A stretch of 64,000 nt of DNA. Origin: Solicola gregarius. Lineage in GTDB: Bacteria; Actinomycetota; Actinomycetes; Propionibacteriales; Nocardioidaceae. The translations under genes were made by a program, and so were the position numbers. Positions within the stretch are counted from its first letter, which is position 1. Every line of letters begins with the position of its first letter. The notes beneath the pieces are model-generated. The model was not told where the DNA came from and did no database searches. It saw only the letters and a list, made by a program, of their open reading frames with translations. Positions 1-64,000 of this stretch are shown here, in pieces. The stretch lies in the NCBI RefSeq assembly GCF_025790165.1, contig NZ_CP094970.1, positions 2,046,001-2,110,000 of the forward strand, given 5' to 3'.

Positions 1-2
1 CC

Positions 3-1118
3 GGTATGTATGCGGCCGAAGACCTCTTGCTGCACACGAATGCCAAGGTCTCGCTGATCGACCGGCTGCCGGTCGCGGGCGGACTCGTCCGGTTCGGTGT
101 CGCCCCCGACCACCCGTCGACGAAGGGGATCTCGTCGACGTTCGAGCGGTATCGCAACCACCCGCGCACCACGCTGTATCTCGGACTCGAGGTGGGGCGG
201 GAGATCACCCATGAGGAACTGGCAGCGCACCACGACGCGGTGATCTATGCGGTGGGTGCGTCCGCCGACCGGCGTCTCGGCGTGCCGGGTGAGGACGTGC
301 CCGGATCCCTTGCTGCGCGTACGTTCGTGGCTTGGTACAACCGTCACCCGGACGTCTCCCCTGACGCGATCGACCTGTCGGCCGAGCGGATCGTCGTCAT
401 CGGCACGGGCAACGTCGCGCTCGACGTGGCGCGGATCCTGACTACCGATCCCGGCACGCTCGCGGGCACCGACATCGCACCCCACGCGCTGCAGGCGCTG
501 CGGGCGAGCAAGGTACGCGAGGTGGTGCTGCTCGGGCGCCGCGGACCCGAGCACGCGGCGTACACGACGCCAGAGTTGCGGGCCCTTCGGCAGGGTGTCG
601 AGGTCGTCGTCGACGGTCATGACGCAACAATCGTCGATGCGATCGCCGTCGCAGCCGACGGCGACAAGGCCGGCGTGCTGCGTGGTCTCGACACCAGTCG
701 AGTCGATTGGACCGCCCCGCCGCCACCGGGCCGGCGGATCGTGTTGCGCTTCGAGAGCACGCAGACGGAGATCCTCGGCGATCAACAGGTACGCGCCGTG
801 CGTACGTCTGATGGGTCCGAGATCCCCGCGGGAATGGTGCTACGCGCCATCGGCTATCGCGGACAACCCGTTAGGGACCTGCCCTTCGACGAGGAGACGG
901 CGACCGTCCCCGGCGACGCCGGCCGGGTCGCAGGGGTGCCCGGCACGTACGTCGTCGGCTGGATCAAGCGTGGCCCGTCCGGCGGCATCGGCGCCAACCG
1001 CAGGTGCGCAGAGGAGACGGTCGGCAGCCTGCTCGCCGACGCGGTCGACGGCCGGCTCGCCCCACCGAAGCATGGTCGTCGCTCCTTCGACAGCCTCGCC
1101 CGCCGCCGATCGAGCTGA
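3..1118 (+). CDS. Ferredoxin/adrenodoxin-type NADP+ reductase (FprA-like), 5'-truncated by window edge
   Basis: Flavoprotein that moves electrons between NADPH and ferredoxin, often feeding P450s. The frame is open to the window edge and begins G-M-Y-A-A-E, matching the position just after the FAD-binding glycine motif of FprA, so the true start lies upstream. The visible part carries PVAGGLVRFGVAPDHPSTK, typical of the FprA/adrenodoxin reductase family, the NADPH-binding VIGTGNVALDVARIL segment near residue 130, and the C-terminal GWIKRGPSGGIGANR motif. About 370 residues are visible of the usual ~450. The assignment is firm; the redox partner is unknown. Confidence 0.93.
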   Translation, partial: GMYAAEDLLLHTNAKVSLIDRLPVAGGLVRFGVAPDHPSTKGISSTFERYRNHPRTTLYLGLEVGREITHEELAAHHDAVIYAVGASADRRLGVPGEDVPGSLAARTFVAWYNRHPDVSPDAIDLSAERIVVIGTGNVALDVARILTTDPGTLAGTDIAPHALQALRASKVREVVLLGRRGPEHAAYTTPELRALRQGVEVVVDGHDATIVDAIAVAADGDKAGVLRGLDTSRVDWTAPPPPGRRIVLRFESTQTEILGDQQVRAVRTSDGSEIPAGMVLRAIGYRGQPVRDLPFDEETATVPGDAGRVAGVPGTYVVGWIKRGPSGGIGANRRCAEETVGSLLADAVDGRLAPPKHGRRSFDSLARRRSS

Positions 1119-1163
1119 ACCGAGGCGGGAATACGCGGCGCCGCCGAACGGGTTTTCGTCGGC

Positions 1164-2027
1164 ATGAAGTTCGCTCTCTCCTGGAACACCGCGTACTACG
1201 GCACCGGCGCCGACCAAATGTCGGCGATCGCCCAGCACGCGGAGGGTCTCGGGTTCGAGGCGATCTACGTACCCGAGCACATCGCGTTGAGCGCGCGTCC
1301 CGAGCCTGCACAGCTCGCGCTTCCGGCCGATACGGAGGTCGTGGACCCGCTCGGTGCGCTGGCCTACCTCGCGGCTACGACGGAGCGGATCCTCCTCGGC
1401 ACGGGCGTCCTGCTGCTCCCCTACCACCACCCGGTGACCCTTGCGAAGCAGCTGGCAACCATCGATCTGCTGTCCAAAGGACGGTTGCGGCTCGTGACGA
1501 TCGGGCTCGGCACTGTGCCGGCGGAGGCGGCGGCATTCGGCGTCGATTACGCGGCGCGTGGTCGCGTCGCGGACGACGCGATGGATGCGCTCCGCCTGCT
1601 GTGGGCCGGCGACCGTGACGGTGTTTCGCACGACGGTGAGTTCTACTCGTTCGACTCGCTCACCAGCTTCCCCAAGCCGTATCAGGCCGACGGAGTGCCG
1701 CTCCACGTCGGCGGTTCGAGCCGTGCCGCGGCTCGTCGCGCCGGAGCGAGGGGCAGCGGCTGGTTCCCGGGCGGGCGGCTGAGCCTGCCGCAGCGTGCCG
1801 AGCTGTGGCAGCTTGTCCAGGACACCGCGGCTGCCGCAGGACGCAGCCTCGACGGGTTCGACCACACCCGCTGGGGCACCATCGACATGACCACTGATGA
1901 CGTCGCCGCACGAGCCGAGCAAGGTGTCACCCGCCTGGTGGTCGCGCCCACCGGATCTACGGTCGATGAACAGCGAGCCGAGCTCTCGGCATTCGCGCAG
2001 CGGCATCGCCTCGTGGCATCGTCCTGA
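1164..2027 (+). CDS. LLM-class (luciferase-like) flavin/F420-dependent oxidoreductase
   Basis: TIM-barrel oxidoreductase of the bacterial luciferase-like superfamily, 287 residues. It begins MKFALSWNTAYYGTG and has AEGLGFEAIYVPEHIAL near the N-terminus, LLGTGVLLLPYHHPVTLAKQ around residue 80 and GRLRLVTIGLGT around 110, the usual signatures of F420-dependent family members. It lies 45 bp after the FprA-like gene on the same strand, so co-transcription is possible. The substrate cannot be told from sequence. FMN rather than F420 as cofactor is an alternative. A strong hairpin follows the stop codon. Confidence 0.88.
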   Translation: MKFALSWNTAYYGTGADQMSAIAQHAEGLGFEAIYVPEHIALSARPEPAQLALPADTEVVDPLGALAYLAATTERILLGTGVLLLPYHHPVTLAKQLATIDLLSKGRLRLVTIGLGTVPAEAAAFGVDYAARGRVADDAMDALRLLWAGDRDGVSHDGEFYSFDSLTSFPKPYQADGVPLHVGGSSRAAARRAGARGSGWFPGGRLSLPQRAELWQLVQDTAAAAGRSLDGFDHTRWGTIDMTTDDVAARAEQGVTRLVVAPTGSTVDEQRAELSAFAQRHRLVASS

Positions 2028-2046
2028 CCTGACTCCACCGTGAGCG

Positions 2047-2091
2047 GGACGTTCGAGCGGAGACACGCCGGCGTGTCGCACTCGAACGTCC
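2047..2091. terminator. Long two-part inverted repeat, bidirectional terminator between convergent genes
   Basis: Outer arms GGACGTTCGAG (2047-2057) and CTCGAACGTCC (2081-2091) are perfect complements. They enclose a second perfect palindrome, GACACGCCGGCGTGTC (2062-2077). It lies between the ends of the LLM gene (+) and the S15 peptidase gene (-). No U-tract is visible, as is common for actinobacterial terminators. Confidence 0.75.
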
Positions 2092-2120
2092 GGCCCAGTG
2101 GGCGGGGAGCCCCGGTTAGC

Positions 2121-4025
2121 TCAGCGGGGGATGATCACGTCCTCCTGCTCGGCGAGCACTCGCTGCGGTACGACCTTCGGCACCAGGCTCTTGCCCGGCC
2201 GCAGCTTCGGCAGCTTGCCGTCGATCGGCAGGCGCAGCACGCTGTCGCGCAGGCTGACGGCGTACTCGGTGGCCGCATCGTCGACCGTGACGACCCAGTC
2301 GTGCGAAGCGCCGACGACGGCCAGGCCGATCCGGTGGCCCTTGGGCACTCGTACGTCGTTCGCCGTGAGGGTGACCGTCACGCGCTGCTGGTCGCCCTCG
2401 TTGAGCCGTGCCCATCCGCGCGACAGGACCTGCAGGGGCGTACGCCCCACGGTCTTCGCGACGTCGGTGTAGCAGGCGTCGTCCGCCGGTGTCGCCGCTC
2501 CCCAGCACGACTCGGTGTCGAGGTTGTGTACGCCGCCGTTCGCGTCGACGACCCGCCGCGAGGGCCCGTAGTCGACGAGCGCGACTCCGACCTGACCCGT
2601 CTCGGCCGCATGCGCGATGTCGAGCCGGACCTCGGCCGAACCGGACAGGCGTACGGCGCGGCCCAGCCGACCGGTCGTGAACAGCAGACGGTGGGGGTTG
2701 TTGCCAGCCGTGATGGCGTCGGACTCGTCCTGTTGCGGATCGTTGACGAACTCCGCCGTTGCGTCGCTGTGCCTGCCCTTCACCAACGAGCCGTTGCGTT
2801 GCGGACGCAGCTTCACCGTTCGCTTCGAGACCGGCCAGTCCGGCGAGCTGACCCACTTGTCCGGCGCCACCTCTGCGCGTACGGCGGGTTCGCGGTCGAT
2901 GCCGTTGTCGACGCCCATCAGCTCGTGGTCGAACCAGCGATGGAGGGTATCGACCCACTGCTTGCGCGCGGAGTCGAACGGATCGGTGTGTCCGACCCGG
3001 GTCAGCCACATCTTCCGCTCGACGCCGTTCTCGCCGAGGTCGTCCCACCAGCGGGAGAAGTTGGGAGTCTTGACGTTGAAGTCCTGCAGGCCATGGGCGA
3101 TGAAGACACTCGCCGTGACGTTGGCCGCATTGCGGTCGGCGCCCTCACGGTAGTCGCGGTCGGCCCAGAAGTCCGTGTAGTCGCCGGTCTCGTCGCCGTC
3201 GTTCGCGGCCATCTCGTCGAGCCGTGGTGAGCAGTCGATGTCCTCGGAACGATCGCCCTCGACGTACGACGAGAGGTAGGTCGGATAGTCGTACGAGAAC
3301 GGCAGACCCTGATATCGCGTGTAGTCGTACCAGGAGCTGATCGCCGCGATCGGCACGATCGTCTCGAGCCCCTCGACGCCCGTCGCGGCGACGCCGTTGG
3401 CGAGCGTGCCGTCGTAGCTCTTGCCGATCATGCCGACCTTGCCGTCGGACCAGCCGGCGCTCACCTCGTTGCCGTCTCTGTCGACCGCTCTGCCACGACC
3501 GTTCAGCCAGTCGATCACCGCCTTGACCGACAAGATGTCGGAGTCGGCACCCTCGTCGGTGCAGCCGGTCGAGCGCGAGGTGCCCGCCATGTCGACGGCG
3601 ACGTAGCCGTACCCGCGCGGCACGAAGTAGTTGTCGTAGTACAGCGGGAACTTCTCCGGCCCGCCGCGCGCGTTGTAGAGCTTGAGCTCGGACTCGTTCC
3701 CGCGTCCGCAGCACGAGTAGTACGGGCTGGCGTCCATCACCACCGGGATCTGTGCCTCGCCGTTCAGTTCGCGCGGCCGAATGATGTCGGCGGCGACCCG
3801 GTCGGGCTCGCCGTTGCCGTCGAGGTCGGGCGCCTCGACCCAGACGGTCTCGCGGATGGCGTCGGCATAGTCGTACTGCGGTTCGGTCGGCGCCGGAGCA
3901 GGCGCGGTACGCACTGCGTGGCTCTTGGTCGAAGCGGACGGTGGGGTCGATGCGTCGACGGGCGCCCCGAGAAGCCCGATCGCGAGTGGGACAGCGGCAA
4001 TGACGGTGAGTACGCGTCTCAGCAC
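2121..4025 (-). CDS. Secreted CocE/NonD-type alpha/beta hydrolase (Xaa-Pro dipeptidyl-peptidase S15 family)
   Basis: Exported serine hydrolase of 634 residues. Residues 1-26 look like a Sec signal peptide (MLRR, a hydrophobic stretch, then APVDAS). The S15-type catalytic domain carries the nucleophile motif GKSYDG with Ser about residue 203, preceded by VAVDMAGTSRSTG, the usual oxyanion-side loop. His in RVGHTDPF around residue 345 may belong to the triad. A PepX_C beta domain (SAEVRLDIAH, RVTVTLTANDVRVPKGHRIGLAV) occupies the C-terminal third. Cleavage of X-Pro dipeptides or ester substrates is family knowledge. The gene stands alone between convergent and divergent neighbours. Confidence 0.88.
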   Translation of the reverse strand: MLRRVLTVIAAVPLAIGLLGAPVDASTPPSASTKSHAVRTAPAPAPTEPQYDYADAIRETVWVEAPDLDGNGEPDRVAADIIRPRELNGEAQIPVVMDASPYYSCCGRGNESELKLYNARGGPEKFPLYYDNYFVPRGYGYVAVDMAGTSRSTGCTDEGADSDILSVKAVIDWLNGRGRAVDRDGNEVSAGWSDGKVGMIGKSYDGTLANGVAATGVEGLETIVPIAAISSWYDYTRYQGLPFSYDYPTYLSSYVEGDRSEDIDCSPRLDEMAANDGDETGDYTDFWADRDYREGADRNAANVTASVFIAHGLQDFNVKTPNFSRWWDDLGENGVERKMWLTRVGHTDPFDSARKQWVDTLHRWFDHELMGVDNGIDREPAVRAEVAPDKWVSSPDWPVSKRTVKLRPQRNGSLVKGRHSDATAEFVNDPQQDESDAITAGNNPHRLLFTTGRLGRAVRLSGSAEVRLDIAHAAETGQVGVALVDYGPSRRVVDANGGVHNLDTESCWGAATPADDACYTDVAKTVGRTPLQVLSRGWARLNEGDQQRVTVTLTANDVRVPKGHRIGLAVVGASHDWVVTVDDAATEYAVSLRDSVLRLPIDGKLPKLRPGKSLVPKVVPQRVLAEQEDVIIPR

Positions 4026-4139
4026 AGGGATCGCCTCTTTTGAGATGTGGTGGCCAGCAGTGTTACGGCCCTAGCTCGGCAAGATACCCTCTTTTCGGGA
4101 TCCCGACAGCCTTCGAAAACGCACGCAGCGAGGTAGCAC

Positions 4140-5429
4140 ATGACGCAGAGCCCCACCCACAACCAGTCGCTCGGCGAGTTCGATCCCGAGGTCGCCGCCG
4201 CGCTCGACGCCGAGCTGGACCGTCAGCAGAGCACGCTCGAGATGATCGCGTCGGAGAACTTCGCGCCGGTCGCGTCCTTGCAGGCGCAGGGCAGCGTACT
4301 CACCAACAAGTACGCGGAGGGTTATCCCGGCAAGCGGTACTACGGGGGCTGCGAGTTCGTCGACGTCGTCGAGAACATCGCGATCGACCGGCTCAAGGCG
4401 CTGTTCGGCGCGTCGTACGCGAACGTCCAGCCACACTCCGGTGCGACCGCCAACGCCGCGGCCATGCACGCGCTGATCAGCGCCGGCGACACGATCCTCG
4501 GCCTCGACCTCGCGCACGGCGGCCACCTGACGCACGGCATGCGGATCAACTTCTCCGGCAAGCTCTACAACGTCGTGCCCTACCACGTACGTGCGGCCGA
4601 TCACGTGCTCGACATGGACGAGGTCCGCTCCCTCGCGCTCGAGCACAAGCCGTCGATGATCATCGCCGGCTGGTCGGCGTACCCGCGGCAGATCGACTTC
4701 GCGGCGTTCCGCGAGATCGCCGACGAGGCGGGGTCGCGGCTGATGGTCGATATGGCGCACTTCGCCGGACTCGTCGCCGCCGGGCTGCACCCGAGCCCGC
4801 TGCCGTACGCGGATGTCGTCACGACGACTACGCACAAGACGCTCGGCGGGCCGCGCGGTGGCGCTCTGCTGACCAATGACGACGAGGTCGCGAAGAAGCT
4901 CCGCTCGGCGGTGTTCCCCGGTCAGCAGGGTGGTCCGCTGGAGCATGTGATCGCGGCGAAGGCGGTCGCCTTCAAGATGGCCGCTCAGGACGACTTCAAG
5001 GAGCGCCAACAGCGCACGATCGACGGCGCCAAGCTGCTCGCCGAGCGCCTCACCGGCGACGATATGCGCAAGGTCGGTGTCACGGTGCTCACCGGCGGCA
5101 CCGACGTACACCTCGTGCTCGTCGACCTGCGCAAGTCGGAGCTGAACGGTCAGCAGGCCGAGGATCGACTGCACGAGATCGGCATCACCGTGAACCGCAA
5201 CGCCGTGCCGTTCGATCCGCGACCGCCGATGGTCACATCGGGTCTGCGCATCGGCACCCCCGCACTCGCGACCCGTGGCTTCGGCGCCGAGGAGTTCACC
5301 GAGGTCGCCGACATCATCGCGGAAGCGCTGCACCCCGATCTCGCGGACACCTCGCGGCTGCGCGCCCGCGTCGACGCGCTGACCGCGAAGTTCCCGCTCT
5401 ACCCCGATGTGCCGCGGTTCGCGTCCTGA
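4140..5429 (+). CDS. glyA: Serine hydroxymethyltransferase
   Basis: PLP enzyme that interconverts serine plus tetrahydrofolate with glycine plus methylene-tetrahydrofolate in the cytosol. The protein has 429 residues, normal for the family. The PLP lysine is in [14 protein letters not shown] (Lys 233), preceded by [19 protein letters not shown]; the N-terminal ASENF and [15 protein letters not shown] motifs are intact. It is transcribed away from the S15 peptidase gene across a 114 bp gap. I looked for a glycine or ZTP riboswitch there and saw neither. SURF1 follows after 23 bp or less. Confidence 0.97.
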
Positions 5430-5452
5430 GCACGCAGACACCGCCACCGCCC

Positions 5453-6226
5453 GTGCGTGACGACGCCCCCGAGCAGTCGTCACTACGGGTGCTGCTACGC
5501 CCGCCGATGCTCGGCCTGCACGCGCTCGGCGTCGTCGCAGTCGTGTTCACGATCGTGATGGGCCTGTGGCAGCTGGGGGTGTACGACACCCGGCAGGAGC
5601 ACGAGCGCGCCGACAAGCAGGACGTACCGACCGTGCCGCTCGACGAGGCGCTCGGCCCCGACGACGCCTTCTCGGGCTCGGCGAACCATCGTCCCGTCGA
5701 GGTCACCGGGACGTTCGCACCCGCCGACGAGCAGGTGTGGGTCTCGGGCCGCAGTCTCGACGGTGAGGACGGCTACTGGCTGCTCGCGCCACTCGTCGTA
5801 CGCGACACCGAGGCGCTGCTCGTCGTACGCGGATGGTCGCCGACCAACGATCGGCTGCCGGCGCCACCGTCGGGCGCGACGACGATCGACGCGGTGCTGC
5901 AGTTCGGTGAGGACGTCGGTGCGCCGCTCGGCGCCGATCGTACGACCGACACCGTCCGGATCCCCGCACTCGCCAACGAGCTGCCGTACGACCTGTACTC
6001 GGGCTACGCGATCCAGACGGAGCCGGCGCCGGGCGCCGGGCTCGAGACGGTGCCGCCGCCCGATCCGGACGTCTCGTGGTCGGTCGGCCTGCGCAACCTG
6101 GTGTACGCCGTGCAGTGGTGGGTGTTCGGCGCGTTCGCGGTCTTCATGTGGGTGCGGATGTGCCGCGACGTCGTACGCGACGCACGCGGCCGCCGTGGGG
6201 ACGACGGTCAGGGCCGCGTAATCTGA
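5453..6226 (+). CDS. SURF1 family cytochrome oxidase biogenesis protein
   Basis: Membrane protein of the SURF1/Shy1 family that assists cytochrome c oxidase assembly. It has the standard two-helix topology: an N-terminal helix ending in GLWQLGVYDTR and a C-terminal helix around QWWVFGAFAVFMWVRM, with the extracytoplasmic domain (RPVEVTGTF, VWVSGRSLDGEDGYWLLAPLV, VVRGW) between. The 257-residue form starts at GTG 5453. The open frame extends upstream as STQTPPPP to a CTG at 5426 that overlaps the glyA stop, so a slightly longer, rare-start form is possible. It is probably co-transcribed with glyA and the next gene. Confidence 0.9.
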   Translation: MRDDAPEQSSLRVLLRPPMLGLHALGVVAVVFTIVMGLWQLGVYDTRQEHERADKQDVPTVPLDEALGPDDAFSGSANHRPVEVTGTFAPADEQVWVSGRSLDGEDGYWLLAPLVVRDTEALLVVRGWSPTNDRLPAPPSGATTIDAVLQFGEDVGAPLGADRTTDTVRIPALANELPYDLYSGYAIQTEPAPGAGLETVPPPDPDVSWSVGLRNLVYAVQWWVFGAFAVFMWVRMCRDVVRDARGRRGDDGQGRVI

Positions 6227-6231
6227 GGAGC

Positions 6232-6579
6232 GTGCAAGCTGCTCTTCTTCGCTACCGCGTGATGGCCAATATCGTCGGCGTACTGCTGATCGTGCTGATC
6301 CTGATCGGCGTCCCGCTGAAGTACCTCGCGTCGGACGGCTCGTCGGCGCAGGACGCGGGCGAGTTCATCACGACGTACCTCGGCATCGCACACGGCTGGC
6401 TGTACATGATCTTCCTGATCATGGCGGCGCTGCTGGCCCGCGCGGCGCGCTGGACGATTCCGTTCACGATCGTCACGCTGCTCTGCGGCACGATCCCGGT
6501 GGTCAGCTTCAGGGCCGAAAGGCGCGCAACCAGGCATACGCGGTCGCTCATCGCCGAAGAGGCGCAAGCGACCGCGTAA
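6232..6579 (+). CDS. DUF3817 domain small membrane protein
   Basis: About 115 residues, starting at GTG 6232 with GAGGAG just upstream and only 5 bp after SURF1. The longer upstream frame is only the shadow of SURF1. Three hydrophobic segments (VMANIVGVLLIVLILIGVPL, AHGWLYMIFLIMAALL, FTIVTLLCGTIPVVSF) and the order of conserved residues match DUF3817 proteins, which in actinomycetes sit near cytochrome oxidase or glyA genes. Its function is unknown. A short hairpin follows and overlaps the end of the convergent neighbour. Confidence 0.85.
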   Translation: MQAALLRYRVMANIVGVLLIVLILIGVPLKYLASDGSSAQDAGEFITTYLGIAHGWLYMIFLIMAALLARAARWTIPFTIVTLLCGTIPVVSFRAERRATRHTRSLIAEEAQATA

Positions 6580-6582
6580 GAC

Positions 6583-6596
6583 GACCCGGTTGGGTC
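6583..6596. terminator. Short hairpin between convergent genes
   Basis: GACCC (6583-6587) pairs with GGGTC (6592-6596) around a GGTT loop, directly after the DUF3817 stop and touching the stop codon of the opposing gene. It is a weak stem, so termination is tentative. Confidence 0.35.
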
Positions 6597-7137
6597 AGGA
6601 GGCCGGACCGGTGGTCTCGGTGCTCTCGGTCGACGCACTCGCGCTCGAGTCAGACTCGGGCGCCGGAGTCGGCCGCGGTGCCGGCGGCGGAACGGGTGCC
6701 CCACCCTGCGACTCCTTGACCTTCTTCGCCACAACTCCGGCAACCGCGCCGAGGCCGAGAACGATCAGTAGCTTCTTCAACTTGCTGCCCTTCTTCTTTT
6801 TCCTCTTGCCATCCGACTCATCGGCCGCTTCGGCCGCTTCGGTGTCGACCTCTCCTGCGTCGTCCGACTCGTTGTCGGCGAGCATCGCCTTGCCGAGAGC
6901 GGTGAGCTCCTCGCGTACGGCCTCAACGGCGGCCGCGGCCGCATCGCGCGCTTCCTCCGCCTTTGGCCCGATCTTCTCGGCGGCCTTGTCGCTCAGCTCC
7001 GATGCCTTGTCGCCGAGCTCGGATGCCTTGTCGGCTGCCTTGTCGCCCAGGTCGGATGCCTTGTCTGCTGCCTTGTCACCGAGTTCGGCGGCCTGCTCCT
7101 TGACCGCGTCGGCCTTGGACTTCTTGCGACGTAGCAT
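6595..7137 (-). CDS. Lys/Ala/Asp-rich helical repeat protein with one membrane segment (LEA/apolipoprotein-like)
   Basis: 180 residues. The first ~90 are an amphipathic helical repeat built from units such as DKAADKASDLG and DKASELSDKAAEK, like LEA or apolipoprotein helices. An acidic stretch (ESDDAGEVDTEAAEAADESD) follows, then a basic patch GKRKKKKGSKLKK, one hydrophobic segment LLIVLGLGAVAGVVAKKV, and a Pro/Ser-rich tail. The function is unknown. Similar-looking genes (for example DUF5324 in Streptomyces) occupy this place beside ppiA, so the position supports a conserved envelope or stress role. The reading direction opposes both neighbours. Confidence 0.8.
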   Translation of the reverse strand: MLRRKKSKADAVKEQAAELGDKAADKASDLGDKAADKASELGDKASELSDKAAEKIGPKAEEARDAAAAAVEAVREELTALGKAMLADNESDDAGEVDTEAAEAADESDGKRKKKKGSKLKKLLIVLGLGAVAGVVAKKVKESQGGAPVPPPAPRPTPAPESDSSASASTESTETTGPAS

Positions 7138-7302
7138 GCTGTCCTCCTCTGGTGCGCCGTGGTCGGCGCAGCGGTCGACGTTTACCCACCGTACCCATAT
7201 CCGGCGCCCAGTCTAAGAGGTGTCCGCCACACTCGGTGACCGAATTGTGCGGCATGGCAGGATTCAGTTGACCAAGTGAGTACCCATCCGAGAGGACATC
7301 TC

Positions 7303-7827
7303 GTGGCCGAGGACATCTACGCGACGCTCAAGACCAACCGGGGCGACGTCGTGATCAAGCTCTTCCCCAACCATGCGCCGAAGACGGTCGACAATTTCGT
7401 CGGACTGGCGGGGGGCACCCGTGAATGGCGCGACCCCGAGACCGGCGCGCCGAGTACGAACCGCTTCTACGACGGCCTGGGATTCCACCGGATCATCGAC
7501 GGCTTCATGATCCAGGGCGGCTGCCCCTTGGGCACAGGGACCGGCGGCCCGGGCTACACCTTCGCCGACGAGTTCCACCCGGAGCTGGCGTTCGACCGTC
7601 CGTACCTGCTCGCGATGGCCAACGCGGGCCCGGGTACGAACGGCTCGCAGTTCTTCGTGACGGTCGGCGTGCAGCCGCATCTGACCAACCGGCACACGAT
7701 CTTCGGCGAGGTCGAGGGCGACGACAGCCGCGCCGTGGTCGACGCCATCGGCACCACCGAGACCGACCGCGGCGACCGCCCGGTCGAGCCGGTCATCATC
7801 GAGCGAGTCGAGATCGAGCGCCGATAG
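7303..7827 (+). CDS. ppiA: Peptidyl-prolyl cis-trans isomerase, cyclophilin type
   Basis: Cytosolic cyclophilin that isomerises Xaa-Pro bonds; 174 residues. The signatures [13 protein letters not shown] (catalytic Arg) and [19 protein letters not shown] are intact. I chose GTG 7303 because AGAGGA at 7291-7296 sits 6 nt before it. An in-frame GTG at 7276 would add nine residues and lacks a good ribosome site. It lies in the same place as M. tuberculosis Rv0009, next to a rhomboid gene and crgA. The next gene overlaps its stop by one base, implying translational coupling. Confidence 0.95.
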
Positions 7828-8708
7828 TGTCCCAACCCGCCGACGCCGCGCCGCCGTACTGCTACCGGCATCCGGACCGCGAGACGTACATCAAATGCCA
7901 GCGGTGCGGGCGGCCGATCTGCCCCGACTGCATGCGCCAGGCGTCGGTGGGTTTTCAGTGCCCGGAGTGTGTCGCCGAGGGAGCTCGCAGCGTACGCCAG
8001 TCGCGTACGGTCGCCGGCGGTCTCGCGCCCGCTCAGGTCGGCATCGTCTCGTACGTGCTGATCGGCATCAACGTCGTGGCGTTTCTCGCACAGCTCGTGA
8101 CGGGGGGCAACGATGGCACGGTCACCCACTGGGGCGCGATGCTCACCGAGTCCGCGTGGGCGCGCGAGAACGGCGAGGTCGTCGAGCTGACCGGTGTCGA
8201 GGACGGCGGCTGGTGGCGGATCGTCACCTCGGGGTTCCTGCACTTCGGGTTCATCCACATCATGTTCAACATGTACGCGCTGTACCTGTTCGGCCCGATG
8301 CTGGAGCGGATGCTCGGGTACGTGCGGTTCATCGCGATGTACATGACCTCGTTGGTGGCCGGGTCGCTGTTCGTGTACCTGTTCGCCGATCCGCGTACGC
8401 TCACCGCGGGCGCCTCGGGCGCCATCTTCGGACTGCTCGGCTGCACGCTGGTGCTGTTCCTCAAGCACGGCTACGACGTGCGGGTGCTGCTCGGACTCCT
8501 CGCGATCAACGCCTTCATCACGTTCGCGTTCGGCGGGATCAGCTGGCAGGCGCACCTCGGCGGCTTCGTCGCCGGTGTGCTCTGCGGCGGTGCGCTCGGA
8601 TTCGCCCCGCGGCAGGGCCGTACGTACGTCCAGGTCGCCGCCTTCGCGGTGCTGTGGATCGCGATCGCCGCGGGCTTCGTCCTGCGTACAGGGCAGCTCA
8701 CCGCCTGA
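7827..8708 (+). CDS. Rhomboid family intramembrane serine protease with N-terminal zinc-binding domain
   Basis: 293 residues from GTG 7827, which overlaps the ppiA TAG. The N-terminal 50 residues hold a B-box-like zinc ribbon: CYRHPDRETYIKCQRCGRPICPDC and a second C-x2-C (CPEC). The rhomboid domain follows with six predicted helices, the nucleophile in AGASGAIFGLLG and the catalytic His in WQAHLGGFVAG. Rhomboids cleave transmembrane substrates within the membrane; the substrate here is unknown. The ppiA-rhomboid-crgA order is widely conserved in Actinobacteria. Confidence 0.93.
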   Translation: MSQPADAAPPYCYRHPDRETYIKCQRCGRPICPDCMRQASVGFQCPECVAEGARSVRQSRTVAGGLAPAQVGIVSYVLIGINVVAFLAQLVTGGNDGTVTHWGAMLTESAWARENGEVVELTGVEDGGWWRIVTSGFLHFGFIHIMFNMYALYLFGPMLERMLGYVRFIAMYMTSLVAGSLFVYLFADPRTLTAGASGAIFGLLGCTLVLFLKHGYDVRVLLGLLAINAFITFAFGGISWQAHLGGFVAGVLCGGALGFAPRQGRTYVQVAAFAVLWIAIAAGFVLRTGQLTA

Positions 8709-8722
8709 GCTCGCGAGCAAAG

Positions 8723-8756
8723 AGACATTTGTTATGCCCTGGCGTGACAAATGTCT
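8723..8756. terminator. Inverted repeat after the rhomboid gene, probable terminator
   Basis: AGACATTTGT (8723-8732) pairs perfectly with ACAAATGTCT (8747-8756) around a 14-nt loop that itself contains GCC/GGC. It lies 15 bp after the rhomboid stop and is followed by TATTTG. The AT-rich stem is unusual for this genome. Confidence 0.55.
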
Positions 8757-8831
8757 ATTTGTCGCGGCGACCTTAGTACGCGATCGGGGCAAGGTCGGTA
8801 GCGGCCGCCCGGGCTCGCGCCGGAAGGCGAC

Positions 8832-8867
8832 GGAGTTATCCCCACTGGGGATAACTCCTGTGGATAA
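8832..8867. promoter_or_regulatory. Cluster of three DnaA-box-like 9-mers within a 12-bp-arm palindrome
   Basis: TTATCCCCA (8836-8844), its inverted copy TGGGGATAA (8846-8854) and TGTGGATAA (8859-8867, an exact TTATCCACA on the minus strand) lie within 32 bp. The first two form a perfect palindrome with 12-nt arms (GGAGTTATCCCC and GGGGATAACTCC) and a 3-nt loop. This block is normally oriC-proximal in Actinobacteria. The site may bind DnaA, or may be only a strong terminator between the convergent rhomboid and crgA genes. Confidence 0.5.
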
Positions 8868-8897
8868 TTACACGCGTGTCATTCCGTACGCGGGCGG

Positions 8898-9473
8898 CTA
8901 TTCCCACTTCATGCTGAAGCCGAACGCGGCGACGATGAACGCCATGCCGACGACGAGGTTCCAGTCGCCGAGGTCGCTCATCAGCGGGATCGGGTTGTCG
9001 CGGTTGGCGAACACGTAGTAGAGGACGATCCACAGCAGGCCGATCGCGGCGCAGGCGAGCATCGCGGGAGCGGCCCACCGGTTGCCGATCTTCTGCGGCT
9101 TGACCGGACGCGTCGAGCGGGTCTTCGCCTCCCCCTCGGCGGCGCGGGCGGGGTTGCCCGACCGCGATGCCTTGCCCGTCGGGACGGGCTTGTCGCGGCG
9201 CCGGTCGTCCGACTCGTCGTCCTCTTCGTCGGCGTCCGTCGGCTCGTCGTCGAGGTCCGCGTCCGTCGGCTCGTCGTCGAGGTCCACGTCGTCCTCGGCC
9301 GGCCCGTCGAGCTCGCCTTCGGCTGCGGGCGCCTCGTCGGGCGCGTCATCCTCGACGGCGTCGTCGGCCGCGTCGCTCGCCTCGGTGTCCGCGGCATCGA
9401 CATCGATGTCTTCCGGCTCACCAGACGACGCGGTCTCGTCTCGCTCGTCGTCGTGGTTCTTCGGATCGGTCAC
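8898..9473 (-). CDS. crgA: Cell division protein CrgA with long acidic N-terminal extension
   Basis: The C-terminal ~90 residues are CrgA: NRWAAPAMLACAAIGLLWIVL as helix 1, a short loop with NPIPLMSDLGDWN, and helix 2 ending FGFSMKW. CrgA joins the divisome and bridges FtsZ, FtsQ and penicillin-binding proteins. The usual length is ~80-95 residues; here GTG 9473 gives 191 because ~100 acidic, disordered-looking residues precede helix 1. They include a tandem 9-residue repeat DLDDEPTDA (27-bp units at 9234-9260 and 9261-9287). The gene is divergent from the DUF881 gene. The start is inferred; an internal start nearer the helices cannot be excluded. Confidence 0.88.
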   Translation of the reverse strand: MTDPKNHDDERDETASSGEPEDIDVDAADTEASDAADDAVEDDAPDEAPAAEGELDGPAEDDVDLDDEPTDADLDDEPTDADEEDDESDDRRRDKPVPTGKASRSGNPARAAEGEAKTRSTRPVKPQKIGNRWAAPAMLACAAIGLLWIVLYYVFANRDNPIPLMSDLGDWNLVVGMAFIVAAFGFSMKWE

Positions 9474-9569
9474 GCGGAACACCTCATACGGGAACACCAG
9501 GGCATGGAACGTCGGATAGCGTAGTAGACACGCGCACACCGACCTCCCTGCGACCCCTCCGGAGCCTTC

Positions 9570-10310
9570 ATGTCAGAGTCCGCCAAACCGCCACGGCGGC
9601 ACCGGCGTACGTCCTGGCGACTCGCGGTGCCGCTGGTAACGGTGTTCGCGGGCGGGTTGTTCGTGACCAGTGCGATCAGCTCCGACGGCACCGACCTGCG
9701 CTCCGAGAACTCCGACGTCGACCAGCTGGTCCGCGAGCGGGCAGCGAACGTCGAAGAGCTTCGCGACGAGGTCAGCGGCGTACGCGAGGCCAACCGCGAG
9801 CTGGCGAACTCCGTCGACCAGCAGTCCGTCGTCAAGCAACGCGAGAATGCCGAAGACCTGATGCCGACAACGGGTTTCACCGAGGTGGTCGGGCCGGGCA
9901 TGCGAATCGCCCTCGACGACGCGCCGCGGGAGAGCGACTCCGACGACGTCGACCCCAACCTGCTCGTCGTGCACCAGCAGGACATCCAGGCGTTCGTCAA
10001 CGCGCTCTGGGCGAGCGGCGCCGAGGCCATCAGCCTGCAGGGGCAGCGGCTGATCAGCACCACCGGCATCAAGTGCGTCGGCAACACCGTCGTCCTCGAT
10101 GGCGTGCCGTACGCACCGCCGTACGTGATCGAGGCGGTCGGTGACGTCACGGAGATGGAGAACGCGCTCAACGCGGCCAATGCGGTCAACGTGTACAAGG
10201 ACTACGTCGAGAAGTACGACCTCGGCCTCACCCAAGAGGTCAAGACCGAGATCGAGATCCCGGCGTACCGCAACACTCCCGATCTGCAGTACGCCGAGCC
10301 CGTGGCCTGA
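9570..10310 (+). CDS. DUF881 domain membrane-anchored protein
   Basis: 246 residues with one N-terminal membrane helix (RLAVPLVTVFAGGLFVTSA) after a basic head. A coiled-coil segment (VDQLVRERAANVEELRDEVSGV, split by short gaps) follows, then the DUF881 domain with NLLVVHQQDIQAFVNALWASGAEAISLQGQRL-type motifs. It is the counterpart of Rv0012 between crgA and pknB. Function is unknown; its company suggests division or envelope work. GGAG lies 9 bp before the ATG. The stop codon is immediately followed by the pknB stop on the other strand. Confidence 0.9.
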   Translation: MSESAKPPRRHRRTSWRLAVPLVTVFAGGLFVTSAISSDGTDLRSENSDVDQLVRERAANVEELRDEVSGVREANRELANSVDQQSVVKQRENAEDLMPTTGFTEVVGPGMRIALDDAPRESDSDDVDPNLLVVHQQDIQAFVNALWASGAEAISLQGQRLISTTGIKCVGNTVVLDGVPYAPPYVIEAVGDVTEMENALNAANAVNVYKDYVEKYDLGLTQEVKTEIEIPAYRNTPDLQYAEPVA

Positions 10311-10325
10311 TCAGTCGATCAGGCC
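10304..10325. terminator. Terminator hairpin spanning both stop codons of two convergent genes
   Basis: GGCCTGATC (10304-10312), loop AGTC, GATCAGGCC (10317-10325): a perfect 9-bp stem that includes the TGA of the DUF881 gene and the TGA of pknB. With zero intergenic space, the coding ends themselves form the bidirectional terminator. Confidence 0.6.
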
Positions 10326-12212
10326 GAACGGCCATTCGCCCGGCAGTCCGCGCTGCGTCGTACCGCCGTTGCTCGGTGGCTCCGACCCGTCGTCGTTCCC
10401 GTTTCCCTCGTTGCCATTGCCGTTTCCGTTGCCTTCGTTACCGGAATCGTCCTCTTCGGCGTTCTCACCCGTGGAGACCATGATGGACAACGGTTCCTCG
10501 GGGTCGACGTACGAGCCCGGCGCCGGATCGACCGCAGTGATGACGCCGGCCTCCTCCGTGGACTCCGGGTCGTCGGTCACCTCGACGTTGTCCGGGTCGA
10601 AGCCCTGCCGATCCAGAATCCTCAGCGCGGGGTCGATCTTCCTGCCGACGAGGCCGGGTGGGATCCGATCGTAGCCGGCGGAGTAGTAGACCGTGATCTG
10701 CGTGTCGGGCGCCAGGTCGGCCCCCTTCCCGCCGGGGACGATCTTGATCACCAGATCCGGGTCGAGTGACGATTCGGTCTGACGCTTCGGCGTGACATTC
10801 GGGAACCCGGCGTCGTTGATCTCCTGAACGACCTCGTCCACGGGCTTACCTGTGAGACCGGTAGGCATCGCAATCTTCTTCTCGCCCTTGCTGATGGTCA
10901 GGTCGACCTGCTCGCCCTCGTCGATCTCCTCACCCTCGCCGGGGTCGGAGGTGATGACCTGGCCCTTGTCGAACTCGTCGCTGTACTCGCGCGGCGTGTT
11001 GCCCACCTCGAGGTCGGCGTTCTCCAACTTGTTCGTGGCGACCTTCAAGGGTTGACCCTGCATACCGGTCGGAACGGTGGTCGTCGTCGGCCCTTCGCTC
11101 CCCCCGCCGCCGTTGAGCTCGTCGCGGAGCGCGTACGCAGCGCCGCCGATGATCGCGAGCACCAGCAGGATGACCAGGATCCACGGCCACTTGCGACGCT
11201 TGCGCTGCTCCTCGTACGGCTCCTGCGGCGGCGGCACGGCGGCCGGAATCGTGGAGGTGGCGTCCTGCTGCTGTGTCATCGGCATCGCCGCGACCGGCGT
11301 GGTCACGGTGGGCCCGGCGACGTCGAGGCCGGCGAGGACGCGCTCGATGTCGGCGCGCATCTCGGCGGCGCTCTGGTAGCGGTCCTCGGTGCGCTTGGTG
11401 AGCGCCTTGAGCACCACGGCGTCCATCGCCGGCGTGACCTCGGGGTTGAACTGCGACGGCGCGGGCGGCTCCTCGCGTACGTGCTGGTACGCAACCGAGA
11501 CGGGGCTGTCGCCGACGAACGGCGGGCGACCCGTGAGCAGCTCGAACAGCAGGCAGCCGGTCGAGTAGATGTCGCTACGCGCGTCGACCTGCTCGCCGCG
11601 CGCCTGCTCGGGCGAGAGGTACTGGGCGGTGCCGACGACCGCGGCCGTCTGCGTCATCGCCGACGACGAGTCGGCGATGGCGCGGGCGATGCCGAAGTCC
11701 ATCACCTTGACCTGGCCGGACGGCGTCAGCATCACGTTGGCCGGCTTGATGTCGCGGTGCACGATGCCCGCACGGTGGCTGTAGTCGAGCGCGCCGAGGA
11801 TGTCGGCGGTGATGTCGAGTGCTCGCTGCGGCAGGATCTTGCGGTCCTGACGCAGAACCTCCCGCAGCGTCTGGCCCTCGACGAGCTCCATCACGATGAA
11901 CGGCACGCCCTGGCCGTCGGGCCCGATCTCCTCGCCGGTGTCGTACACCGCGACGATCGACGGGTGGTTCAGCGACGCCGCCGACTGTGCCTCGCGGCGG
12001 AACCGCGCCTGGAACGTCGGGTCGCTCGCCAGGTCGTTGCGAAGACGCTTGATCGCGACCGTACGACCGAGGCGCAGGTCGCGGCCGACGCGTACGTCGG
12101 CCATGCCTCCGCGCCCGAGCAGTCCCCCGACCTCGTACCGGTCGCCGAGGCGACCGACCTGATCGGCTCCCATCGGGGGGCCCTGGGGTGGTTCAGTCAT
12201 CGGTGCGTCCAT
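10311..12212 (-). CDS. pknB: Serine/threonine protein kinase with PASTA repeats
   Basis: Membrane Ser/Thr kinase of 633 residues. The kinase domain (about 28-290) has the P-loop GRGGMADV, VAIKRL lysine, HRDIKPANVM catalytic loop, DFG and SPEQARG. A juxtamembrane Pro/Glu region and one helix (WPWILVILLVLAIIGGAAYAL) follow, then three extracytoplasmic PASTA repeats that bind muropeptide/lipid II, and a Gly/Asn-rich tail. It is the last gene of the operon, 42 bp after pbpA. Likely targets are the FHA proteins and division factors, opposed by PstP. The start may be ATG 12212 or ATG 12200; no ribosome site decides. No second kinase (pknA) is present. Confidence 0.96.
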   Translation of the reverse strand: MDAPMTEPPQGPPMGADQVGRLGDRYEVGGLLGRGGMADVRVGRDLRLGRTVAIKRLRNDLASDPTFQARFRREAQSAASLNHPSIVAVYDTGEEIGPDGQGVPFIVMELVEGQTLREVLRQDRKILPQRALDITADILGALDYSHRAGIVHRDIKPANVMLTPSGQVKVMDFGIARAIADSSSAMTQTAAVVGTAQYLSPEQARGEQVDARSDIYSTGCLLFELLTGRPPFVGDSPVSVAYQHVREEPPAPSQFNPEVTPAMDAVVLKALTKRTEDRYQSAAEMRADIERVLAGLDVAGPTVTTPVAAMPMTQQQDATSTIPAAVPPPQEPYEEQRKRRKWPWILVILLVLAIIGGAAYALRDELNGGGGSEGPTTTTVPTGMQGQPLKVATNKLENADLEVGNTPREYSDEFDKGQVITSDPGEGEEIDEGEQVDLTISKGEKKIAMPTGLTGKPVDEVVQEINDAGFPNVTPKRQTESSLDPDLVIKIVPGGKGADLAPDTQITVYYSAGYDRIPPGLVGRKIDPALRILDRQGFDPDNVEVTDDPESTEEAGVITAVDPAPGSYVDPEEPLSIMVSTGENAEEDDSGNEGNGNGNGNEGNGNDDGSEPPSNGGTTQRGLPGEWPFGLID

Positions 12213-12254
12213 CCATCGTTTCGTGATTCGTGCGTACGTCTGCAGGCATGGTGA

Positions 12255-13737
12255 TCATTGGTCGAGCACCGCCCGCATGACGCTATTGGCGATAGGCCCG
12301 GCGATTCCGTTGCCCGTGACATCGCCGCCCCAGTCCAGTGGCGGGTCGGCCATCACCGCGACCGCGACCTGTGGGTCGTCGGCGGGGGCGAATGCGACGA
12401 ACCAGGAGTACGGTGCCTCGCCCTCGCCGCGCTGGGCGGTGCCCGTCTTCGCCGCGACGTCGACCCCGCTGATCTGGCCGCTCGTCGCTGTACCTTCATT
12501 GGCGGTATCGACGAGCATGCCTTGCAGCTCCTTGGCGTCGCCCTCCGACATCGCGGGCTGGTTGTCGATCGGATGCGGGTCGGCCTTGTCGAGGGTGTCG
12601 AAGTCGGGCGAGCGCACCTCGTCGACGATGTACGGTTCCATCACCTCGCCGTCGTTCGCGACTCCGGCGGCCACCATCGCCATCTGTAGGGGGGGTCGCG
12701 GCGACGTTCTCCTGGCCGATGCCGGACTTGGCGAGCAGGTCCTCGTTCTCGCTCATGTCAGGTGCTCCCTCGACAGTGACCCGGCTTGCTTGGGTGGACA
12801 GACCGTCCAGGTAGTCCTGACCGAAGCCGAACTTCTCCGCCTGCTCTTCGAGGGCGTCCTCGCCCTCCTTGACGGCCAGCCAGCCGAAGCTGGTGTTGCA
12901 CGAGTTCATCAATGCTGTGCGCAGATCGGTCTCGTTCCCGCCTGCGCAGGTGCCCTCCGACTCGTTCGGCATCTCGTAGCCGTTGACCTCGAAGGTCTGG
13001 CCACCGAACACGGTGCTGTCGGGGTTCATGTCGAGCTCGCCGAGTGCGGCAGCCGCTGTCACCAACTTGAACGTGGAGCCCGGCGGCACGGTTTCGGTTG
13101 CTGCGCGGTTCTCCATCGGCCGCGTCTTGTCGTCGAGCAGCCGCTCGTACGCCTTCTGCGACGCATCCAGATCATGCGTTGCGATCTGGTTCGGGTCGAA
13201 CGACGGACGATTCACCATCGCGAGCACGGCACCGGTCTGCGGGTCCAGCGCAACCACGGAACCTTTGAATCCCGAGTCGAGCCCCATCAAGCCCTCTTGC
13301 GCGACCTTCTGCGCCTTCGGGTCGATCGTCAGCGAGACGCTGCCGCCCTGGGGCTGCTCGTTGCCGACCAGGTCGACGACCCGGTTGACGAACAGCCGGT
13401 CGTCATCGCCGGACAGGATGTCGTTCTGCGAGTGCTCGAGTGCGCTGCTGCCGTAGGTGTAGGAGTAGAACCCGGTCAGGTGGGCGTACAGGTACGGCGA
13501 CGGGTACGTGCGCTGGAACTCGTACTCGTCGTCGGACTCGGTGCTCCGTGCGATCGGGTCGCCATCGACGAGGATCGGGCCGCGGTCGCGGGAGAACTGC
13601 TCGTCGAGCACGCGCCGGTTGCCGGCGCGGTCGTTGAGGTCGTCGGCCTGCACGAACTGCAGGTAGTTGGCGTTCACCAGCAGCGCCAGGAACAGCAGTA
13701 GACATCCGATCGAGAGGATGCGGATCGGTCGGTTCAT
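12255..13737 (-). CDS. pbpA: Penicillin-binding protein 2 type transpeptidase PbpA, frameshifted as read
   Basis: Class B penicillin-binding protein that cross-links peptidoglycan with RodA. An N-terminal helix (IGCLLLFLALLVNANYLQF) is followed by a dimerisation region and the transpeptidase domain with PPGSTFKLV (SxxK), SCNTSF (SxN) and, in another frame, KTGTAQ. The frame breaks at a run of seven C on the coding strand (12689-12695). With six C the product reads VAATPLQMAMVAAG without interruption and gives about 493 residues. Both halves look intact, so a sequence error or rare slippage is likelier than decay. ATG 13737 overlaps the rodA stop by 4 bp. Confidence 0.9.
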
Positions 13738-15101
13738 TTCAGCTTCACCACCTGCGTTGCGTCGTCCTCGTCCAGCGGCGTCACGGCAGGAGCCGGCCGG
13801 CGGCTCTGGTCGCTGATCCGCAGCAGCAGTGCGATCATCGCCCAGTTGACGACGATCGATGAGCCGCCGTACGCCAGGAACGGCGTGGTCAGACCGGTCA
13901 GCGGGATGAGCCGGGTCGCGCCGCCGATGACGACGAAGATCTGCAGCGCGAACGCGATGGCAAGACCCGTCGCGAGCAGCTTGCCGAACGCGTCGCGGCA
14001 CACCAGTGCGACCCGCAGGCCACGCTCCACGATGATCCCGTAGACGAGGATGATCGCCATCAGGCCGGTCAGCCCGATCTCCTCACCGAGCGATGCCGAG
14101 ATCATGTCGGAGTACGCGTACGGCGTGAGGTTGGGATCGCCCTGGCCGAGGCCACGGCCCAGCAGACCGCCCCACGCCATGCCGAACATGCCCTGCTGGA
14201 TCTGGTAGAAGCTGTCGTCGGAGAACGGGTCGAGCCAGCCGTCGATACGGGTCTGGACGTGTCCGAACGTCAGGTAGGCGAAGTACGCGCCGGCGACGAA
14301 GATCGAGCCGCCCACGACGAGCCAGCCGGGACGCTGCGTCGCGACGTACAGCATCACCAGGAACAGTCCGAAGAACAGCAGCGACGAGCCCAGGTCGCGC
14401 TGGAAGACGAGGATGCCGAGGCTGAGCACCCAGGCGACCAGGATCGGCCCGAGGTCGCGGCCGCGCGGGAAGTCGATGCCGGCGAAGCGCTTACCGGCCA
14501 GCGCCAGCGCATCGCGGTTGACCACCAGGTAGCCGGCGAAGAAGATGACGAGACAGACCTTGGCGAGCTCACCCGGCTGGAAGCCCATCGGCCCGATCTT
14601 GATCCAGATCCGGGCGCCGTTGATCTGCTGGCCGATGCCGGGCAGCAGGGGCAACAGCAGAAGCACCAGCGCGGCGAGGCCGAAGGTGTACGTGAGTGCC
14701 TGCAGCCGGCGATGATCGGGGATCAGGATCAGCACGGCGAGGAAGCCGATCAGGCCGACCAGCGTCCAGATCAGCTGCTGGTTGGCGAGCGTGCTGTCGC
14801 GCTCGAGGTCGATCCGGTAGATCATCGCCAGGCCGAGACCGTTCAGCATGACGACGCACGGCAGCAGCACCGGGTCGGCGTACGGCGCGAACCTGCGGAC
14901 CATCAGGTGCGTAGCGACGGCGAGCACGATCATCGAGCCGCCGAGCTTGTAGACGTCGGCGGGAATCGTGCCTTCGACGCCGAGTCCGACGGCGCAGTAC
15001 GCGCCGATGCCGATGACGAGGGCGAGCCCGAGCAGGAACAGCTCGGCACCGCGGCGTTTTCGCGGTACGAACGCGGGTGTCTGGGTGGCGGTCGCGCTCA
15101 C
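13734..15101 (-). CDS. rodA: SEDS peptidoglycan glycosyltransferase RodA/FtsW family
   Basis: Polytopic membrane glycosyltransferase that polymerises lipid II; 455 residues from GTG 15101, which overlaps the pstP TGA (GTGA). About 12 hydrophobic segments are visible. SEDS landmarks include NGARIWIKIGPMGFQPGELAK, FQRDLGSSLLFFGLF, and near the end PLTGLTTPFLAYGGSS. The partner transpeptidase PbpA is encoded immediately downstream with an ATGA overlap, the usual SEDS-bPBP pairing. The longer upstream frame only shadows pstP. Confidence 0.95.
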   Translation of the reverse strand: MSATATQTPAFVPRKRRGAELFLLGLALVIGIGAYCAVGLGVEGTIPADVYKLGGSMIVLAVATHLMVRRFAPYADPVLLPCVVMLNGLGLAMIYRIDLERDSTLANQQLIWTLVGLIGFLAVLILIPDHRRLQALTYTFGLAALVLLLLPLLPGIGQQINGARIWIKIGPMGFQPGELAKVCLVIFFAGYLVVNRDALALAGKRFAGIDFPRGRDLGPILVAWVLSLGILVFQRDLGSSLLFFGLFLVMLYVATQRPGWLVVGGSIFVAGAYFAYLTFGHVQTRIDGWLDPFSDDSFYQIQQGMFGMAWGGLLGRGLGQGDPNLTPYAYSDMISASLGEEIGLTGLMAIILVYGIIVERGLRVALVCRDAFGKLLATGLAIAFALQIFVVIGGATRLIPLTGLTTPFLAYGGSSIVVNWAMIALLLRISDQSRRPAPAVTPLDEDDATQVVKLK

Positions 15102-16510
15102 TGGCGGCCACCCCCACCCTTGCGGGGCGACTTGTTCCTGCCGTTCTTGTTGTCGCCGTCCTTGTTCTTGTTGTCGCCCTTGCCGTCGCCGCTCTTGTCG
15201 GTGTTCTTGCTCGTCGTCGTCTCGTCGGAGCCGCTGCCCTCGCACTCCTCATCGGTCGCGTCGGGGTCGGCGCACCGCTCGGCCTGGTCGCGCAGGTTGT
15301 CGACGACGTTCTGGGCGGCCTCGTAGCTGTTGGCGTCGACGGCGTCGCGTACCTGCTCCTGGCTGTACGGGGGCAGGCTGTCGACCTTGATGTCGGTGGT
15401 CTCCTGGACGTCGCTCAGATCGAGCCCGGGCATCTCCTGGGGCACACCGCGGTAGATGGCGACATAGCCGTCGGAATCGGCGACGTAGTACTGGTCCTGC
15501 GACCAGTCGTAGGCGAGCTTGCCGATCAGCGCGAGGATGGCGAGGACGACGGCGAGACCGATGATGCGCTTGAGCCAGCGAAATCGACGCGGCGCCTGCG
15601 GTGCGTACCGAATCTCCTCGGGGTCGACCGGGGTGCCGCCGCCGGCGGGATGCCCGTCACGCTCGCCCTTGGCGTCGGTTCCGACCGCACCCATCGTCGA
15701 GGTGTGCGTTGCGCGCGCCCGCGGCTGCTCCGAGGCGGCGCCGACGAGCATCGCCTGGGTGCCCGTCGCGGACGGAGGCTGATCGACCGGGCTCTCGGGA
15801 TCGACCACCTCGCCGATCACACAGGTGATGTTGTCGGTGCCACCGGCGTCGAGCGCCAGGCGTACGAGGTCGACGGCGGCGAGCTCGATCGTCGAGCTGG
15901 CGAGGATCTCGCCGATCTTGGGGTCGTCGACCATACCGGAGAGGCCGTCGCTGCAGATCAGGTAGCGGTCACCGACGCGTGGTTCCAGCCGGGTGAGGTC
16001 GGGATCACAGTCGTCGCGGCCGAGGAGTACGCGCAGGATGACGGATCGATGCGGATGGGTGCGGGCCTCGTCCTCGCTGATCCGGCCCTCGTCGACGAGA
16101 CTCTGCACGAACGTGTGGTCGTCGGTGAGCTGCGTGAGCAGGCCGTCGCGCAGGCGGTACGCGCGCGAGTCGCCGATGTGGGCCATCGCGATGCCGTCGG
16201 CGTCGAACAGCAGCGCGGTGAGCGTCGTGCCCATGCCCTCGACGGTGGAGTCGTCCTCGATGATCTCGGCGAGGCGGTCGTTGGCGCGGTGCACGGCACC
16301 CGCGAGGGCCTCGAGACCGTCGCCTTCGAGCGGCTTGTCGAGACGGGTCATGACGTGCATGACCTCGCTGGACGCGAGGTCGCCCGCGGCAGCGCCGCCC
16401 ATGCCGTCGGCGACGATCAGCAGGCGCTCGCTGGCGTACCCGGAGTCCTGGTTGACCGTGCGTACGCGGCCGACGTCGGACACGGCGACGTACCGGAGTT
16501 CGTGGGCCAT
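15098..16510 (-). CDS. pstP: PP2C-family serine/threonine protein phosphatase PstP
   Basis: Metal-dependent phosphatase that reverses PknB phosphorylation; 470 residues. The cytosolic PP2C domain (about 1-235) shows DVGRVRTVNQDSGYA, VADGMGGAAAGDLAS, IAMAHIGDSRAYRLRDG and YLICSDGLSGMVDD with the metal-binding aspartates. A linker and one membrane helix (IIGLAVVLAILALIGKLAYDW, around residue 320) follow, then an extracytoplasmic domain ending in a Lys/Asn/Asp/Gly-rich tail. It is organised like mycobacterial PstP and lies between fhaB and rodA in one operon. Confidence 0.95.
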   Translation of the reverse strand: MAHELRYVAVSDVGRVRTVNQDSGYASERLLIVADGMGGAAAGDLASSEVMHVMTRLDKPLEGDGLEALAGAVHRANDRLAEIIEDDSTVEGMGTTLTALLFDADGIAMAHIGDSRAYRLRDGLLTQLTDDHTFVQSLVDEGRISEDEARTHPHRSVILRVLLGRDDCDPDLTRLEPRVGDRYLICSDGLSGMVDDPKIGEILASSTIELAAVDLVRLALDAGGTDNITCVIGEVVDPESPVDQPPSATGTQAMLVGAASEQPRARATHTSTMGAVGTDAKGERDGHPAGGGTPVDPEEIRYAPQAPRRFRWLKRIIGLAVVLAILALIGKLAYDWSQDQYYVADSDGYVAIYRGVPQEMPGLDLSDVQETTDIKVDSLPPYSQEQVRDAVDANSYEAAQNVVDNLRDQAERCADPDATDEECEGSGSDETTTSKNTDKSGDGKGDNKNKDGDNKNGRNKSPRKGGGGRQ

Positions 16511-16516
16511 GGGTCG

Positions 16517-16993
16517 CTACTTCCGGAGCTCGACGACGGTCTTGCCGAGTCGTACGGAGGTCCCGATGCCGATCGGCGTGGGTGCAGTCACGCGGTGACT
16601 CCCGATGTAGGTGCCGTTGGTGGACCCGAGATCCTCGACGAACCACTGCTCGCCGTTGGTGGCGAAGCGGGCGTGGCGCGTCGAGACGTAGTCGTCGTCA
16701 AGCCGGATGGCGGCGTCGGTGCCGCGGCCGAGCAGGATCGGCTGGTCACCGACCGGGACGCTCTGACCGGAGTTGGGGCCTTCGGTGATCTGCAGCGTAC
16801 GCGGCGCGCCGCGCGGGGTCTTGCGCTGTTTCTGCGGCTTCTGCGGCTTGGGCTGCTTCGCCGGCTTGGGCGCGGCGTTCTCGACGCGGGCACCGAAGAT
16901 GTCGGACCGGATGACGGAGACGGCCGAGAGGACGAACAGCCACAGGACGGCCAGGAAGCCGAGCTTGATGAGCGTCAGCGTGAGCTCGGACAT
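16517..16993 (-). CDS. fhaB: FHA domain membrane protein FhaB (FipA-type)
   Basis: About 158 residues: an N-terminal helix (LGFLAVLWLFVLSAVSVI), a Lys/Pro/Gln-rich linker and a C-terminal FHA phosphothreonine-binding domain with ILLGRGTDAAIRLDDDYVSTRHARF and DLGSTNGTYIG. I chose ATG 16993, whose A is shared with the fhaA stop (TGATG); a GTG one codon upstream is also possible. In mycobacteria this protein couples kinase signalling to FtsZ/FtsQ and RodA; the same is inferred here from the operon. Confidence 0.92.
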   Translation of the reverse strand: MSELTLTLIKLGFLAVLWLFVLSAVSVIRSDIFGARVENAAPKPAKQPKPQKPQKQRKTPRGAPRTLQITEGPNSGQSVPVGDQPILLGRGTDAAIRLDDDYVSTRHARFATNGEQWFVEDLGSTNGTYIGSHRVTAPTPIGIGTSVRLGKTVVELRK

Positions 16994-17724
16994 CACACCC
17001 CACTCGGTTGTTGTGCGTGCGGGTTGCGTACCCGGATGGTCGTGTTGCCCATGCGGATCTCCGATCCGTCTCGCAGCATCGCCTGGGTGACCCGCTGCCC
17101 GTCGACCACGATGCCGTTGGTTGAGCCGAGGTCGACGACGCTGACGCTGACCTGCTGACCCATCAGCGAGATGCGGATCTCGGCATGGCGCCGCGACACC
17201 CCGGGGTCGTTGATACGCAGGTCGGCGTCGGTGCCGCGACCGAGGACGATTCCGGGGGGCTCGATGGGGTGACGTACGCCATTGACCTCGATGAGCACGG
17301 GTGCGCGGCCGATCGCGGTCTCGGACAGCGACTGCCCGGCGACCGGTGTGACCGACGCCTTCGCCTCGCTGTGCACCCGAAACCGGCCGGTCGACAGGTC
17401 GAGCCGCTCCTCGAAGTCGATGCGCAACGGTCCGGCGAGCGTGTAGCGCTGTTCGTTGACGTGCTCGTTGACGAGGTTCGTGAGCTCCGACGACAGCGTG
17501 CCGCCGTACGGCGAGAGGCGCTCGAAGTCGGCCGTCGACAGCTCGACGGTGAAGGCATTGGGCACGAGATACCGGTTGCGCGCGAGCACTTGCGCGGAGT
17601 TGTCGATCTCCCGCTGCAGTGCCGCGGCGATCTCGACCGGCTGGACCGCGCTACGGAAGGCGCGCGCGAACGCGCCGCTGACGGCGTCTTCGAGGCGCTG
17701 CTCGAATCGCTGCAGCACTCCCAT
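16993..17724 (-). CDS. fhaA: FhaA: DUF3662 plus FHA domain protein
   Basis: 243 residues. The N-terminal DUF3662 domain begins MGVLQRFEQRLEDAVSGAF and contains VQPVEIAAALQREID; the C-terminal FHA domain has IVLGRGTDADLRINDPGVSRRHAEI and DLGSTNGIVVDG. FhaA binds phosphorylated MviN pseudokinase domains and restrains peptidoglycan synthesis in mycobacteria. It is the first gene of the fhaA-fhaB-pstP-rodA-pbpA-pknB operon, with GAGGAGGAT upstream of its ATG. The protein is much shorter than the ~527-residue mycobacterial FhaA because the long disordered linker is missing. Confidence 0.93.
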   Translation of the reverse strand: MGVLQRFEQRLEDAVSGAFARAFRSAVQPVEIAAALQREIDNSAQVLARNRYLVPNAFTVELSTADFERLSPYGGTLSSELTNLVNEHVNEQRYTLAGPLRIDFEERLDLSTGRFRVHSEAKASVTPVAGQSLSETAIGRAPVLIEVNGVRHPIEPPGIVLGRGTDADLRINDPGVSRRHAEIRISLMGQQVSVSVVDLGSTNGIVVDGQRVTQAMLRDGSEIRMGNTTIRVRNPHAQQPSGV

Positions 17725-17908
17725 AGGCGATCCTCCTCACTGTGCTCGTACGTGTGCCCGAGACGAGTCTGTCTGATTGGTACGTCGATCGTATCTGCCG
17801 CCCGCATGCGTAGATGCCACCGCGGTCCGGGCGGGTTCCGTACGCGTGCTAATCTGAGGATTCGTCATGCAGGGCGTGACGATCACGATAGCAAGTCAAT
17901 ATCGGCGC

Positions 17909-17992
17909 GCGCGGGTGGCGGAATAGGCAGACGCGCACGGTTCAGGTCCGTGTGTCCGAAAGGACGTGGGGGTTCAACTCCCCCCTCGCGCA
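17909..17992 (+). tRNA. tRNA-Leu (anticodon CAG)
   Basis: A class II tRNA folds here. Acceptor strand GCGCGGG (17909-17915) pairs with CTCGCGC (17985-17991), with one G-U pair. The D-arm starts TGGCGGAATAGGCAGAC. The anticodon stem-loop CACGG-TTCAGGT-CCGTG gives anticodon CAG, reading CUG. A long variable arm GTGTCCGAAAGGAC follows, then the T-arm GGGGG-TTCAACT-CCCCC. The CCA end is not encoded. A leucine tRNA after fhaA is also found in mycobacteria. Confidence 0.96.
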
Positions 17993-18006
17993 CAACAACA
18001 AACAAC

Positions 18007-18036
18007 AGAGCGGCTCGCACCGGTGGGCCGCTCTTT
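18007..18036 (+). terminator. Intrinsic terminator of the tRNA-Leu gene
   Basis: AGAGCGGC (18007-18014) pairs with GCCGCTCT (18027-18034), followed by TTTG. It lies 15 bp after the tRNA. Confidence 0.75.
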
Positions 18037-18061
18037 GTGCGGCCGCGCTGATGCCGATGGT

Positions 18062-18946
18062 TCAGTCGGTGGCGATCGGCCACAGGACGAACAGCGGGTA
18101 CGCGCGCCGTTCGGGTTGATCGCCGAGCTCCTTGACGGCCGTACGGATCTCGTGCAGGTGGTCGGTCGTCAGCTCCAGCGGTGGCTCGTCGGGTTGGTGA
18201 GTGGAGCGGATCGGATAGTCCTCGCCCGGCTCGCTGGTCATCTCGATGTGGCAGCCGAGCACATGCGTGACCGGGTGGTCGTCGGCGAAAGCACTCAGGC
18301 GGTCGATGGATCGGGCGAAGGCCGACCAGTCCTGGATGTAGAGCCTGCCCGGGTAGACCGTGTCTCCGGTGAGGAGGAAACCCGTCCAGGGGTCATAGAA
18401 CGTGACCGCTGCCGCGTGATGGCCCGGGCTGGTCAGGCACTCCAGCACGCGACCTCCGAGGTCGACCTTCGCCACGGCTTCGGGGTCCGCGTCGAATCCG
18501 AAGTACCTCCAGGCGGTGGCCTGGTCCGCGGCGACCAGCGTGGTGTCCGGACGGTCGGCGAACTGGTCGTCGCCCGCGACGTGGTCACCGTGCGGGTGAG
18601 TGTGCAGTACCGACAGGTGGTACGACGCTCGGGGATGGCGGGCCAGCCACCGTTCGACGAGCTCGTCGACCACCCGGCGCAACGGGAAGTACTCGGCGGA
18701 TGCGGTGGCACCGGTGTCGATCAGCACCGCCTGAGCATTTCCGAACAGGAGGAACATGAAGGGCGCCTCGTAGTTGACCGCCATGTTCTGCCGCAAGATG
18801 AACGTGTGCTCGTCGTACGCGTGGGTCTGGATGTCCGGGTCGGTGTTGTGTTTGGCGGATGGCGAGCCGTGGATCCACCGAACATCCAGCGCCCGACCCT
18901 GGCGCGTCACGCTCGTGAAATCGATCAGGGGCTCATCTGTTTCCAT
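18062..18946 (-). CDS. MBL-fold metallo-hydrolase
   Basis: 294 residues from ATG 18946, chosen because GAGGAGACGG precedes it; the frame runs further upstream without support. The metallo-beta-lactamase fold is shown by the zinc motif HTHPHGDH, a later metal His in LTSPGHHAAAVTF, the Asp in LLTGDTVYPG and a final His in HVLGCHIEM. Lactone, thioester or glyoxalase-like hydrolysis is possible; the substrate is not evident. The gene is divergent from the TetR gene at 19047, with a palindromic operator in the gap, so repression by that TetR is likely. Confidence 0.87.
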   Translation of the reverse strand: METDEPLIDFTSVTRQGRALDVRWIHGSPSAKHNTDPDIQTHAYDEHTFILRQNMAVNYEAPFMFLLFGNAQAVLIDTGATASAEYFPLRRVVDELVERWLARHPRASYHLSVLHTHPHGDHVAGDDQFADRPDTTLVAADQATAWRYFGFDADPEAVAKVDLGGRVLECLTSPGHHAAAVTFYDPWTGFLLTGDTVYPGRLYIQDWSAFARSIDRLSAFADDHPVTHVLGCHIEMTSEPGEDYPIRSTHQPDEPPLELTTDHLHEIRTAVKELGDQPERRAYPLFVLWPIATD

Positions 18947-19005
18947 GCCGTCTCCTCGAGTGCGCCATCGTAGCCGGCCGGCTACGTCACCGACACGTGC
19001 TAAGT

Positions 19006-19021
19006 TACAACAGGCATTGTA
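19006..19021. promoter_or_regulatory. Palindromic operator in the MBL/TetR intergenic region
   Basis: TACAACAGGCATTGTA has perfect 5-bp arms (6 bp if the outer T/A are counted, 19005-19022). It lies 25 bp before the TetR start in the divergent promoter region. A near-identical 16-mer occurs at 21055-21070, before the LLM gene. Confidence 0.65.
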
Positions 19022-19046
19022 ATTCTCTGAGATTGAGGGCGCCGTT

Positions 19047-19706
19047 GTGGATGGCGGGCAGCGACGGAGGGGACCGGATCCGGCCAAGAGGCAGGCGATT
19101 CTCGAGGCATCGTTGGGCGTGTTCGCCGACCTCGGCTACGTCCGGGCGAGCATCGAGGCCATCGCGGCGCAAGCCGATGTCTCGACGAGGACGATCTACA
19201 ACCACTTCCAGAACAAGGACGCACTGTTCCAGACCACCATCGAACAAAGCGCTTCCCGTGTTGCCGCAGCACAGATCGAGATCGTCGGCACGTACCTGAC
19301 CGTCTCCGACGACAGCGAGCAGAAGATCGAGGCGCGGCTGATCGAGTTTGCGACGGCCTGGATCCGGCCGTTGCCGGACTACGCAGAGCATCGTGCGTTG
19401 GTCGATCGGGTACGAGCGGAGGTCGGGCGAATTCCACGACCCGCGCTGGACGCCTGGCAGGCTGCCGGACCGCTGCAGGTACGCCGCGCCCTTGCCCGAG
19501 CGTTCGCCGCGCTGGCGGCACACGGTGACCTTCGCATCGACGATCCCGACGTCGCGGCAACGCATTTCACCCGCCTGGTCACCGTCGATGATCCCCTGCG
19601 GCCGGGCCGACGGACGACCAAGAAGCAGGTCTCCACCATCATCGCGAACGGCGTACGCGCGTTCCTGTACGGCTATGGCACTGACCGGACCGGCTCAGCG
19701 AGCTGA
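19047..19706 (+). CDS. TetR/AcrR family transcriptional regulator
   Basis: 219 residues from GTG 19047. The N-terminal HTH is classical: RQAILEASLGVFADLGYVRASI then IAAQADVSTRTIYNHFQNKDALF. The C-terminal ligand domain is unassigned. It is flanked by a divergent MBL hydrolase gene and a convergent LLM/SnoaL unit, and both carry the same 16-bp palindrome. It probably represses itself, the hydrolase and the LLM operon until a small molecule binds. The 3' end overlaps the SnoaL-like gene by 12 bp. Confidence 0.9.
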   Translation: MDGGQRRRGPDPAKRQAILEASLGVFADLGYVRASIEAIAAQADVSTRTIYNHFQNKDALFQTTIEQSASRVAAAQIEIVGTYLTVSDDSEQKIEARLIEFATAWIRPLPDYAEHRALVDRVRAEVGRIPRPALDAWQAAGPLQVRRALARAFAALAAHGDLRIDDPDVAATHFTRLVTVDDPLRPGRRTTKKQVSTIIANGVRAFLYGYGTDRTGSAS

Positions 19707-20135
19707 GTCCGGACCTCGCAGCGCACGCAGGATGACGCCCGGATGCCGAAGCATCCTTGATCCGACGACGACCGCGTCAACGGTCAGGGCGAACCACGGC
19801 CGCACGTACGGTCGGATTCTGGCGATCCGACCGTCGCTGATCTCGAACACCGTTACGTCGCTACGCGTCACCGGACCTATGCGCGCCTCGCCGGTCACGA
19901 CGACCCGATCACCATCGACGATGCGTTCGTGCCACCGCAGTCCGGTGAGGCTTCCGTACACGGCAGCGAGGAGAACCCGCAGGTCATCCGTGCCGCGGAA
20001 CACCATCCGGCCGGACAACGGGGACACGAGTTCCGGCTCTGGCGCGAGCGTATCCAGCAGCGCGTCGATATCCACCGCCTGCGCCGCCGCCAGGTACCTC
20101 TCGACGACGTCCGTGACGCCCATGGAGTCAGGCAT
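19695..20135 (-). CDS. SnoaL-like / NTF2-superfamily protein
   Basis: About 146 residues with the cone-shaped SnoaL pattern: an N-terminal VVERYLAAAQAVDIDALLDTLAPEPEL helix pair, then strands with GDRVVVTGEARIGP and VTVFEISDGRIARIRPYVRPW. Such proteins are isomerases, hydrolases or ligand-binding modules; no function can be fixed. Its start overlaps the end of the upstream LLM gene by 8 bp (ATG 20135), or it may begin at ATG 20123. It is co-transcribed with that oxidoreductase and under the same presumed TetR operator. Confidence 0.8.
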   Translation of the reverse strand: MPDSMGVTDVVERYLAAAQAVDIDALLDTLAPEPELVSPLSGRMVFRGTDDLRVLLAAVYGSLTGLRWHERIVDGDRVVVTGEARIGPVTRSDVTVFEISDGRIARIRPYVRPWFALTVDAVVVGSRMLRHPGVILRALRGPDSAR

Positions 20136-21024
20136 TTGCGATCAACCCCTCGCTTCGTGCTGCTGCCCGGACGAGCGGCACGACCTCGCGCGCGAACCGC
20201 TCCCGGTCACGACCGCGACGCAGGCCGGCAACCACGAAGGTGTCGAAGCCACAACCGGCGATGGCGTGCAGCTGCTGCGCGATCTGCTCGACGCTTCCGG
20301 CCACCAGCTGCGGAGTCGGTGATCGTCGCTCATCGAAATGAACCTGGACGTTGCACGCGTTGACCATGGCATCCGGGTCGCGGCCGGCCGCCCTGGCACC
20401 ATCCACGACCGCAGCCCGCATTGCCGCCGCCTGCTCGAGATCGAGCCGCTGCATCGACGGCAGCCAGCCGTCCGCGATCGCGCCCGTCTGGGCGAGAGAC
20501 CTCGGCCCGTACGCACCGATCCAGATCGGGACCGGATGCGTCGGCGGTGGCGCGATCCGGGCGGCGTCGAGCCGGTAGTGAACGCCGGCGAACGAGGTCT
20601 CGCTTCCCGTCCACAGCGCGCGCAGAACCTGCACGGCCTCGCCGAGAGCGGCGACCTTCTCGCCAGGGCTTCGCGTCGCCAGTCCGAAGGCGCGGAACTC
20701 GGCGTCGTATCCGCCGTTACCGAGGCCGAGAATCAGCCGGCCGCCGGACAGCCGGGCGAGCGTCTCGGCCATCTTCGCCAGCACCGGCGGTTCGCGGTAG
20801 GGCAGTCCGATCACGTCGGACAGCACGGCAATGTTCTCGGTCGCTGCGGCCGCCCAGGTCAGAGCCGTCCACGGTTCGAGGGTCGGACGGCTGCTGTGCA
20901 GGTGATCGCTCAACGCATAGATGTCATATCCCAGCGCCTCCGCTTCACGTGCCTGGTCGGCGACGTCGCCGTCGTCGGTGCCCAGGACCCCGAACCGCAG
21001 GACCTTGTCCCTTGCTTGCGTCAT
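20128..21024 (-). CDS. LLM-class flavin-dependent oxidoreductase
   Basis: 298 residues from ATG 21024, with GATGGGG five bases upstream; a GTG two codons earlier is possible. Luciferase-like fold: AREAEALGYDIYALSDHL, DVIGLPYREPPVLAKMAETLARLSGGRLILGLGNG and THPVPIWIGAYGPRSL, typical of F420-dependent family members. It is followed by the SnoaL-like gene with overlapping ends. The palindrome at 21055-21070 covers its promoter region. The substrate is unknown; the neighbouring MBL hydrolase and cupin suggest a small catabolic or detoxification set. Confidence 0.88.
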   Translation of the reverse strand: MTQARDKVLRFGVLGTDDGDVADQAREAEALGYDIYALSDHLHSSRPTLEPWTALTWAAAATENIAVLSDVIGLPYREPPVLAKMAETLARLSGGRLILGLGNGGYDAEFRAFGLATRSPGEKVAALGEAVQVLRALWTGSETSFAGVHYRLDAARIAPPPTHPVPIWIGAYGPRSLAQTGAIADGWLPSMQRLDLEQAAAMRAAVVDGARAAGRDPDAMVNACNVQVHFDERRSPTPQLVAGSVEQIAQQLHAIAGCGFDTFVVAGLRRGRDRERFAREVVPLVRAAARSEGLIANA

Positions 21025-21054
21025 ATACACCCCATCGGCGATTCGATCTTAAAA

Positions 21055-21070
21055 TACAATAGCAATTGTA
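21055..21070. promoter_or_regulatory. Second copy of the TetR-type palindrome, upstream of the LLM gene
   Basis: TACAATAGCAATTGTA has 6-bp arms around a 4-nt centre. It matches the 19006-19021 site in length and in most positions (TACAAYAG..ATTGTA pattern). It lies 31 bp upstream of the LLM ATG. Confidence 0.65.
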
Positions 21071-21128
21071 CTTTAGCGAATGCGATCGGTCGGGGCGGTC
21101 CGCGAGCGAGCGGCAGATCGACGCCTGC

Positions 21129-21518
21129 TCAGTCCACGTAGTCGGTCGACCAGGGCCCGACGGCGGTGCCGAGCAGCACGGTGTCCTCTTCGGCGCCGTC
21201 GAAGTGCACGGCGTGGCCCGGAACGTACAGGAAGCTCCCGACCGGGTAGGAGGTCGCGGAGTCTCGGTCGAACCGGTCGCCGTACCCCAACCGGAGTTCG
21301 CCGCGAGCGACCACGAGGTGCGCGTCTGTCATATGGGAGTGCGGCTGGTCCCAGGTGCCCGCGGGGATGAAGAACGCATACGTGAAGGTCACGCCGGGCC
21401 GTCTGTCACCTACCAAGGTGGCCGACCGGGTGCCGTCGGGATTGCGCTGCTCCCAAGCGATGTTCTCGATCGTCGTCGCGAAGGCCGGTCGTGTCGATGG
21501 CAAGTCTTTTGAACGCAT
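21129..21518 (-). CDS. Cupin domain protein
   Basis: About 129 residues from ATG 21518. A single small cupin barrel: metal-ligand motif 1 IPAGTWDQPHSHMTDAHLVVARGELRLG (quoted in pieces: PHSHMTDAHLVV) and motif 2 YPVGSFLYVPGHAVHFDG. The HxH, D/E and final H expected for a metal site are visible. It resembles dihydroxyacetophenone-dioxygenase-like or ChrR-like cupins; the reaction is uncertain. It lies upstream of the LLM operon on the same strand but is separated by 98 bp and the TetR-type operator, so it may have its own promoter. It is divergent from the secreted hydrolase. Confidence 0.78.
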   Translation of the reverse strand: MRSKDLPSTRPAFATTIENIAWEQRNPDGTRSATLVGDRRPGVTFTYAFFIPAGTWDQPHSHMTDAHLVVARGELRLGYGDRFDRDSATSYPVGSFLYVPGHAVHFDGAEEDTVLLGTAVGPWSTDYVD

Positions 21519-21640
21519 ACTCCGTAGACGCCGGCGGGCCGCCAGCCGTGAGATCCCAACTGATGCCGAGGTCGCACCTGACCAACGACCCTGGGTGAGT
21601 GGAGGTTGACCCCTTGTCGGCCGTCGGTGAATCTGCGGGT

Positions 21641-23350
21641 ATGCGTGCATCAACGACGATCCGCCTCGCTGCCGGCGTCCTCCCCGTCATCGCACTCCTG
21701 ACACCGGCCGCCACGCAGGGCGCCACGACGGAGGCTCCCGTGGCCGAACCTGCGCAGGTCGAAGCACCGGTACCCGAGATCGACTGGACCAGCTGCGACC
21801 TGATCTACGAATGCGCGACCGTCGAGGTGCCGCTGGACTACGACGATCCCGACGGTGAGACGACGACGCTCCCGATGAAGCGGCTGCCCGCGAGCAGTCC
21901 CGACGAACGGATTGGGTCGGTCTTCATGAACTTCGGCGGCCCGGGCGGGGTCGGTGCGAGCGGGATCCAGTTCCCGGTCAGCTCGATGACGTTCGGCAAG
22001 GACGTACGCGCGAAGTTCGACATCGTCACCGTCGATCCGCGGGGTGTCAGCGGGGAACATGTCGCGACCTGTGCGCCGGCGCCCGACACCGAGCCGGTGG
22101 AGAGGCCGACGGAGATGGCACCGACGACGCCGGAACAGGTCGAGGCGCGCATCGCCTCCGATGACTACATTCGCGGCAGCTGCGACCGGACGGCACCGCC
22201 GATCCTCGATCACCTCACCACCGCCGACGTCGCCCGAGACATGGATCTGATCCGGCAGGCCATGGGGGATGAGAAGCTTTCGTACTACGGCCTTTCGTAC
22301 GGCAGCCTGCTCGGCGAGACGTACGCGTCGATGTTCCCCGATCGCGTACGCGCGATGGTCATCGACGGCGTCATCGACCCGGTCGGCTTCACCACCGGGG
22401 AGAACGGCGACGACCGGCCCGCGACCGGTCGTTGGGGCATGGCCGCCGGCATCGAGGAGGCGCTCACCACTGCGTTCGCGCGTTGCGATGAGGTCGGCGC
22501 ACTGCGCTGCCCGCTCGCGGGGAACGCCTGGGAGCGCTGGCAGCGGGTCAGCGACTCGCTCACCGAGGAGCCGCTCGCCCTGCCGGGAATCACTATCGAC
22601 GGCAACACGTTCAAGTACGGCCTCAGCGTCAGCGCTCTCCAGCTGTATCGCATCGGGGGCGTGCCGTTGCCGACGATCGAGCTTCTCTCCGGCGCGACGA
22701 AGGTCATCGACGTGCTGCGCTTCGGTCTCGGTGAGCCGGCTGCGCGGAGTGGCGCCGAGCTGCGGGTGCCCGGTGTCGGCTCGGTCGATCTCAACGCGAA
22801 GCGCTCCGTCCTGCTGGACCGCCTGGGCGACATCGTTCGTGAGCTGCATACCGAGGCCGAGAGGTGGGGCGTTGCGATGCCCGCAGCCGCCGAGGAGGAG
22901 GCTCCGGAGGACGTTCTCGGGGGACAGGGCGCGTACTTCGGCATCCTCTGTGCCGACACGGAGAATCCCACGGATCCACGAGCCTGGGTAGATGCTGCCA
23001 AGGAGGCGGCGAAGACCGCTCCGAACTACGGGCCGGGCGTCGTCTGGCAGTCGTCGATGTGCGCGGGCTGGCCCGGGTCATCCGACGATGCGTACCGGGG
23101 TCCCTTCGACACGTCGACACCGATGCTCATCGTCACCAACACCCACGACAACGCGACGCCGATGTCAGGTGCGGAGGCCGCACATTCGAGGTTCCCGGGC
23201 TCGCGTCTGCTCACCCTCGACAGCTGGGGTCACACGGCGATCGGCAAGAGCCACAACTGTGTTCAGCCGGAGGTCGACGAGTACCTCTTGACGGAGGACC
23301 TGCCCGCCGAAGGCCTGACCTGCAAGCCGGACGCCAACCTCTACGGCTAG
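21641..23350 (+). CDS. Secreted alpha/beta hydrolase, S33 tripeptidyl-aminopeptidase-like (TAP)
   Basis: 569 residues from ATG 21641, where a signal peptide begins (RASTTIRLAAGVLPVIALLTPAA). The nucleophile is Ser 219 in YYGLSYGSLLGETYA; the oxyanion segment is FMNFGGPGGVGAS. The C-terminal TAP-like domain carries LIVTNTHDNATPM (Asp) and DSWGHTAIG (His), completing the triad. It is like Streptomyces tripeptidyl aminopeptidases that trim exported proteins. The stop overlaps the end of the convergent S15-like hydrolase by 4 bp. An earlier in-frame ATG at 21599 would spoil the signal peptide. Confidence 0.9.
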   Translation: MRASTTIRLAAGVLPVIALLTPAATQGATTEAPVAEPAQVEAPVPEIDWTSCDLIYECATVEVPLDYDDPDGETTTLPMKRLPASSPDERIGSVFMNFGGPGGVGASGIQFPVSSMTFGKDVRAKFDIVTVDPRGVSGEHVATCAPAPDTEPVERPTEMAPTTPEQVEARIASDDYIRGSCDRTAPPILDHLTTADVARDMDLIRQAMGDEKLSYYGLSYGSLLGETYASMFPDRVRAMVIDGVIDPVGFTTGENGDDRPATGRWGMAAGIEEALTTAFARCDEVGALRCPLAGNAWERWQRVSDSLTEEPLALPGITIDGNTFKYGLSVSALQLYRIGGVPLPTIELLSGATKVIDVLRFGLGEPAARSGAELRVPGVGSVDLNAKRSVLLDRLGDIVRELHTEAERWGVAMPAAAEEEAPEDVLGGQGAYFGILCADTENPTDPRAWVDAAKEAAKTAPNYGPGVVWQSSMCAGWPGSSDDAYRGPFDTSTPMLIVTNTHDNATPMSGAEAAHSRFPGSRLLTLDSWGHTAIGKSHNCVQPEVDEYLLTEDLPAEGLTCKPDANLYG

Positions 23351-24908
23351 CGCTTGATCACGGGCAGATGGACGACCGTGTCGTCGATCACGATGACGCC
23401 GGGAAGGCGCGAGCCCATCAGCGGGAACGTATCGCTGATCGCGGTCGCCATCAGGTAGAGGTTCTGGCCCTTCGGTACGTTCACCGCGACCGACGGCAGA
23501 TCGACGTGCCGCCTGGCGTCGGTGACCGACCGAGGCTCGTTGATCGGCAGCACGTTGTTCTGTACGAGCTTCGCGTCGAGCGGGCTGGTGCCGATCGCCA
23601 GGCCGTAGAACGCCCGGTTGTCGACGCCTCGTGCGGTGACCTTCCCGGTGAGGTACGGCGTACCGGCGACTCGGATCGGGCCTTTCGCGACCCGGAACGG
23701 GAGCGGCAGCCCGACGGCCGTCGTGGTGGCCACCTTGCCCACGTCGTACCGCTTGGTGGCGCGTACGGAGCCGACCGTCAGGCAGGTGCTCGTCGGCGTC
23801 GCGAGGTGCACGCGGCCATACCCGCGCAGATCGGTGTCCCGCCCGCGAAGTGCCTTGTCGAAGAACCGGAGCGTGAGCCGAGTGAAGTCGCCGCCGGCGA
23901 GCTTCTTGCTGCACGGGTCGGACTTGACGTCGACGCCGCGGGGGAAGATGGCCGGCAGCGTGTGTCCGCCGTTGTAGCCGACGAAGATGCTGTGCTTGCG
24001 GGCGCGTGGGGTCAGTGACCTCTTCCAGTTGGCGAGGCCCTGCTGCAAGGGGAAGAGCGTGTCGGTCGTGCCCTGGCCGAGCAGCACCGGGATATCGAGC
24101 TTGCGGCCGTGACGTACGTGCCAGCGCGGACCGTTCTTCTTGAAGTACTTCACCATGTTCGTGCGCAGTGGGCCCGACCCGTCCGGCCAGTTGCCGGTGA
24201 GCGCACCTTCGACGAGTGCCTTGTACACGTCGGGGATGAGCGCGTCGCTCGGTAGCGAGCCGGCGGCGAGACTCAGGGCCCAGGTCGTACGCGGTACTCC
24301 TTCGGGGGCGAGGCTCTGGCTCACGTCGTGCCAGGTGACCTGGGGTGCGAGGGCGTCGAAGATCGGCTTGCCGCAGAGCCGCAGCGACTCGAACGCGCCG
24401 ACGAACTGGTATCCGCCGCCGTAGCTGCCGCCGATGGCACCGAGACGGGGATCGCCCTTGCCGTCCTGTCGGACCCATCGCAACGTGCTGACCAGACGTA
24501 CGAGGTGCCGGACGTCCTTGCCCTCGAGCGTCGGGTTCTCGACGTGTGCGTGTCCACCGGACTCCCCCAGCCGCGCTGGTCGAAGGACACGACGCCGTAT
24601 CCGGCATTCAGGAACCTGCGGATCTCGGCGTTCGAGGCACTCGTCGCGCGCGACCCGCCCCACCCGTGGCTGTGCATCACCATCGGAACCGGGTGCTTCT
24701 TGCTCGCGCCGGCGGGTCGGAACACCGTGTAGCAGATCGACACCTTCGTGTCGGCGCGCGGCTCGGGTGCGCTGCGTACGCACCCGTCGGTGACGGAGAC
24801 CTTGCCGGACGGCGGGGCGGGAGAGGTGCCGGCGACCGAGCTGGGGCCGGCGAATGCGGTTGTAGAGACGGCGATGGCGAGGATGGCGGCGGTGGCGGGG
24901 CGCGACAT
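23347..24908 (-). CDS. Secreted CocE/S15-type alpha/beta hydrolase, frameshifted as read
   Basis: The N-terminal part (from ATG 24908) has a signal peptide (ATAAILAIAVSTTAFAGP) and MHSHGWGGSR plus FDQRGWG. The remainder lies in another frame: GAIGGSYGGGYQ (Ser nucleophile), LLGQGTTDTLFP (Asp), GYNGGHTLP (His) and a PepX_C-like beta domain. Joining them needs one more G in the G5 run at 24564-24568, giving RGWGESGGHAHVENPTLEG. The joined protein is about 520 residues, normal for the family. Both halves look conserved, so a base-calling error or a very recent mutation is likely. X-Pro peptidase or acylase activity is inferred. Confidence 0.82.
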
Positions 24909-24977
24909 GGCGGGAGCGTAGCAGCAGAAGTTACCGCCGAGTAGGGGATCCTGCGTCGGCCCAGGGTCACGATGGGG

Positions 24978-25626
24978 TCAGGGCTCGATCAGGCCGGCGC
25001 GGATGGCGTACCTCGTGAGCTCGGTGCGGTCGCGCATCCCCAGCTTGGCAAGGACGTTGGCGCGGTGCCGCTCAACGGTCTTGTAGCTGATGACGAGCGC
25101 GGCCGCGACCTGCTTGGAGGAGTAGCCCTCGGCGATCAGCTTTACCACCTCGTCCTCGCGTGCGGTGAGGACCTGGCTCGGCACGCGCTCGCCGCGGCGC
25201 ATCCGCTTCGAGGAAGTCGCGGACGAGCGTCCCGGCGACGCCGGCGTACAGGAAGGACTCGCCGCGGATGGCCGCGCGGCAGGCGGTCACCAGATCCTCG
25301 TCCGCCGCGGACTTCAGGACGTACCCGCACGCGCCGTCTTGGAGGGCGGAGAAGAAGTACTGCTCGTTGTCGTACATCGACAGCATCAGCGTACGCACGT
25401 CCGGGTGTCGGCGGGTGATCTCGCGGGCCGCCTGCAGACCGGTCATACGCGGCATCGAGATATCGAGCACCGCCAGATCGGGCGCCTCGGTGCGTGCGAG
25501 CTCCACGGCTTCGGATCCGTCGCGCGCTTCGGCGACGACGGTCAGATCCGGCTCGGCATCGAGGATCCGGCGTACGCCGGCACGGACGAGGGCGTGGTCA
25601 TCGGCCAGCAGGATCCGCGCGGTCAT
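24978..25626 (-). CDS. NarL/FixJ-type response regulator, frameshifted between receiver and HTH
   Basis: The receiver domain is complete (ILLADDHALVRAGVRRIL, phospho-Asp in LAVLDISMPRMTG, LKSAADEDL). The LuxR-type HTH (LTAREDEVVKLIAEGYSSKQ, ISYKTVERHRANVLAKLGM) continues in another frame. Removing one G near 25203-25204 restores DFLEAMRRGERVPSQVLTARE, exactly the linker expected in this family, for about 215 residues. ATG 25626 overlaps the stop of the upstream sensor kinase gene. It probably answers that kinase. As read, the protein would be a receiver with a nonsense tail. Confidence 0.85.
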
Positions 25627-26594
25627 GTACGCCCGCCCGCGATCGGGACTTCGAGCCGCACCTCGGTGCCGCCGCCGTCACGGGGTCGTACGTCGAGGCT
25701 GCCGGCGACCATCTGCGCGCGCTCATGCATACCTTGAATCCCGGCGCCGATCGCCGCGCTCTCGCTGCCGGTACCGTCGTCGGCGATTCGGAGAACCAGG
25801 CCGCGCACGTCGCCGTTCAGCTCGACGTCGACATTGTCGGCGCGGGCGTGGCGGGTCACATTCGTCAACGCCTCCTGGGCGACGCGGTAGATCACCAGCT
25901 CGGTCTCCGGTGGCAGTTCCGGCAGGCTCGGTGGGAACCGACGGTCGACGGAGATGCCGGTGCGGGCAGCCAGATCTCCGACGAGGCTGTACAGCGACCG
26001 GAGTAGGCCGAGGTCCGCCAGCACTCCCGGGCGAAGCCGCTGGGAGATCCGCCGCACCTCTTCGAGGGTGGCCCTCGTCGTGTCGCGGACGTCGTCGAGC
26101 TCGGCGACCGTCTCCTGCGGCGCATCGTCGATCGCCCGCTTCAGGCCGAGCAGGACCGCGGTCAGGCTCTGTCCGACCTCGTCGTGCAGCTCCTGTGCGA
26201 TTCGCTGCCGTTCCGCCTCCTGCGCGTGCAGCGCCCGAGCCGTGCTGACACTGCGCTCAACCTCCAGCCGCTCGAGCATCGCGTTGAAACCTCGTACGAG
26301 CGATCGAGCCGGGCCGGATCCCTGTTCCTCGAGCCGGCGGCCCGGATAGCGCAGGTCGATCGTCGCCATCACGGCGGTGAGGCGGTCGAGCGGCCCGAGC
26401 ACAGAACGCAGCAGCACGCCGTTCAGCGAGATGCTGACGAGCAGGCCGATCGACAGGATCACGCCCTCCGACCACAGCGGACGGGCGGACACCGTCATCG
26501 GTGACAGCACCAGAACGAGCACGCCGAGCGCGATCACCCCGCCGTTGATCAGACATACCCGCCAGAACAGTGGTAACGACAGTTCCCGGCCCAT
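25623..26594 (-). CDS. Sensor histidine kinase (HisKA_3, NarX/DesK type)
   Basis: 323 residues. There are two N-terminal membrane helices (VCLINGGVIALGVLVLVLSP and GVILSIGLLVSISLNGVLL) with a short loop, a HAMP-like stretch (LGPLDRLTAVMATIDL), the dimerisation helix with phospho-His in IAQELHDEVGQSLTAVLLGL, and a HATPase domain with AQEALTNVTRHARA, LRIADDGTG and GAGIQGMHERAQ. The almost absent extracytoplasmic loop suggests sensing within or near the membrane. It overlaps its response regulator gene by 4 bp (ATGA). The start ATG 26594 is preceded by GGGGA. Confidence 0.9.
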   Translation of the reverse strand: MGRELSLPLFWRVCLINGGVIALGVLVLVLSPMTVSARPLWSEGVILSIGLLVSISLNGVLLRSVLGPLDRLTAVMATIDLRYPGRRLEEQGSGPARSLVRGFNAMLERLEVERSVSTARALHAQEAERQRIAQELHDEVGQSLTAVLLGLKRAIDDAPQETVAELDDVRDTTRATLEEVRRISQRLRPGVLADLGLLRSLYSLVGDLAARTGISVDRRFPPSLPELPPETELVIYRVAQEALTNVTRHARADNVDVELNGDVRGLVLRIADDGTGSESAAIGAGIQGMHERAQMVAGSLDVRPRDGGGTEVRLEVPIAGGRT

Positions 26595-26627
26595 TCCCCA
26601 AGTATCCGGGATGCCCGCGCGCGAGAA

Positions 26628-26665
26628 ATGGGTGCTGGCACCCATGGTCCGGCGGAGGCCGGACC
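26628..26665. repeat. Two back-to-back perfect hairpins in a divergent intergenic region
   Basis: Hairpin 1: ATGGGTGC (26628-26635)-TG-GCACCCAT (26638-26645). Hairpin 2: GGTCCGGC (26646-26653)-GGAG-GCCGGACC (26658-26665). They abut with no spacer, between the kinase gene (-) and the methyltransferase gene (+), and would lie in the leader of the latter. An operator pair or an attenuator is possible. Confidence 0.5.
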
Positions 26666-26717
26666 CAGAGTCTTGAAGAGGCCGATGCCAGGGAGTCGCA
26701 ACGCCGACGGAGGATAT

Positions 26718-27413
26718 GTGACCGAGATAGCGCAGCGCAACGAAGCGGGGAAGCGACGCGATCCCCGCTACAGCCGGACGTTCTCGACGAAGGAGATCGC
26801 GGGCGAGCAGCATCGGACGTACGTCGGCGGGAGATGGGACGAGATCGGTGAGCTGCAGCGTGACTTCCTGATCGCGCAAGGTCTGCAGCCCGCGGACACC
26901 CTTCTCGACGTCGGTTGCGGCAGCCTGCGCGGAGGCGTGCACTTCGTCGACTACCTCGAGGCCGGTAACTACTACGGTATCGACATCAATGCGAACGTCA
27001 TCGCCGCCGGGTACGACAGCGAGCTCACCGATGAGCAGCGCGATCGTCTGCCGGTCGAGAATCTGCAGGCAACCGACCGGTTCGACGGCGACTTCGGTGT
27101 GCAGTTCGACATGGCGATCGCGCAGTCGGTGTTCACCCATGTCTCACTGAACAACATCCGGCTCTGCATGTACCGCGTATCGAAGGTCCTCAAACCCGGC
27201 GGCAGGTTCTACGCGACGTTCTACGAGCGACCGCCCGGGTTCCCGGTCGACGGTCACAACCGTTCGCAGTTCACGGAGCGAAACGCGTATTGGTACTACC
27301 GTCGCGACCTCCGCTGGGTGTCGAGGTTCGGCCGGTGGGAGTTCCGCTACATCGGCAAGTGGGGACATCCCCGCGGACAGCGGATGATCGAGCTCACCCG
27401 GGTCGGCGACTGA
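26718..27413 (+). CDS. Class I SAM-dependent methyltransferase
   Basis: 231 residues from GTG 26718, preceded by GGAGGA; upstream in-frame ATGs lack this. SAM motif I is LLDVGCGSLRGGVHF (around residue 65), followed by NYYGIDIN (motif II acidic residue), FDMAIAQSVFTHV (motif IV region) and LKPGGRFYATFYE (motif V/VI). The C-terminal WYYRRDLRWVSRFGRWEFRY is aromatic- and Arg-rich. The substrate is unknown; its resemblance to sugar/glycan-linked methyltransferases is weak. It stands alone between divergent and convergent genes. Confidence 0.83.
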   Translation: MTEIAQRNEAGKRRDPRYSRTFSTKEIAGEQHRTYVGGRWDEIGELQRDFLIAQGLQPADTLLDVGCGSLRGGVHFVDYLEAGNYYGIDINANVIAAGYDSELTDEQRDRLPVENLQATDRFDGDFGVQFDMAIAQSVFTHVSLNNIRLCMYRVSKVLKPGGRFYATFYERPPGFPVDGHNRSQFTERNAYWYYRRDLRWVSRFGRWEFRYIGKWGHPRGQRMIELTRVGD

Positions 27414-27422
27414 TCGACCCCA

Positions 27423-27469
27423 CGGTCGTACGCCACCGGGCGGCGCCTGGCGCCGATCGCGTACGACCG
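27423..27469. terminator. Bidirectional terminator between convergent genes
   Basis: CGGTCGTACGC (27423-27433) pairs with GCGTACGACCG (27459-27469), with GGCGCCTGGCGCC self-pairing inside. It fills the gap between the methyltransferase gene (+) and the DivIVA-like gene (-). Confidence 0.75.
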
Positions 27470-27471
27470 AC

Positions 27472-28035
27472 TCAGGCGGACTTGTCGGGGAATGCGCCGC
27501 GGGTGATCTCGCGTTGGTCGCCCAGGCGCGGTACCTCGCCGAGCGTCTCGACCTGCTCGTTGAGTGCGTCGAGTACGGCGCGCAGCTGAACCTGAGCGAC
27601 CTTCGCGAAGGTACGGACGTACTCGATCTCGGGCACCTGGCGGTCGTACCCGACGACCGTTCCGTCGTCGGTGACCGCGTCGGACTGGCGGACGAGACTC
27701 TCGGCCGTGTCCTGCGCCTCCTTCACGATCTCGCGCTGCTGGGTACGAGCCGAGGCCATCAGGTCGCGGGCGTGAGTCACGGCCTCGTCGATCAGGTTGT
27801 CGGAGATCTTCTGGGCCTCGCTGAACATCAGCACCGCGCGCTCGTTGATGGCCGTCTCGCCGTTGGCCTCGCGCTCGTCGCGCAGGGTGGTGATCTCCTG
27901 CTCCTGCTGTTCGATCGTGTCGGCCAGTGCGTCGAGGTATCGCAGCACCTCGTCTTGGTCGAACCCGTTTCGGTGAACCGTGAATCGTGCATTCCGGATC
28001 GCGGCCGCCATCCGGCTCGTCTGGGTCTGGCTCAC
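27472..28035 (-). CDS. DivIVA-domain coiled-coil protein
   Basis: 187 residues from GTG 28035, which overlaps the flavohaemoglobin stop (GTGA). Residues ~10-45 (IRNARFTVHRNGFDQDEVLRYLDALADTI, seen in pieces) match the DivIVA lipid-binding head: F-T-x-x-R-x-G-F-D-x-x-E-V. A long charged coiled coil follows (EQQEQEITTLRDERE, FSEAQKISDNLIDEAVTHARDL). It resembles the Wag31/SepF-associated small DivIVA proteins of actinomycetes but lies in a haemoglobin operon. A role in placing the haem proteins or in a stress response is only inference. Confidence 0.82.
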   Translation of the reverse strand: MSQTQTSRMAAAIRNARFTVHRNGFDQDEVLRYLDALADTIEQQEQEITTLRDEREANGETAINERAVLMFSEAQKISDNLIDEAVTHARDLMASARTQQREIVKEAQDTAESLVRQSDAVTDDGTVVGYDRQVPEIEYVRTFAKVAQVQLRAVLDALNEQVETLGEVPRLGDQREITRGAFPDKSA

Positions 28036-29198
28036 GACTGGCCTCCTGCATCGTGCTGGGCGAAGACGGGCTGGTAGCCGCCGTCGCCGAAATGTTCATG
28101 GCGGATATCGGATCGGGGGATCCCGGCCGCCTCGGTCAGCTCGATGACGGTGTGCTGCACCATGGCCGGCGAACCGCACACCAGGGCAGTACCGCCGCTC
28201 CATGGGCCGTGCTCCGCGGCGACGGTGCCGACCGGACCACGGAGTCCGCGCCAGCTCGGATCGTCCGAGACGGCGGCGTGGTAGTCGAACCACGGTCGGT
28301 CCGCCAACGCGGTCAGAGCGTCGTCGTCGTAGAGGTTCCACGGCATCCGCACGCCGTGGAACAGGTCGACCTTGGGCCCGCTTCCCTGCTGCTTCCAGTG
28401 ATCGTCGAGCTGCTCGGCGACCGCTCGCAGCGGTGCGAGTCCGGTGCCGCCCGCGACCATCAACACTCGCTCGGGCGGGTCCTCCAGGGTCAACGCCTCG
28501 CCGACCGGGGCGCCGACCTTCACGGTGTCGCCCTTCCGCAGCGTACGTACCATCGCGGAACTGACCTGGCCGCCGTCGACGACCTGTACGTGCAGCTCGA
28601 TCAGGCCGTCGTCGCGGGGCGCGTTGGCCGGGCTGTAGTAGCGCCACAGGCGCGGGCGCTGGGGGACCTCGATCGCCATGGACTGACCCGGACGGTACGT
28701 CAGTGGCTGGTCCGGTCGAAGCAGGATCGCCGAGACGTCGACACTGCGACGCTCCGTCGACACGACCTCGGCGTTCCACCATGACGGGGTGGTCTCCGCG
28801 GACTTCGCCGCCCCGTCGATCATGACCTTCGCGATGATTCCGTACGCGGCCGCCCAGTCTCCGGCGAGCTCGTCGGTCCAGCGATTGCCGAGGAAGTGCT
28901 GAAGCGTCGCCAGCAACGAGGCACCGACGGCGTCGTAGTGCTCCGGCTCGACGGCGAAGCGCCGATGGTCCGAGCCCAGCGAACCGATGAACGGCACGAC
29001 CTCGTCGAGCTCGTCGACGTGGGTGACGATGTTGGCCAGCGCGCCGACGAGCTTGTCGCGCTGCTGAGACATCGAGACCGGGAACATCGACCGGAGCTCG
29101 GGGTGCGACAAGAACAGGTGTGAATAGAAGAACAGTGGGACGTCGTCGCCGGACTTCGCGACGAGGTTCCAGGAGTCCTTGAGTTGCGCAGTGTCCAT
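28032..29198 (-). CDS. hmp: Flavohaemoglobin (nitric oxide dioxygenase)
   Basis: 388 residues with the full FHb order. The globin domain (1-135) has FYSHLFLSHPELRSMFP and a probable proximal His 87 in VEPEHYDAVG. The FAD domain (~150-250) has RYYSPANAPRDDG (RxYS) and YRPGQSMAIEVP; the NAD(P)H domain (~250-388) has VLMVAGGTGLAPLRAV and ALVCGSPAMVQ. It converts NO plus O2 to nitrate with NAD(P)H. It lies between a truncated haemoglobin gene (4 bp upstream) and the DivIVA-like gene (overlapping), making a three-gene operon. Confidence 0.93.
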   Translation of the reverse strand: MDTAQLKDSWNLVAKSGDDVPLFFYSHLFLSHPELRSMFPVSMSQQRDKLVGALANIVTHVDELDEVVPFIGSLGSDHRRFAVEPEHYDAVGASLLATLQHFLGNRWTDELAGDWAAAYGIIAKVMIDGAAKSAETTPSWWNAEVVSTERRSVDVSAILLRPDQPLTYRPGQSMAIEVPQRPRLWRYYSPANAPRDDGLIELHVQVVDGGQVSSAMVRTLRKGDTVKVGAPVGEALTLEDPPERVLMVAGGTGLAPLRAVAEQLDDHWKQQGSGPKVDLFHGVRMPWNLYDDDALTALADRPWFDYHAAVSDDPSWRGLRGPVGTVAAEHGPWSGGTALVCGSPAMVQHTVIELTEAAGIPRSDIRHEHFGDGGYQPVFAQHDAGGQS

Positions 29199-29202
29199 CC
29201 GG

Positions 29203-29592
29203 TCAGGACGCGCTGACGATGTCGGCTTTGGCCGCGCCGAGAGTGCCCCCGAGGCGCCCGATCACATCGTCGGGTACGCCGGCCTCGCTCAGCGCCGACA
29301 CCAGATGGGTGACGACGCGGTCGAAGTCCGCCTCGCCGATGTCCATGCCGGTGTGTGCCGTACGCAGGTCACGCCCGTCGTACTCGACGGGGCCGCCGAG
29401 CAGGTGTGAGACGAGCTTCACCTGGTGCCGTTTGAGATGCTCCATCCGGGTGTTCGCGAAGTACCCGGACAGGTCCGGGTCGTCGAGGATCAGGTCATAG
29501 AACCGATCGACCACCGCGCTCACAGCGCGGCCACCGCCGATCCTCGAGTAGTCGCTGTCGCCGGTCTCAGGACGCGTCGCGTCGTCGGACAT
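29203..29592 (-). CDS. glbN: Group I truncated haemoglobin
   Basis: 129 residues. The short 2-on-2 globin pattern is visible: YSRIGGGRAVSAVVDRFYDLILDDPDLSGYF, the distal region FANTRMEHLKRHQVKLVSHLLGGP and a proximal His in RTAHTGMDIGEADFDRVV. Group I members bind O2/NO and in mycobacteria detoxify NO. It is the first gene of the operon with the flavohaemoglobin, suggesting shared nitrosative-stress control. The 5' region (29593-29750) shows no obvious NsrR or Fnr site to me. Confidence 0.9.
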   Translation of the reverse strand: MSDDATRPETGDSDYSRIGGGRAVSAVVDRFYDLILDDPDLSGYFANTRMEHLKRHQVKLVSHLLGGPVEYDGRDLRTAHTGMDIGEADFDRVVTHLVSALSEAGVPDDVIGRLGGTLGAAKADIVSAS

Positions 29593-29757
29593 TTACCGCT
29601 CCCTCGGTGCGTGTCGTCGAAACCCCTCGCGCACGCTACTGGCTGGAACGCCCCGTGTACAGAGGGCAATCGGATTCGTCTGCCTTGGTGGACAAGGTGT
29701 TCTCGCCGTCTGCCCACCGGTGCGACAGGCCGCGAGCACCTGGCCGCCCGTTGATTT

Positions 29758-29779
29758 ACGTACATGCGTGTAGGTATGT
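29758..29779. promoter_or_regulatory. Imperfect palindrome upstream of the second TetR gene
   Basis: ACGTACATGCG-TGTAGGTATGT shows 14 of 22 symmetric matches and resembles AcrR-type TACATACAT...TGTATGTA operators. It sits about 100 bp before the TetR start and directly before the small ORF. Confidence 0.45.
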
Positions 29780-29811
29780 TTATATCCGACATCGAAGCCG
29801 AGGGGGATGAG

Positions 29812-29880
29812 ATGACCACCCGAGACACGCTGCGACCGCGCTCCAGCCGCGCGGCCGACGACGTTGGGCGAGCGGGGTGA
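29812..29880 (+). CDS. Small ORF (22 residues) coupled to TetR
   Basis: ATG 29812 with a GAGGGGGATGAG ribosome site runs 22 codons (MTTRDTLRP..., Arg/Asp-rich, ending VGRAG) to a TGA that overlaps the GTG start of the TetR gene (GTGA). It could be a leader peptide giving translational coupling, or the stump of an upstream exon lost by rearrangement. The same frame also opens at ATG 29764 inside the operator. No homolog is recognised. Confidence 0.4.
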   Translation: MTTRDTLRPRSSRAADDVGRAG

Positions 29881-30539
29881 GCCCGGTTCTGCGCGCACAG
29901 TTCGACGCCGACGACCGGCCACCCGCCCGGCTCTCCCAGGCGGAGCGGCGAGCCCGCTCGCGTACCGCCCTGCTCGAGTCTGCGGCCCGGGGCCTGTCGC
30001 GCTACGGCTACGCCAACCTCCGGCTCGAGCAGGTGGCACGAGACGCCGGCTACACCCGGGGCGCCCTCTACCACCAGTTCAAGGACAAGCAGGACCTCAC
30101 CCTGGCGGTCGCACGTACGTGGTGGCGCGAGACCTGGCGGCAAGACGTTCTGCCGCTGGTCGAGGCGGAGTCCGAACCGGCCGCGGCATTGCTCGCCCTC
30201 GCGCGCGGTCATGCGGTCTTCTGTCGCCGTGAGGTCGCGCGGGTCCCGATCGCCTTGCGGCTCGAGTTCACCGGGCAAGACCATCCGGTCGGGCGTGAGG
30301 TCGAACGCAACTACGGACTGCTCCTGAAGCACTGTCGAAAGCTGATCAAGGCAGGTCACGCTGCCGAGACGATCCCCGCCGGCGCACCCGATCGGATGCT
30401 CGCGCTCGCTGTCGTCGGGGCGCTCGAGGGAACCGTGATCTCCGTTGCAGGCCGCGCTCCGTACGACGAGCAACTCGCCGAACGCGCCGTGGCCGGCGTG
30501 CTCGGCATCGAACCCCGCACCGAGGAGAACGATCGATGA
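29877..30539 (+). CDS. TetR/AcrR family transcriptional regulator
   Basis: 220 residues from GTG 29877. The HTH is AERRARSRTALLESAARGLSRYGY then VARDAGYTRGALYHQFKDKQDLT. A C-terminal ligand domain follows (LLALARGHAVFCRREV, FTGQDHPVGREVERNYGLLL). It is transcribed with the DUF2867 gene (ATGA overlap). The palindrome at 29758-29779 is a likely self-operator. The inducer is unknown. It is divergent from the haemoglobin operon, so it might also touch that promoter, though no site is shared beyond this one. Confidence 0.9.
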   Translation: MSPVLRAQFDADDRPPARLSQAERRARSRTALLESAARGLSRYGYANLRLEQVARDAGYTRGALYHQFKDKQDLTLAVARTWWRETWRQDVLPLVEAESEPAAALLALARGHAVFCRREVARVPIALRLEFTGQDHPVGREVERNYGLLLKHCRKLIKAGHAAETIPAGAPDRMLALAVVGALEGTVISVAGRAPYDEQLAERAVAGVLGIEPRTEENDR

Positions 30540-31147
30540 GTACGCAGGGAGCGCGGATCCCCGACCGCGAGCACACGTCTCGGCCGTGGCGAATTCACGA
30601 GATCACCCAAGACTTCCGGCTGTACGACGTGTGGGCGCTGCCGACACCGGGCGGACCCGACGACTTCCCGAAGCTGGTGCGGCAGGTGCGCGACGGCGAC
30701 ACTGCGGAGAACCCGTCGTGGATCGCCCGAGCGCTGTTCTCGATTCGATGGAAGCTCGGCGCGCTCCTCGGCTGGGACGATGACGAAGACGGCGTAGGCG
30801 CCCGGGTCCCGACGTTGTGCGACCGACTCCCCGAGGACTTGCGTGAAGGTGCCGCCGGGCCGGGCTTCGATCGGTTGCCGTTCTCGCCGCTGTACCTCAT
30901 CGACGACGAGTTTGCGGCCGAGATGGCCAACAAGACGGTGCATGGTGTGATGCATTTGAGCTGGGTGCCCGACGACTCAGGTGGCTTCCGCGGTCAGATG
31001 GCCGTGCTGGTCAGGCCCAATGGTCTTTTCGGGCGGGCGTACATGGCCGGCATCGGCCCGTTCCGGCACCTGCTCGTCTACCCGCCGCTGATGCGCGGGA
31101 TCGCGGAGAGCTGGCGAGCCGGCGCCTCGAGCGGCGGCGGTTCCTGA
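30536..31147 (+). CDS. DUF2867 domain protein
   Basis: 203 residues. The DUF2867 pattern is visible: WALPTPGGPDDFPKLVRQV near the N-terminus, then a WKLGALLGWDD segment, FDRLPFSPLYLIDDEFAAEMANKTVHGVMHL and a C-terminal VLVRPNGLFGRAYMAGIGPFRHLLVYP. DUF2867 occurs alone or fused to SDR dehydrogenases and belongs to the SRPBCC-like fold world; its activity is unknown. It is translationally coupled to the TetR gene, so the regulator probably controls it. Confidence 0.85.
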   Translation: MSTQGARIPDREHTSRPWRIHEITQDFRLYDVWALPTPGGPDDFPKLVRQVRDGDTAENPSWIARALFSIRWKLGALLGWDDDEDGVGARVPTLCDRLPEDLREGAAGPGFDRLPFSPLYLIDDEFAAEMANKTVHGVMHLSWVPDDSGGFRGQMAVLVRPNGLFGRAYMAGIGPFRHLLVYPPLMRGIAESWRAGASSGGGS

Positions 31148-31226
31148 GGCATTGGCTATGGCGTCGTGTCAACCGGGGGGGATGCGAGTTACGTCTTGGT
31201 TCTCGAGGACTGCCGAGGAGGCCAAC

Positions 31227-31748
31227 GTGTCAACCAAGCGAACCCGAGACGCCGACTTCGTCGAGTTCGTCGCGAGTCGCCGAAGACGGTTGCTTACTGC
31301 GGCGTACTTCCGCTGCGGCGACTGGCACCAGGCCGAAGACCTCGTGCAGACCGCGCTGGCGCGCCTCTATGTCGCCTGGCCGAAGGTCGTACGACGCGGC
31401 GCCGAGGACGCCTACGTACGCCGGATCATCTTCAATCTGAGCGTCGACGCATCGCGCTCGCCCGCGCGAAGGGAGCGTCTCGTCGAGGTCATGCCGGAGA
31501 CTCCCGCGCCCGAGGCGCTGGACATCTCCGACACCAGCGCGTTGATGGCTGCCCTCGCCGACCTGTCGGAACGTCAGCGGACCGTGATCGTCCTGCGCTA
31601 TTGGCTGCAGTTGTCGGTCGACGAGACGGCACATGACCTCGGTGTCAGTCCCGGAACGGTCAAGAGCCAGTGCGCGCGGGCAATGGCCAAGCTGCGTACT
31701 GCCCTGGCACCGACATATGACCTCACGACAGTGGAGGCGGACCGATGA
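31227..31748 (+). CDS. SigE-family ECF-like RNA polymerase sigma factor
   Basis: 173 residues from GTG 31227, chosen for GAGGAGG eight bases upstream; the frame is open further up without support. Region 2 is FVEFVASRRRRLLTAAYFRCGDWHQAEDLVQTALARLYVAW; region 4 is LSERQRTVIVLRYWLQLSVDETAHDLGVSPGTVKSQCARAM (both given in recognisable pieces). It directs RNA polymerase to an unknown regulon. Its stop overlaps the ATG of a membrane protein gene that probably encodes the anti-sigma partner. Confidence 0.9.
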   Translation: MSTKRTRDADFVEFVASRRRRLLTAAYFRCGDWHQAEDLVQTALARLYVAWPKVVRRGAEDAYVRRIIFNLSVDASRSPARRERLVEVMPETPAPEALDISDTSALMAALADLSERQRTVIVLRYWLQLSVDETAHDLGVSPGTVKSQCARAMAKLRTALAPTYDLTTVEADR

Positions 31749-32542
31749 ACGAGACCAACCTGATCGACTTGATGGAGCGCGAGGCCGAGTCCGCGCCGTA
31801 CGCTCCGGCGGAGGCCGACCTCGAACGAGGCAAGACGCGGCTGCGCCGACGCCGGGTCGGGACGGCGGCCACGGGAGTCGCGGTCGCGGCGTCGTTGGTC
31901 GTCGCCGTGGGTATCGCGACGTCGAGTGACTCGCAAGGGCCAGGCCCGGACTCGGACACGTCGGCCGCCGGCCGGCCGCATCGGGATCCGGCACCGAAGG
32001 ACACCCGGGCGGTCCAGCGCCGGATCACCAATCTGACCGTGGAGGTCCTCGACCCGCAGAAGGCGCACGTCGGTCCCGGCCTGATGGAAGGGTCGACGAA
32101 TGCCGACGGGCAGTACGAGGCCGCGTCGATCAACGGGAGCTGGCAGGACGGCAAGCGGGAGGGCACACTCGTCGTCGGCATGAGCAGTGCTGAAGACACT
32201 GCGCACGGTCCTGACACGGCGGAGGACCGCGCGTACTACCGGTGCGCGCTGTACTTCTACACGGCATCCACGACGTGTGAGTCCAAGCAGCTCGGAGACG
32301 GCTCGACGGTCTGGGTCGCCCGCGACAAGCTGGATCGCAAGACAGTACTCGGCGTCGCGTACGAACAGCCCAGCGGAGGCACGGCCTACGTGGCGATTGA
32401 CCGAGCGGACCGCGGCGGGGACGGATCTCCCAACGGCAAGCCGCTGACGTCACTGCCGGTGTCGGTCGACGACCTGACCCGGCTCGTGCAGAAGCCCGGT
32501 CTGGCGCTCCCACTCCCGGGTCGGGACAGGATGCGCCGCTGA
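31745..32542 (+). CDS. Probable membrane anti-sigma factor
   Basis: 265 residues. A short acidic cytosolic head (NLIDLMEREAESAPYAPAEADLERG) and a basic RLRRRRVG stretch precede one helix (AATGVAVAASLVVAVGIA, about 38-56). An extracytoplasmic domain with a Cys pair (CALYFYTASTTCES) follows. No zinc HxxxCxxC motif is present. The anti-sigma role is inferred from the ATGA overlap with the sigma gene and the topology, which is usual for SigE-family partners in Nocardioidaceae and Streptomyces. Confidence 0.7.
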   Translation: MNETNLIDLMEREAESAPYAPAEADLERGKTRLRRRRVGTAATGVAVAASLVVAVGIATSSDSQGPGPDSDTSAAGRPHRDPAPKDTRAVQRRITNLTVEVLDPQKAHVGPGLMEGSTNADGQYEAASINGSWQDGKREGTLVVGMSSAEDTAHGPDTAEDRAYYRCALYFYTASTTCESKQLGDGSTVWVARDKLDRKTVLGVAYEQPSGGTAYVAIDRADRGGDGSPNGKPLTSLPVSVDDLTRLVQKPGLALPLPGRDRMRR

Positions 32543-32555
32543 TTTCGCGAGACGC

Positions 32556-32741
32556 CTACCCGGGGTACGGCGTGCGTGTCCAGTCCGCCGGCGGTGCCGG
32601 TGGTGGGTGCGGTGCACCGACCCGTGATGACTGTCCCGCCAGGACGCTGCGCCGGATGCCCTCGTCGGCCTCCCTGAGTAGCTGTTCGTAGATCGGCTCG
32701 GTCGCGGTTCCCGACCAGCCACCCCTGTTGCCTTCTGTCAT
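32556..32741 (-). CDS. Small hypothetical protein
   Basis: 61 residues from ATG 32741 (MTEGNRGGWSGTATEP), with GAGGGAGCACAGG upstream; a longer form from 32783 is possible. It contains a helical stretch EPIYEQLLREADEGIRRSVLAG and a Pro-rich tail PHPPPAPPADW. No family is recognised. It runs opposite to the sigma/anti-sigma pair and is divergent from dinB. Codon use looks like the genome's. Confidence 0.45.
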   Translation of the reverse strand: MTEGNRGGWSGTATEPIYEQLLREADEGIRRSVLAGQSSRVGAPHPPPAPPADWTRTPYPG

Positions 32742-32878
32742 GCCTGTGCTCCCTCGTTCGGTGCTCCTCCGAACCACCGTCATACGGCCTCCCTACCGTA
32801 CGGGATCGCCGCCGATGCGCCAGTGGAAACACGGGCCGACTCGAGCCGAATGTCGGCGAGGCACGGCAGGATGGGCGG

Positions 32879-33925
32879 ATGGCACGCTGGGTTCTCCATG
32901 TCGACATGGACCAATTCCTCGCGGCCGTCGAGATCCTGCGGCGACCCGAGCTCGCCGGTCTGCCCGTCGTCGTCGGTGGCCGCGGCGATCCGACGGAGCG
33001 GGCGGTCGTGTCGACGGCGTCGTACGAGGCGCGCGAGTTCGGTGTCCGGTCGGGCATGCCGCTCAAGACCGCCGTGCGCCGGTGCCCGGATGCGGTCTTC
33101 CTGCCGGTCGACTTCCCCGTGTACGAAGCGGCATCGGCGACCGTGATGGAGACGCTGCGCACGTACCCAGGCACCGTGGTCGAGGTGCTGGGCTGGGACG
33201 AGGCGTTCGTCGGCGTCGCGGTCGACGACCCGGTGGAGGCGGCGCACGGGCTGCAGGCGGCGGTGCTCGAGGCGACCCGGCTGCACTGCTCCGTCGGCGT
33301 CGGCGACACGTTGGTCAGGGCGAAGATCGCGACCGATTTCGGCAAGCCCCGCGGCGTGTACGTACTGACGAAGGACAACTGGATGGAGGTAATGGGCGAC
33401 CGCCCGACCACCGCCTTGTGGGGCGTCGGCAAGCGGATCGCGCAGCGTCTCGACGACGTCGACATTCGCACCGTACGCGAGCTCGCGCACTCCTCCGAGG
33501 AGGCGTTGATCGCGGCATTCGGTCCGAACACCGGGCCGTACCTTCGCAACCTCGGCCGCGGTCTCAGCCGCGCCACGGTCGACGACACGCCGTGGGTTGC
33601 CCGCGCACACGGGCACGAGACGACGTACCAGCAGAACCTCACCGCGACCGACGAGATCTCGGCGGCCGTGCGGGCCCTGTCCGATCAGGTCGTCGCCGAC
33701 CTCCGCTCCGAGGGTCGTGCCTGCATGCGCGTGCACCTGAAGGTGCGGTTCGCGCCGTTCTTCACCTTCACCCGCGTACGTAAGCTGGCCGAGCCGACGT
33801 TCGACCCGGCCGTCATCGCGCAGACCGCGCTCGAGCTGCTCGCCAAGCTCGACGACGACCGGCCGATCCGACTGCTGGGCGTACGAGGCGAGATGGTGCC
33901 ACCGGAGGGCGGATACGAACGCTGA
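32879..33925 (+). CDS. dinB: DNA polymerase IV (Y-family translesion polymerase)
   Basis: 348 residues. Palm motifs: HVDMDQFLAAVE (metal Asp 9, steric gate Phe 13) and VLGWDEAFVGV (metal Asp-Glu), followed by CSVGVGDTLVRAKIATDFGKP and the helix-hairpin-helix LWGVGKRIAQRLDDV. The little-finger domain ends IRLLGVRGEMVPPE. The S(I/W)DE motif is GWDE here, as in the actinobacterial DinB2-like branch. No beta-clamp motif is obvious at the C-terminus. No LexA box was seen upstream, so SOS control is unproven. Confidence 0.92.
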   Translation: MARWVLHVDMDQFLAAVEILRRPELAGLPVVVGGRGDPTERAVVSTASYEAREFGVRSGMPLKTAVRRCPDAVFLPVDFPVYEAASATVMETLRTYPGTVVEVLGWDEAFVGVAVDDPVEAAHGLQAAVLEATRLHCSVGVGDTLVRAKIATDFGKPRGVYVLTKDNWMEVMGDRPTTALWGVGKRIAQRLDDVDIRTVRELAHSSEEALIAAFGPNTGPYLRNLGRGLSRATVDDTPWVARAHGHETTYQQNLTATDEISAAVRALSDQVVADLRSEGRACMRVHLKVRFAPFFTFTRVRKLAEPTFDPAVIAQTALELLAKLDDDRPIRLLGVRGEMVPPEGGYER

Positions 33926-33969
33926 TCGACGCGCGCTGTGAAACGGCCGGTACAGCACGGTGGCGCGGG

Positions 33970-34653
33970 TCAGGACCGTCGGGCGATCTCGGTCTTGACC
34001 GTCTCGTGCAGCTCGTCCGACGTGAAGCCGAGACCGCGCAGGATCTGCGCGGCCGGGCTATCCTCGGCGCGGATCAGGCCCAGCAACGAGTGTTCCGTGC
34101 CGACCCGGTCATGTCCGAGGTCTGTCGACGCGCGCAGCGCCTCCTCGATGGCCACCTTGCTCTCCTCCCGGAACGCGATGTGACCCCGCGGCGCCTTCGT
34201 CCCGGCCGGCGGCATCGCTTCCTCGATCGCGTCGCGGACGCCTTGCTCCGTCGCAGGTTTCGTCAGCATCTCGTACGCCAGGCCCTGTGGTTCCCCGAGT
34301 AGGCCGAGCAGCAGGTGTTCGGTGCCGATGAAGTCGTGCTTGTGCGTACGGGCGGCCTCCTGCGCCAGCACGATGCTGTGCCGGTTCAGCTCGGTGAACC
34401 GGTCGAACGGGGTGGAAGCGCGACGTTGCTGAGCGGCCTGCTTCGACACCCCGATGGCGTCGCCGATCTCGGTCCACGACGCGCCGCTCTGCTTGGCCTT
34501 GCTGACGTAGTGGTCGACGAGCTGGTCGCCGAGATCGGTCATGGTCTGTGAACGAAGGTGCGCCTCGCTGACGCGCGCCAAGGCATCGGCGTCCGGGAGT
34601 TCTGCGTCGAGACGGGAGATCAGGTCTGCGAGGCTGATATCGAGTGGGCTCAT
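33970..34653 (-). CDS. HTH plus Clp N-terminal double-repeat regulator
   Basis: 227 residues. The N-terminal third has an HTH (KAKQSGASWTEIGDAIGVSKQAAQQRRAS); the rest holds two Clp-N repeats (IVLAQEAARTHKHDFIGTEHLLLGLL and VAIEEALRASTDLGHDRVGTEHSLLGLI in pieces). There is no AAA+ ATPase part, so it is not ClpC. Clp-N repeats bind arginine-phosphorylated or damaged proteins in ClpC, so a stress-sensing repressor is a fair inference. The promoter carries two identical CGTCAA-N7-TTGACG palindromes, the inner one touching the start codon, pointing to autorepression. Confidence 0.85.
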   Translation of the reverse strand: MSPLDISLADLISRLDAELPDADALARVSEAHLRSQTMTDLGDQLVDHYVSKAKQSGASWTEIGDAIGVSKQAAQQRRASTPFDRFTELNRHSIVLAQEAARTHKHDFIGTEHLLLGLLGEPQGLAYEMLTKPATEQGVRDAIEEAMPPAGTKAPRGHIAFREESKVAIEEALRASTDLGHDRVGTEHSLLGLIRAEDSPAAQILRGLGFTSDELHETVKTEIARRS

Positions 34654-34654
34654 G

Positions 34655-34701
34655 CGTCAAGCGTAGATTGACGATCGAGCGACGTCAATCTGTAATTGAC
34701 G
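34655..34701 (-). promoter_or_regulatory. Promoter with two identical CGTCAA-N7-TTGACG operators
   Basis: Palindromes at 34655-34673 and 34683-34701 have identical 6-bp arms and 7-bp spacers, 28 bp apart. On the minus strand, TTGACG (34688-34683) and TACGCT (34665-34660) are 17 bp apart, an almost ideal -35/-10 pair. Transcription would start at or next to ATG 34653, so the transcript would be nearly leaderless and the operators would block it. Confidence 0.7.
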
Positions 34702-34723
34702 CAGGTCCCGATGCGCTCGGGTC

Positions 34724-35458
34724 TCACTGATCGCGGGTCAGCGCCCGTAGCTCCGCCTGGTATGCCGCGTACACGCGTCTCAAATCGGCCGCCGGCCACT
34801 CGCGCGGGAGCAGCGGACCCGGGAGCAGCGGGTCGGCGGTCAGGTGGCGTACGACGTGCGCGGCGACCGCGAGCCGCGCCGCGGGTTCGGTCGTGGTGGT
34901 GAGCAGGTCGCGCAACGCGCAGCCGCGGGTCGACCAGCCGGCCAGGTCCCAGAGCCCGGCCGCGAGCTCGGCCGGGTCTTCGTCGGGCACTGCCCGGAAC
35001 GTGGTGAGCACCGGGTCGGCGGCGTACTCGACCGATCGGCGTAGATTCGCCGGTCGCGTCCACACGCCCTCGCGAAGCTCGGCGAGACGGTGCGCACTCA
35101 GCGCCTCCCGCAGCGATGCGCGGTCGCCGCCGGGCCGGCCGGTGACGACGATGACCGCCATCTCCCAACTGCCGTCCCAGCGGGTCTCGGCGTCGTCGAT
35201 GCCCTCGCCCTGCCGCCGCTGTCGTTCGACGAGTCGCGGTCCCAGCGCGTACCCGCCGTCGGCGCGCCGGAGGTCACCCGCCGAGACGGCGCGGCTGAGT
35301 GCGGCCCGAACCGTCGAGGCCGAGATTCCGAAGTACGCGCCGGCGCGGATGAGCGCTCCCGGGCTCATCGGATCGGGATGCGACCCGAGCAGCAGGCTGA
35401 GCACGACCGATCGAGCGGGAAGGGTCGTCGGGTCGTGCTCGACACCGGTCATGGGCAT
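34724..35458 (-). CDS. PaaX family transcriptional regulator
   Basis: 244 residues from ATG 35458 (or ATG 35452). The N-terminal winged helix is SVVLSLLLGSHPDPMSPGALIRAGAYFGISASTVRAALSRAV in pieces; the PaaX central and C-terminal domains follow (GVWTRPANLRR, LWDLAGWSTRG, DPLLPGPLLPREWPAADLRR). PaaX proteins repress aromatic catabolism and sense CoA thioesters. It is divergent from an acyl-CoA dehydrogenase/hydratase operon, with interleaved palindromes between, so it probably controls that operon with an acyl-CoA as inducer. Confidence 0.9.
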   Translation of the reverse strand: MPMTGVEHDPTTLPARSVVLSLLLGSHPDPMSPGALIRAGAYFGISASTVRAALSRAVSAGDLRRADGGYALGPRLVERQRRQGEGIDDAETRWDGSWEMAVIVVTGRPGGDRASLREALSAHRLAELREGVWTRPANLRRSVEYAADPVLTTFRAVPDEDPAELAAGLWDLAGWSTRGCALRDLLTTTTEPAARLAVAAHVVRHLTADPLLPGPLLPREWPAADLRRVYAAYQAELRALTRDQ

Positions 35459-35469
35459 GACCGCACTCT

Positions 35470-35510
35470 GCCACGCTACAGATTACGAGACAACCGTGGC
35501 ATGATCTGTA
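35470..35510. promoter_or_regulatory. Two interleaved inverted repeats between paaX-like and acyl-CoA dehydrogenase genes
   Basis: TACAGAT (35477-35483) is inverted as ATCTGTA (35504-35510), and GCCACG (35470-35475) is inverted as CGTGGC (35495-35500). They fill the 77-bp divergent gap and are the likely PaaX operator. Confidence 0.55.
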
Positions 35511-35535
35511 ACATCCAACGATCAGAGGTGCCGCC

Positions 35536-37167
35536 ATGTCCGAGACCCACCGGGTGCTCAACCAGGTCCCGCCGCTCGTCGGCCACGACACCGCGGCCGA
35601 CGCCGCGTTGCGCGAGGGCGTCGAGCGGGAGGGCGCCGGATGGGCGCTCGACGAGCTGAGCGCCGTCGGCCTGCACGCGGGCACGGCCGACGCCCAGGAG
35701 CTCGGCCGGCTCGCCGAGCGTTACCCACCGCGCCTGGTGACCCACGACCGGTACGGCAATCGCATCGACGAGGTCGAGTACGCGCCGGCGTACCACCGGC
35801 TGATGGATACCGCCGTCTCGTACGGTCTGCACGCGGCGCCGTGGGCAGACGGACGCGCGGGGGCGCACGTCGCACGGGCGGCGAAGCTGATGGCCTGGTC
35901 CGTCGACGCGGGGCATGCATGCCCGGTCTCGATGACGTACTCGATCGTGCCTGCGCTGCGGGCGAGTCCCGACCTCGCCGCGACGTACGAGCCGCTACTG
36001 ACATCGAACCAGTACGACTTCGGGTTGCGCGAGCCGACCACGAAGCGGGGCCTGATCGCCGGTATGTCGATGACGGAGAAACAGGGCGGCTCCGACGTAC
36101 GCGCGAACACCACGGAGGCGACACCGCTGACCGACGGGTCGTACCGCCTGACCGGGCACAAGTGGTTCACGTCGGCGCCGATGTCCGATCTGTTCCTCGC
36201 GCTCGCGCAGGCGCCGGGCGGCCTGTCATGTTTCCTGGTTCCGCGCGTGCTCCCCGACGGGGAGCGCAATGCGATCCGGTTGATGCGGCTCAAGGACAAG
36301 CTCGGCAACCGGTCCAACGCGTCCGCCGAGATCGAGTACGACGGCGCGCACGCGTGGCTGGTCGGCGAGGAGGGGCGTGGCGTCCGCACCATCGTCGAGA
36401 TGGTCAACATGACCCGGCTCGACTGTGTGATCGCGACCTCGACGGGGATGCGTACGTCGCTGGTGATGGCCGCTCATCACGCGCGGCATCGCGAGGCGTT
36501 CGGCACACCGCTGATCGACCAGCCGCTGATGCGCAACGTACTCGCCGATCTCGCCGTCGAGTCCGAGGCCGCGACGACGGCGATGCTGCGTCTCGCCGGC
36601 GCCAACGACCGAGCTGTTCGCGGTGATGAGTCCGAGGTCGCGCTGCGCCGGATCGCGCTGGCGGCGACGAAGTACTACGTGTGCAAGCGCGGACCGATCC
36701 ACGCCGCGGAGGCGCTGGAATGCCTCGGCGGCAACGGATACGTCGAGGAGTCGGATTTGCCGCGGATCTACCGCGAGCTGCCGCTGCTCTCGATCTGGGA
36801 GGGTTCGGGCAACGTCGCCGCGCTCGACGTGTTGCGGGCGATGGCCCGGCAGCCGGACACGGTCGACGCGTACTTCGGCGAGGTCGAGCAGGCCGCAGGA
36901 TCCGACCCGCGCTTCGACGACGCACTGTCTCGGCTGAAGAAGGAGCTCGGCTCGCTCGACGACATCGAGCTGCGGGCACGACGCGTCGTCGAGCAGCTCG
37001 CGTTGGTGTTCCAGGGCTCGCTGCTCGTACGGCACGCACCAGGTGCGGTGGCGGACGCGTTCTGCGCGAGCCGGCTCGACCGCGACTGGGGTGGCGCGCT
37101 CGGCACGTTGCCGGCCGGGCTCGACCTCGAGCCGATCCTGGCGCGTACGAAGGTCGAGGTGGCTTGA
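35536..37167 (+). CDS. Acyl-CoA dehydrogenase, AidB-like branch
   Basis: 543 residues, longer than the ~380 of classic acyl-CoA dehydrogenases and typical of the AidB group. Signatures: LIAGMSMTEKQGGSDVRANTTEA, the flavin segment GHKWFTSAPMSDLFLALAQ, and the C-terminal AAEALECLGGNGYVEESDLPRIYRE with SIWEGSGNVAALDVLR. AidB itself is a DNA-alkylation-response flavoprotein. With PaaX and an enoyl-CoA hydratase beside it, a branched-chain or aromatic acyl-CoA oxidation role fits better here. Its TGA overlaps the next ATG. Confidence 0.92.
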   Translation: MSETHRVLNQVPPLVGHDTAADAALREGVEREGAGWALDELSAVGLHAGTADAQELGRLAERYPPRLVTHDRYGNRIDEVEYAPAYHRLMDTAVSYGLHAAPWADGRAGAHVARAAKLMAWSVDAGHACPVSMTYSIVPALRASPDLAATYEPLLTSNQYDFGLREPTTKRGLIAGMSMTEKQGGSDVRANTTEATPLTDGSYRLTGHKWFTSAPMSDLFLALAQAPGGLSCFLVPRVLPDGERNAIRLMRLKDKLGNRSNASAEIEYDGAHAWLVGEEGRGVRTIVEMVNMTRLDCVIATSTGMRTSLVMAAHHARHREAFGTPLIDQPLMRNVLADLAVESEAATTAMLRLAGANDRAVRGDESEVALRRIALAATKYYVCKRGPIHAAEALECLGGNGYVEESDLPRIYRELPLLSIWEGSGNVAALDVLRAMARQPDTVDAYFGEVEQAAGSDPRFDDALSRLKKELGSLDDIELRARRVVEQLALVFQGSLLVRHAPGAVADAFCASRLDRDWGGALGTLPAGLDLEPILARTKVEVA

Positions 37168-37928
37168 TGGGCGTGCTGGTCGACACGCAGGGGCCGGTCA
37201 CTGTCGTCACGATCGACCGTCCCGACGTACGAAACGCGGTCGACTCCGAGCACGCGCGGCTCCTGTACGACGCCTTCCGAGGCTTCGACGCCGACGAGTC
37301 CTCGGCGGTCGCGGTGCTCCACGGCGCTGGGGGCACGTTCTGCGCCGGCGCCGATCTCAAGGCCGCGAGCGCGGGCACCATCCGCCCGCAACCACCGGGC
37401 GTCGACGGTCCCGCTCCGATGGGGCCGACCCGGCTGCTGCTCTCCAAGCCGGTGATCGCCGCCGTCGAAGGGCATGCCGTCGCGGGTGGGCTCGAGCTTG
37501 CCCTGTGGTCCGACCTGCGCGTCGCCGACCCGGCCGCGGTGTTCGGTGTGTTCTGCCGGCGTTGGGGCGTACCCCTGATCGACGGCGGCACGGTACGCCT
37601 GCCGCGACTGATCGGGCAGTCGCGCGCGCTCGACCTGATCCTGACCGGGCGGCCCGTCGGCGCCGACGAGGCGCACCGGATCGGGCTGGCCAACCGGATC
37701 AGTTCACCGGGCGAGGCGCTGGAGGAAGCGCTGGGGCTCGCGCGTGACCTTGCCGCATTCCCGCAGACCTGCCTGCGTGGTGATCGACTCGCGGCGTACC
37801 GGCAACATGGTCAGGATCTGCCGGAGGCGCTCGACGTCGAGTGGTCGCACGGAAGCGAGTCGCTGGCGGAGGCGATGGAGGGCGCGGGTCGGTTCGCCGC
37901 CGGCGAAGGGCGTCACGGCGCGTTCTGA
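37167..37928 (+). CDS. Enoyl-CoA hydratase/isomerase (crotonase) family protein
   Basis: 253 residues from ATG 37167, which shares its A with the upstream TGA (TGATG). Crotonase fold: TIDRPDVRNAVD, the oxyanion-hole segments GTFCAGADLKA and AVAGGLELALWSDLRVAD, and GVPLIDGGTVRLPRLIG. The Glu usually needed for hydration is replaced or shifted in GVPLIDGG, so isomerase or hydrolase activity is also possible. It is the second gene of the PaaX-flanked operon, with no sign of more genes downstream on this strand. Confidence 0.9.
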   Translation: MGVLVDTQGPVTVVTIDRPDVRNAVDSEHARLLYDAFRGFDADESSAVAVLHGAGGTFCAGADLKAASAGTIRPQPPGVDGPAPMGPTRLLLSKPVIAAVEGHAVAGGLELALWSDLRVADPAAVFGVFCRRWGVPLIDGGTVRLPRLIGQSRALDLILTGRPVGADEAHRIGLANRISSPGEALEEALGLARDLAAFPQTCLRGDRLAAYRQHGQDLPEALDVEWSHGSESLAEAMEGAGRFAAGEGRHGAF

Positions 37929-37941
37929 AGCACGGGTTGCG

Positions 37942-38712
37942 CTACGGCGACATCCGCTCGTACGCCGCACTCAACCGTTGGACCTCTCCGTACGCCGTCG
38001 CCTGTGGGGCCGTCCCGGCGCGGACGTGGTCGAGGGCCGCGACGGCGCCACTGAGCGCGGCCCGGAACGGCAGCGACCCCGAGCTCACCCGGCGTACGCC
38101 GAGCGCCGACAGCTCGTCGAGGCTCACGCCGGGCTGCGGAAGTACGTTGAGCGGCACACTCAGACCGGAAGCGAGCGCGGACAGCTGCTCGCGATCGAGA
38201 CTGCCGGGCACGAAGATGCCGTCCGCGCCGACGTCGATGTAGCGCCGGGCGCGGTCGAGGGTGTGCTCGACGGTTGCGTCCTGGCCGAGCCAATAGGTCT
38301 CGACCCGGGCGTTGACGAACACGCGGTCACCGCATCGCTGCTTGATCGCCGCGACCTTCGCCCCGTGTGCCGCCGGATCGACGAGCGTGCCGTTCGTGCT
38401 GTCCTCCACGTTGACGCCGTCCACGCCGAGCTCCTCGACGTACGCCGCGACCCGCGCGGGATCGTCGTCGAAGCCGTCCTCGATGTCGACGGTCACCGGG
38501 CAGGGCAGGACGCGCAGTGCGTGCGCGACCGAGCGCGTACGTGCGCTACTCGCGCGGGCGGCATCGACCTGACCGTTGCTCGCTGCCACGCCGAGGCTGG
38601 TTGTGCCGATGGCCGCGTAGCCGGCTTCGAGGAACGCCAACGCCGATGCGATGTCCCATGCGTTCGGCAGCAGCAGGGCCGTCGGCCCGCGATGGAGGTC
38701 GGCCAAGGTCAT
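37942..38712 (-). CDS. Isocitrate lyase/PEP mutase family protein
   Basis: 256 residues with the PEP mutase/methylisocitrate lyase barrel: LLPNAWDIASALAFLEAGYAAIGTTSLGVAAS, PVTVDIEDGF with metal-binding acids, GVNVEDSTNGTL, and FVNARVETYWLG. The catalytic Cys loop of isocitrate lyase (KKCGH) is absent, so it is closer to carboxyvinyl-phosphonate/oxaloacetate-type members. ATG 38712 overlaps the stop of the short P450-like gene, making a pair. The reaction is unknown. Confidence 0.87.
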   Translation of the reverse strand: MTLADLHRGPTALLLPNAWDIASALAFLEAGYAAIGTTSLGVAASNGQVDAARASSARTRSVAHALRVLPCPVTVDIEDGFDDDPARVAAYVEELGVDGVNVEDSTNGTLVDPAAHGAKVAAIKQRCGDRVFVNARVETYWLGQDATVEHTLDRARRYIDVGADGIFVPGSLDREQLSALASGLSVPLNVLPQPGVSLDELSALGVRRVSSGSLPFRAALSGAVAALDHVRAGTAPQATAYGEVQRLSAAYERMSP

Positions 38713-39284
38713 GTCAGCGCCGCCTCGGCCAACCGGCGGCCCAGTGCCTCGCCCGGGCAGGCGTGCGCGCCACGACCGAAGTGCGCGTCGGCGAGGTCGA
38801 CTTCCACGACCTCGCCGCCGGGTGCGATGCGGCGCGTCGCGGGCACCGGGGCGCGGTCATCGCCGTCGCGGAGTGCGCCGATGAGTGCGTGCGTACCCGC
38901 GTGCGCCTGCACGAGCACGCAGATCACTGCCGCGACGGTCTCGCTGCGTTCGCCGTACTCGTCGACGAACCGCTCGACGGCGGCATCGGCTTCGGGGGTC
39001 GTCGGCAGGTGTGGGTGGTACGCGAGGGCGATCGACGCGACGTCGGCCGCGAACGACGCGGGCCGGCCGAGGGTACGTAGGAGGCACGCGGTGGGATCCT
39101 CGCCGGGCCGCGGATCGGCATCGAGATCCGAGAGCAGGCCGACGACGAGTTCGCGGCGGCGTACATGATCGGGACCTTCGCTGAACCGTGCCACGTGCGA
39201 ACGGAGCCAGGCCATGCCGCGGTCGCCGACATCGGGCACAGGTACGCGGTAGTCCGGATCGAGCAGGGTGGAAGACGGGTGCAT
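38709..39284 (-). CDS. Short cytochrome P450-like protein (mini P450)
   Basis: 191 residues, half a normal P450. The haem-thiolate loop is intact: AHFGRGAHACPGEALGRRLAEA with Cys around residue 175. Further up, RFSEGPDHVRRRELV resembles the C-helix motif (usually P-x-H-x-x-x-R) and VQAHAGTHALIGAL resembles the I-helix A-G-x-x-T. No K-helix ExxR is seen, and the segments between are missing. The frame is clean, with no stops or odd codon use, so it may be a real minimal haem protein rather than a broken gene. It is coupled to the PEP-mutase-like gene by an ATGA overlap. Confidence 0.72.
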   Translation of the reverse strand: MHPSSTLLDPDYRVPVPDVGDRGMAWLRSHVARFSEGPDHVRRRELVVGLLSDLDADPRPGEDPTACLLRTLGRPASFAADVASIALAYHPHLPTTPEADAAVERFVDEYGERSETVAAVICVLVQAHAGTHALIGALRDGDDRAPVPATRRIAPGGEVVEVDLADAHFGRGAHACPGEALGRRLAEAALT

Positions 39285-39352
39285 GGTTCGATTCTCGACC
39301 CCGGGCGCTTCGTCGGAGGCCGAAGCGTCGCGGTGGCCAGAGACTGCGTACG

Positions 39353-39742
39353 TCAGGCGCTGCGGGTGAGTGCGGCGAGCCTTTCGGCGATGCCGGCGAC
39401 CTCGACCAGCCGACCCGCGGCGATGTCCATGATCAGGTCGAACTTCTCGTCATCGGTCGCCTCGAACGTGTAGCCGTTCATCGCGTAGAACAAGCGAACT
39501 GCGACGAGCCCTAGTCGCTTGTTGCCGTCGACGAGACCGTGATTCCCGACCAACGACGAGAGCAGCGCGGCAGCCTTGCCGTGGAACGTGGGATACGCGT
39601 CCTCGCCGAAGACACTCGCCATCGGACGGGCGAGCGCCGATTCGAGTAGTCCGTAGTCGCGGACCTCGGGGCGGCGACCGAGGAATGCCTCGGCCGATGC
39701 AAGCAAGTCGTCCAGTTCGAGGTAGACGACGGCGTCGCTCAT
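39353..39742 (-). CDS. doc: Doc-type Fic-domain toxin
   Basis: 129 residues. The Fic/Doc active site is HGLVDGNKR (His 68 to Arg 76), with the Doc length and the N-terminal VYLELDDLLASAEAFLG. Doc toxins phosphorylate EF-Tu and stop translation. The RHH antitoxin gene lies immediately upstream with a 4-bp overlap (ATGA), the usual antitoxin-first order. Whether it is active cannot be read from sequence, but the key residues are present. Confidence 0.9.
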   Translation of the reverse strand: MSDAVVYLELDDLLASAEAFLGRRPEVRDYGLLESALARPMASVFGEDAYPTFHGKAAALLSSLVGNHGLVDGNKRLGLVAVRLFYAMNGYTFEATDDEKFDLIMDIAAGRLVEVAGIAERLAALTRSA

Positions 39743-39939
39743 GCGTCGCCGAGCCGGCGTAGAACGTCAGCATCCTCCGCGATGATCTGTTGCAGCAGCT
39801 CATCCCGCCGCGCCACCCGACGATTCGTGTACTCCTCGATCGCGCGTACCGCGATTGCCTGCATCGATTCGCCCTCGCGCTCGGCGGTCGCGCGTAGTCG
39901 CTCGGTCTGCTCCTCGGTGAGGCGAAGTGTCATGGCCAT
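39739..39939 (-). CDS. Ribbon-helix-helix antitoxin of the Doc pair
   Basis: 66 residues: a CopG-like RHH head (MTLRLTEEQTERLRATAEREGESMQAIAVRAIEEY in pieces) and a charged C-terminal tail (RRDELLQQIIAEDADVLRRL) that would neutralise the toxin. This RHH type with Doc differs from the Phd-fold antitoxin of phage P1. The palindrome just upstream (39950-39971) is its likely autoregulatory operator. Confidence 0.85.
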   Translation of the reverse strand: MAMTLRLTEEQTERLRATAEREGESMQAIAVRAIEEYTNRRVARRDELLQQIIAEDADVLRRLGDA

Positions 39940-39949
39940 GCGCCGAAGA

Positions 39950-39971
39950 TACCGCCTGGTATCAGGCGGTA
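39950..39971. promoter_or_regulatory. Palindromic operator of the toxin-antitoxin pair
   Basis: TACCGCCTG (39950-39958)-GTAT-CAGGCGGTA (39963-39971) is a perfect 9-bp-arm palindrome, 11 bp upstream of the antitoxin ATG. It also lies just after the stop of the upstream LLM-hemerythrin gene, so it could double as that gene's terminator. Confidence 0.65.
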
Positions 39972-39978
39972 CAACCCC

Positions 39979-41547
39979 TCAGCCGAAGCCGTGCGCCGCA
40001 AGCGGGTGCAGCAGCTCGCGCTCCTCGTACGACAGGTGCGAGAGCAGCGTGTCGGTGAGGAGGTCGACCTGGCGCTCGAGCTCGTCGAGCGCGTTCTGCC
40101 CGGCGGAGCCGTACCCTTCGTCGTCGACGAGACCGACGAGTGCGCGATCGAGGGCTTCCAGTACGTCGGCGATGACCTCGTGCTCGTGTTCCAGGCGATC
40201 CAGCACCGGAGCGAGGCTTGGTTGAGCGCGGCGTAGGTGCGGGAAGATGCCGCGATCCTCGAGCGTGTGGTGCCCCGCGACGATGCGGCAGTACGACTCG
40301 CAGAACGCCCCGAGCGTCCAGTTGTTCTGTCGGATCGCCATCGTGTTGATGATCGAGCGGGCGGCGCCCACCTGCAGGCTGCCTGCGCGTACCTGACCGA
40401 GTACCGATCGCACCTGGTCGAGCTCGCTGCGCAGCCCGTCGTGCACGTCGATCAGGTGCTGCGGCACCGCCTGTTGCGCCGGCGTGTACGCGGCGTCCGC
40501 GGGAGGCGCGGTGGTCGGCCGGACGCTTTCGTCCCAGTCGAGCTCGCCGGTGAGACGGGTGCCGTCGTCGGCGGTCGGGTGGACCGTCAGCGCCTCCGCC
40601 CCGTCGGGCACGCGGCGTGATTCGGCAGCGCGGTCGCCGGCGTGATCGTCTGCGTGAGCGTCGGGCCGGGAGCGCTCCGCCGCGACCAGCTCGCGTACGG
40701 CCGGTGCGACCTCCGAGGCGAACCGTCGGACGTCGTCGGGGTCGTCGCTGCCGAGGATGAACGTGCTCATCCCTTGCTCGAGCACGAGGCCGGTGAGCTG
40801 CTCGGCCCAGTCCGCGGGTGAACCCTCGAGGAACGCGGCGCTGGTGCCGAAACGCCCGGAGACGTTGTACATCCGGCGAATCGCCTGCGGTGCGCGTCCG
40901 GCGGCCGCGGCCGCCTCGTCGATGCGCGCGTTCATGTCCGGTAGTTCCTGCGGGCCTGCATACCCCTGGCTCGGAACCCACGCGTCGGCTAGCTCGCCAG
41001 TGGCGCGCAGCATCCGCGGCTTGTACGCGCCGAGCCAGATGGGAATGTCGTGCGCCGGCGTGGGCCCCGCGTGCATGCCGTGGACGCGGTAGTGCTCGCC
41101 GTCGACCGTCAGCGACCCGCCCTGCCAGAACCCGCGGATGATGCGTATCGCCTCGATGAGCGCGTCGACCGCCTCGCGTGGTGTCCGCCGGGCGCCTCCG
41201 CTCGCCGCGATCGCGTCCCAGAACGCGCCCGCGCCGAGACCGAGCTCAACCCGCCCGCCCGTGACCAGATCGAGCGTCGCGGCCGACTTCGCCAAGACCG
41301 CCGGCGGGCGCAACGGCAGGCTCGCCACGTTGGGCGAGATCCGGATCGCGTTCGTACGCGCGCCGATCGCCGACAGCAGCGTCCAGGTGTCGCCGAACCG
41401 CGACTGGTACGGGTGGTCCTGCATCGTCAGCAGGTCGAGCCCGGACACCTCGGCAAGCGAGGCGAGCTCGAACGTCTCGTGCACCCGCCCCGCATCGGGG
41501 GTCACGAAGACGCCGAACTCGACCTCCAGTCCGTAATCGGACGTCAC
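39979..41547 (-). CDS. Fusion of LLM-class oxidoreductase with a C-terminal hemerythrin domain
   Basis: 522 residues. Residues 1-~300 are a luciferase-like oxidoreductase (VFVTPDAGRVHETFELASLAEVSGLDLLTMQDHPYQ in pieces, RISPNVASLPLRPPAVLAKSAATLDLVTGGRVELGLG, IPIWLGAYKPRML). A ~80-residue acidic, Pro/Ala-rich linker follows. Residues ~385-522 are an HHE hemerythrin domain with the diiron-type ligands GHHTLEDRGIFPHL, LEHEHEVIADVLEAL and LLSHLSYEERELLHPL. One polypeptide therefore combines a flavin/F420 enzyme with a non-haem diiron O2/NO-binding module. ATG 41547 overlaps the upstream TPR gene stop. Confidence 0.88.
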   Translation of the reverse strand: MTSDYGLEVEFGVFVTPDAGRVHETFELASLAEVSGLDLLTMQDHPYQSRFGDTWTLLSAIGARTNAIRISPNVASLPLRPPAVLAKSAATLDLVTGGRVELGLGAGAFWDAIAASGGARRTPREAVDALIEAIRIIRGFWQGGSLTVDGEHYRVHGMHAGPTPAHDIPIWLGAYKPRMLRATGELADAWVPSQGYAGPQELPDMNARIDEAAAAAGRAPQAIRRMYNVSGRFGTSAAFLEGSPADWAEQLTGLVLEQGMSTFILGSDDPDDVRRFASEVAPAVRELVAAERSRPDAHADDHAGDRAAESRRVPDGAEALTVHPTADDGTRLTGELDWDESVRPTTAPPADAAYTPAQQAVPQHLIDVHDGLRSELDQVRSVLGQVRAGSLQVGAARSIINTMAIRQNNWTLGAFCESYCRIVAGHHTLEDRGIFPHLRRAQPSLAPVLDRLEHEHEVIADVLEALDRALVGLVDDEGYGSAGQNALDELERQVDLLTDTLLSHLSYEERELLHPLAAHGFG

Positions 41548-41909
41548 CCTTGCCCTCCCGCTGTCGCCGTCGCCCGGTGTGGACGCAGCAGCTCGTCGTC
41601 ACCGGTCAGTGCGGCGGCGATGCGCCGGTGTTTGGTCGCCTCGTCGTGGCGGGACTGGCGCTCGAGGGTACGCGCGAGCATGTGGTGCGCGTACGACTCG
41701 ATCGGATCGCGTTCGATGACCTCCCGCAGCTGTGTCTCGGCCGGGCTCAGCAAGGCGGCGTGGAAGTACGAGCGGGCGAGCAGCATGCGTACCCCGACGT
41801 CCTCGGGGCTCTGCTCGACGATGCCGGTGAGCTCGTGGATCGCACCCCGGTAGTCCCGCGAGTCGAAGTACCTCTGTGCGAGGTCGTAGCGCAGTGCGCG
41901 CGTGTCCAT
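41544..41909 (-). CDS. Tetratricopeptide repeat protein
   Basis: 121 residues from ATG 41909, preceded by GAAGGAGG. It holds about three TPR units: LRYDLAQRYFDSRDYRGAIHELTGIV, VGVRMLLARSYFHAALLSPAETQLREVIERDP and SYAHHMLARTLERQSRHDEATKHRR (in recognisable pieces). The protein is almost all TPR, so it is a binding adaptor. It is translationally coupled to the LLM-hemerythrin fusion, hinting at a complex. Confidence 0.85.
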   Translation of the reverse strand: MDTRALRYDLAQRYFDSRDYRGAIHELTGIVEQSPEDVGVRMLLARSYFHAALLSPAETQLREVIERDPIESYAHHMLARTLERQSRHDEATKHRRIAAALTGDDELLRPHRATATAGGQG

Positions 41910-42023
41910 GACGCCCTCCTTCGGGTCCCGCGTCGAGGCATTCACTTGATGCCTCAACTAACTGTTCATGGAACGGCTGGGGGTGGTCGGGTATTCCGGG
42001 CGTGCTTTCCCTCGTATGAAGCG

Positions 42024-42938
42024 CTACACGTTCACGGGCTGCTTCACGATGGGGCGGTCGGCTTGGGGGAGCCAGGTGTTGGTGACGTGGTCGATGACGT
42101 GGATGCCGGGGGGTGACTCGATCCGGATCACGGCTTCCATGCTGTCGGCGGGTTCGCCGTTGGCGAGGGCGTTGAAGACGGTCCATTCGCGGCGTTTGCG
42201 GAGGGTGCGGACGCTGGTGGCGAAGGCGTCGGGGTCGGTCCAGTGGGAGAACTCGTCGGAGTCGAGGTACTTGAGTTCGACGCAGAGGCCGCCGGGGAGG
42301 GTGAGTCGTTCGACGTTGTCGGGGAAGAGGCGTAGTTCCCATTCGAAGGCTTTGACGAAGGTGTAGTCGGGGCCCATCGGATAGATCCAGGGTTCGATGT
42401 TGCGGAGGCCGACGTCGAGGTACGCGACCCGGTCGCTCTCCACGAACAGCGGATGGCGCGGCATGGTGACGACGGTGGGTGCGTTGCCGAGCTGCCAGGA
42501 CAGGTCGGCGAAGGTGGCGGCGCCTTCGCGGGTGAGGACCATGTCGCCGTCCCATTTCAGGGAGTACGTGGTGGTGGCGTGGGAGAACGACCAGTTGTAG
42601 AAGTAGGCGAGGTTGTGCAGGGAGCGTTCGGGGGTGGCGAGGTGTTCGGGTCCGCAGCGGCTGACGTCGAACGGGTAGTTGGCGACGGTGAGCCGATCGC
42701 TCAGGTTGCGTTCGGCGGCGGTACGTCGGGTCACTTCTGAGGTGCCGTCGTCTGACTGGTTGTCGACGACGACGACGTGTTGGCAGGCCTCCAGCAGAGG
42801 TGGTAGCACCCACGGCATGGAGCGAGCTTCGTTCTTCACCCGCAGCACCGCGGTCATCCCGGGCGCGAGGTCGCCCCGCTCCCACGGCCAGGACACGTCG
42901 TACTCGTGGTGCCCTTCCAGATTGGCCAGTCCGCTCAC
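42024..42938 (-). CDS. Family 2-like glycosyltransferase
   Basis: 304 residues from GTG 42938, which overlaps the sulfotransferase stop (GTGA). A GT-A type start is visible: MTAVLRVKNEARSMPWVLPPLLEACQHVVVVDNQSDDGT, then YSLKWDGDMVLTREGA as the probable DxD metal site. Acceptor and donor are unknown. The 3' two-thirds of the gene use almost only C-ending codons with AAA/GAA tolerated, unlike the G/C mix of its neighbours, suggesting that part came by recombination. It is paired with a sulfotransferase gene. Confidence 0.82.
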   Translation of the reverse strand: MSGLANLEGHHEYDVSWPWERGDLAPGMTAVLRVKNEARSMPWVLPPLLEACQHVVVVDNQSDDGTSEVTRRTAAERNLSDRLTVANYPFDVSRCGPEHLATPERSLHNLAYFYNWSFSHATTTYSLKWDGDMVLTREGAATFADLSWQLGNAPTVVTMPRHPLFVESDRVAYLDVGLRNIEPWIYPMGPDYTFVKAFEWELRLFPDNVERLTLPGGLCVELKYLDSDEFSHWTDPDAFATSVRTLRKRREWTVFNALANGEPADSMEAVIRIESPPGIHVIDHVTNTWLPQADRPIVKQPVNV

Positions 42939-44056
42939 GGCTGGCCCCCGCGGTGCGACAGTACGCGCCGAACGCCGCGTCGTACGGATGGCGGAATCTT
43001 CGCGCGCTGATCGTGCGGGATCCGATCGACCAGCCGCGCGACGATGCTCGACGACGACCCGGGCGGCGTGGGCTGGGCGGCCGGCTGCCCGGAGCGGCGA
43101 GCGGCGAGCAGCGAGGAGTAGACGACCGCCTCGGCCTCCTCGTAGTACGCCGAATACGCTTCGCGCAACGTGTCGAGCTCGGCGTGCACGGGCGCGGACT
43201 CGACGTCCGGATCTGCCAGCAGGTTGAGCTGGTCCCAGGTCGCCGCGGCGAGGTCGCGAAGCGGTGCAGGAACCTGGACGTCGTCCCAGGTGAGGCGTAC
43301 GCGATGCAGCGAGGGGTCGATGAAGTTGTGCACCTTGCGCATCCGGTCGGCCGACGCCACCTTGACCCGCGCCAGATCGAGCTCGTCGCCGGTGCGGACG
43401 AGCGACGTCGTCCAGTCGTCGAGAAGCTCGTCGTAGCGTACGAAGACCCGCTTCGAACCGCGGGTCGACCGCTCGGTGTGCAGCATCATGTTCACCCACG
43501 CGGCCGTGCCATGTGCGTCGCCCATGCGGTTGTTGTAGTACTTCTGCTTGCTGCCCACGACCTCCGTCGGCGGGCGCAGCATCGTCGCGAAGCACGGCGT
43601 CGCACCCGCACGGATCGCGGCGACCCGCCACAGGCCGAGGAACCACGCGAGCCGTGGATCCTTCAGCACGACCTCGTCGTGCTCGGCGAACTGCTCGGAC
43701 AGCCAGTCGGTTGCCCGCTGACGTACGCCCTCGCGAGCCGTCGGCCGCCCGGCCTCGAACCACGCCCGTGGACGGGCATCCGACACCTGCACATTGGTGC
43801 GGCGGAGCAGCTCGGTGTGGAAGTCGACCAGCCACTGCGGCTCGGCGAACCCGCGCGGGTTCGTCGCATCCGGTACGACCTCCGGTTGCGGGATGTACAG
43901 GCCGAGCTCGCGCAGGATGCCCGCCAGCGTGCTCGTGCCGCTGCGTCCCGAGCCGGCGACGAACACGACGGTCCTCGCCCGATCCTGCGGCACCGCCGCG
44001 GCCTCAGGCAGTGGAACGGCCGACCCTGCCGGTGTGCTCGCGGACGGGACGCGCAT
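42935..44056 (-). CDS. PAPS-dependent sulfotransferase
   Basis: 373 residues. The 5'-phosphosulfate-binding loop is FVAGSGRSGTSTLAGIL; the 3'-phosphate region is around TMLRPPTEVVGSKQKYYNNR (TMLRPPTEVVGS). The Stf0/carbohydrate-sulfotransferase-like layout continues to a basic C-terminus (RRGVRRVLSHRGG). It would transfer sulfate from PAPS to a sugar or lipid. The next gene, on the same strand, is a glycosyltransferase, and two more sulfotransferases lie 1.8 kb away on the other strand. Confidence 0.87.
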   Translation of the reverse strand: MRVPSASTPAGSAVPLPEAAAVPQDRARTVVFVAGSGRSGTSTLAGILRELGLYIPQPEVVPDATNPRGFAEPQWLVDFHTELLRRTNVQVSDARPRAWFEAGRPTAREGVRQRATDWLSEQFAEHDEVVLKDPRLAWFLGLWRVAAIRAGATPCFATMLRPPTEVVGSKQKYYNNRMGDAHGTAAWVNMMLHTERSTRGSKRVFVRYDELLDDWTTSLVRTGDELDLARVKVASADRMRKVHNFIDPSLHRVRLTWDDVQVPAPLRDLAAATWDQLNLLADPDVESAPVHAELDTLREAYSAYYEEAEAVVYSSLLAARRSGQPAAQPTPPGSSSSIVARLVDRIPHDQRAKIPPSVRRGVRRVLSHRGGQP

Positions 44057-44278
44057 CTACGGCTCCTCTGTCGTCGCACCCTCGTGTCGCTCAACCCCTG
44101 ACAGCAGTGATCGAGCCACGACTCACCGGGGGCATTCTCCCACGACGGGCGGATCAGTGCAGTGAACCAGCAAAAGTACGAAAGCTCCCGGCCGAACTGC
44201 CTTCGGTGTGTCATGATGCGGCTTCGGAGGGGATCTCGGCCGGGCGGCTCCGGCGCACGGCCATTGAGCAGGGATGGC

Positions 44279-45832
44279 ATGGAGCACGTGCAGCATCCTC
44301 GGAGCGACCGGGTCAACGGCGCGACGCAAGGCCTTCGGCTGAGCGTCATCGTCCCGGCGTACAACGTCGCGCCGTATCTGGGCGCGTGCCTCGACAGCAT
44401 CGTCGCCCAGACGTACGCGCCCAGCGAGGTGATCGTGGTCGACGACGGGTCGACCGACGCGACCCCGGCGGTGGCGTACCAGTACGCGGCGGCGCACCCT
44501 GACGTGCGCGTCGTGACGACCGGCAATCGTGGGCTCGGCGCGGCCCGCAACCGCGGAGTCGCGGAGTCGCGCGGCGACCTGATCGCGTTCGCCGACTCCG
44601 ACGACACGGTCGCCGCAGGCGCCTACCAGAGCCTGGTTTCGGCGCTCGCCCGGTCGGGCTCCGACTTCGCGGTGGGCTCGATGCGCCGGATCGACGACGG
44701 CTCGTACGATGAGCCGGGCTGGATCCGATCGCTGCATGCGCGCCCACGTAGCGGCATCACGGTCGAGGACTACCCCGAGATGCTCGGCGATGTCTTCGCG
44801 TGGAACAAGGTGTTCCGGCGGGCCTTCTGGCATCGGCACCGGCTCTCGTTCCCCGAAGGCGTCCGGTACGAGGACCAGGTCGCCATCACCCGCGCGTACC
44901 TCGCGTCCCACGGCTTCGACGTCATCTCGCCCGTGGTGTACAACTGGCGGATCCGCACCGATGGCTCGGCGATCACCGACACCCGAGACGACCTGGACGA
45001 TCTCGTGGACCGAGTGGCCACCAAGCGCGACTCGCTGCAGCTCGTCGAGGCCTTGGGTAGCGCGACGACGCGGACGGTGTTCCGTGAACGCGTGCTGTCG
45101 GGCGACCTGTGGCGATACTTCGCACACATACCCGGATGTACGGACGCGTACTGGCAGCATCTACACGAGGCGGTCCGCGAGTTCTGGACCGACGACGAGC
45201 TCGAGCGCAGCCCGCTGTCGCTCCCGAACCGGCTCGTCGGCTGGCTCGTACGGCAAGGGCGACGTCGCCAGGCTGCCGCCATCGTGCGGTACGCGGCCGC
45301 GTGCGGAGATCGGCTGCCGACGATGGTCGCCGGTGGTGAGGTGCTGGCCGAGCTGCCGTACTGGAACGACCCGGAGGCGCAGGTGCCACTGCGGCTGTAC
45401 CGGTTGCGCGACGCTGAGCTGGGCTGGCGGGCAGCCTTGCATTCGGTACGGATGGACCAGGGCAGCCTCGTACTCGAGGGATCGGCAGGGTTCGACGCCG
45501 TCGGACTCGACGACGCGACCGCCAGCGTCGTCCTGTCCCTCGGAGTCGAGCGCCTGGTATCGCGCGTCGAGCCGGCCGCGGGGTTCAAGGCGACCTTCGA
45601 TCTTCGTCGACTCGCCGCCGCCGGCAACGGCGCCGCCGCACCAAGGGTCTGGGCGGCGTACGTACGGCTGGAGGCACGGGCCATCATGTACAAGGGTCCG
45701 TTCACGCAGGCATCGGCCGATGCGAGCGGCTACGAGGTCGTCGACGCCGCCGCCATCGAGGCCGGCTTCGGCCGGACCGGACTCACGATCACGGTGCTGC
45801 CGGCATCGGAGTACGACGAGGAGGATTCGTGA
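44279..45832 (+). CDS. Large family 2 glycosyltransferase
   Basis: 517 residues from ATG 44279 (CAGGGA upstream). The GT2 domain begins LSVIVPAYNVAPYLGACLDSIVAQTYAPSEVIVVDDGSTDATP (in pieces) with the metal site FADSDDTV and RNRGVAESRGD. The second half, ~250 residues, includes a beta-rich part with VLEGSAGFDAVGLDD, as in teichoic-acid or capsule glycosyltransferases of the TarQ/CDP-glycerol-associated type. The product is likely a cell-surface glycan. Its stop overlaps the start of the following sulfotransferase (GTGA). Confidence 0.87.
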   Translation: MEHVQHPRSDRVNGATQGLRLSVIVPAYNVAPYLGACLDSIVAQTYAPSEVIVVDDGSTDATPAVAYQYAAAHPDVRVVTTGNRGLGAARNRGVAESRGDLIAFADSDDTVAAGAYQSLVSALARSGSDFAVGSMRRIDDGSYDEPGWIRSLHARPRSGITVEDYPEMLGDVFAWNKVFRRAFWHRHRLSFPEGVRYEDQVAITRAYLASHGFDVISPVVYNWRIRTDGSAITDTRDDLDDLVDRVATKRDSLQLVEALGSATTRTVFRERVLSGDLWRYFAHIPGCTDAYWQHLHEAVREFWTDDELERSPLSLPNRLVGWLVRQGRRRQAAAIVRYAAACGDRLPTMVAGGEVLAELPYWNDPEAQVPLRLYRLRDAELGWRAALHSVRMDQGSLVLEGSAGFDAVGLDDATASVVLSLGVERLVSRVEPAAGFKATFDLRRLAAAGNGAAAPRVWAAYVRLEARAIMYKGPFTQASADASGYEVVDAAAIEAGFGRTGLTITVLPASEYDEEDS

Positions 45833-46710
45833 GCGATGCGGGTTCTGTGACACCGACCGTGGAGGCACCCCCGCTTCCCATCACCTTCTCGGTCGTCGGC
45901 GTGCAGAAGGCCGCGACCACGACCCTGTACACGTTGCTCGGCCGCCACCGCCGGATCGTGCGCGGTGAGATCAAGGAACGACACTTCTTCGACGACGAGA
46001 CCCTCGAGTGGGACCCTCCGGACTACGCCGACTACCACGCGATTCCGACCAAACCATGGCATCGGATCGCCGGCGACATGACGCCGATCTACCTGTTCTG
46101 GCCGCGGGCCCTGGAACGGATGCGTGACTACAACCCGGATATGCGCTTGATCGCCAGCTTTCGCGATCCGATCGAGCGGGCGTTCTCGCAGTGGTCGATG
46201 GAACGCGACCGCGACCCGTTCTTCCCCGACTTCGATGACGTCATCGCCGATGACCGGTTCGCTGCCCTTCCCGCGGCCGCCGCGGCCGACAGCCGAGACG
46301 TCACCATCCGTACGCACACGCTCGCGGCGCGCGGACTCTACGGGCAGCAGGTACGTCGCGGGCTCGAGTGCTTCGACCGCGACCAATGGCTGATGTTCGA
46401 CTTCCGCGACCTGGTGGGAGAGCCGACGTCGACGCTCGACCGCGTCACCGACTTCCTCGGGATCGATCGCTATCGGCGCTATCCCAGCCTGACGCGGAGC
46501 CATGCAGGGACGAGCGACCACCGTGGGGCTCCGCCGTCCGGCGACGCGATCCGCGCACTGGCCGACCTCTACGGCCCCGACCTCGCCGACTTCGAGGCGC
46601 TCTCGGGTGTCGACACGTCACCGTGGCCGACGTCGAAGGTGCTGGCGGGCGATCTCGACCCGGGCGACCTCGCCGCGCAACTCGCCAAGCGTGCCGGCCT
46701 GGTTGGCTGA
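45829..46710 (+). CDS. Sulfotransferase (sulfotransfer_1-like)
   Basis: 293 residues from GTG 45829. PAPS motifs: FSVVGVQKAATTTLYTLLG (5'-loop, with the usual GTT changed to ATT) and MRLIASFRDPIERAFSQWSMERD (3'-site RDPxxRxxSxW). RHFFDDETLEW and MTPIYLFW are typical of heparan/NodH-like sulfotransferases. It is in one transcription unit with the upstream glycosyltransferase and the next sulfotransferase (40 bp away), consistent with sulfation of the glycan made by that enzyme. Confidence 0.9.
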   Translation: MSDAGSVTPTVEAPPLPITFSVVGVQKAATTTLYTLLGRHRRIVRGEIKERHFFDDETLEWDPPDYADYHAIPTKPWHRIAGDMTPIYLFWPRALERMRDYNPDMRLIASFRDPIERAFSQWSMERDRDPFFPDFDDVIADDRFAALPAAAAADSRDVTIRTHTLAARGLYGQQVRRGLECFDRDQWLMFDFRDLVGEPTSTLDRVTDFLGIDRYRRYPSLTRSHAGTSDHRGAPPSGDAIRALADLYGPDLADFEALSGVDTSPWPTSKVLAGDLDPGDLAAQLAKRAGLVG

Positions 46711-46750
46711 GCACGCAGGCACCTCGCGGCCGTACGCGTACGCTACAGCC

Positions 46751-47461
46751 ATGCATCGCGGACCCGCGTGGCTCGGTATCGGCGCGCAGCGCAGCGGTAC
46801 GACCTGGTTGACCGATCTGTTGGTCCAGCACCCGGACGTCGGAGTGGGCACGAACGGCAAGAAGGAGCAACAGGCACTGCAGCGGATCGCCCGCGGAAGA
46901 CTCGACGAGGGCGACTACCTCGCACAGTTTCCCGACGACGGTCTCCGCCGCGGCGACTTCACCCCGCGCTACCTGAACAACGCATCCGTCCCCGCCGTCG
47001 CCTCGCGGCTCCTGCCCGACGGCGCGCCGATCGTGGTGATCCTGCGCGACCCGGTCGAACGGCTCGCGTCCGGACTGCGACGTCGGGTGAAGTATCCACG
47101 CCATGCCTGGCCGTACGAGGCGGCGCTCGCGTACGGCCAGTGGTGCGGGATGTACGCGCCGCAACTCGACCTGTGGGCGGGAGTCGTCGGCGCCGAACGG
47201 ATTCGCGTCTACACCTATGAGGCTGTGCGTCACGACCCGGCACCCGCGTGCGCCGACATCTGGGGCGCGGTGGGACTTCCGCCGGCGCCACTCACGGAGG
47301 TGTCCGCACCGTCGTCGTCATCGGCCGGCGAGTTCGTTTGGGAGTGGCCGGATGGGCTGCAGGCAGCCGTCACCGCGTTGTACCGACCGCAGCTCGACGA
47401 GCTCGCCGAGCGGTGGGGCGTACGCACCGACCTCTGGCCGAACTTCGCCGAGACGAGCTAA
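46751..47461 (+). CDS. Sulfotransferase (compact)
   Basis: 236 residues from ATG 46751. PAPS motifs: AWLGIGAQRSGTTWLTDLLVQHP and PIVVILRDPVERLASGLRRR; the PRYLNNASVPAVASRLLP segment resembles the related enzyme upstream. It is short for the family, missing part of the C-terminal helices. It follows the other sulfotransferase after 40 bp on the same strand, so two sulfate positions on one product are plausible. Its stop overlaps the convergent response regulator gene by 4 bp. Confidence 0.87.
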   Translation: MHRGPAWLGIGAQRSGTTWLTDLLVQHPDVGVGTNGKKEQQALQRIARGRLDEGDYLAQFPDDGLRRGDFTPRYLNNASVPAVASRLLPDGAPIVVILRDPVERLASGLRRRVKYPRHAWPYEAALAYGQWCGMYAPQLDLWAGVVGAERIRVYTYEAVRHDPAPACADIWGAVGLPPAPLTEVSAPSSSSAGEFVWEWPDGLQAAVTALYRPQLDELAERWGVRTDLWPNFAETS

Positions 47462-48144
47462 CGAGAGCCGTTCGTCTCGTCGGGTACGACGATGCCGTGG
47501 TCGAACGCGTACACGACCGCGGCGGCGCGGTCACGCAGCCCGAGCTTGGTGAAGATGCGGCCGATGTGGCTCTTGACCGTCAGTTCCGAGATGTGCAGTG
47601 TGCCGGCGATCTCGGCATTCGACAGGCCCCGCCCGATCGCCTGCAACACCTCGTACTCGCGGGTGGTCAACGCCTCGCTCGGTGCAGACTGCCGCGTCGG
47701 CGGCGCACTTCGATAGGTCGTGAGTACGCGCGTGGTGACGGCCGGGTCGAGCCAGGACTCGCCGCCGGCCACGGTGCGTACCGCGCGGATCAGGTCCTCG
47801 GCCGGCGAGTCCTTGAGCACGAATCCCGCCGCACCCGCGCGCAGCGCACCGGACAGCATCTCGTCATCGTCGAACGTCGTGAGTGCGAGCACGGCGGGCG
47901 CGGTGGAGTCCGCGCGTAGTCGTCGGGTGGCCTCGATCCCGTCAACGCCCTTCATCCGCAGGTCCATGACCACGACGTCGGCGGGCTGGCCGGCGAGTGC
48001 ATCGGGCACGTCGGCCCCGTCCGCGCACTCGGCGACGATCTCGAAGCCGTCGCGTCGGCGCAGGATCCTGCGCAGGCCGGAGCGTACGAGCTCCTGGTCG
48101 TCGACCAGGAGTACGCGGATCGAGGGATTCGCGGACTCGCTCAC
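47458..48144 (-). CDS. NarL/FixJ-type response regulator
   Basis: 228 residues: receiver (VLLVDDQELVRSGLRRIL, phospho-Asp in VVVMDLRMKGVDG, FVLKDSPAEDL) and LuxR HTH (LTTREYEVLQAIGRGLSNAE, ISELTVKSHIGRIFTKLGL). ATG 48144 overlaps the stop of the upstream kinase gene (ATGA), so the pair forms one system. The target genes are not evident. The divergent P450 gene is 1.4 kb away from the end of this operon's promoter side. Confidence 0.94.
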   Translation of the reverse strand: MSESANPSIRVLLVDDQELVRSGLRRILRRRDGFEIVAECADGADVPDALAGQPADVVVMDLRMKGVDGIEATRRLRADSTAPAVLALTTFDDDEMLSGALRAGAAGFVLKDSPAEDLIRAVRTVAGGESWLDPAVTTRVLTTYRSAPPTRQSAPSEALTTREYEVLQAIGRGLSNAEIAGTLHISELTVKSHIGRIFTKLGLRDRAAAVVYAFDHGIVVPDETNGSR

Positions 48145-49370
48145 GGCATGACCCTTCGTACGATGCAGGTGGGATCGTCGATCGCGACCTCGGTCGCCGT
48201 GGCGTCGCCTGCCGGGACCACCATCTCGACGACCCAGTGATCGTCGTCGGGACCGGTACGACAGCCCCCACCCAGCTGCTCGGCGCGCGAGGCCATGCCG
48301 GCCAGCCCGGAGCCGTCGCCGAGCGGCGTACGCGGTTCGGGCATCGGGTTGCGTACGTGGAGCCGCGCCCGGTGTGCGTCGATATCGAGTCGCATCCGTA
48401 CCGGGGCCGACGGCGCGTGCTTCGCGACGTTCGCGAGCGACTCCTGCGCGACGCGGTAGATGCCGAGGCCAACGGCCGGAGTCAGCGACGCGAGGTCGCC
48501 GTGTTCCTCGTACGACACGGCGAGGCCGGCGGCGCGTACGTTCTCGACGAGCTCGCGCACCTCGGTGGCCGCGGGCAGTGGTTGCGTGCCGGACGGCTCG
48601 GTGGCGAGGACGCTGACCGTACGGCGGATATCGGTCATCGCCTCGCGCCCGATGCGCTCCGCATCGCGAAGCGCGTCGACCGCCTCGTCGATGTCTTCGT
48701 CTTCGGTCAGCGCCCGCCGGGCTCCCGTCACATGCAGCAGCGTGACGCTGAGCGAGTGCCCGACGAGGTCGTGGATCTCGCGGGCGATCCGCTGCCGTTC
48801 GGCGAGCGTCGCGCGCTCGCGCTCACCGGTGCGCGCGGCTCGTTCGGCAACGAGCGCACGCATCTGCCAGCGCAGCATGGCGCCGACCATGAGTCCGAGC
48901 AGGATCTCCAGTACGTGCACCGCGCGGCCGTCGAAGCCGACGACGGCGATGAGACCGATCGACAGGGCGGTCACGACCGAGCCGATCCGGACGCCATCGG
49001 TGGCCGTGATCTGCGCACCGAGGAAGGCGAGGATCGCGGGCGCCATGTCATAGGGCGCGGAGATGCCCGAGTCGTCGGCCAACAGCCAGGCCACCGATGC
49101 GAACACCAGCACGGTCATGACCCACCACGGCAGCCATTTCTGGGTGGCGAACTCGAGCAGGAACGCGCCGACGATCACGACCAGAGACAGGGCCACCGAG
49201 CGGGGCGGAAGGAGCGCGTCGCGCTGCACCAACGAGATGACGGTGAGCATCACAGTGCTGCCGGCGCAGATCGCCGGAATCCACCACGCGTACGCGAGTC
49301 CGTGCCGCGCACCACCCTCCTCGATGCGGGCCGGAAGCCCCTTCATCGCCGCGAGGATGCCGCCGTCCAT
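48141..49370 (-). CDS. Sensor histidine kinase (HisKA_3 type)
   Basis: 409 residues. Several N-terminal membrane helices (WWIPAICAGSTVMLTVISLV, SVALSLVVIVGAFLLEFA, WWVMTVLVFASVAWLLAD, VVTALSIGLIAVVGF) precede a coiled linker. The phospho-acceptor is in RIAREIHDLVGHSLSVTLLH, and the ATPase domain has AQESLANVAKHAP and GDGSGLAGMASRAEQL. Sensing is probably within the membrane because loops are short. It starts at ATG 49370 (or ATG 49346) and is co-transcribed with its regulator. It is divergent from the small gene before the P450. Confidence 0.92.
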   Translation of the reverse strand: MDGGILAAMKGLPARIEEGGARHGLAYAWWIPAICAGSTVMLTVISLVQRDALLPPRSVALSLVVIVGAFLLEFATQKWLPWWVMTVLVFASVAWLLADDSGISAPYDMAPAILAFLGAQITATDGVRIGSVVTALSIGLIAVVGFDGRAVHVLEILLGLMVGAMLRWQMRALVAERAARTGERERATLAERQRIAREIHDLVGHSLSVTLLHVTGARRALTEDEDIDEAVDALRDAERIGREAMTDIRRTVSVLATEPSGTQPLPAATEVRELVENVRAAGLAVSYEEHGDLASLTPAVGLGIYRVAQESLANVAKHAPSAPVRMRLDIDAHRARLHVRNPMPEPRTPLGDGSGLAGMASRAEQLGGGCRTGPDDDHWVVEMVVPAGDATATEVAIDDPTCIVRRVMP

Positions 49371-49430
49371 GCCTTCAGCCTAAGGAGTACGCGCGTGATC
49401 GGCATCGTCCCGTGGTGGGCAGGCCGACTC

Positions 49431-49442
49431 CTACCACGGTAG
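49431..49442. promoter_or_regulatory. Short palindrome in the kinase/P450-unit divergent region
   Basis: CTACC-AC-GGTAG is perfect; a wider CCTAC...GTAGG and GGCC...GGCC symmetry surrounds it. It lies 61 bp upstream of the kinase start and 95 bp before the small gene at 49537. A regulator site is possible; nothing further supports it. Confidence 0.35.
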
Positions 49443-49536
49443 TAGGCCGATTGCGTACCGTCGCTCGATGCCCCGGAGGGTGCCGCGGACATAGCGTCGG
49501 GTCATCGCAACGACGCGAGATGGGGAGGCGAGAACG

Positions 49537-49872
49537 ATGAGCTGGGACGAGACCCGCCGGCGCTGGCAGGCGATCCGCGAGATCACCTCGGTGATCGAGC
49601 GCGACGCGACGGGCGAGCTGCCCTGGGACGAGACGTACGCCGAGATCTTCGGCGACCGGGACAGCCTCGTGCGCGCACTCGAGTACCGGTGGACACTGAT
49701 GGTGCAGGCACAACTCGACCCGGAGCTGCCAGACGCCGTGCTCGCCGAGACGTTCCGCAAGCTCACGGTACGCAACGCGGGCCTGCTGCGGGTCCTCGAC
49801 AGATGTGCGAACGGCGAGCCGTATGCCGCCGCCACGAAACGAATGGAGGGGATCGCCGTTGTCCACGCCTGA
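49537..49872 (+). CDS. Hypothetical protein preceding a P450 gene
   Basis: 111 residues, mainly helical and charged (MSWDETRRRWQAIREITSVIERD, RDSLVRALEYRWTLMVQAQLD, FRKLTVRNAGLLRVLDRC). No family is recognised and no membrane segment is seen. GGGGAGGCGAG lies before the ATG. The P450 begins within its last 14 bases at TTG 49859, so translation is coupled; it could be a partner or regulator of that enzyme. Confidence 0.7.
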   Translation: MSWDETRRRWQAIREITSVIERDATGELPWDETYAEIFGDRDSLVRALEYRWTLMVQAQLDPELPDAVLAETFRKLTVRNAGLLRVLDRCANGEPYAAATKRMEGIAVVHA

Positions 49873-51301
49873 CAGCTCCGTCAACAACTCAGCGCCAACG
49901 CCGCACGGCTCGGCGCCCGTGCCCAAGGGTGACCCGGCCACCTGCCCGGTCGCACACGGCGGGGCGTTGCACCCGAGCGAGTCGACCGACTGGGGACCCA
50001 ACCGGCGCTCGCGGATACCCGGCCGGGTGTTCGCCACGTGGGCGTGCGGGTACGGCTTCACCCGGTGGTTCCTCCATCTGGGGGCACGTCGAGGCGATCT
50101 GTTGGCCCGGCTCGTGGTCGACCCGCAGCTGCGCGCCGATCCGTACGCGACCTATGACGAGGTACGCAAGCGCGGGCCGGTGTTCGACGGCCGGTACATC
50201 AGCGCGACGACGCGATACAAGGCGGCCAACCACATCCTGCGTAGCGACGCGTTCGGCGTTGCTGGCGGCACCGGCGGGCTGCCGGCACCGGTCGGCAGGC
50301 TGCTCGACCGGGTCGCGGAGCCGGGCGCATTGGGCCCGCTGTCGCCTCCGTCGATGCTCGCGATCGATCCGCCGGAGCACACTCGCAACCGCCGCCGGGT
50401 CTCGCGGGTGTTCACACCCAGGGCGGTCGCCCGGCTCGAGTCGAGCGTGCAGCGCGTTGCCGACGACCTCATCGATCGCATCGTCGCCTCCGGTGCAAGC
50501 GAGTTCGACCTCGTGGAGCGGTACGCCTCACAGCTCCCCGTCGCCGTGATCTCCGACATCCTCGGTGTGCCGCAGGACATGCGTCAGCGGGTCCTGCAAT
50601 GGGGCGACCATGCGGCCGTGACGCTTGATCCCGATCTCGCGTGGCGGACCTACCGCGATGCGGAGCACGACCTGCGCGCGATGTACGCCTGGTTCGACGA
50701 GCACGCGGCGTACCTGCGCCAGCATCCGGGCGAGGACCTGCTGAGTGAGCTGGCCCAGCTCGAGGGCGAGGACCGCCTCGACGACGACGAGATGCGCGCA
50801 ACGGGTCTGCTGGTGCTCGGCGCCGGCTTCGAGACGACGGTCAACCTGATCAGCAACGCGGTCGCGCTGCTGGACGCGCACCCCGACCAGCTCGCGAAGG
50901 CGCGCGGCGATGACCTGTGGGACAACGCCGTCGAGGAGGTGCTTCGATACGAGTCGCCCGTCCAGCTCACCCTGCGGGAGGCGTACGAGGACACCGACGT
51001 CGAGGGCGTACGCGTGCCGAAGGGACGCGCCATCCTGGTGATGCTCGCGGGTGCGAACCGCGATCCGGAGATCTTCACCGACCCGCATCGGTTCGACGTC
51101 GCCCGCAGCAACGCCGGCGACCATCTCGCGTTCTCGTCGGGAGTGCACTACTGCCTCGGCGCGAGTCTCGCCCGGATGGAGGCGACGGTCGGGTTGCGCA
51201 CGTTGTACGAACGCCTGCCGGACCTGCGGTTGAGCGGGCGTCCCGTGCGGAAGCCGACCCGTGTGCTCCGCGGGTACGAGCGGCTGCCCGTCGCGGCCTG
51301 A
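49859..51301 (+). CDS. Cytochrome P450
   Basis: About 480 residues from TTG 49859, where GGAGGG lies eight bases upstream; an ATG at 49805 in the same frame has no such site. The full P450 pattern is present: C-helix PPEHTRNRRRVSRVF, I-helix LVLGAGFETTVNLI, K-helix VEEVLRYESPVQ (ExxR), and haem loop FSSGVHYCLGASLARME. The N-terminus carries an extra ~50 residues (TCPVAHGG...) before the fold, as in some actinobacterial P450s. The substrate is unknown. A ferredoxin reductase of FprA type lies at the start of the window. Confidence 0.93.
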   Translation: MSTPDSSVNNSAPTPHGSAPVPKGDPATCPVAHGGALHPSESTDWGPNRRSRIPGRVFATWACGYGFTRWFLHLGARRGDLLARLVVDPQLRADPYATYDEVRKRGPVFDGRYISATTRYKAANHILRSDAFGVAGGTGGLPAPVGRLLDRVAEPGALGPLSPPSMLAIDPPEHTRNRRRVSRVFTPRAVARLESSVQRVADDLIDRIVASGASEFDLVERYASQLPVAVISDILGVPQDMRQRVLQWGDHAAVTLDPDLAWRTYRDAEHDLRAMYAWFDEHAAYLRQHPGEDLLSELAQLEGEDRLDDDEMRATGLLVLGAGFETTVNLISNAVALLDAHPDQLAKARGDDLWDNAVEEVLRYESPVQLTLREAYEDTDVEGVRVPKGRAILVMLAGANRDPEIFTDPHRFDVARSNAGDHLAFSSGVHYCLGASLARMEATVGLRTLYERLPDLRLSGRPVRKPTRVLRGYERLPVAA

Positions 51302-51393
51302 CCCCGGCCCGGCCCCTGTCTTGCCGCAGGATGCCCGAACCACGAACACGCCCCTAGCGTTGCGACGTCGGAGTCGACCGCGAAGGGGATCTC

Positions 51394-52374
51394 ATGAAGG
51401 TACGTGCACTGCTGGCATCCGCGGCCATGGTGGCCGGTGGATCGATAGCCGCGGTCGGAACGTCCGCCGCACCGGCGAGCGCCGATGCGCCGTGCGCACC
51501 GCTGCAGGTCGTCGGCGCGCCGGGAACCGGCTACGAGCTGATCTACAGCGCGCCCACGACGCTGCCAGGGGGCGGCACCGCGAATCTGCCGAGTGGGATC
51601 GACTTCACCAAGCCCGACGTGTTGATCGGACAGGTCGCGGCGAAGCTCCAACCCGAGCGCGACGCCGGCCGGATCACGTACCAGCAGGTCCCCTATCCCG
51701 CCGACATCGGCATCACCATGTCGTACCGCAAGTCGGTACGCCTCGGTACGAAGGCGACCAAGGCGTACATCGCGGTCAAGGCGCGCCAATGCCCGGGCAG
51801 CCGGTTCGCGCTCATCGGGTTCTCCCAGGGCGCTCGCGTCGCGGGCAATGTCTTGCACTCCATCGGTCAGGGCAATGGCCCGATCCGTCCGGACCGACTC
51901 GCGGTCGGCGGACTGTGGGCAGACCCCGGTCGGACGCAGAACGACCAACTGGTCGGGCCGGCCGTACCGGGCAAGGGCATCGACCGCATGCGCAAGGGCG
52001 GGTTCGGCGCGGTGAACTCGCGCACCTTCTCGGTCTGCGCGCCCGGCGACATCTACTGCTCCGCGGACGACTCGACGCTGCTGCGTGAGCTCGTACGCAA
52101 GTTCGGCAAGTCCGCACTCGCCGACACCTCGATCATCCGGCAGGGCCTGAGGATGATCCAACGCAACGGTTTCGACCTGCAGAAGTGGTCGCGTGCGTTC
52201 GGCGAGAAGAACGTTATGACGCTGATCCCGAAGGCGATCAAGACCGGGCTCGAGATCGACCGGTTCATTCGGGAGGGCAGCCACGGGCACTACCTCGTCG
52301 GCAACACCATCAGCGTCGATGGCCAGTCCTCGATCGACTGGATGACCGACCGTCTGCGCGAGGCAGCGCGCTGA
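51394..52374 (+). CDS. Secreted cutinase-like serine hydrolase
   Basis: 326 residues. Signal peptide MKVRALLASAAMVAGGSIAAV...APASA, then the cutinase/PE-PPE hydrolase fold with the nucleophile in FALIGFSQGARVAGNVLHSIGQG, and Asp/His later (CAPGDIYCSADD, GSHGHYLVGN). Mycobacterial relatives act on lipids or polyesters outside the cell. Two Cys in CSADD region and CAPL may form disulfides. It is first in a run of three exported proteins, 2 bp before the next gene. Confidence 0.87.
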   Translation: MKVRALLASAAMVAGGSIAAVGTSAAPASADAPCAPLQVVGAPGTGYELIYSAPTTLPGGGTANLPSGIDFTKPDVLIGQVAAKLQPERDAGRITYQQVPYPADIGITMSYRKSVRLGTKATKAYIAVKARQCPGSRFALIGFSQGARVAGNVLHSIGQGNGPIRPDRLAVGGLWADPGRTQNDQLVGPAVPGKGIDRMRKGGFGAVNSRTFSVCAPGDIYCSADDSTLLRELVRKFGKSALADTSIIRQGLRMIQRNGFDLQKWSRAFGEKNVMTLIPKAIKTGLEIDRFIREGSHGHYLVGNTISVDGQSSIDWMTDRLREAAR

Positions 52375-52375
52375 G

Positions 52376-53761
52376 ATGATCCGCCGGTCCGCAACGCTGA
52401 CTGCAGTGTCCGCACTCATGGCCGGCGCCTGCCTCACGGCGGCGCCCGCCATGGCCGACGACCATTCGACTGCGCGAGCTCGGTTCCTCTCGGCCGACAT
52501 CGCGAGCGTCGACCTCGGTCCGCTCGCCGCGCTGAAGGGTGTGACGGCTCATCAGCGCGGCGGGCGCACGGTCACCAAGACGAACAGACTCGAAGGCTCG
52601 CTGCTCGGCAACCTGATCCCGCTGAAGAAGTACGCGAAGTGGCTCGAGTTCGGTGACGCGGTCACGATCGGTGCCGTGACCCAGTTCGCGCAGGCAAAGC
52701 CGAACGGTCGGTCCCGGGCGTACGCGGGTCTGGTGAGCTCGTCCGGCCCGATCGGCGACAACGGTGGCCACCGGGTTCCGACAAGCGCCACGGTCAACCT
52801 GTCCAAGCTCATGGCCGGGCGGGTGCCGGACTTCGTCACCGACCAGGTCAAGAACCTGCATGTCGGCTTCCGTGGCCTGACCGCCGTCGGCGCGATGGAC
52901 GCCAAACGCGCGGTGGCGCCCGCGTCGTCCTGCCGCAACCTCGACCACCCGAAGCACTGCCTCGGATACCAGCTCGGCAACGTGTCGGTCGGCGCCCGAT
53001 TCCCCGCGCTGAAGGACTTCTACGCGAGCCTCGGCCCGATCTGGTCGGCGTTCGACGGGCGGTCCAGGCCGATCGCGCAGATCTGCAACACGATGCTGGC
53101 ACCGATCCCACAGGTCAAGCCGGCCTGCGACACGTTGCGCAACAACCCGTTCATGGACGTGAGCATCAAGCCGCCCAACGCCGACCGACTCGTCGACGTG
53201 TTCCGCCGCGCGGGACGTCACCACGGCCTGTACATCGATCCGACGCGCGGCACGGTGCGACTCGATGCCGACCGGTTCCTCGCCGGGATGGGCATCGACG
53301 TCAACCGACTCGGGCAAGGCACCAACGTCGTCAGCTACGTGACCGAGGCGATCGACACCGGGATCGCGCCGGCACTGAACTCCACGGCGCAGCGGGTGAT
53401 CGACGAGGTCGTACGCGAACTTGAGAAGTCGGCCATCACCATCAAGCCGGTCGGCTCCGCACCCGTCACCGTGCAGCTGAGCGACTTGTCTCCGCTCTAC
53501 CAGCCGCTCGTGTACGCGCTGAAGGCGGCCGTCATGCACGGCATCTACGAGGGCGTCGGCCAGCTCACCAACCAGATCATGCCGGCTCTTCGAGAGGCCG
53601 ATGCGTACGGCGATCGGGTCCAGATCCTGGCGAACATCCAGGACCGGACCGCGGGCGGCGCGTACCGCGTCACTGCGCTGCGGGTCCGGATCAACGACCA
53701 GGAGGCACTACCGGGCAACATCGACCTCGCGAAGGTCGCCGTAGGACCCAACGGTCGATGA
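52376..53761 (+). CDS. Secreted protein of unknown function (choice-of-anchor-G-like)
   Basis: 461 residues starting MIRRSATLTAVSALMAGACLTAAPAMA, a Sec signal peptide. The mature part has FLSADIASVDLGPLAAL, long alternating strands, four cysteines (SSCRNLDHPKHCLG, QICNTM, PACDTL) and no catalytic motif I can name. The layout faintly resembles choice-of-anchor-G surface proteins of actinomycetes. It begins 1 bp after the cutinase-like gene, so the two are co-expressed. The role is unknown. Confidence 0.7.
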   Translation: MIRRSATLTAVSALMAGACLTAAPAMADDHSTARARFLSADIASVDLGPLAALKGVTAHQRGGRTVTKTNRLEGSLLGNLIPLKKYAKWLEFGDAVTIGAVTQFAQAKPNGRSRAYAGLVSSSGPIGDNGGHRVPTSATVNLSKLMAGRVPDFVTDQVKNLHVGFRGLTAVGAMDAKRAVAPASSCRNLDHPKHCLGYQLGNVSVGARFPALKDFYASLGPIWSAFDGRSRPIAQICNTMLAPIPQVKPACDTLRNNPFMDVSIKPPNADRLVDVFRRAGRHHGLYIDPTRGTVRLDADRFLAGMGIDVNRLGQGTNVVSYVTEAIDTGIAPALNSTAQRVIDEVVRELEKSAITIKPVGSAPVTVQLSDLSPLYQPLVYALKAAVMHGIYEGVGQLTNQIMPALREADAYGDRVQILANIQDRTAGGAYRVTALRVRINDQEALPGNIDLAKVAVGPNGR

Positions 53762-53793
53762 CCGGGGAGTCAATCACGACCTAGACTGCCGAA

Positions 53794-55194
53794 ATGGGGA
53801 AGCTGCAATCGGTGACTGCGCTCGCCGCCTCGATCGCGTTGGTCGCGGGTATATCGGGATCGACCAATGCTGCGCCCGCATCGGTCGGCGACGACGGCAT
53901 CGGAGATCCGTACTTCCCGAAGTACGGCAACGGCGGATACCGGGTCGCCCACTACGGCATCGACGTCACGTATCACCCGAAGAGTCGCCGCCTCGTCGGC
54001 AACACGGTCGTACGTGCGCGGGCGAAGCAACGGTTGACGCGGTTCAACCTCGACCTGCTGGTACGCGCGAAGCGCGTACGCGTGAACGGCAAACGTGTGC
54101 GGTTCCGGCAGTCGAAGCATGAGCTGGTCATCCGTCCCCGGCATGCGATCCGGCGCGGGAAGCGGTTCCGGGTGCGGGTCGCGTACGCCGGCGAGCCCGG
54201 GAGCATCCGCTGGCACGGCCGGACCGCGTTCAAGACGAACCCGCGGCTGGCGCTCGCGGCCGGCCAACCGAACGTCGCGCCGTGGTGGTTCCCGAGCAAC
54301 GATCATCCGTCGGACAAGGCGCGCTATGCCATCGACCTGACTGTCCCGACCGGGCGTCAGGCGATCAGCAACGGTCGGCTCGCCGGCCGCGTCCGACACG
54401 GCTCGATGACCACGTGGCGGTGGCGGCCGCGCAAACCGATGGCCACGTATCTCGCATTCGCCACCTTTGGCGACTACCGCATCCGGCGCGGGCGTACTCA
54501 GGGTGGGCAGCCGTACCTGTACGCCGTGGAGAAGCACATCGGCCGCAAGACGGATCGCGCGGCGTGGCGCAGCCTACGCGCAACCGGCCGGGTCACGCGG
54601 TTCCTCGCCAAGCGGTGGGGACGCTACCCGTACGGCCAGATCGGCGGTGTGGTGACGCGGAGGTTCACGACCGCGCTGGAGAACCAGACCCGACCGGTGT
54701 ATGACGCGTCGTTCTTCCACAACCTGAAGCGACCAGCGAACACGAGCATCATCGCGCACGAGATGGCGCACCAATGGTTCGGCGACGCGGTCGCGATCCG
54801 CCGGTGGCGCAACATCTGGCTGAACGAGGGGTACGCGACGTACTCGGCCTGGATGTGGTCCCAACGCCTTGGGCGCAACACCGTCAAGCAGCTGTTCCAC
54901 TACAACTACAAGCGGCCCGCATCGGCCAAGTACTGGCGGTTCAAGGTCGCCGATCCGGGCCCGCGACGGCTGTTCCACGATGCGGTCTACACGCGCGGCG
55001 CGATGACCCTGCACGCACTGCGCCGCACGATCGGGTCGAAGGACTTCTTCGCCCTGTCGCGGCGCTGGGTGCACCGCAACAACGGCATCGGCAGCGAGCG
55101 CGAGTACCGCCGGCTGGCCGAGCACATCAGCGGCAAGGATCTCGACCGGTTCTTCCACCGCTGGGTGCACGCGAGGCACAAGCCGAAGCTGTGA
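53794..55194 (+). CDS. Secreted M1-family metallopeptidase
   Basis: 466 residues. The signal sequence (ALAASIALVAGISGSTNAAPA) is followed by the N-terminal saddle domain (YGIDVTYHPKSRRLVG) and the thermolysin-like domain with zinc motif HEMAHQW (His 322, His 326) and the third ligand Glu 345 in WLNEGYATYSAW. The helper Tyr motif is in VYTRGAMTLHALR. There is no ERAP-type C-terminal superhelix, so it is the short M1 form. The catalytic set is complete. It is third in the exported run, 32 bp after the unknown gene. Confidence 0.9.
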   Translation: MGKLQSVTALAASIALVAGISGSTNAAPASVGDDGIGDPYFPKYGNGGYRVAHYGIDVTYHPKSRRLVGNTVVRARAKQRLTRFNLDLLVRAKRVRVNGKRVRFRQSKHELVIRPRHAIRRGKRFRVRVAYAGEPGSIRWHGRTAFKTNPRLALAAGQPNVAPWWFPSNDHPSDKARYAIDLTVPTGRQAISNGRLAGRVRHGSMTTWRWRPRKPMATYLAFATFGDYRIRRGRTQGGQPYLYAVEKHIGRKTDRAAWRSLRATGRVTRFLAKRWGRYPYGQIGGVVTRRFTTALENQTRPVYDASFFHNLKRPANTSIIAHEMAHQWFGDAVAIRRWRNIWLNEGYATYSAWMWSQRLGRNTVKQLFHYNYKRPASAKYWRFKVADPGPRRLFHDAVYTRGAMTLHALRRTIGSKDFFALSRRWVHRNNGIGSEREYRRLAEHISGKDLDRFFHRWVHARHKPKL

Positions 55195-55379
55195 TTGCGG
55201 ATGTCGTTCGTGCCCTTGGGATCGGCACTGGTGAGCGTGAAGCCTCCGCGACCTTGTCGGGTTGCGCATGCACTCCAAGGGCATCAATCAACGCTCTTGG
55301 CTCGGGACTCCTTCTGGAGCGTCAGCACTGGGTGGGCATGAGGCTCGTATTGACTCCCGATCAACTCGGGGCCTGACCA

Positions 55380-56195
55380 CTAACACAGCTGTCGATTCTG
55401 GATCTGCTGTCCGCACGCCACCATCGCCCACGTTAGGTGGAGGGTCGCCGGGCTGCCGTCCGCGAGATAGTCGATGTAAAGATCGCGGACGCGAGCGCCT
55501 CGCTCGGCCACTTTCAGGACGAGAACCAACTCCTGCAGCGCTCCTCCTCCTGGACGCCCTTGCGACAGCTCCGTGACAGTGGACCCCGTGGATTCACACG
55601 TCTCCACGATCGCTGTCCCACTGATATCCGCAGAGTAGTCACCGGGAAACCAATCTCTCCCGCGACCTCGGAAGGTAGGTGGACTTCCAGTCGCAGTGTA
55701 GAATGGAAGATATCTTTCCGCGTCGGACGGGGACGCCCTCCTAATGCGACCTTCAGACAGGAATCGCAACATCGGTGTCGTGGAGATCGGGTTCAAAGTC
55801 GACTTTGTGCGGACATCCTTGAGGACGATTTCGGTCGATTCGTCACGCGAACAGAGGACGAAGCCACCAAAAGTAGCAAACCATGGCGAAACTCGTGGCG
55901 CCTGGATTGAGTTACCGCCGAGCCCTGAACTTGCCGACAGGGGCCCACTAGTATGGTCATACTCTGCCCTTGAGTTGTCGGCACCGCCATTCAAGCACGC
56001 GGTCGTTACCACCATGAAAAGCGCCCCTAAGAGGACGAGTCTTACTATCGAGCGCGCGCGCCAATTGATCGTACGCGGTCGACTCGGACCGGCGCTGCTA
56101 CCGCCGACGCCCTCGCTCCATGATCTTTCCTGCAATCGCCGGAGGGTTCGTGTTGCCACAAAGTCGACGGCCGCGCTTACGAATCTTGTAGGCAA
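55380..56195 (-). CDS. Putative lipoprotein of anomalous composition
   Basis: 271 codons from a TTG start; a GTG at VATRTLRRL is also possible. Around residue 52 is a signal-like stretch (VRLVLLGALFMVVTTACLNGG) ending in a lipobox-like TTAC. The rest (SPWFATFGGFVLCSRDESTEIV, LRFLSEGRIRRA) has no known family. AT-richer, mixed codon use sets it apart from everything around it. The long pre-signal leader makes the start doubtful. Probably a foreign or decaying gene. Confidence 0.45.
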   Translation of the reverse strand: MPTRFVSAAVDFVATRTLRRLQERSWSEGVGGSSAGPSRPRTINWRARSIVRLVLLGALFMVVTTACLNGGADNSRAEYDHTSGPLSASSGLGGNSIQAPRVSPWFATFGGFVLCSRDESTEIVLKDVRTKSTLNPISTTPMLRFLSEGRIRRASPSDAERYLPFYTATGSPPTFRGRGRDWFPGDYSADISGTAIVETCESTGSTVTELSQGRPGGGALQELVLVLKVAERGARVRDLYIDYLADGSPATLHLTWAMVACGQQIQNRQLC

Positions 56196-56526
56196 GTTTC
56201 GACTCTCCGTTGTATGCGCGAGTTACGCCTAGATCGACCCCTATTATGCCAGCGAACTTTACGCCCGCGTCGTACGAATATGAGTGCCCATCAGATTGCT
56301 TCCGCCACCAAACGCCCTTCGATCCAATCCTGGCACACCCCGTAGATTCCGCCGGTCACGACGATATGTGTTCGTCCTTTGAGCGGAACGCTCGGTGACA
56401 CTACGTGGCTCTGTCGGCGTCTGGCAAGGTGCCGATCGGTGGGGGCCGGCCTTCGGTTCGACTTTCACCCAAGTGTCCGATCCTTGGCGCGATGATCCGG
56501 TCCCGTGGAGTCCCCACCATCGGGTC
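56196..56526. other. Gene-free stretch of odd composition
   Basis: No convincing gene, RNA or repeat is visible here. Short frames on both strands lack ribosome sites and codon bias. GC is visibly lower in 56196-56390 and rises again after 56400. It joins the anomalous lipoprotein gene to the remnant at 56527 and may be an insertion or deletion scar. Confidence 0.5.
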
Positions 56527-56613
56527 TCACGGGAGAAGCACCGGGACGACGAGCATGGCGTGGGCGACGAGCCGACCAGCCCGAACAGTCCAGTTCGGGG
56601 GTGACGTGCTCAC
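56527..56613 (-). pseudogene. Truncated start of a membrane protein gene after GntR
   Basis: GTG 56613 overlaps the GntR stop (GTGA) and reads 28 codons (MSTSPPNWTVR..., then a hydrophobic AHAMLVVPVLLP) before TGA at 56527. The coupling and hydrophobic onset look like the real start of a membrane protein whose body has been lost. YtrA-type GntR genes are usually followed by transporter or membrane protein genes, supporting this reading. Confidence 0.4.
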
Positions 56614-57002
56614 GCCACGCCTTCGCTCGCCTCGTTGTGAAAGGTCGTCAACAACAGGGCCTCGACGCTCGCGTCGTCGAGCCCGGCAGCGCGGGCGCTG
56701 CGCAGCCAGCGCTGGAGTTCACGCCGCAGCGGCGCATGGGCGGCGATGGTTGCGGTCGAGATGCTCGCGCTCACGAACGTACCCACACCCGGTCGTGCCT
56801 CGACGAGTCCGTCACGCTCCAGCTCGCGGTACGCCTTGAGGACGGTGTTGGGGTTGACGGCCAGCTGCGCGACGGCCTCCTTGACCGTCGGCAGCTGGTC
56901 GCCGCGGTTGAGCATCCCGAGCGTCAGCGCATGCCGAACCTGCCGGGCGATCTGGCGATACGCCGAGACGCCGGACTCGCCGTCCAAGTAGAACTCGATC
57001 AC
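56610..57002 (-). CDS. GntR-family regulator, YtrA subfamily
   Basis: 130 residues. Winged helix: SAYRQIARQVRHALTLGMLNRGDQLPTVKEAVAQLAVNPNTVLKAYRELERDGLVEARPGVGTFV (seen in consecutive motifs), followed by a short ~40-residue helical tail, the YtrA hallmark. Such regulators usually control an adjacent ABC transporter of unknown drug or lipid type. Here the following genes look lost (see the 56527 remnant), and the gene upstream on this strand belongs to the sulfate transporter (cysA stop 57018). Confidence 0.88.
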   Translation of the reverse strand: MIEFYLDGESGVSAYRQIARQVRHALTLGMLNRGDQLPTVKEAVAQLAVNPNTVLKAYRELERDGLVEARPGVGTFVSASISTATIAAHAPLRRELQRWLRSARAAGLDDASVEALLLTTFHNEASEGVA

Positions 57003-57017
57003 CGCTGACTCACCCGA

Positions 57018-58037
57018 CTACACGGCCCGGACGGTCGCATCGAGCCGCGCACCGGCGGCGGCTGCGGGTGACAACCAGACCCGCGAGCCGACGTCGAGGT
57101 CGAGGGTGCGCGCATGGGTACGGGTGAGCACGACGACGACATCCTCACTGTCGTTGGTACGTACGTTCAACCGAACCGCGAAGCCGATCCGCAGCATCCG
57201 GACGACCTCGCCCTGTGCCGCGTCCCTGGTGCCCGGCGTGGTCTCCACGTCGATGTCGTGCGGTCGTACCCGCTGCCCGTCGAGCGTCGTGACCTCACCG
57301 AGGAAGCCCATCACGAAGTCGTTGGCAGGCTCGTCGTACAGCTCGTCGGGCGTACCCACCTGCTCGACCCTGCCCTCGTTGATCACCACGATCTCGTCGG
57401 CGACCTCGAGTGCCTCCTCCTGGTCGTGCGTCACGAACACGGTCGTCACGTGTACCTCGTCGTGAAGCCGTCGGAGCCAGTCGCGAAGCTCCTTGCGTAC
57501 CTTGGCATCCAGCGCGCCGAACGGTTCGTCGAGCAGGAGTACGGTCGGCTCGACGGCCAGCGCACGGGCGAGCGCCATTCGCTGGCGCTGACCACCGGAC
57601 AGCTGGGCCGGTAGGCGATCCGCGAACTGGGAGAGATGCACGAGGTCGAGCAGCTCCTCGACCCGCTTCTGGATCCGTGTCCGGTCGTCGCGCCGCTGCG
57701 CAGTCAGGGGTACGCGGGCCTTGCCGGGTGCGCGGATCTCCAGACCGAATGCGACGTTCTTGGCGACGCTCATGTGCTTGAACACCGCGTAGTGCTGGAA
57801 AACGAAGCCGACGTTGCGCTTCTGCGGCGGTAGCTTCGTCGCGTCGGTCCCCTCGATCTGCACGGTTCCCGTGTCCGCCGACTCCAGGCCGGCGATGATG
57901 CGCAGCAGCGTGGACTTTCCGCCGCCGGACGGTCCGAGCAGGGCCGTCAGCTGGCCGGTCGGGATAGATACGGAGACGTCGTCGAGCGCGACGAAGTCTC
58001 CGAAGCGCTTGCCGACGCCGGCGATCTCGATGCTCAT
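57018..58037 (-). CDS. cysA: Sulfate/thiosulfate ABC transporter ATP-binding protein
   Basis: 339 residues. Walker [13 protein letters not shown]-loop [13 protein letters not shown], signature [15 protein letters not shown], Walker [13 protein letters not shown] and H-loop [10 protein letters not shown]; then a TOBE-like regulatory domain ([13 protein letters not shown]). Drives import of sulfate with CysT/CysW and the lipoprotein. Last gene of the operon, starting 1 bp beyond the cysW stop. Confidence 0.93.
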
Positions 58038-58038
58038 T

Positions 58039-58848
58039 TCAGTGCCGCTCCTTGGGACGCAGGATGGACACGACGACGATGCACAGCACGCTCGTCGCCG
58101 CCAGGATGAACGACGTGGCGTACGCCGCGCTCTGCTCGAAGTTCTGGTACTTCTGCTCGACGATCAGGGTCGCCGTCTGGGTCTGGCCGGCGAAGTTTCC
58201 CGACACGATCTTCACGGCGCCGAACTCGCCGAGGGAGCGGGCGAGCGACAGCACCACGCCGTACACGACCGCCCACTTGATGCTGGGCAGCGTGATCCGC
58301 AGGAAGGTCTGGCGGGCGTTGGACCCGAGCGATCGTGCGGCCTGCTCCTGGTCGTCGCCCACCTCGGTCAGCGTCGGCACGACCTCGCGGATCACCAGCG
58401 GTAGCGCGACGAAGCAGGTCGCCATGATCATGCCGGGGCTGTTGAAGATCACCTGGAGGCCGGCTCCCTCGACCGATGGTCCGAACCAGCCGTCGCGCCC
58501 GTTGTAGACGAGCAGCAGCGCCAGACCGACCACGACCGGTGAGACCGACAGCGGCACGTCGATGAGCGCGGACAACAGTCGCTTGCCCGGAAACTCGTAG
58601 CGAACCAACAGGATCGAGATCGTCACGCCGAACACCAGGTTGATGACGACGGCCCACAGCGCGACCTCGGCGGTGAGCATCAACGCGTTGCGTACGTTCG
58701 CGTCGGAGAATGCCTCGTCTAGGGCGGTGAAACCGTCGGCGAAGGTGTGCTTGACGACCAGCGCCACCGGCCAGGCGACGAGCAGGAACACGTACACCAG
58801 CGCGACGAGCCGGAGCCCCCAGCGCACGGCGGTGCCTCGACTACCCAC
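58039..58848 (-). CDS. cysW: Sulfate ABC transporter permease CysW
   Basis: 269 residues from GTG 58848, which overlaps the cysT end by 8 bp; an upstream ATG frame would run through cysT. About six membrane helices, with the binding-protein-dependent transport loop [30 protein letters not shown] (EAA motif) and [18 protein letters not shown] typical of CysW. Forms the channel with CysT and is powered by CysA. Confidence 0.92.
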
Positions 58849-59692
58849 GACGCGCCACCCTCCGCTGCAGGATGTCGAGCCCCACGATGACCACCAGCGC
58901 GACGGCAAGCATCACCGATGCGAGGGCCGCGGCGGCCGCGTTGTTGCCGTTCTCGATGAACGTCAGCACGCGTACCGACACCACCTCGGTCTCGAACGGC
59001 AGGTTGCCCGACAACAGCACCAACGAGCCGTACTCGGAGATGGCACGGGCAAACGACAGGGCGGCACCGGCGGCGATGGCCGGCGTCAGGCTCGGCAGGA
59101 TGATCCGCCGGAAGATGGTGAGCCGTGCCGCCCCGAGAGACGCCGCGGCCTCCTCGACCTCGGGCTCCAGCTCCTCGAGGACCGGCTGCACCGTGCGTAC
59201 GACGAACGGCAGGGTCACGAACGCGAGCGCGAGAGTCACGCTGTGCTTGGTGTTCGCCCACTCGAGTCCGAGTGGGCTGTTCGTCCCGTACAACGAGAGC
59301 AGCACCAGGCCGGCGACGATCGTCGGCAGCGCGAACGGAATGTCGATCACGACGTCCATCGCGGACTTGCCCCAGAATCGGTCCCGGACGAGCACCCACG
59401 CGATGACGGTGCCCATCACCACGTTGACGGCGGTCACCACCAGGGACTGCCCGACGGTCAGTCGGATCGCGGCCCACGTCTGCGCGTTGGAGAGCGTGGT
59501 CACGTACTGGTCCCAGCCGCCGCCGGCCGCCGTCGCGACGACCGCGGCGAGTGGGATCAGTACGAGCAGGCTGAACCACATGACGGCGATGCCGAGGCCG
59601 AGGGACGAACCCCGGGTGAGCGTGGAGCCCGGACCCGACCGGGGCTTGTTGCGCCCCGGCCGGGTCAGGCGCTCGGCAGTCGCAGACGTCAT
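58841..59692 (-). CDS. cysT: Sulfate ABC transporter permease CysT
   Basis: 283 residues. Six helices with the EAA loop EEAAASLGAARLTIFRRIILPSLTPAIAAG and SFARAISEYGSLVLLSGNLPFETEV, the CysT (CysU) signature. A basic N-terminal head (RLTRPGRNKPRSGPGS) precedes helix 1. ATG 59692 overlaps the binding-protein gene stop by 4 bp. Co-transcribed with the other sulfate uptake genes. Confidence 0.92.
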   Translation of the reverse strand: MTSATAERLTRPGRNKPRSGPGSTLTRGSSLGLGIAVMWFSLLVLIPLAAVVATAAGGGWDQYVTTLSNAQTWAAIRLTVGQSLVVTAVNVVMGTVIAWVLVRDRFWGKSAMDVVIDIPFALPTIVAGLVLLSLYGTNSPLGLEWANTKHSVTLALAFVTLPFVVRTVQPVLEELEPEVEEAAASLGAARLTIFRRIILPSLTPAIAAGAALSFARAISEYGSLVLLSGNLPFETEVVSVRVLTFIENGNNAAAAALASVMLAVALVVIVGLDILQRRVARRG

Positions 59693-60702
59693 CCGGTCTG
59701 ACCCGTCTTCTGCTGCAGTTCGGGAATGATGCCGGACTCCTCGTCGAAGAACTTGGCGGCCGCGGCGTCCCAGCCGCCGAAGTTGTCATCGATCGTGTAG
59801 AGCGTCTTCGGCTCCGGGAACGGGTCGCTCGGGTCGTTGGCGCCCTCGACGTCGGTGGTGACGCCGTCGATGACCGGGCGGAACCCACTCTTCGCGTAGT
59901 CCAGCTGCGCATCCTTGCTGAGCATGTAGTCCAGGAAGTCCTGCGCTGCAGGCGCGGCGTCGGAGGTGACGGTCGCGGGGTTCTCGATCAACAGCGTGTC
60001 GTCGGGAACCACGTAGTCGACGTCCTCGCCCTGCTGCCTGGCCAGGATCGCCTCGTTCTCGTACGACATGAGGACGTCGCCGTTGCCTCCGGTGAACGCG
60101 GTCGTCGCCTCCCGCCCGCTGCCGGGCAGGGCGATGACGTTGTTCAGGAACTTCGTCACGTACGCCTTGCCGGCCGCATCGTCCTCCTTGCCCTTGGTGG
60201 CATGGGCCCACCCGGCGAGGATGTTCCAGCGCGCAGAGCCCGACGAGCCGGGGTTCGGGGTGATGATCTCGACGCCGGGCTTCACGAGGTCGTCCCACGT
60301 CTGGATGTTCTTCGGGTTCCCCTTGCGTACGACGAAGACGACGACCGACGACGTCGCGATTCCCTTGGTCGGTCCGGACTTCCAGTCCTTGTCGACGAGT
60401 CCGACGTCGACCAACCGGGTCACGTCGGTCTCGAGAGAGAAGTGCACGACGTCGGCGTCGAGATCGTTCTCGACCGCGCGGCTCTGGTCGCCGGACGCTC
60501 CGTACGACTCCTTGAAGACGACGCCGTCGCCGGCGTCGGTCTCCTGGAAGTCGGAGATGATCGGCTTGTTGGCGGCCTCGAGGACCGAGTATCCAACCAG
60601 ACTCAGCTGGTCGTCGGACGATGCACCGCTGCTCGAGCAGGCGGTCAAGGCCAACGCCCCAGTGAGCGCTCCTGCCACTGCGAACTTCAGCTTGTGTTTC
60701 AT
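59689..60702 (-). CDS. Sulfate ABC transporter substrate-binding lipoprotein
   Basis: 337 residues. Lipoprotein signal MKHKLKFAVAGALTGALALTACSS with lipobox LTAC. The mature protein is a Sbp/CysP-type fold: QLSLVGYSVLEAANKPIISDF, ESYGASGDQSRAV, DVVHFSLETDVTRLV, ITPNPGSSGSARWNILAGWAH with sulfate-contacting residues. First gene of the sulfate import operon (binding protein, cysT, cysW, cysA). The promoter upstream (60751-60778) supports this. Sulfate from here could feed the PAPS needed by the sulfotransferases. Confidence 0.93.
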   Translation of the reverse strand: MKHKLKFAVAGALTGALALTACSSSGASSDDQLSLVGYSVLEAANKPIISDFQETDAGDGVVFKESYGASGDQSRAVENDLDADVVHFSLETDVTRLVDVGLVDKDWKSGPTKGIATSSVVVFVVRKGNPKNIQTWDDLVKPGVEIITPNPGSSGSARWNILAGWAHATKGKEDDAAGKAYVTKFLNNVIALPGSGREATTAFTGGNGDVLMSYENEAILARQQGEDVDYVVPDDTLLIENPATVTSDAAPAAQDFLDYMLSKDAQLDYAKSGFRPVIDGVTTDVEGANDPSDPFPEPKTLYTIDDNFGGWDAAAAKFFDEESGIIPELQQKTGQTG

Positions 60703-60750
60703 TACGGCCCTTTCCCGCCCCGCGGAGGGGCTAACTCATGAATCTCGAGT

Positions 60751-60778
60751 AGTATAGGCGACTAAGGCGATAATACAA
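60751..60778 (-). promoter_or_regulatory. Promoter of the sulfate uptake operon
   Basis: On the minus strand TTGTAT (60778-60773) and TATACT (60756-60751) are 16 bp apart, a good sigma-70 pair in an AT-rich patch. CTCGAGATTCATGAG-type symmetry lies just downstream (about 60733-60750), a possible operator for a sulfur regulator. Confidence 0.6.
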
Positions 60779-60865
60779 TCCCATGGTTCGGCTCGGCGGG
60801 ATTTCGCGGTATGACGTACGCCGACGGCAGGCGTCCTCGGATCGCCTGCCGTCGGGTGCCGGTGG

Positions 60866-61396
60866 TCAGCGCAGCGGGCGCCGCGCGGTCGTCGACAGCA
60901 TCAGGTACGAGCTGACGGCGAAGCCCGGCTCATCCATGAGGCGAAGGAAGTCGTCGACCTCATCCGCGGTCGCCAGGCCGGAGTCGATCATGCGGTCGCG
61001 GGTCTGCAACGCGTTCGCCTTGTGCAGTTGGGTTCCGAGCGTGCCCCCGCGCCATACCTCGCTGTACCCGCGTACCGTCGCGTCGACGAAGCCCAGGTCA
61101 CCGACCGCGCGGTACGCGTTACGTCCCCACGCGATGTCCGCACCCGCCGTGGACAGCGCCGGTAGTCGCCGCGTGTCGATGTCGGTCGCCAGGACCGAGC
61201 CGGACCCGCCGACGCGTGACGCCAACCATGCCGCGATCGAGCCGTTGCCGGCCCCGATCTCCAGGCAACGGTTCCCGCTGCGAAGCCCGGTCGCCGCCAG
61301 CCACTCGCGGCACCACGGGTCATACAGCTCGAGCGCCGCGAACCTGTCGGGCGCCTGCGCACCCGTGTTGTCGAAGACGTACGTCGTCACACTCAT
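60866..61396 (-). CDS. Class I SAM methyltransferase with an apparent internal deletion
   Basis: 176 residues from ATG 61396 (GTG just before it also possible). SAM motif I is NRCLEIGAGNGSIAAWLASRVG, followed by VLATDIDTRRL. The sequence then passes directly to NAYRAVGDLGFVDATVRGYSEVWRGG and LQTRDRMIDSGLATADEVDDFLRLM, which in full-length relatives comes ~90 residues later. Motifs IV-VI (the catalytic-side loop) are therefore missing while the frame stays open. It may be a non-catalytic SAM-binding protein or an inactivated gene. Divergent from the SARP-like gene. Confidence 0.65.
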   Translation of the reverse strand: MSVTTYVFDNTGAQAPDRFAALELYDPWCREWLAATGLRSGNRCLEIGAGNGSIAAWLASRVGGSGSVLATDIDTRRLPALSTAGADIAWGRNAYRAVGDLGFVDATVRGYSEVWRGGTLGTQLHKANALQTRDRMIDSGLATADEVDDFLRLMDEPGFAVSSYLMLSTTARRPLR

Positions 61397-61412
61397 CACC
61401 CCATTCGCGGGC

Positions 61413-61445
61413 GGAGTCGGGGAGGACCAACCCCTCCCCGGCTCC
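61413..61445. repeat. GC-rich hairpin in the methyltransferase/SARP divergent gap
   Basis: GGAG-TC-GGGGAGG (61413-61425) pairs with CCTCCCC-GG-CTCC (61433-61445) around a short loop. It lies 17 bp upstream of the methyltransferase start and could hide its ribosome site or act as an operator. Confidence 0.4.
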
Positions 61446-61557
61446 GTGACCGGCGCCGTCGGCCGGCCATCCCCCGGCGCCGACGACGCTAGGCGGCTCC
61501 GCTCTGCGTCCGCTCTGCACTCTCTCTTTCGACCGTCGATCGCCGTAGAGTCACCAT

Positions 61558-63588
61558 GTGGCCGACCGGGTCGACGTACGAGTGCTGGGGCGGGTCGAGG
61601 CATCCGCGTCCGGTACCCCGTTGGCGCTGCCCGGTGCGCGCGCGCGAACCGTCCTCGCGACGCTGGCGACGTACGTGGGCCGCGTCGTTTCGGCGGACCG
61701 GTTGCTGACGGCCATGTGGGTCGACGGCGAGATACCCGAGTCGGCGACGGGTCAGCTGCACACCTGCGTCTGGCGCCTGCGCTCGATGCTCGGTGGCGTC
61801 ATCGAGACCCGCGGGGCCGGATATCTCCTGGTCGGCGACGACGTCGTCGTCGACGCGCGTGACTTCGAGGGCCAGGTTGCGCGCGGGCGTGCGGCGTACG
61901 CGGCAGGCCGACTCGACGCAGCCGCGGACACCCTTGCCGGCGGGCTCGCCCTGTGGCGAGGACCCGCGCTCACCGACGTGCCGGGGTTGGCGTCCGAAGC
62001 GGTACGACTCGAGGAGCTCCGGCGGTCGGCGCTCGCGATGCGCATCGACGCCGACCTCGAGCTCGGCCGACACGCGGATCTCGTCGCGGAGCTAAGCGGG
62101 CTGACGACCGAACGCCCACTCGACGAGCGCCTGCACGGTCAGCTGATGACGGCCCTGTACCGATCCGGCCGGGCGGCCGATGCCTTGACGGTCTTCGAGT
62201 CGGTTCGAGCGCGGCTGCGCGACGAGCTCGGCGTGGATCCGGGGGCCGGGCTTCGCGACGTGCACCAGCGAGTGCTGACCGAGGACCTGCTGGTGCCCGC
62301 GCGTACCGTGTCACCTCCGCCGACGCGGTACGTGACGAGCGGCGATGTGCACATCGCGTACCAGGTCGTCGGCGAGGGCGCACCCGACATCGTCTTCGTA
62401 CCGGGGCTGTTGAGCCACCTCGACCTCTGGTGGGACGATCGCTCGACGGCGGACTTCTTCACCCGGCTCGCCGCGGTAGGCCGGCTGATCCTGTTCGACA
62501 AGCGCGATACCGGCTCGTCCGATCGAGCGCCCGGTGCGCAGACGCTCGAGGAGCGGATGGACGACGTCCGCGCGGTAATGGACGCGTGCGGGAGCGAGCG
62601 CGCCGTGCTGTTCGGGTACTCCGAGGGCGGGCCGATGAGCCTCCTGTTCGCGGCGACGTACCCGGAGCGGGTCGCGGGCCTCGTGCTTTCCGGCGCCTCA
62701 GCCAGGTGGTCGCCGGCGTACGACTATCCGTGCGGGCGGTCGTCGGCTTCGATGTTCGCCGACTTCGAGCGGCTCGCGGACAGCGCGTGGGGTCTCGGGC
62801 ACAGCATCGAGCGGTACGCGCCGAGCATGGCCGACTCCGCCCGTGCCGTCGAGCTCGTCGGGCGACGGGAGCGGATGTCGGTGAGCCCGAGTGACTTCCT
62901 GCGGATGCTGGCGATGGTCCGCGACATCGACGTACGTTCGGTGCTGCCGAGTGTGCAGGCGCCCACCCTGATCATCCAGCGTGCCGACGATCGGGTCACG
63001 CCACCCGAACATGGGCGCTTCCTGGCGAGCCGGCTGCCGGACGCGCGATACGTCGAGCAGCCGGGCGACCATGTGATCTGGACCGGCGAAACCGATGGCG
63101 TTCTCGCCGCCGTCCAGGAACTCGTGTCCGGCCTGGCCGGCGAACGTACTCCCGAGCGGGTCCTGGCCACCGTGCTCGTGTGCGAGCCGGGCATCGTCGC
63201 GACCGACCTCGTCGAACGCCATCGCGGCGCGATCCTCGAGTCGGCGGCCCGGCTCGTCGCGACGTTCGACGGTCCGGCCCGTGCCCTCGCCTGTGCGCGG
63301 TCCATGGTGTCGGTGCCCGCGGGCGGCGACGCCCGGGTCGGCCTGCATGTCGGCGAGATCGATAAGGCGACGCCCGTCGCGCGCGGCCCGGCGTTCGAGG
63401 TCGCTGCGCGCGTCGCGGCCCTGGCAGACCCCGGCACGATCCAGGCATCGCGTACGGTCCCCGACCTGGTCGTCGGGTCCGGCGTGGCGTTCGAGGCACG
63501 CGGCAGCCATCGCCTCGTCGCCGACCGAGACGAAGAGTGGGAGGTTTTCGCCGTCGTGCAGACTCCGCTCGCTGGTGCAGGGCACTGA
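61558..63588 (+). CDS. Three-part protein: SARP/BTAD regulator, alpha/beta hydrolase, cyclase-like C-terminus
   Basis: 676 residues from GTG 61558. Residues ~1-95 are an OmpR-type winged helix (LPGARARTVLATLATYVGRVVSADRLL) and ~95-245 a BTAD (GRADALTVFESVRARLRDELGVDPGAGLRDVHQRVL). Residues ~260-520 are an alpha/beta hydrolase (VFVPGLLSHLDLWWDD, Ser 355 in LFGYSEGGPMSLLFA, Asp in RADDRVTPPEH, His in QPGDHVIW). The last ~130 residues resemble a class III nucleotide cyclase (ATFDGPARALACARSM, RVGLHVGEI, SRTVPDLVVGSG) but lack the metal-binding FTDIV motif and part of the core. Probably a ligand-gated regulator. Divergent from the shortened methyltransferase. Confidence 0.85.
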   Translation: MADRVDVRVLGRVEASASGTPLALPGARARTVLATLATYVGRVVSADRLLTAMWVDGEIPESATGQLHTCVWRLRSMLGGVIETRGAGYLLVGDDVVVDARDFEGQVARGRAAYAAGRLDAAADTLAGGLALWRGPALTDVPGLASEAVRLEELRRSALAMRIDADLELGRHADLVAELSGLTTERPLDERLHGQLMTALYRSGRAADALTVFESVRARLRDELGVDPGAGLRDVHQRVLTEDLLVPARTVSPPPTRYVTSGDVHIAYQVVGEGAPDIVFVPGLLSHLDLWWDDRSTADFFTRLAAVGRLILFDKRDTGSSDRAPGAQTLEERMDDVRAVMDACGSERAVLFGYSEGGPMSLLFAATYPERVAGLVLSGASARWSPAYDYPCGRSSASMFADFERLADSAWGLGHSIERYAPSMADSARAVELVGRRERMSVSPSDFLRMLAMVRDIDVRSVLPSVQAPTLIIQRADDRVTPPEHGRFLASRLPDARYVEQPGDHVIWTGETDGVLAAVQELVSGLAGERTPERVLATVLVCEPGIVATDLVERHRGAILESAARLVATFDGPARALACARSMVSVPAGGDARVGLHVGEIDKATPVARGPAFEVAARVAALADPGTIQASRTVPDLVVGSGVAFEARGSHRLVADRDEEWEVFAVVQTPLAGAGH

Positions 63589-63633
63589 CGAGTCGGACTC
63601 GAGCGCTGCAGCGCTGCTGCGACAACGCAGAGC

Positions 63634-63888
63634 TCAGGCGGTTTGAGGCTGGCGGTCGATGCCCAGGTCGTGCGGCAGCAGATCGGTGATCGGCACCGCG
63701 TAGAACTCCGCCAGCTCGTAGAGTCGCTGGACCGAGACCGATCGGTCGCCGCGCTCGTACGAGCTGACGACGACGGCCTTCCAGCGCCCGCGTGATCTCT
63801 GTTCGACGCCCTTCAGGGAGAGCCCGTGCCGCTGTCGGATCGCGCGCAGCCGCTGCCCTACCGCCTTGGCGTAGTCCATATTCCGCAA
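63634..63888 (-). CDS. BldD-like DNA-binding-domain-only XRE regulator
   Basis: 84 residues. The HTH (YAKAVGQRLRAIRQRHGLSLKGVEQRSRGRWKAVVVSSYERGDRSVSVQRL, in consecutive motifs) is nearly the BldD N-terminal domain, including GRWKAVVV and SYERGDR. The protein stops after DLLPHDLGIDRQPQ, where full BldD continues with its c-di-GMP-binding domain (RxD...RxxD), absent here. It may compete with or copy BldD without c-di-GMP control. The start is ATG 63888 or ATG 63876. No stop or frameshift explains the short length. Confidence 0.82.
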   Translation of the reverse strand: MRNMDYAKAVGQRLRAIRQRHGLSLKGVEQRSRGRWKAVVVSSYERGDRSVSVQRLYELAEFYAVPITDLLPHDLGIDRQPQTA

Positions 63889-64000
63889 GTGGTCACTCCA
63901 TCGGTAAATGCGAGTTACGTAGAGCGTACCCGTTACCAGGCTCGACCGTCCTGTTCACGTCTCATTCGGCGGAATTGATGTGGAATCCGTCGTGTGCGCC

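Follow-up and report, generated by a model that had tools for sequence, protein, structure and literature searches.

Two palindromes with the same arms stand directly before a gene whose product joins a helix-turn-helix (HTH) to a Clp_N domain, in the 64,000-nucleotide stretch of Solicola gregarius DNA analysed here (the window). The arrangement raises two questions: whether the protein switches off its own gene from these sites, and which of its two parts would then read the DNA. For mycobacterial ClpC2, autorepression, the operator, the twin sites and the leaderless promoter are already known; what our analysis adds concerns the identity of the DNA reader. The features of the locus are collected in Table 1.

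Table 1. Genes, domains, operators and predicted promoter elements at the ClpC2-like locus (window positions)
Feature	Positions	Strand	Remarks
ClpC2-like gene, 227 aa	33970..34653	-	Pfam Clp_N E 6.4e-25; 8ADA match; predicted leaderless
HTH part of N-terminal domain, residues 46-78	34420..34518	-	Structure models; predicted recognition helix ~70-78
Double Clp_N domain, residues 83-227, ClpC1-NTD fold	33973..34407	-	Pfam and model compared with 3fh2
Promoter-proximal operator CGTCAA-N7-TTGACG	34655..34673	.	1 nt before start codon; exact match CGTCAAGCGTAGATTGACG
Distal operator CGTCAA-N7-TTGACG	34683..34701	.	28 bp from proximal operator; exact match CGTCAATCTGTAATTGACG
Predicted -35 TTGACG	34683..34688	-	Inner arm of distal operator; read from sequence
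Predicted -10 TACGCT	34660..34665	-	Inside proximal operator, 17 bp from -35; read from sequence
PaaX-like regulator	34724..35458	-	Upstream neighbour, outside the system
Y-family DNA polymerase	32879..33925	+	Convergent neighbour, outside the system

The earlier note on this DNA had described two exact CGTCAA-N7-TTGACG palindromes, their starts 28 bp apart, with identical arms and spacers. The sequence confirms the pair, its distance and the identity of the arms, while the spacers are alike only in length (both 7 nt) and differ in their letters. On the minus strand the order is TTGACG (34688-34683), 17 bases, TACGCT (34665-34660), TGACGC and ATG, and the start predicted from this reading is the A of the ATG at 34653, 7 nt past the -10. 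The earlier proposal of a TTGACG-N17-TACGCT promoter starting on the ATG is thereby borne out as a predicted placement, and the spacing of the two elements predicts leaderless transcription of the ClpC2-like gene.

From letter frequencies, 0.0016 exact sites would be expected in the window and 0.12 in the whole genome. When up to two mismatches are allowed, the window holds 7 matches against a mean of 3.5, an unremarkable count, attained in 9 of 100 shuffles; what is notable in the window is the exact pair alone. In the genome-wide motif search that had been suggested as a check, the window pair proved to be the sole exact N7 sites of the 4.9-Mb single-contig genome. Allowing one mismatch gave 18 N7 sites (both exact ones counted) versus 10 for a reversed-pattern control, which would leave room for a few weak additional targets.

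By sequence comparison the encoded protein is a ClpC2 homologue, with an N-terminal HTH followed by a ClpC1-type Clp_N domain. Residues 11-69 match the N-terminal domain of Rv2667 (ClpC2; 8ADA, residues 4-72, phmmer E 2.7e-8), and the Clp_N model aligns with 3fh2 (Z 25.6, rmsd 1.3, 145 residues aligned). The C-terminal domain is thus a homologue of the ClpC1 N-terminal domain, with its fold and pocket; the AAA modules of ClpC1 are absent and the ORF stops at 227 aa. For the HTH, the full-length model has helices at residues 60-67 and 71-76 (mean pLDDT 71 over residues 71-80), and the model of the domain alone has them at 60-67 and 71-79 (mean pLDDT 85 over residues 71-80). The window HTH stays below every Pfam HTH cut-off (best 16.2 versus 27 bits), and Foldseek returned no match at E <=0.001 for the N-terminal domain alone. 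In VIA-align the same domain reached Z 6.7 at best, and most of the 50 rows listed were HTH proteins that bind DNA, the aligned part lying around residues 41-83.

Taylor et al. 2023 (PMC10030653) report that mycobacterial ClpC2 represses its own gene through twin sites at a leaderless promoter, citing pull-down, EMSA, reporter and knockout evidence. Their operator is the pseudopalindrome CGTCAAC-n5-GTTGACG, located 1-2 nt before the ORF and often twinned; ClpC1, by their account, shows little specificity for it. The window locus shares with mycobacterial ClpC2 (Rv2667 and its M. smegmatis homologue) the domain order, the six-base arms and their spacing, the twin sites, the distance of 1-2 nt from the start codon and a predicted leaderless promoter. 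It differs at the seventh operator base, which departs from the mycobacterial one in all four arms whereas the outer six are exact in all four; the R189 position is occupied by D178, and the inter-domain linker looks shorter than in mycobacterial-type rows. Because the anatomy matches, the locus would be another member of the ClpC2-type system. Autorepression by an HTH-ClpN protein that sits on twin sites at its own near-leaderless promoter, the core of the earlier note, has thus been demonstrated for the mycobacterial homologue, and by analogy the window protein very probably switches off its own gene from the twin operators.

Two other protein types have an HTH that resembles this one. The RelI antitoxin (Rv2664) is distantly similar to the window protein (9sdc, E 0.005), and the HTH region common to RelI and ClpC2, together with a set of short HTH proteins, has already been noted (PMC13284704). 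According to that article, RelI adjoins the RelS toxin and has no Clp_N domain, and inverted repeats were looked for ahead of the gene without success. A RelI-type antitoxin was considered for the window gene and rejected, the flanking genes being those for the PaaX-like regulator and the Y-family polymerase, with no RelS toxin as neighbour. Sigma factor region 4 has broadly the same kind of HTH, with weak fold matches and, for a stand-alone HTH paralogue described below, a sub-threshold Pfam score (E 0.0012); these weak scores are all that speaks for common descent. Region 4 itself recognises -35 boxes of the TTGAC type.

Mechanism and signal

We have considerable confidence in an autorepressor of the ClpC2 type, in which HTH dimers on the twin operators shut the predicted leaderless promoter and a Clp_N ligand releases them. 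The N-terminal domain would dimerise, each dimer reading one CGTCAA-N7-TTGACG palindrome with one half-site per HTH, and two dimers side by side would cover the -35 and -10 and so close a promoter built from operator arms. The Clp_N domain would serve as a decoy copy of the ClpC1 pocket for substrates and antibiotics. Once a suitable ligand is bound, cyclomarin in the mycobacterial case and perhaps unfolded protein, the hold on DNA would be lost and the gene would fire, the newly made protein soaking up ligand like a sponge. What the sequence comparisons show is the anatomy, its conservation and the tie between the operator and the HTH; from these we infer the transfer of mycobacterial behaviour to Solicola gregarius, the role of the HTH as base reader and the passage of the signal to the HTH.

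The sensing step has been characterised with antibiotics. Cyclomarin A releases mycobacterial ClpC2 from DNA and raises clpC2 mRNA 263-fold, and ClpC2 protects mycobacteria against this compound, which hits the essential ClpC1 protease (PMC10030653); it is because ClpC2 blunts such an attack that sensing and DNA release matter. All 55 rows of our close-homologue alignment keep the equivalents of the cyclomarin contacts F83 and F161; E170 varies. Ecumicin and ilamycin are reported to bind Mycobacterium tuberculosis (Mtb) ClpC2 without inducing it (PMC12913811), which indicates that pocket binding alone is not always enough.

The natural signal may instead be damaged or arginine-phosphorylated protein bound by Clp_N, rather than a peptide antibiotic, an option that we entertain only tentatively. 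It would suit the two GTEH motifs, whose glutamates are conserved across the window protein and 54 homologues (E112 in 54/55 rows, E187 in 55/55). Such glutamates form phospho-arginine pockets. Casein protection has also been described in mycobacteria, as has an approximately twofold rise of clpC2 mRNA on heating, although casein bound only at high micromolar ClpC2 (PMC10030653). Against this option stands the 263-fold effect of cyclomarin, and the invariant F83 and F161 equivalents would fit either signal. The link between protein damage and transcription put forward in the earlier note is possible but weakly supported, the heat induction speaking for it and the cyclomarin A induction against it, both in mycobacteria. 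As to arginine phosphorylation in particular, the McsB kinase family PF00217 had no match in the genome, nor did the control in any of 14 genomes, and this signal finds no support here.

One-piece and two-piece relatives

The same genome holds a second locus (G000:C1:1158709-1158968; L006 1486-1760, minus strand), where a stand-alone HTH gene is followed by a separate Clp_N gene. The stand-alone paralogue (71 aa, G000:C1:1158709-1158921) passes Pfam HTH_23 with 25.9 bits against a cut-off of 24.6, and is preceded by twin operators of the form CGTCAA-N6-TTGACG, CGTCAATAAAGGTTGACG and CGTCAATCTATATTGACG, of which the closer lies 2 nt before the start. We found no description of such pairs of an HTH-alone gene and a Clp_N gene in the open-licence PMC literature. 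With fused and split versions both occurring in nature, binding assays can address directly which domain is the DNA reader; these versions also predict a simple residue-to-base rule.

We compared spacer lengths at 152 HTH loci, made up of the window genome's own two, relatives from the order and a sample of the phylum; 1 of 41 matches of one search was left out, as were roughly twelve of another's weakest matches. Of the 34 fused genes, 31 are preceded by the exact GTCAA-N7-TTGAC site and none by the N6 form; among stand-alone genes N6 precedes 71/110 and N7 2/110, and the remaining 8 of the 152 loci are other fusions. Spacers of 0-5 and 8-15 nt combined yielded a single site in the 152 upstream regions, an N5. 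A Clp_N gene starts within ~150 nt downstream of the stand-alone HTH in 74 of 110 cases, and in 59 of 60 in a later sample.

That later sample comprised 80 loci from genomes unused before, namely 20 loci from a set of 30, whose other 10 belonged to genomes already used, together with 60 new-genome matches. The latter were hand-picked down a best-first list, among the matches listed, with some skipped (e.g. G474, G514, G481 and G355), and were chosen before their upstream DNA was read. Scored in the GTCAR form, fused genes carried N7 in 20/20 cases and stand-alone genes N6 in 59/60, in a sample that is non-random and biased to close relatives because it was hand-picked from the best profile matches.

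Exact GTCAA-N5-8-TTGAC sites are missing at 45 of the 152 loci; some of these show altered twins, and 13 have nothing recognisable by eye. Ten stand-alone HTH loci (L087, L088, L090-L092, L094, L095, L098, L157 and L158) have, by eye, twins with changed outer arms, GCAAC...GTTGAC and GTCAAC...GTTGC.

On a tree of the HTH the architecture changes once and the spacer once, so the N6/N7 association amounts to one event however many genomes display it. This tree is a FastTree of a short domain, but a fairer guide than Fisher values on the 152 loci, which ignore relatedness. The stand-alone HTH of L220 shares the helix QGAQQR with the fused L131 and L136 and is accompanied by three N7 sites, which suggests that spacing follows the HTH subtype and not fusion itself.

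Might the two systems of this genome be cross-wired, the stand-alone paralogue binding the clpC2 sites or ClpC2 binding the paralogue's N6 sites? The half-sites are the same at both loci, and an exact scan for CGTCAA-N4-10-TTGACG found 5 sites in the genome (reversed-pattern control, 2), namely the twin sets of the two loci and a single N10 site. The N6 and N7 spacers, however, differ consistently by architecture and would turn the half-sites relative to each other, which suggests insulation; we therefore think cross-wiring unlikely. The same scan led us to reject a wider regulon. The lone exact CGTCAA-N10-TTGACG lies at G000:C1:1981327-1981348.

The DNA-reading domain

In the account of Taylor et al. 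(PMC10030653), the N-terminal domain is a dimerising four-helix bundle and DNA reading is placed in Clp_N, in a helix that carries R185 and R189; neither 'helix-turn-helix' nor 'HTH' occurs in the main text of that article. The R185A/R189A change weakens DNA binding by the Mtb protein, and its M. smegmatis equivalent raises clpC2 mRNA 2.0-fold (PMC10030653). The ligand and proposed DNA sites adjoin, an arrangement that would explain release simply (PMC10030653). These mutants indicate that Clp_N may touch DNA or steer the HTH.

Other data in the same article fit this proposal less well. First, the N-terminal crystal fragment (8ADA) is a proteolytic cut that ends at V72 (PMC10030653). Rv2667 V72 aligns to V69 of the window protein, just before SKQAAQQRR, the second HTH helix in our models; the fragment thus lacks the predicted recognition helix, ending where it would begin, and we counted this for the HTH as reader. 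Second, R57A in the N-terminal domain derepresses 4.6-fold, more than the arginine pair does, and from an EMSA run on just the C-terminal domain the authors conclude that a dimer is needed (PMC10030653).

We then turn to conservation in 35 fused proteins, an alignment of fused proteins with an exact N7 site and 9 of the 55 close homologues; fused loci without an exact N7 site (L120, L126 and L159) and some others were left out. Mean entropy is 0.68 over residues 57-77, the lowest of the regions compared, versus 1.64 for the proposed Clp_N helix. With Mtb numbering mapped from F172 and E181 of PMC10030653, the R185 position is arginine in 27/35 and the R189 position in 20/35 (not arginine in 15/35). 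Both arginines are absent from 7 of the 35, operator-bearing like all the rest since at least one exact N7 operator was the basis of their choice. The window protein keeps an arginine (R174) at the R185 position and has D178 at the other, which is D, E or A throughout the 55-row close-homologue alignment.

Lastly, the half-site base tracks residue 73 of the predicted recognition helix. Among the 152 loci, those with A73 have a symmetrical GTCAA site in 99 of 136 cases and a symmetrical GTCAG in none, and those with T or S73 have GTCAG-N-CTGAC in 7/9, one of which (L199) has GTCAA too; GTCAA is also present at 7 further loci, where residue 73 is G or unread. The later sample agrees for A73 (GTCAA 76/77, GTCAG 0), and by eye GTCAG half-sites can be made out at each of its three S73 loci, with 1/3 passing the strict rule and 2/3 keeping GTCAA in one proximal arm. 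The match has exceptions: G occurs in 10 of 408 half-sites of A73 loci and A in 9 of 30 half-sites of T/S73 loci, and a loose count puts G half-sites level with or ahead of A half-sites at the A73 loci L148, L166, L183 and L221. On the tree T/S73 changes 6 times and G half-sites 9 times, yet only 2 well-supported independent pairs relate the residue to the half-site; both agree (p 0.5).

At loci with two GTCAG sites, the lone remaining TTGAC half-site is the inner distal arm, the predicted -35, in 6/6 cases. The loci L082, L083, L093, L180, L187 and L195 have GTCAG-N6-CTGAC with T or S73, and the -35 arm is TTGAC in all six.

Reading of the operator by Clp_N through its two-arginine helix, with an N-terminal domain that only dimerises, thus has the arginine mutants on its side, whereas the operators persist in proteins lacking both arginines and before HTH genes with no Clp_N domain. 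We regard it as improbable. The HTH as DNA reader, an assumption of the earlier note, fits our sequence-based comparisons better than the published Clp_N proposal does, with Clp_N contributing in some way. The comparisons favour the HTH, not Clp_N, as the part that reads the operator, with the weak independence on the tree borne in mind. Beyond this locus, there is probably a broad actinobacterial repressor family in which a small HTH reads the DNA. ClpC2 would form one branch and split HTH and Clp_N genes the other, both using the same -35-like half-site, with N7 in the fused and N6 in the split version. Residue 73 would set base 5 (A for GTCAA, S or T for GTCAG), and the TTGAC half-site kept in S/T73 loci would be the -35.

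Conservation and distribution of the operators

Of the 56 loci that a scan for close relatives gave, one is a ClpC1; the other 55 genes, at 72-83% identity, come from Streptomyces, Actinomadura, Microbispora and others. Both operators are exact upstream of 52 of these 55, and with one mismatch tolerated both are present upstream of 54; the exception, L059, was matched from residue 24 onward only and showed no operator. In the 40 of 54 homologues that share one register, the arm columns are 98-100% invariant, the distal left arm by construction as these rows were picked by that arm. Across the same 40, 21 of the 23 spacer and linker columns are 38-85% conserved, and only the T and A columns of the -10 reach 100%. 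The window gene thus extends a mainly mycobacterial finding to relatives in Streptomyces, Actinomadura and Microbispora.

An origin of the palindromes by chance, from promoter sequence rich in TTGAC, an idea to which the double use of the inner distal arm as -35 lends some colour, can be dismissed with near certainty given their exactness, the conservation of the twin before the homologues, and the 186 N6/N7 sites in the 152 upstream regions, compared with 0.03 per shuffled set (single-letter shuffle) and none in the downstream control regions of the same loci.

The PaaX-like and polymerase genes occur in none of the 55 close-homologue flanks (<=1.5 kb, tblastn E 1e-5). At E 1e-35 the window gene had no match in one other genome of the genus or in 35 other genomes of the family, and it was matched in 2 of 21 genomes of the same order. 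Horizontal gain of the window gene is possible on these sequence data; its GC3 is 0.855, and that of the neighbours 0.857 and 0.894.
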